NCBI GenBank assembly: GCA_028694115.1
Contig: JAQUUB010000159.1
Coordinates: forward strand, 1 to 7,612
Length of the DNA stretch: 7,612 nucleotides
Origin: Lachnospiraceae bacterium
GTDB taxonomy: Bacteria > Bacillota_A > Clostridia > Lachnospirales > Lachnospiraceae
Direction of reading: 5' to 3'
Of the stretch, positions 1-7,612 are shown piece after piece (the first letter of the stretch is position 1; each line of letters starts with the position of its first letter). The notes under the pieces are model-generated. The model was not told the DNA's origin. It did not search any database and saw only the letters and a list, made by a program, of their open reading frames with translations. The translations under genes were made by a program, and so were the position numbers.

Positions 1-5
1 TTCAT
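1..5 (-). CDS. Start of an unidentified gene running off the left edge (partial)
   Basis: An ATG lies on the minus strand at 5-3, eight bases after a GAGAGG Shine-Dalgarno sequence (14-19). About 50 nt further upstream is a promoter-like pair with a perfect TTGACA. Only the first codon and two bases of the second are in the window, so nothing can be said of the product. The case rests on promoter, dyad, ribosome binding site and start codon being correctly spaced in one direction. The operator-like dyad between promoter and start suggests a gene under its own repressor. It would be separate from the defence-type block upstream of it. Confidence 0.4.
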
Positions 6-13
6 CTTATATA

Positions 14-19
14 CCTCTC
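14..19 (-). promoter_or_regulatory. Ribosome binding site for the left-edge gene
   Basis: The minus strand reads GAGAGG, followed by an 8-nt spacer and then ATG at 5-3. Spacing and complementarity to the 16S anti-Shine-Dalgarno sequence are good. This is the main reason for believing that a gene begins at the window edge. Confidence 0.5.
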
Positions 20-32
20 GTATTTTGGATTT

Positions 33-54
33 TTACCAACTGGCTGGTCAGTAA
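33..54. promoter_or_regulatory. Operator-like overlapping dyads, TetR-type in appearance
   Basis: Two overlapping inverted repeats can be read here: ACCAACTGGCTGGT (35-48) and ACTGGCTGGTCAGT (39-52). Both lie inside a larger imperfect dyad with TTAC and GTAA at its ends (33-36 and 51-54). They sit just downstream of the predicted transcription start (about 55), where repressor binding would block transcription. ACTG/CAGT half-sites of this sort resemble operators of TetR/AcrR-family repressors; that family assignment is inference. No regulator gene is visible in the window. Confidence 0.4.
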
Positions 55-61
55 CAATCTA

Positions 62-90
62 AATTTACTTGAGGTATTTTTTTGTGTCAA
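62..90 (-). promoter_or_regulatory. Sigma-A-type promoter for the left-edge gene
   Basis: On the minus strand a perfect -35 TTGACA (90-85) is followed by a 17-bp spacer and a -10-like TAAATT (67-62; 4 of 6 matches to consensus). Transcription would start near 55, giving a leader of about 50 nt before the ATG at 5. The -35 element overlaps the stop codon (89-87) that ends the residual vsr reading frame, so it lies in the sequence that replaced the lost 3' end of vsr. Confidence 0.5.
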
Positions 91-122
91 TCAATTGATC
101 TATTTAAAGTATACAGGAAGCT

Positions 123-419
123 TTCATCTCTCTTTTGATTTATCTCTATTTTAATTTCCCAAAATTCATGATTGCTTTCCGGTAAACGTGCTTTTTTACA
201 TGTATGCCCATGCTAGAAACAACCATTAATAAATATTGCCTTTTTACCTCGCACAAAAACAATATCTGGTTTACAGTGTAATTCTGCCGCTGACAATCTA
301 TATTGCCGATATCCCAAATCACATAACAGCTTCTTTACCACAGCCTCCGGTTTCGTATTTTTGCTTTTCACTTTTCTCATAATATCGGAACGCTTTTCAC
401 TACTATAAATATCACTCAC
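123..419 (-). pseudogene. vsr: Very-short-patch repair endonuclease (Vsr), broken by an amber codon and 3' truncation
   Basis: Intact Vsr enzymes nick DNA 5' of a T:G mismatch formed by deamination of 5-methylcytosine, and usually accompany a C5-methyltransferase. The frame starts at a GTG (419-417) that overlaps the receiver gene stop by 8 nt, with AAAAGG nine bases upstream. Visible Vsr features are RSDIMRKVKSKNTKPE (an N-terminal RS.NM..I...T.PE-like motif), the catalytic-region KPDIVF, and IFINGCF. Then comes TAG (215-213) exactly where the family has Trp in GCFWH.H.C. In the same frame, after the stop, family-like sequence resumes: HGHTCKKARLPESN, then EFW and a KRDE near 123. After that the similarity ends, and the usual GW.V..WEC tail is absent in all three frames. 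One base change (TGG to TAG) explains the stop; the missing tail is a separate lesion. The product would be a 68-residue fragment lacking the tryptophan and most metal-binding residues. Confidence 0.85.
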
Positions 420-2268
420 TGGCTTTAACCTTTTTAGTCATCAACTGATGCAATGAAATGTCTGATTTAAAAAACAAATCCTCTACCCCTGACTTAGAGT
501 AAAACGATACAAATTCTCCTACTATCTGACGTGTATATTCATAAGCTAAACGATATGGTCGATAGTACGAGAAGAATTCTTCTTTTTTTATTATGCTCAT
601 GTCGATTGAAACAACATCGTGATATTGCCATATAACGTGAACCAGACCCTTTTCATTTACTTCAGGTAATATGGTAAAATGCTGATTATCCTTTAAAGTT
701 TGAGTCGGATAATCTTTAACAATCCTTCCTTTCAAAAACAATATTTTCCCGTCTACTTTCTTCGGCCTTAACATATGGCAAGATGGTACAATACATAGAT
801 ATGCCGTTGATTTCTCATCAATATCCTCTTTCTCAAACAATATATCTCCGGTCTTTAATTTATTTTGTAACAAAATAAATTGTGGATGATCTTGAGTATT
901 ACATTTAAGTACCATAGTATCATCTTTTTCATTGTAGCAATCATAAAATATCTTGTTAAATCGCTGCTCCTCTTCTTCATAAGAAATTGTTTTTAGCGAT
1001 GTAATTAGGTTATTTATCTCATAATCCTGCTCTGGATTAAGCAATGTTATAAGACAGGCTGGTAATACTTTTTTTATTTTTTTCTCAAATTGTATTTTAT
1101 ACATACCACTCAATTCTTTTTTTATTTTATTTTGATGCTGTTCATCTCCAACAAATCCCTGAAGCATTTCTTCCGCCATGTGATCGGCACAGCATTTTGC
1201 CATAAAGCGTCCAGCCTCTTCTATTCCCTTATAAAGATTATCTTGCTTTTTAATTACTTTATTTACAATTTTTTTATAGTTCTCATTTGATATTTTTTTA
1301 ATTGCACTTTTTACCTTGTCATCACATTCCAATTTTCCCAATGTTATATCAAGAGTTCTGACTAATCTCTCATTAAATAAATCCTCCGTTTCTATTAATG
1401 TTTCTAAGGATTCAACTTGCTTACTATAAATACTTTTAAGTACTTGTTCATCCAAATCAATATCTGACCTTATATTATTTATAACCATATCGCTAACCGT
1501 GTGGTACATATCCTCCAAGGGAAGTTCATCTGCATTAGTTTGTAACAATAACAGCTTGTCAAATGGTTGTGCAAATTTATTTAGATAATACGGTACCTTT
1601 TGTTCAAGGCCTGCTATCATATCAATAAAAGCTATGGGGAAATAACCGATCTCCTTAACAAACACATCTGTCAAAGCTTTTATAATCATATCAAAATCAA
1701 ATTTGTCCTTTTCGCATATCATATATATTGTTGAATCTGCCCTTATATATTCATAATTCTCTTTATCCCATTTTCCAGGCAGTAATCCTTGTTTCTTGAC
1801 GCCCTTCATTTCGTTAATAAACTCTGCTTTAGCCTCCACTAATTTAGAGGTATAGATTACACAAAATCTTAGTTGACCCGAAAAATCCGCTTCGTTTAAT
1901 AGTTTTACTGCTGTTGTTTTACTTGCTAAACTCCAATCCAGTATTAATAAGCGAGCATTTTTCATGTGTAATAACAACTGGTCATCTTTCGTACGTGACG
2001 AATATAAAATTGGTGTAAGTAAAATCTCGGGATAGGTGATTTGAACAAACTCACAAAATGTTTCAAATTTACTTTTTTCAGGCTTTGCTGGCTTGGCATC
2101 ACTGTTCTCTATGCTTTTCCCAATATATCTATTACTTTTTGATGGTTTCTTTGGATTCTCCTCTTTCTCTAAATTCCATGTAACCTCAAAAGTATCATCA
2201 ATATACACTATCTGACTCAAATACTCTCTCAAAATCTTAGAAAGATCATGCTTTTGTACTCTACTCAT
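412..2268 (-). CDS. Receiver-like signalling protein with long unknown C-terminal region, partner of the dual-ATPase protein
   Basis: This 618-residue protein has a receiver (response-regulator) fold signature spread over about residues 18-200. Strand 1 is IVYIDD with the acidic pair D24/D25; strand 3 is LLILDW with candidate phospho-acceptor D111; strand 4 is CVIYTSK with T140; strand 5 is IYMICEKDK with K187 or K189. A charged, low-complexity insertion (about residues 31-68) separates strand 1 from the rest, unusual for a receiver. The remaining 400 residues are mostly helical and Lys/Glu-rich, then probably beta-rich, with an IVPSCHMLRP segment near residue 495. I recognise no nuclease, HTH or membrane motif there. 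The ATG overlaps the upstream stop as ATGA and is preceded by GGAGG at 7 nt, so translation is coupled to the kinase-like gene. Likely role: receives a phosphoryl or conformational signal from that protein. Receiver assignment is moderately secure; the output function is unknown. Confidence 0.75.
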   Translation of the reverse strand: MSRVQKHDLSKILREYLSQIVYIDDTFEVTWNLEKEENPKKPSKSNRYIGKSIENSDAKPAKPEKSKFETFCEFVQITYPEILLTPILYSSRTKDDQLLLHMKNARLLILDWSLASKTTAVKLLNEADFSGQLRFCVIYTSKLVEAKAEFINEMKGVKKQGLLPGKWDKENYEYIRADSTIYMICEKDKFDFDMIIKALTDVFVKEIGYFPIAFIDMIAGLEQKVPYYLNKFAQPFDKLLLLQTNADELPLEDMYHTVSDMVINNIRSDIDLDEQVLKSIYSKQVESLETLIETEDLFNERLVRTLDITLGKLECDDKVKSAIKKISNENYKKIVNKVIKKQDNLYKGIEEAGRFMAKCCADHMAEEMLQGFVGDEQHQNKIKKELSGMYKIQFEKKIKKVLPACLITLLNPEQDYEINNLITSLKTISYEEEEQRFNKIFYDCYNEKDDTMVLKCNTQDHPQFILLQNKLKTGDILFEKEDIDEKSTAYLCIVPSCHMLRPKKVDGKILFLKGRIVKDYPTQTLKDNQHFTILPEVNEKGLVHVIWQYHDVVSIDMSIIKKEEFFSYYRPYRLAYEYTRQIVGEFVSFYSKSGVEDLFFKSDISLHQLMTKKVKASE

Positions 2269-5200
2269 ATCTTTGCCTCCACGTTAAATGTAATCTTAAA
2301 ACACGCCCCATTTAGCTGTTTATTCTTTGAATTTGTTACTACTTCGATTTGATGTCCTTGGGATTCTAATACATTTTTTGATATTGATAATCCCAAACCC
2401 CTTCCATCTTTTTTTAGTGAAAAAAAAGGTTCAAAGACTCGCTCTTTATTTCTAATTGAAATTCCAACTCCCGAATCCTCTACATACAGTGCACTATCTT
2501 CTTCAACATAATGAATTAAGATTTGTTTCTCACTTCTATCTGCCACCCAATATATTGAATTATAAATTAAATTTGAAAGTATTGGATAAATTTTGGATAA
2601 TGAGATCTTTAATTCTAAATTCTTATCGACACCATTCACAAATTCAATCCCCTGATTTATTAAACGATTTTCAAAGAATTGATATATATCCTGTAACATT
2701 TCATATATATTAATCTTTTTCTTATATAAGCTTTTGCTTCTATACATTGGCGAAAGCTGATTCATTCGATCTGATATGGCTCTGAAACCCACATCAATCT
2801 GATTCAAATAATAGTTACCGTCACCAGACATTGATTGAAATTTTAGTTGATTAATTGCATCATAAACATTATTAAATAATTGGTTAAACTCATGACTTAC
2901 AATTTCCGCAGCCATACCCACATTAGCCAAATCAGCATACATCTCATTTAATTCTTTAAGTTCATTATTTTGAATAATGAGTTGATTAATAAGTTGTGAG
3001 TCTTTTAACTGAAATTTTTCTAAGATTGCATTCAGTTGATTATTAGCCATTTCATACTTAGAGGTCGTTGTTTTCGAAATTAAATCTGTTGCTTTATAAA
3101 TTTGTTCCTCACATTCTTTAATTTCTATACGAATTTTTTGTATTACTTCTGGATCAGCAGATACGTTTATTACTGAAATATTCCGCTTGATTTGCAAAAG
3201 ATAAGTTTTAATTTTTTCATAATTGGTCATCATATTTGATTTAAATTCTTTGTCAAAACCATATATTTCTTTTTTATATTCTTCTAACTCTTCCGCCTTA
3301 TTTAATAGCGCTGTCTGCTTTTGATAGATATCATCTTCAGCTGCATTAGATAACTTTTGCAAAGTTCCAAGAGTCTCATTTACATAAGTATTTAGATCAT
3401 ATGTTACTGACTCTAAACTAGTACCCATTTTTCTTGAAAACTCTTTATGATAATGTTCAATATTCTCATCAATTTGATCTTGCAAAATTTTGCCGACATA
3501 TGCCACTCTCTTTTCTAATAATTTTATCTTTGTTTGCATACCCTCATTAAATGTGTCAACATCATCAAGCAACTGTAACGGATATTTGCTTTCATATCGC
3601 TCATTAACAGCAATATATAATTGTTTACATTGATTAAGCAATTTGTTTTCTATCTCATGCAAAAAATATTTAATTTTACTACTTTGCTCTAACAAACTTT
3701 TATATTCAATAAGAGGTTCCTTGTCACACTCTGTCCGTATATGCTCTATACCTACAATCACATCCTGTTCCAACGTACTCAAAAGAGGTGGATTAGCCTT
3801 TAGCAAGTCCTCAATCCTTCTCTTTTCTGCCTGAAAAAGCTTATTCTGCTCTTTTTCAAAATTTTGAAGCTCTTGTTTATTTTTCATAGCCTGTTTATTC
3901 TGGTCTATATAACTTTTTCGAAGTTTGAAAGAATCTTTATTCATGTCTCCTAAAAAATCAACAGAAATTCTTATAAGTAAATTTTGGAGTGTCTTTATAA
4001 AATAATAGTAGTATTGATTTTCAATGATTCCTTCCCTACTTGACTTATCCTCCAAATGTGGATTATCTGAAGAAGTAATATCAATTCTTCCAAACATATT
4101 ACGATGGCTAAATAAATAATATGTAGCACTTCTACTCCTTCTCTCTTCCAGCTCCAAAAAATCATTTTCTGGTTCACCATATGGCAATACCCGTACATTA
4201 TCCCTGTATACGCCAATTCCACCTGCTTTGTCCATTCTTTTTTTTATGGTTTCAAATTCTTCTGCAGTTAATCCTGTATTTTTTTTATCCATCTCAAAAT
4301 GGCAGAGCTTAACTGTATATTTGCCACAGTCATCCCTCCGCCAATCTCCAATTCCCGAAGTTACAACGATTCCTTTCCTAAGTATATCATTGCATTTTTC
4401 CAGAATTACCCGATCCCCATTTCTAGCGTCTATACTTCCCTTAAAAATTCCGTGTTCAACATGACCTTCAATTTTTAAGTCATATAGTTCATAATCTTGC
4501 TTGTCAAATCCCGCTGTAAAAACAAGAGGCTCTTCATTATGAAACAATTCGACATGAAAATCCTCTTCATTAGGAGCAAAGTCTGAAAGAAACGCATTTA
4601 AGCGATTATAGTTTCTTGTGGCTAGAACATCCTCCTCTAATGTCTTTGTTTTATCCAAGTACCGTTCCCAGTCATCATTCAAATCTATACAAAAAATAAT
4701 TGTTCCCTGTTTCTTCTCACTATTTTCTATAATTTCACTAAAATCATACACTAACTCTATATCCAGATAAGAATCTGCTATTTGACTTTCTATAGTCTTT
4801 AATTTATCTATATTCTTTTCTAACTTCCAGCTTTCCCTCTTTAAATTACTTTCTTGAATCTCTCTTAATCGTTTCAAAAGCTGAGGTGCATCCAGCAAAT
4901 CCCTATTATATTCTACTGGTATTTCAATATCTTGAATAAATAAATCTGGATTTTCAAATATGTTCCAATTTATATACAAAACATTCCATCCCGTGTTCAC
5001 TTTTTTAGTAAACATCCACATTTGTTGACCCAATCGGGAAACCGCCAAGCGTCCAATGCCTTTTTCGCCCATTAACGCTCTCCCTTTGGCTGTTCTCTTC
5101 TTCTTACTCTCCAGCTTTGAAGGTGTTCCCAAAACTAACCATTTATCTTCCAAATCTGCCTGGTTCATTCCAACTCCCGTATCGCAAATGACAATGCATG

Positions 5201-5357
5201 GACTTTTAAGATCCTTGGTCAAGAAATCTACACGAAGCAATTCTGCATCGGCATCATAAGAATTTTTCATAATTTCCGCCAGTGCAGTAACACTGTCTCT
5301 AATCTGTTTCTTTCCCAATAATTCTACCGCTCTCGCTTTTGTCTTAAATGTTCCCAT
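2265..5357 (-). CDS. Dual GHKL ATPase: N-terminal MORC/Hsp90-like ATPase plus C-terminal histidine-kinase-like module
   Basis: Starting at MGTFKTKARAVELLG the protein has 1030 residues. Residues 1-110 form a GHKL ATPase of the Hsp90/MutL/MORC kind: N-box E28..KN32SYD35, G1 box DTGVGM (59-64), G2 box GEKGIG (97-102). An S5-like region follows, ending near DKSSREGIIEN (437-447), typical of these proteins. Residues about 480-810 are rich in Glu, Lys and Gln and look coiled-coil. Residues 810-1030 are a second GHKL module of histidine-kinase type: H-box SHEFN with H822, N-box SNLIYNS with N933, G1 DSGVGI (961-966), F-box FEPFFS (975-980), G2 GRGLGL (985-990). There is no signal peptide or membrane segment, so it is cytoplasmic. 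An ATG nine codons upstream (5384) lacks a ribosome binding site; the chosen ATG has GGAAGGG 11 nt upstream, and family members usually begin this way. The stop overlaps the receiver gene. It may be an internal sensor kinase or a DNA-responsive ATPase. Confidence 0.85.
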   Translation of the reverse strand: MGTFKTKARAVELLGKKQIRDSVTALAEIMKNSYDADAELLRVDFLTKDLKSPCIVICDTGVGMNQADLEDKWLVLGTPSKLESKKKRTAKGRALMGEKGIGRLAVSRLGQQMWMFTKKVNTGWNVLYINWNIFENPDLFIQDIEIPVEYNRDLLDAPQLLKRLREIQESNLKRESWKLEKNIDKLKTIESQIADSYLDIELVYDFSEIIENSEKKQGTIIFCIDLNDDWERYLDKTKTLEEDVLATRNYNRLNAFLSDFAPNEEDFHVELFHNEEPLVFTAGFDKQDYELYDLKIEGHVEHGIFKGSIDARNGDRVILEKCNDILRKGIVVTSGIGDWRRDDCGKYTVKLCHFEMDKKNTGLTAEEFETIKKRMDKAGGIGVYRDNVRVLPYGEPENDFLELEERRSRSATYYLFSHRNMFGRIDITSSDNPHLEDKSSREGIIENQYYYYFIKTLQNLLIRISVDFLGDMNKDSFKLRKSYIDQNKQAMKNKQELQNFEKEQNKLFQAEKRRIEDLLKANPPLLSTLEQDVIVGIEHIRTECDKEPLIEYKSLLEQSSKIKYFLHEIENKLLNQCKQLYIAVNERYESKYPLQLLDDVDTFNEGMQTKIKLLEKRVAYVGKILQDQIDENIEHYHKEFSRKMGTSLESVTYDLNTYVNETLGTLQKLSNAAEDDIYQKQTALLNKAEELEEYKKEIYGFDKEFKSNMMTNYEKIKTYLLQIKRNISVINVSADPEVIQKIRIEIKECEEQIYKATDLISKTTTSKYEMANNQLNAILEKFQLKDSQLINQLIIQNNELKELNEMYADLANVGMAAEIVSHEFNQLFNNVYDAINQLKFQSMSGDGNYYLNQIDVGFRAISDRMNQLSPMYRSKSLYKKKINIYEMLQDIYQFFENRLINQGIEFVNGVDKNLELKISLSKIYPILSNLIYNSIYWVADRSEKQILIHYVEEDSALYVEDSGVGISIRNKERVFEPFFSLKKDGRGLGLSISKNVLESQGHQIEVVTNSKNKQLNGACFKITFNVEAKI
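2276..2280 (-). promoter_or_regulatory. Ribosome binding site for the receiver-like gene, inside the upstream coding end
   Basis: The minus strand reads GGAGG seven bases before the ATG at 2268, within the last codons of the dual-ATPase gene. Together with the ATGA stop/start overlap this fixes the start and indicates translational coupling of the two proteins. Confidence 0.8.
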
Positions 5358-5368
5358 CTTACATATTT

Positions 5369-5375
5369 CCCTTCC
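5369..5375 (-). promoter_or_regulatory. Ribosome binding site that decides the dual-ATPase start
   Basis: The minus strand reads GGAAGGG, with 11 nt to the ATG at 5357. The spacing is slightly long, but the alternative ATG at 5384 has no purine-rich sequence before it, so 5357 is preferred. Confidence 0.55.
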
Positions 5376-5396
5376 AAACCGCATATACTATTACGG

Positions 5397-5425
5397 GTGA
5401 TAAAATGACTAGAACAATATATCAA
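5397..5425 (-). promoter_or_regulatory. Possible promoter for the dual-ATPase/receiver/vsr operon
   Basis: On the minus strand TTGATA (5425-5420, 5 of 6 to the -35 consensus) is followed by 17 bp and TATCAC (5402-5397, 4 of 6 to the -10 consensus). This would start transcription near 5390 and give a leader of about 33 nt. It lies within the 5' end of the opposing zinc-ribbon gene, so the two would interfere. The -10 is poor, and read-through from the methyltransferase is an alternative. Confidence 0.35.
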
Positions 5426-5767
5426 TTCTACTGTTATAAATGTTTTAATTTTAATGTTTCAGAAACAACTTATAATCTGGATATTAGAAACAATTTAATT
5501 GAGCATATTTTTTGCCCTAATTGCCATGCTTGGGTTTTATGCTCTGACACCAATCTGTCTCCAGCACAATATAAAATAATCAATAAAGGAAATTGGAGTA
5601 TTATTGACGAAGATTCACCCAATAACTCCACCATATATATTAATAAAAAGTACCAGTCTGCTCTAAAGGTTTGCGACCAATTAAATGCAAATAAAATAAC
5701 AATTTCTGACATTCACGATTCCTATTGTACACTTGAAACCATTGATTGGTTTCTCACTCTTCTTTAG
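5405..5767 (+). CDS. Small zinc-ribbon protein of unknown function, antisense to its neighbours
   Basis: This 120-residue frame begins at MTRTIYQF, with a GGGTGA ribosome binding site 4 nt upstream of the ATG at 5405; an in-frame ATG at 5348 would overlap the dual-ATPase coding start and is less likely. Two CxxC pairs, C10-x2-C13 (CYKC) and C37-x2-C40 (CPNC), spaced 23 residues apart, with H41 and C46 nearby, are typical of a zinc ribbon. The rest is unrecognised. No membrane segment or signal peptide is seen. It fills nearly the whole gap between two minus-strand genes of the locus, starting divergently 47 nt from the dual-ATPase and ending tail to tail with a 14-nt overlap of the methyltransferase end. 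It may be a regulator or an accessory to the system; that is inference. The cysteine pattern argues that it is not a chance ORF, but it could still be spurious. Confidence 0.6.
   Translation: MTRTIYQFYCYKCFNFNVSETTYNLDIRNNLIEHIFCPNCHAWVLCSDTNLSPAQYKIINKGNWSIIDEDSPNNSTIYINKKYQSALKVCDQLNANKITISDIHDSYCTLETIDWFLTLL
5735..5753. other. Hairpin abutting the methyltransferase stop codon
   Basis: GAAACCA (5735-5741) and TGGTTTC (5747-5753) are perfect 7-bp arms around a 5-nt loop. The hairpin begins directly after the methyltransferase stop (5756-5754) and lies inside the 3' end of the zinc-ribbon gene. Neither strand shows a strong run of T after it, so it is not a classical intrinsic terminator. 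It might still stabilise 3' ends of the two converging transcripts. Confidence 0.3.
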
Positions 5768-6869
5768 GCTCTGATTTAATCAGCTGGAATAAATCACTAA
5801 AATAAATACCGCTGGCCTTTGCTAAATCTACAGGTACCGCATTACCAATCTGTAAAGCCATCTGTGAATTGTTTCCATGAAAAATATAGTGATCATCAAA
5901 TGATTGTAATCTTGCTGCTTCTCTGGCACTTAATGCTCTATCATCAATCGGATGACCAAATCGTCCTTTTGAATAATGCATGCATCCCCCCGTAATTGTG
6001 GGGGCAGGCTTGGTCATATCCATAATTCCATATACATCCGTATGACCAGTCTTATCCTTGTGACAAGATAATACCAAATTTTCTGGCAAACAAGTTCTAG
6101 ATCCACCATGCTCTCGAATGTATCTTATCCTTTGAACATTTGTATCTACCATGCTATTACTAGCATGGTTAAATACCCCTTCTACTTTACAAACTTCTCC
6201 TGCTTTAAGAGATGGTAAGCCGAGAATAACAGACGATGTTATCCACTCTTTTAAACCATCATCTTTCTTTTTCTTAGCTGGTGCAACATGTGTTTGCTTG
6301 GGCAACTCTAACTTTAAGCTACTTTTCCACTTTTCGTACACATCTTTTCTTATTCCATGAAGTACTAAACGTCTTCTTGTCTGTGGTACTCCATAATCCG
6401 CCGCATTTAGAATATCGTAAATACATTTATATTCTTTTTCAAATTCTTTGTACGCTTTTTCAAAGGTCTTTTTCCCTTTTCCCCTTGACATCCCTGCAAC
6501 ATTTTCCATCAGTATAAACTCCGGTTTTAATTCCTTAACCAATCGTATATATTGAAACACCAACTGATTACGTTTATCTTTATCACCGCCCCTACGAATG
6601 GAAGAAAATCCTTGACATGGAGGGCAAGCAACCAGTAAAAAAATATCTTGTTCCAGTATTCCTGCTATATTTTTCAGACAATCCCCGGATACGTTACGGA
6701 TATCGTCATGAATAACCGGGATATTTTTATTATTCTCACTATATGTTTTTATAGCAATATCATTTATCTCAACCGCTGCCCGTACTTCAATACCCGCTTT
6801 TTTCAAACCGGCGGTAACTCCCCCACACCCACTAAATAAATCAATTGCATAAAGTTTTTTTTGGTCCAT
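5754..6869 (-). CDS. dcm: DNA (cytosine-5-)-methyltransferase
   Basis: It transfers methyl from S-adenosylmethionine to C5 of a cytosine in a specific duplex DNA site. The 371-residue chain carries the C5-methyltransferase motifs in order: motif I DLFSGCGGVTAG (10-21), E35 of motif II, motif IV ACPPCQGFSS with catalytic C85, motif VI MENVAGM with E122, motif VIII QTRRRLVLHG (163-172), a target-recognition region of about residues 190-295 including PAPTITGG, motif IX RALSAREAARLQSF (311-324) and motif X GNAVP (342-346). Length and motifs are complete, so it should be active. The recognition sequence cannot be read from the protein. A recognisable promoter lies about 45 nt upstream. Its partners downstream, a GHKL ATPase, a receiver and vsr, point to a modification-linked system. 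The symbol dcm denotes family only, not CCWGG specificity. The ATG at 6869 has only a weak ribosome binding site (AAAGATGG). Confidence 0.95.
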   Translation of the reverse strand: MDQKKLYAIDLFSGCGGVTAGLKKAGIEVRAAVEINDIAIKTYSENNKNIPVIHDDIRNVSGDCLKNIAGILEQDIFLLVACPPCQGFSSIRRGGDKDKRNQLVFQYIRLVKELKPEFILMENVAGMSRGKGKKTFEKAYKEFEKEYKCIYDILNAADYGVPQTRRRLVLHGIRKDVYEKWKSSLKLELPKQTHVAPAKKKKDDGLKEWITSSVILGLPSLKAGEVCKVEGVFNHASNSMVDTNVQRIRYIREHGGSRTCLPENLVLSCHKDKTGHTDVYGIMDMTKPAPTITGGCMHYSKGRFGHPIDDRALSAREAARLQSFDDHYIFHGNNSQMALQIGNAVPVDLAKASGIYFSDLFQLIKSEPKEE

Positions 6870-6912
6870 TTCAACATACCATCTTTCAAATTCGTCTAGT
6901 AACCCTTTTAAT

Positions 6913-6941
6913 ATTTTATCACAGGTGAATTTTTCTTACAA
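6913..6941 (-). promoter_or_regulatory. Promoter of the methyltransferase gene
   Basis: On the minus strand TTGTAA (6941-6936) is followed by 17 bp and TAAAAT (6918-6913, 5 of 6 to consensus), with TG one base before the -10, an extended -10 form. Transcription would begin near 6906 and leave a leader of about 37 nt before the ATG at 6869. Confidence 0.55.
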
Positions 6942-7045
6942 CACAAAGCTCTTTAAAACATGCTTGACAGATATGATAGCTTAATCATTCTGAATTTCCT
7001 CCCTTATCAATTTTTCGGTTAAAAAAACACTACTAAAGCAACACA

Positions 7046-7062
7046 TTCAAGAACCGCTTGAA
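7046..7062. repeat. Short dyad TTCAAG-5-CTTGAA upstream of the methyltransferase promoter
   Basis: Perfect 6-bp arms TTCAAG (7046-7051) and CTTGAA (7057-7062) flank AACCG. The dyad lies about 105 bp upstream of the predicted -35 of the methyltransferase, in DNA with no recognised gene. It could be a dimeric regulator site; the arms are short enough to occur by chance. Confidence 0.25.
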
Positions 7063-7328
7063 GGAAATCCTAAAACAAAACATCTCTATTAATATAAAAA
7101 GTGTACTATATACCTTATCCTTCTCTGCACTTTGCATTGCACTACTATAATTGCACTATCTTCGACGCAATTCGACAATTATTTCACAATGCCTTGATTG
7201 GGGTATTTAGATGCCCCGCATTGGCAACATTTCCAATTCTGATTTTATTAAAAGACACAAACTGCTCCGAATTGCAGTCTGTCATGTGGCATAATCCTGC
7301 CATAGAAAATAAGATTTGAATAAATGAC

Positions 7329-7345
7329 TGGATGCATTGCATCCA
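7329..7345. repeat. 17-bp palindrome with 8-bp arms
   Basis: TGGATGCA and TGCATCCA are perfect inverted copies around a single central T. With a one-base centre it cannot form a normal RNA hairpin, so a binding site for a dimeric DNA-binding protein is a better reading than a terminator. No gene start with convincing signals lies directly beside it. Confidence 0.4.
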
Positions 7346-7367
7346 TCTTGAATTGATTCTGCTCTTA

Positions 7368-7412
7368 CTGTCTATGTCTGCTTTCTTTCGAATAATATTG
7401 TAACATAGACAG
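7368..7412. repeat. Inverted repeat with 10-bp arms and 25-nt spacer
   Basis: CTGTCTATGT (7368-7377) is perfectly inverted as ACATAGACAG (7403-7412). It lies 22 bp from the 17-bp palindrome and about 95 bp before the probable IS end. No T-run follows on either strand, so terminator function is unlikely. It may be the remnant of a mobile-element end or a structured site. Confidence 0.35.
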
Positions 7413-7505
7413 ACTCCTTTGTGGAATATGATTTTCGACTCCACTAGTAAAGCCTAAAATGAATTCTTTAATTCCATCGCCCCTTTGGGGATGCGGACGA
7501 AAAAT

Positions 7506-7520
7506 TGGACTGTATAACCC
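7506..7520 (+). mobile_element. Possible left terminal repeat of an IS3-family element
   Basis: TGGACTGTATAACCC starts with the TG expected at IS3-family ends and lies 10 bp before the transposase ATG. IS150-like ends have a comparable TG..CTG...CCC look; that comparison is from memory. The gap to the ORF is short for this family, and the opposite end is outside the window, so the boundary is provisional. Confidence 0.3.
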
Positions 7521-7530
7521 TTGATAAAAC

Positions 7531-7612
7531 ATGCGCTATACAAAAGAACAAATATCCGCGGCACTTTTATTACTGAAAGCAACTGGATCTCCCGATAAGG
7601 TAATTCAAATAT
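7531..7612 (+). CDS. IS3-family transposase, N-terminal helix-turn-helix part (partial at right edge)
   Basis: From the ATG at 7531 the open frame reads MRYTKEQISAALLLL, then KATGSPDKVIQI, to the window end. The M.YTKEQ...A..L...TGS...V opening is typical of the helix-turn-helix DNA-binding domain of IS3-family transposases (OrfA or its single-ORF relatives), which binds the terminal repeats. No good ribosome binding site precedes it, common for poorly expressed transposases; an in-frame stop three bases upstream of the preceding codon (7525-7527) excludes a longer start. Only 27 codons are visible, so integrity and subgroup cannot be judged. It marks a mobile-element boundary next to the methyltransferase locus. 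Confidence 0.6.
   Translation, partial: MRYTKEQISAALLLLKATGSPDKVIQI

Follow-up and report, generated by a model that had tools for sequence, protein, structure and literature searches.

The 7,612-nt stretch of Lachnospiraceae DNA analysed here (the window) carries a locus that, judged by its domains and gene order, is a HEF_HK/Response_reg_2 system of the kind already described by comparative genomics; its receiver protein ends in a domain predicted to fold as a MazF/PemK/CcdB-type barrel, and among its genes lies a small one that annotation has missed. From ORF coordinates and Pfam matches, the - strand encodes in order of transcription a C5 cytosine DNA methyltransferase (371 aa, 5754-6869), a histidine-kinase-like protein with two GHKL ATPase modules (1039 aa, 2265-5384), a receiver (response-regulator-like) protein (618 aa, 412-2268) and the remnant of a Vsr gene (123-419). 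There is an overlap of 4 nt between kinase and receiver genes and one of 8 nt between receiver and Vsr genes. An earlier sequence-only reading of this DNA had proposed this strand, order and linkage by overlaps, together with a complete methyltransferase, a protein with two ATPase modules, a receiver-like protein and a Vsr nuclease; all of these hold up except the last. A chance gathering of genes is excluded, because the domain E-values speak against it and the gene order is common to two relatives, L001 and L002. The window yielded no Rfam match at the gathering threshold and no tRNA.

The two signalling domains were named by Bellieny-Rabelo et al. (2021, PMC8011034), and the available parts of that survey report that the two signalling genes show 91.6% linkage over 644 regions, that a C5 methyltransferase is the dominant gene upstream of the pair, that Vsr occurs in 20 genera, mostly adjoining and downstream of the receiver gene, and that most members are Proteobacteria. 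The window agrees in both domains and their adjacency, in the group 1 kinase architecture (HATPase_c_3, HEF_HK and HATPase_c), in the upstream methyltransferase and in the downstream Vsr; it differs in that its Vsr is broken and in having a small + strand gene that does not appear in the available text of PMC8011034. The tabulation of neighbours that the sequence-only reading had asked for is thereby in print with a positive outcome, and pairs mostly without a methyltransferase are not what the survey, in those same parts, describes. By the same paper, the combination is not new. The broader idea of a methylation-linked signalling or conflict unit stands in part: it fits these neighbourhood statistics, but the Vsr is broken, none is recognised in L001, and the flanks that could be read by eye in L001, L002 and L030 are not an obvious defence island. 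HEF_HK is named once in the available text of PMC10663231, and we found no experiment on the function of such a locus in the openly licensed PMC literature. Since 2021 the pair has counted as a widespread two-component-like unit found next to restriction-modification (R-M) genes, with no function assigned; what is new here is the predicted fold of the output domain and the small gene.

The methyltransferase matches PF00145 (E 7.7e-68), retains motifs FSGCGG, PPCQ, ENV, QTRRR and QIGNAV, and is 50% identical to the methyltransferase adjoining the distant receiver gene of relative L031. In the kinase-like protein, HATPase_c_3 (PF13589, 70.3 bits), HEF_HK (PF19191, 44.1 bits against a cut-off of 24.1) and HATPase_c (PF02518) each exceed their own Pfam cut-offs, and all seven ATPase and H-box motifs sought are present; its true start is probably 5357 rather than 5384. 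The N-terminal MORC-type GHKL module (about 4950-5288) is followed by a coiled-coil-like middle, the HEF_HK dimerisation/His domain (2736-2921), whose HEF histidine is H831 of the long ORF, and the C-terminal HATPase_c (2280-2594). The His box reads HEFN in the window and in L001 and HQFN in relative L030, to whose kinase the window protein is 25% identical over nearly its entire length. Relative to L001, differences at first, second and third codon positions number 91/53/202 over 366 codons of the methyltransferase, 369/218/632 over 1024 codons of the kinase and 232/142/381 over 598 codons of the receiver. Iyer et al. (2008, PMC2292703), in the part available, describe paraMORC GHKL proteins that accompany methylases, helicases and Vsr-type nucleases. 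The window protein is like these ATPases in its N-terminal GHKL with intact motifs and in its methylase and Vsr neighbours, and unlike them in its fused C-terminal histidine-kinase module and in that no helicase was found in the window.

The receiver protein matches Response_reg_2 (PF19192) weakly yet above threshold (28 bits, the cut-off being 27), with a REC-like domain at about residues 15-207 that includes D24, D25, D111 and T140. The phospho-acceptor D111 is kept in all 38 rows of an alignment for which 35 of 60 receiver homologues were used, near-duplicates and short sequences having been dropped by hand; row P0032 looks identical to L011, so these are not 38 independent rows. This conservation bears on a reading in which the locus is an ATP-dependent R-M system, the kinase-like and receiver-like proteins being restriction machinery, the barrel or Vsr the nuclease, and the parts of the phosphorelay relic or allosteric. 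The N-terminal ATPase does resemble that of the BbrUII/HgiDII enzymes and of PADLOC REase_II, the company kept by paraMORC proteins (PMC2292703, in part) would suit such a machine, and in L030 a Vsr of intact length adjoins the kinase gene; against it stand the retained phosphotransfer residues, the scans of window ORFs (Pfam, PADLOC), which turned up no helicase or further nuclease family, and Vsr, which is broken in the window and was not recognised in L001. We consider this reading unlikely. No cognate restriction endonuclease gene was found among the scanned window ORFs, the next downstream gene being cut by the window edge.

The C-terminal output domain of the receiver (residues 469-593, 490-864 on the - strand) falls outside Pfam families, and the available parts of PMC8011034 assign no known domain to this part of the protein. 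It is nevertheless the best-conserved part of the receiver between distant clades, with eight positions (G474, D475, C492, C497, G514, W547, Y578 and G594) invariant in 38/38 rows, window included. A structure model of the domain (pLDDT 79.6, pTM 0.72) was matched by Foldseek and VIA to a MazF/PemK/CcdB-type barrel, as was the full-length model. The predicted barrel is like that fold also in having a Gly-Asp near the first strand, and unlike its known members in having no profile similarity, no conserved catalytic Arg and its own invariant cysteines. Homology to MazF by profile was rejected, hhalign giving a probability of at most about 1% against 12 MazF-family proteins; PemK_toxin is absent among the 25 of 43 families listed for the receiver alignment and from the window protein's own Pfam list, and no conserved Arg occurs at residues 489-492, which we take to be the place of the MazF catalytic Arg in the GxRP block. 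The lack of profile-level kinship and of that Arg argues against reading the function of the domain from MazF homology. In the openly licensed PMC literature we found no paper giving a fold or function to this domain and, among the titles listed, none joining a receiver domain to MazF.

SH3-like barrels often bind nucleic acid, and the domain might accordingly be a non-toxic DNA- or protein-binding module in a regulatory two-component system whose receiver controls how the neighbouring methyltransferase and other R-M genes are expressed or how active they are. The authors of PMC8011034 suggest, in the part available, signalling cascades that control R-M systems, and the missing MazF Arg would suit such a role. 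However, no DNA-binding output domain of known type was found in the receiver, by Pfam or among the families listed for its alignment; a promoter scan of 5300-5800 was at chance level (3 found, 2.8 expected); and two invariant Cys with a Gly-Asp and a Trp suggest a specific site. We regard this regulatory role as somewhat doubtful.

Our own preference, held tentatively and at less than even chances, is for a cytosolic phosphorelay in which a MORC-like ATPase serves as the DNA sensor, the HEF His phosphorylates the receiver, the barrel is released as effector and the methyltransferase marks self. The gene set and its order, the intact ATPase, His and Asp motifs and the conserved output domain are read directly from the sequence; from these we infer the trigger, the phosphotransfer, the effector role and the self-marking. 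In such a relay the kinase would use its N-terminal MORC-type ATPase to clamp or sense DNA that does not carry the methyltransferase mark or is otherwise foreign, and an ATP-driven change in the dimer would let the C-terminal ATPase phosphorylate H831. The phosphate would then pass to D111 of the receiver, freeing the C-terminal MazF/CcdB-like barrel to act on RNA, DNA or topoisomerase and so to stop the infected cell or the invader. The methyltransferase would protect self DNA, and Vsr would be an accessory, decayed here. Detocs is an anti-phage system made up of a histidine kinase, a response regulator and an effector. The window locus would share its two-component logic and, we suppose, its anti-phage role, and differs in a MORC-like sensor and in a putative effector fused to the receiver. 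The predicted toxin fold would make the role of the pair a simply testable question. It is tempting to extend the proposal to the whole Response_reg_2 family, as toxins switched by phosphorylation that join a receiver to a diverged MazF/CcdB-fold effector with a Cys-based site, are triggered by a MORC-like ATPase checking DNA against C5-methylation, and are restrained in some Lachnospiraceae-type loci by a small divergent zinc-ribbon protein, although a generalization of that breadth is improbable as it stands. If true, it would amount to an immune phosphorelay of bacteria whose response regulator is itself a toxin.

A working Vsr nuclease in the window was rejected, since its gene carries two lesions. 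The ORF at 213-419 encodes 68 aa, and its TAG stop (213-215) falls within the conserved GCF-HGH block; beyond the stop the Vsr-like frame continues to residue 99, at window position 123, and then vanishes. The left limit of 123 given to the locus by the sequence-only reading is explained by this extension. The C-terminal third is lost, and a search of positions 1-200 in all three - strand frames gave no frameshifted C-terminus; the intact Vsr of L002, in which the GCF-HGH block is conserved, has 137 aa. The remnant still scores 72.7 bits with PF03852, and 68 bits with TIGR00632, under the cut-off of 97.85. This shows that the unit can persist without Vsr.

C5 methyltransferase and Vsr form a known pair in Escherichia coli, and a methyltransferase with a Vsr gene beside a GHKL ATPase recalls very-short-patch repair of the Dcm-Vsr type, aided by a MutL-like protein. 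The pairing is mentioned also in the available part of PMC2292703. This explanation is nonetheless most improbable: the broken Vsr largely refutes it, L001 shows no recognisable Vsr, neither signalling gene takes part in that pathway, both being additions to it, and the kinase matches HEF_HK and HATPase_c rather than MutL. The earlier view that this is not ordinary mismatch repair stands. The two lesions in Vsr, and receiver-bearing copies broken across frames in L002 and L032, might instead point to a decaying, non-functional remnant. We think this very unlikely, given that the methyltransferase, kinase and receiver frames of the window are open at full length with their motifs intact.

The 369-nt gap between the kinase and methyltransferase genes is not empty. 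It holds a + strand ORF of 120 aa (5405-5767), convergent with the methyltransferase gene (14 nt overlap) and divergent from the kinase gene, with two CxxC-type pairs near its N-terminus that suggest a zinc-ribbon-like protein. An ORF of L001 (9628-9966, - strand) that is likewise placed and oriented is 43% identical to it over 108 aa. Differences between the two number 45/38/68 at the three codon positions over 108 codons, the third being highest, and GGTGAT stands 3-4 nt ahead of the ATG in both; in a comparison of two sequences in the + frame, this excess and the shared GGTGAT support a real small gene. No other relatives were found: one scan of 5.8 billion proteins returned only the query itself among 2 candidates, viral contigs gave no match, Pfam gave none at cut-off, and in L002 there is no room for the gene between the methyltransferase and kinase frames. 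Its product could be a regulator or antidote.

Five relatives with a receiver gene were considered (L001, L002, L030, L031 and L032), weak matches in G372, G062 and G1053 being left out of the count. The kinase gene adjoins the receiver gene in four of the five, the L031 contig beginning at the receiver gene. A C5 methyltransferase is visible in three (L001, L002 and L031), the contigs of L030 and L032 ending beside the pair, where one could lie. Vsr occurs in two, downstream of the receiver in L002 and upstream of the kinase in L030. In L001 the gene following the receiver is a glutamate dehydrogenase, and no Vsr was recognised by eye among the listed ORFs of at least 90 aa. Read by eye, the long flanks of L001, L002 and L030 hold mainly housekeeping-type genes, for metabolism, surface, transport and regulation, and so lend no support to a defence-island setting.

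Among the Bacillota sampled, the system is rare. Of 398 genomes only the centre genome had PF19191, and PF19192 was found in 4 of 397, two of them over cut-off; query A1 was found in 2 of 397 and 3 of 13 genomes and query A4 in 3 of 391, the centre genome being positive each time. These counts cover Bacillota; the bulk of members in the available part of PMC8011034 are Proteobacteria. Carriage on mobile elements was rejected, and the locus is taken to be chromosomal: the window receiver had no match in plasmids or phages, the L005 receiver and P0059 none in plasmids, and A1 and the kinase none in viral contigs.

Several minor observations concern individual copies and the window edges. In L002 (8893-15009) the methyltransferase, kinase and receiver genes are all broken across frames, and an adjoining glycosidase gene is also split, so that assembly indels are possible. 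The receiver gene of L032 (792-2423, - strand) lies in two frames, with a NUDIX gene and the start of a sacsin-like ATPase beyond it (weak Pfam match, E 0.02). In the L030 kinase (1684-4644, - strand) HQF replaces HEF and the C-terminal G1 box is unrecognisable, PF19191 still scoring 66.5 bits; the Vsr-family gene of L030 encodes 151 aa and adjoins the kinase gene on its upstream, not downstream, side. At the left edge of the window a start-like GAGAGG...ATG (1-60, - strand) suggests that the Vsr remnant is followed downstream by another gene, truncated by the window end, and at the right edge an open frame starting MRYTKEQ (7530-7612, + strand) leaves the window, by eye perhaps the beginning of a transposase-like protein.
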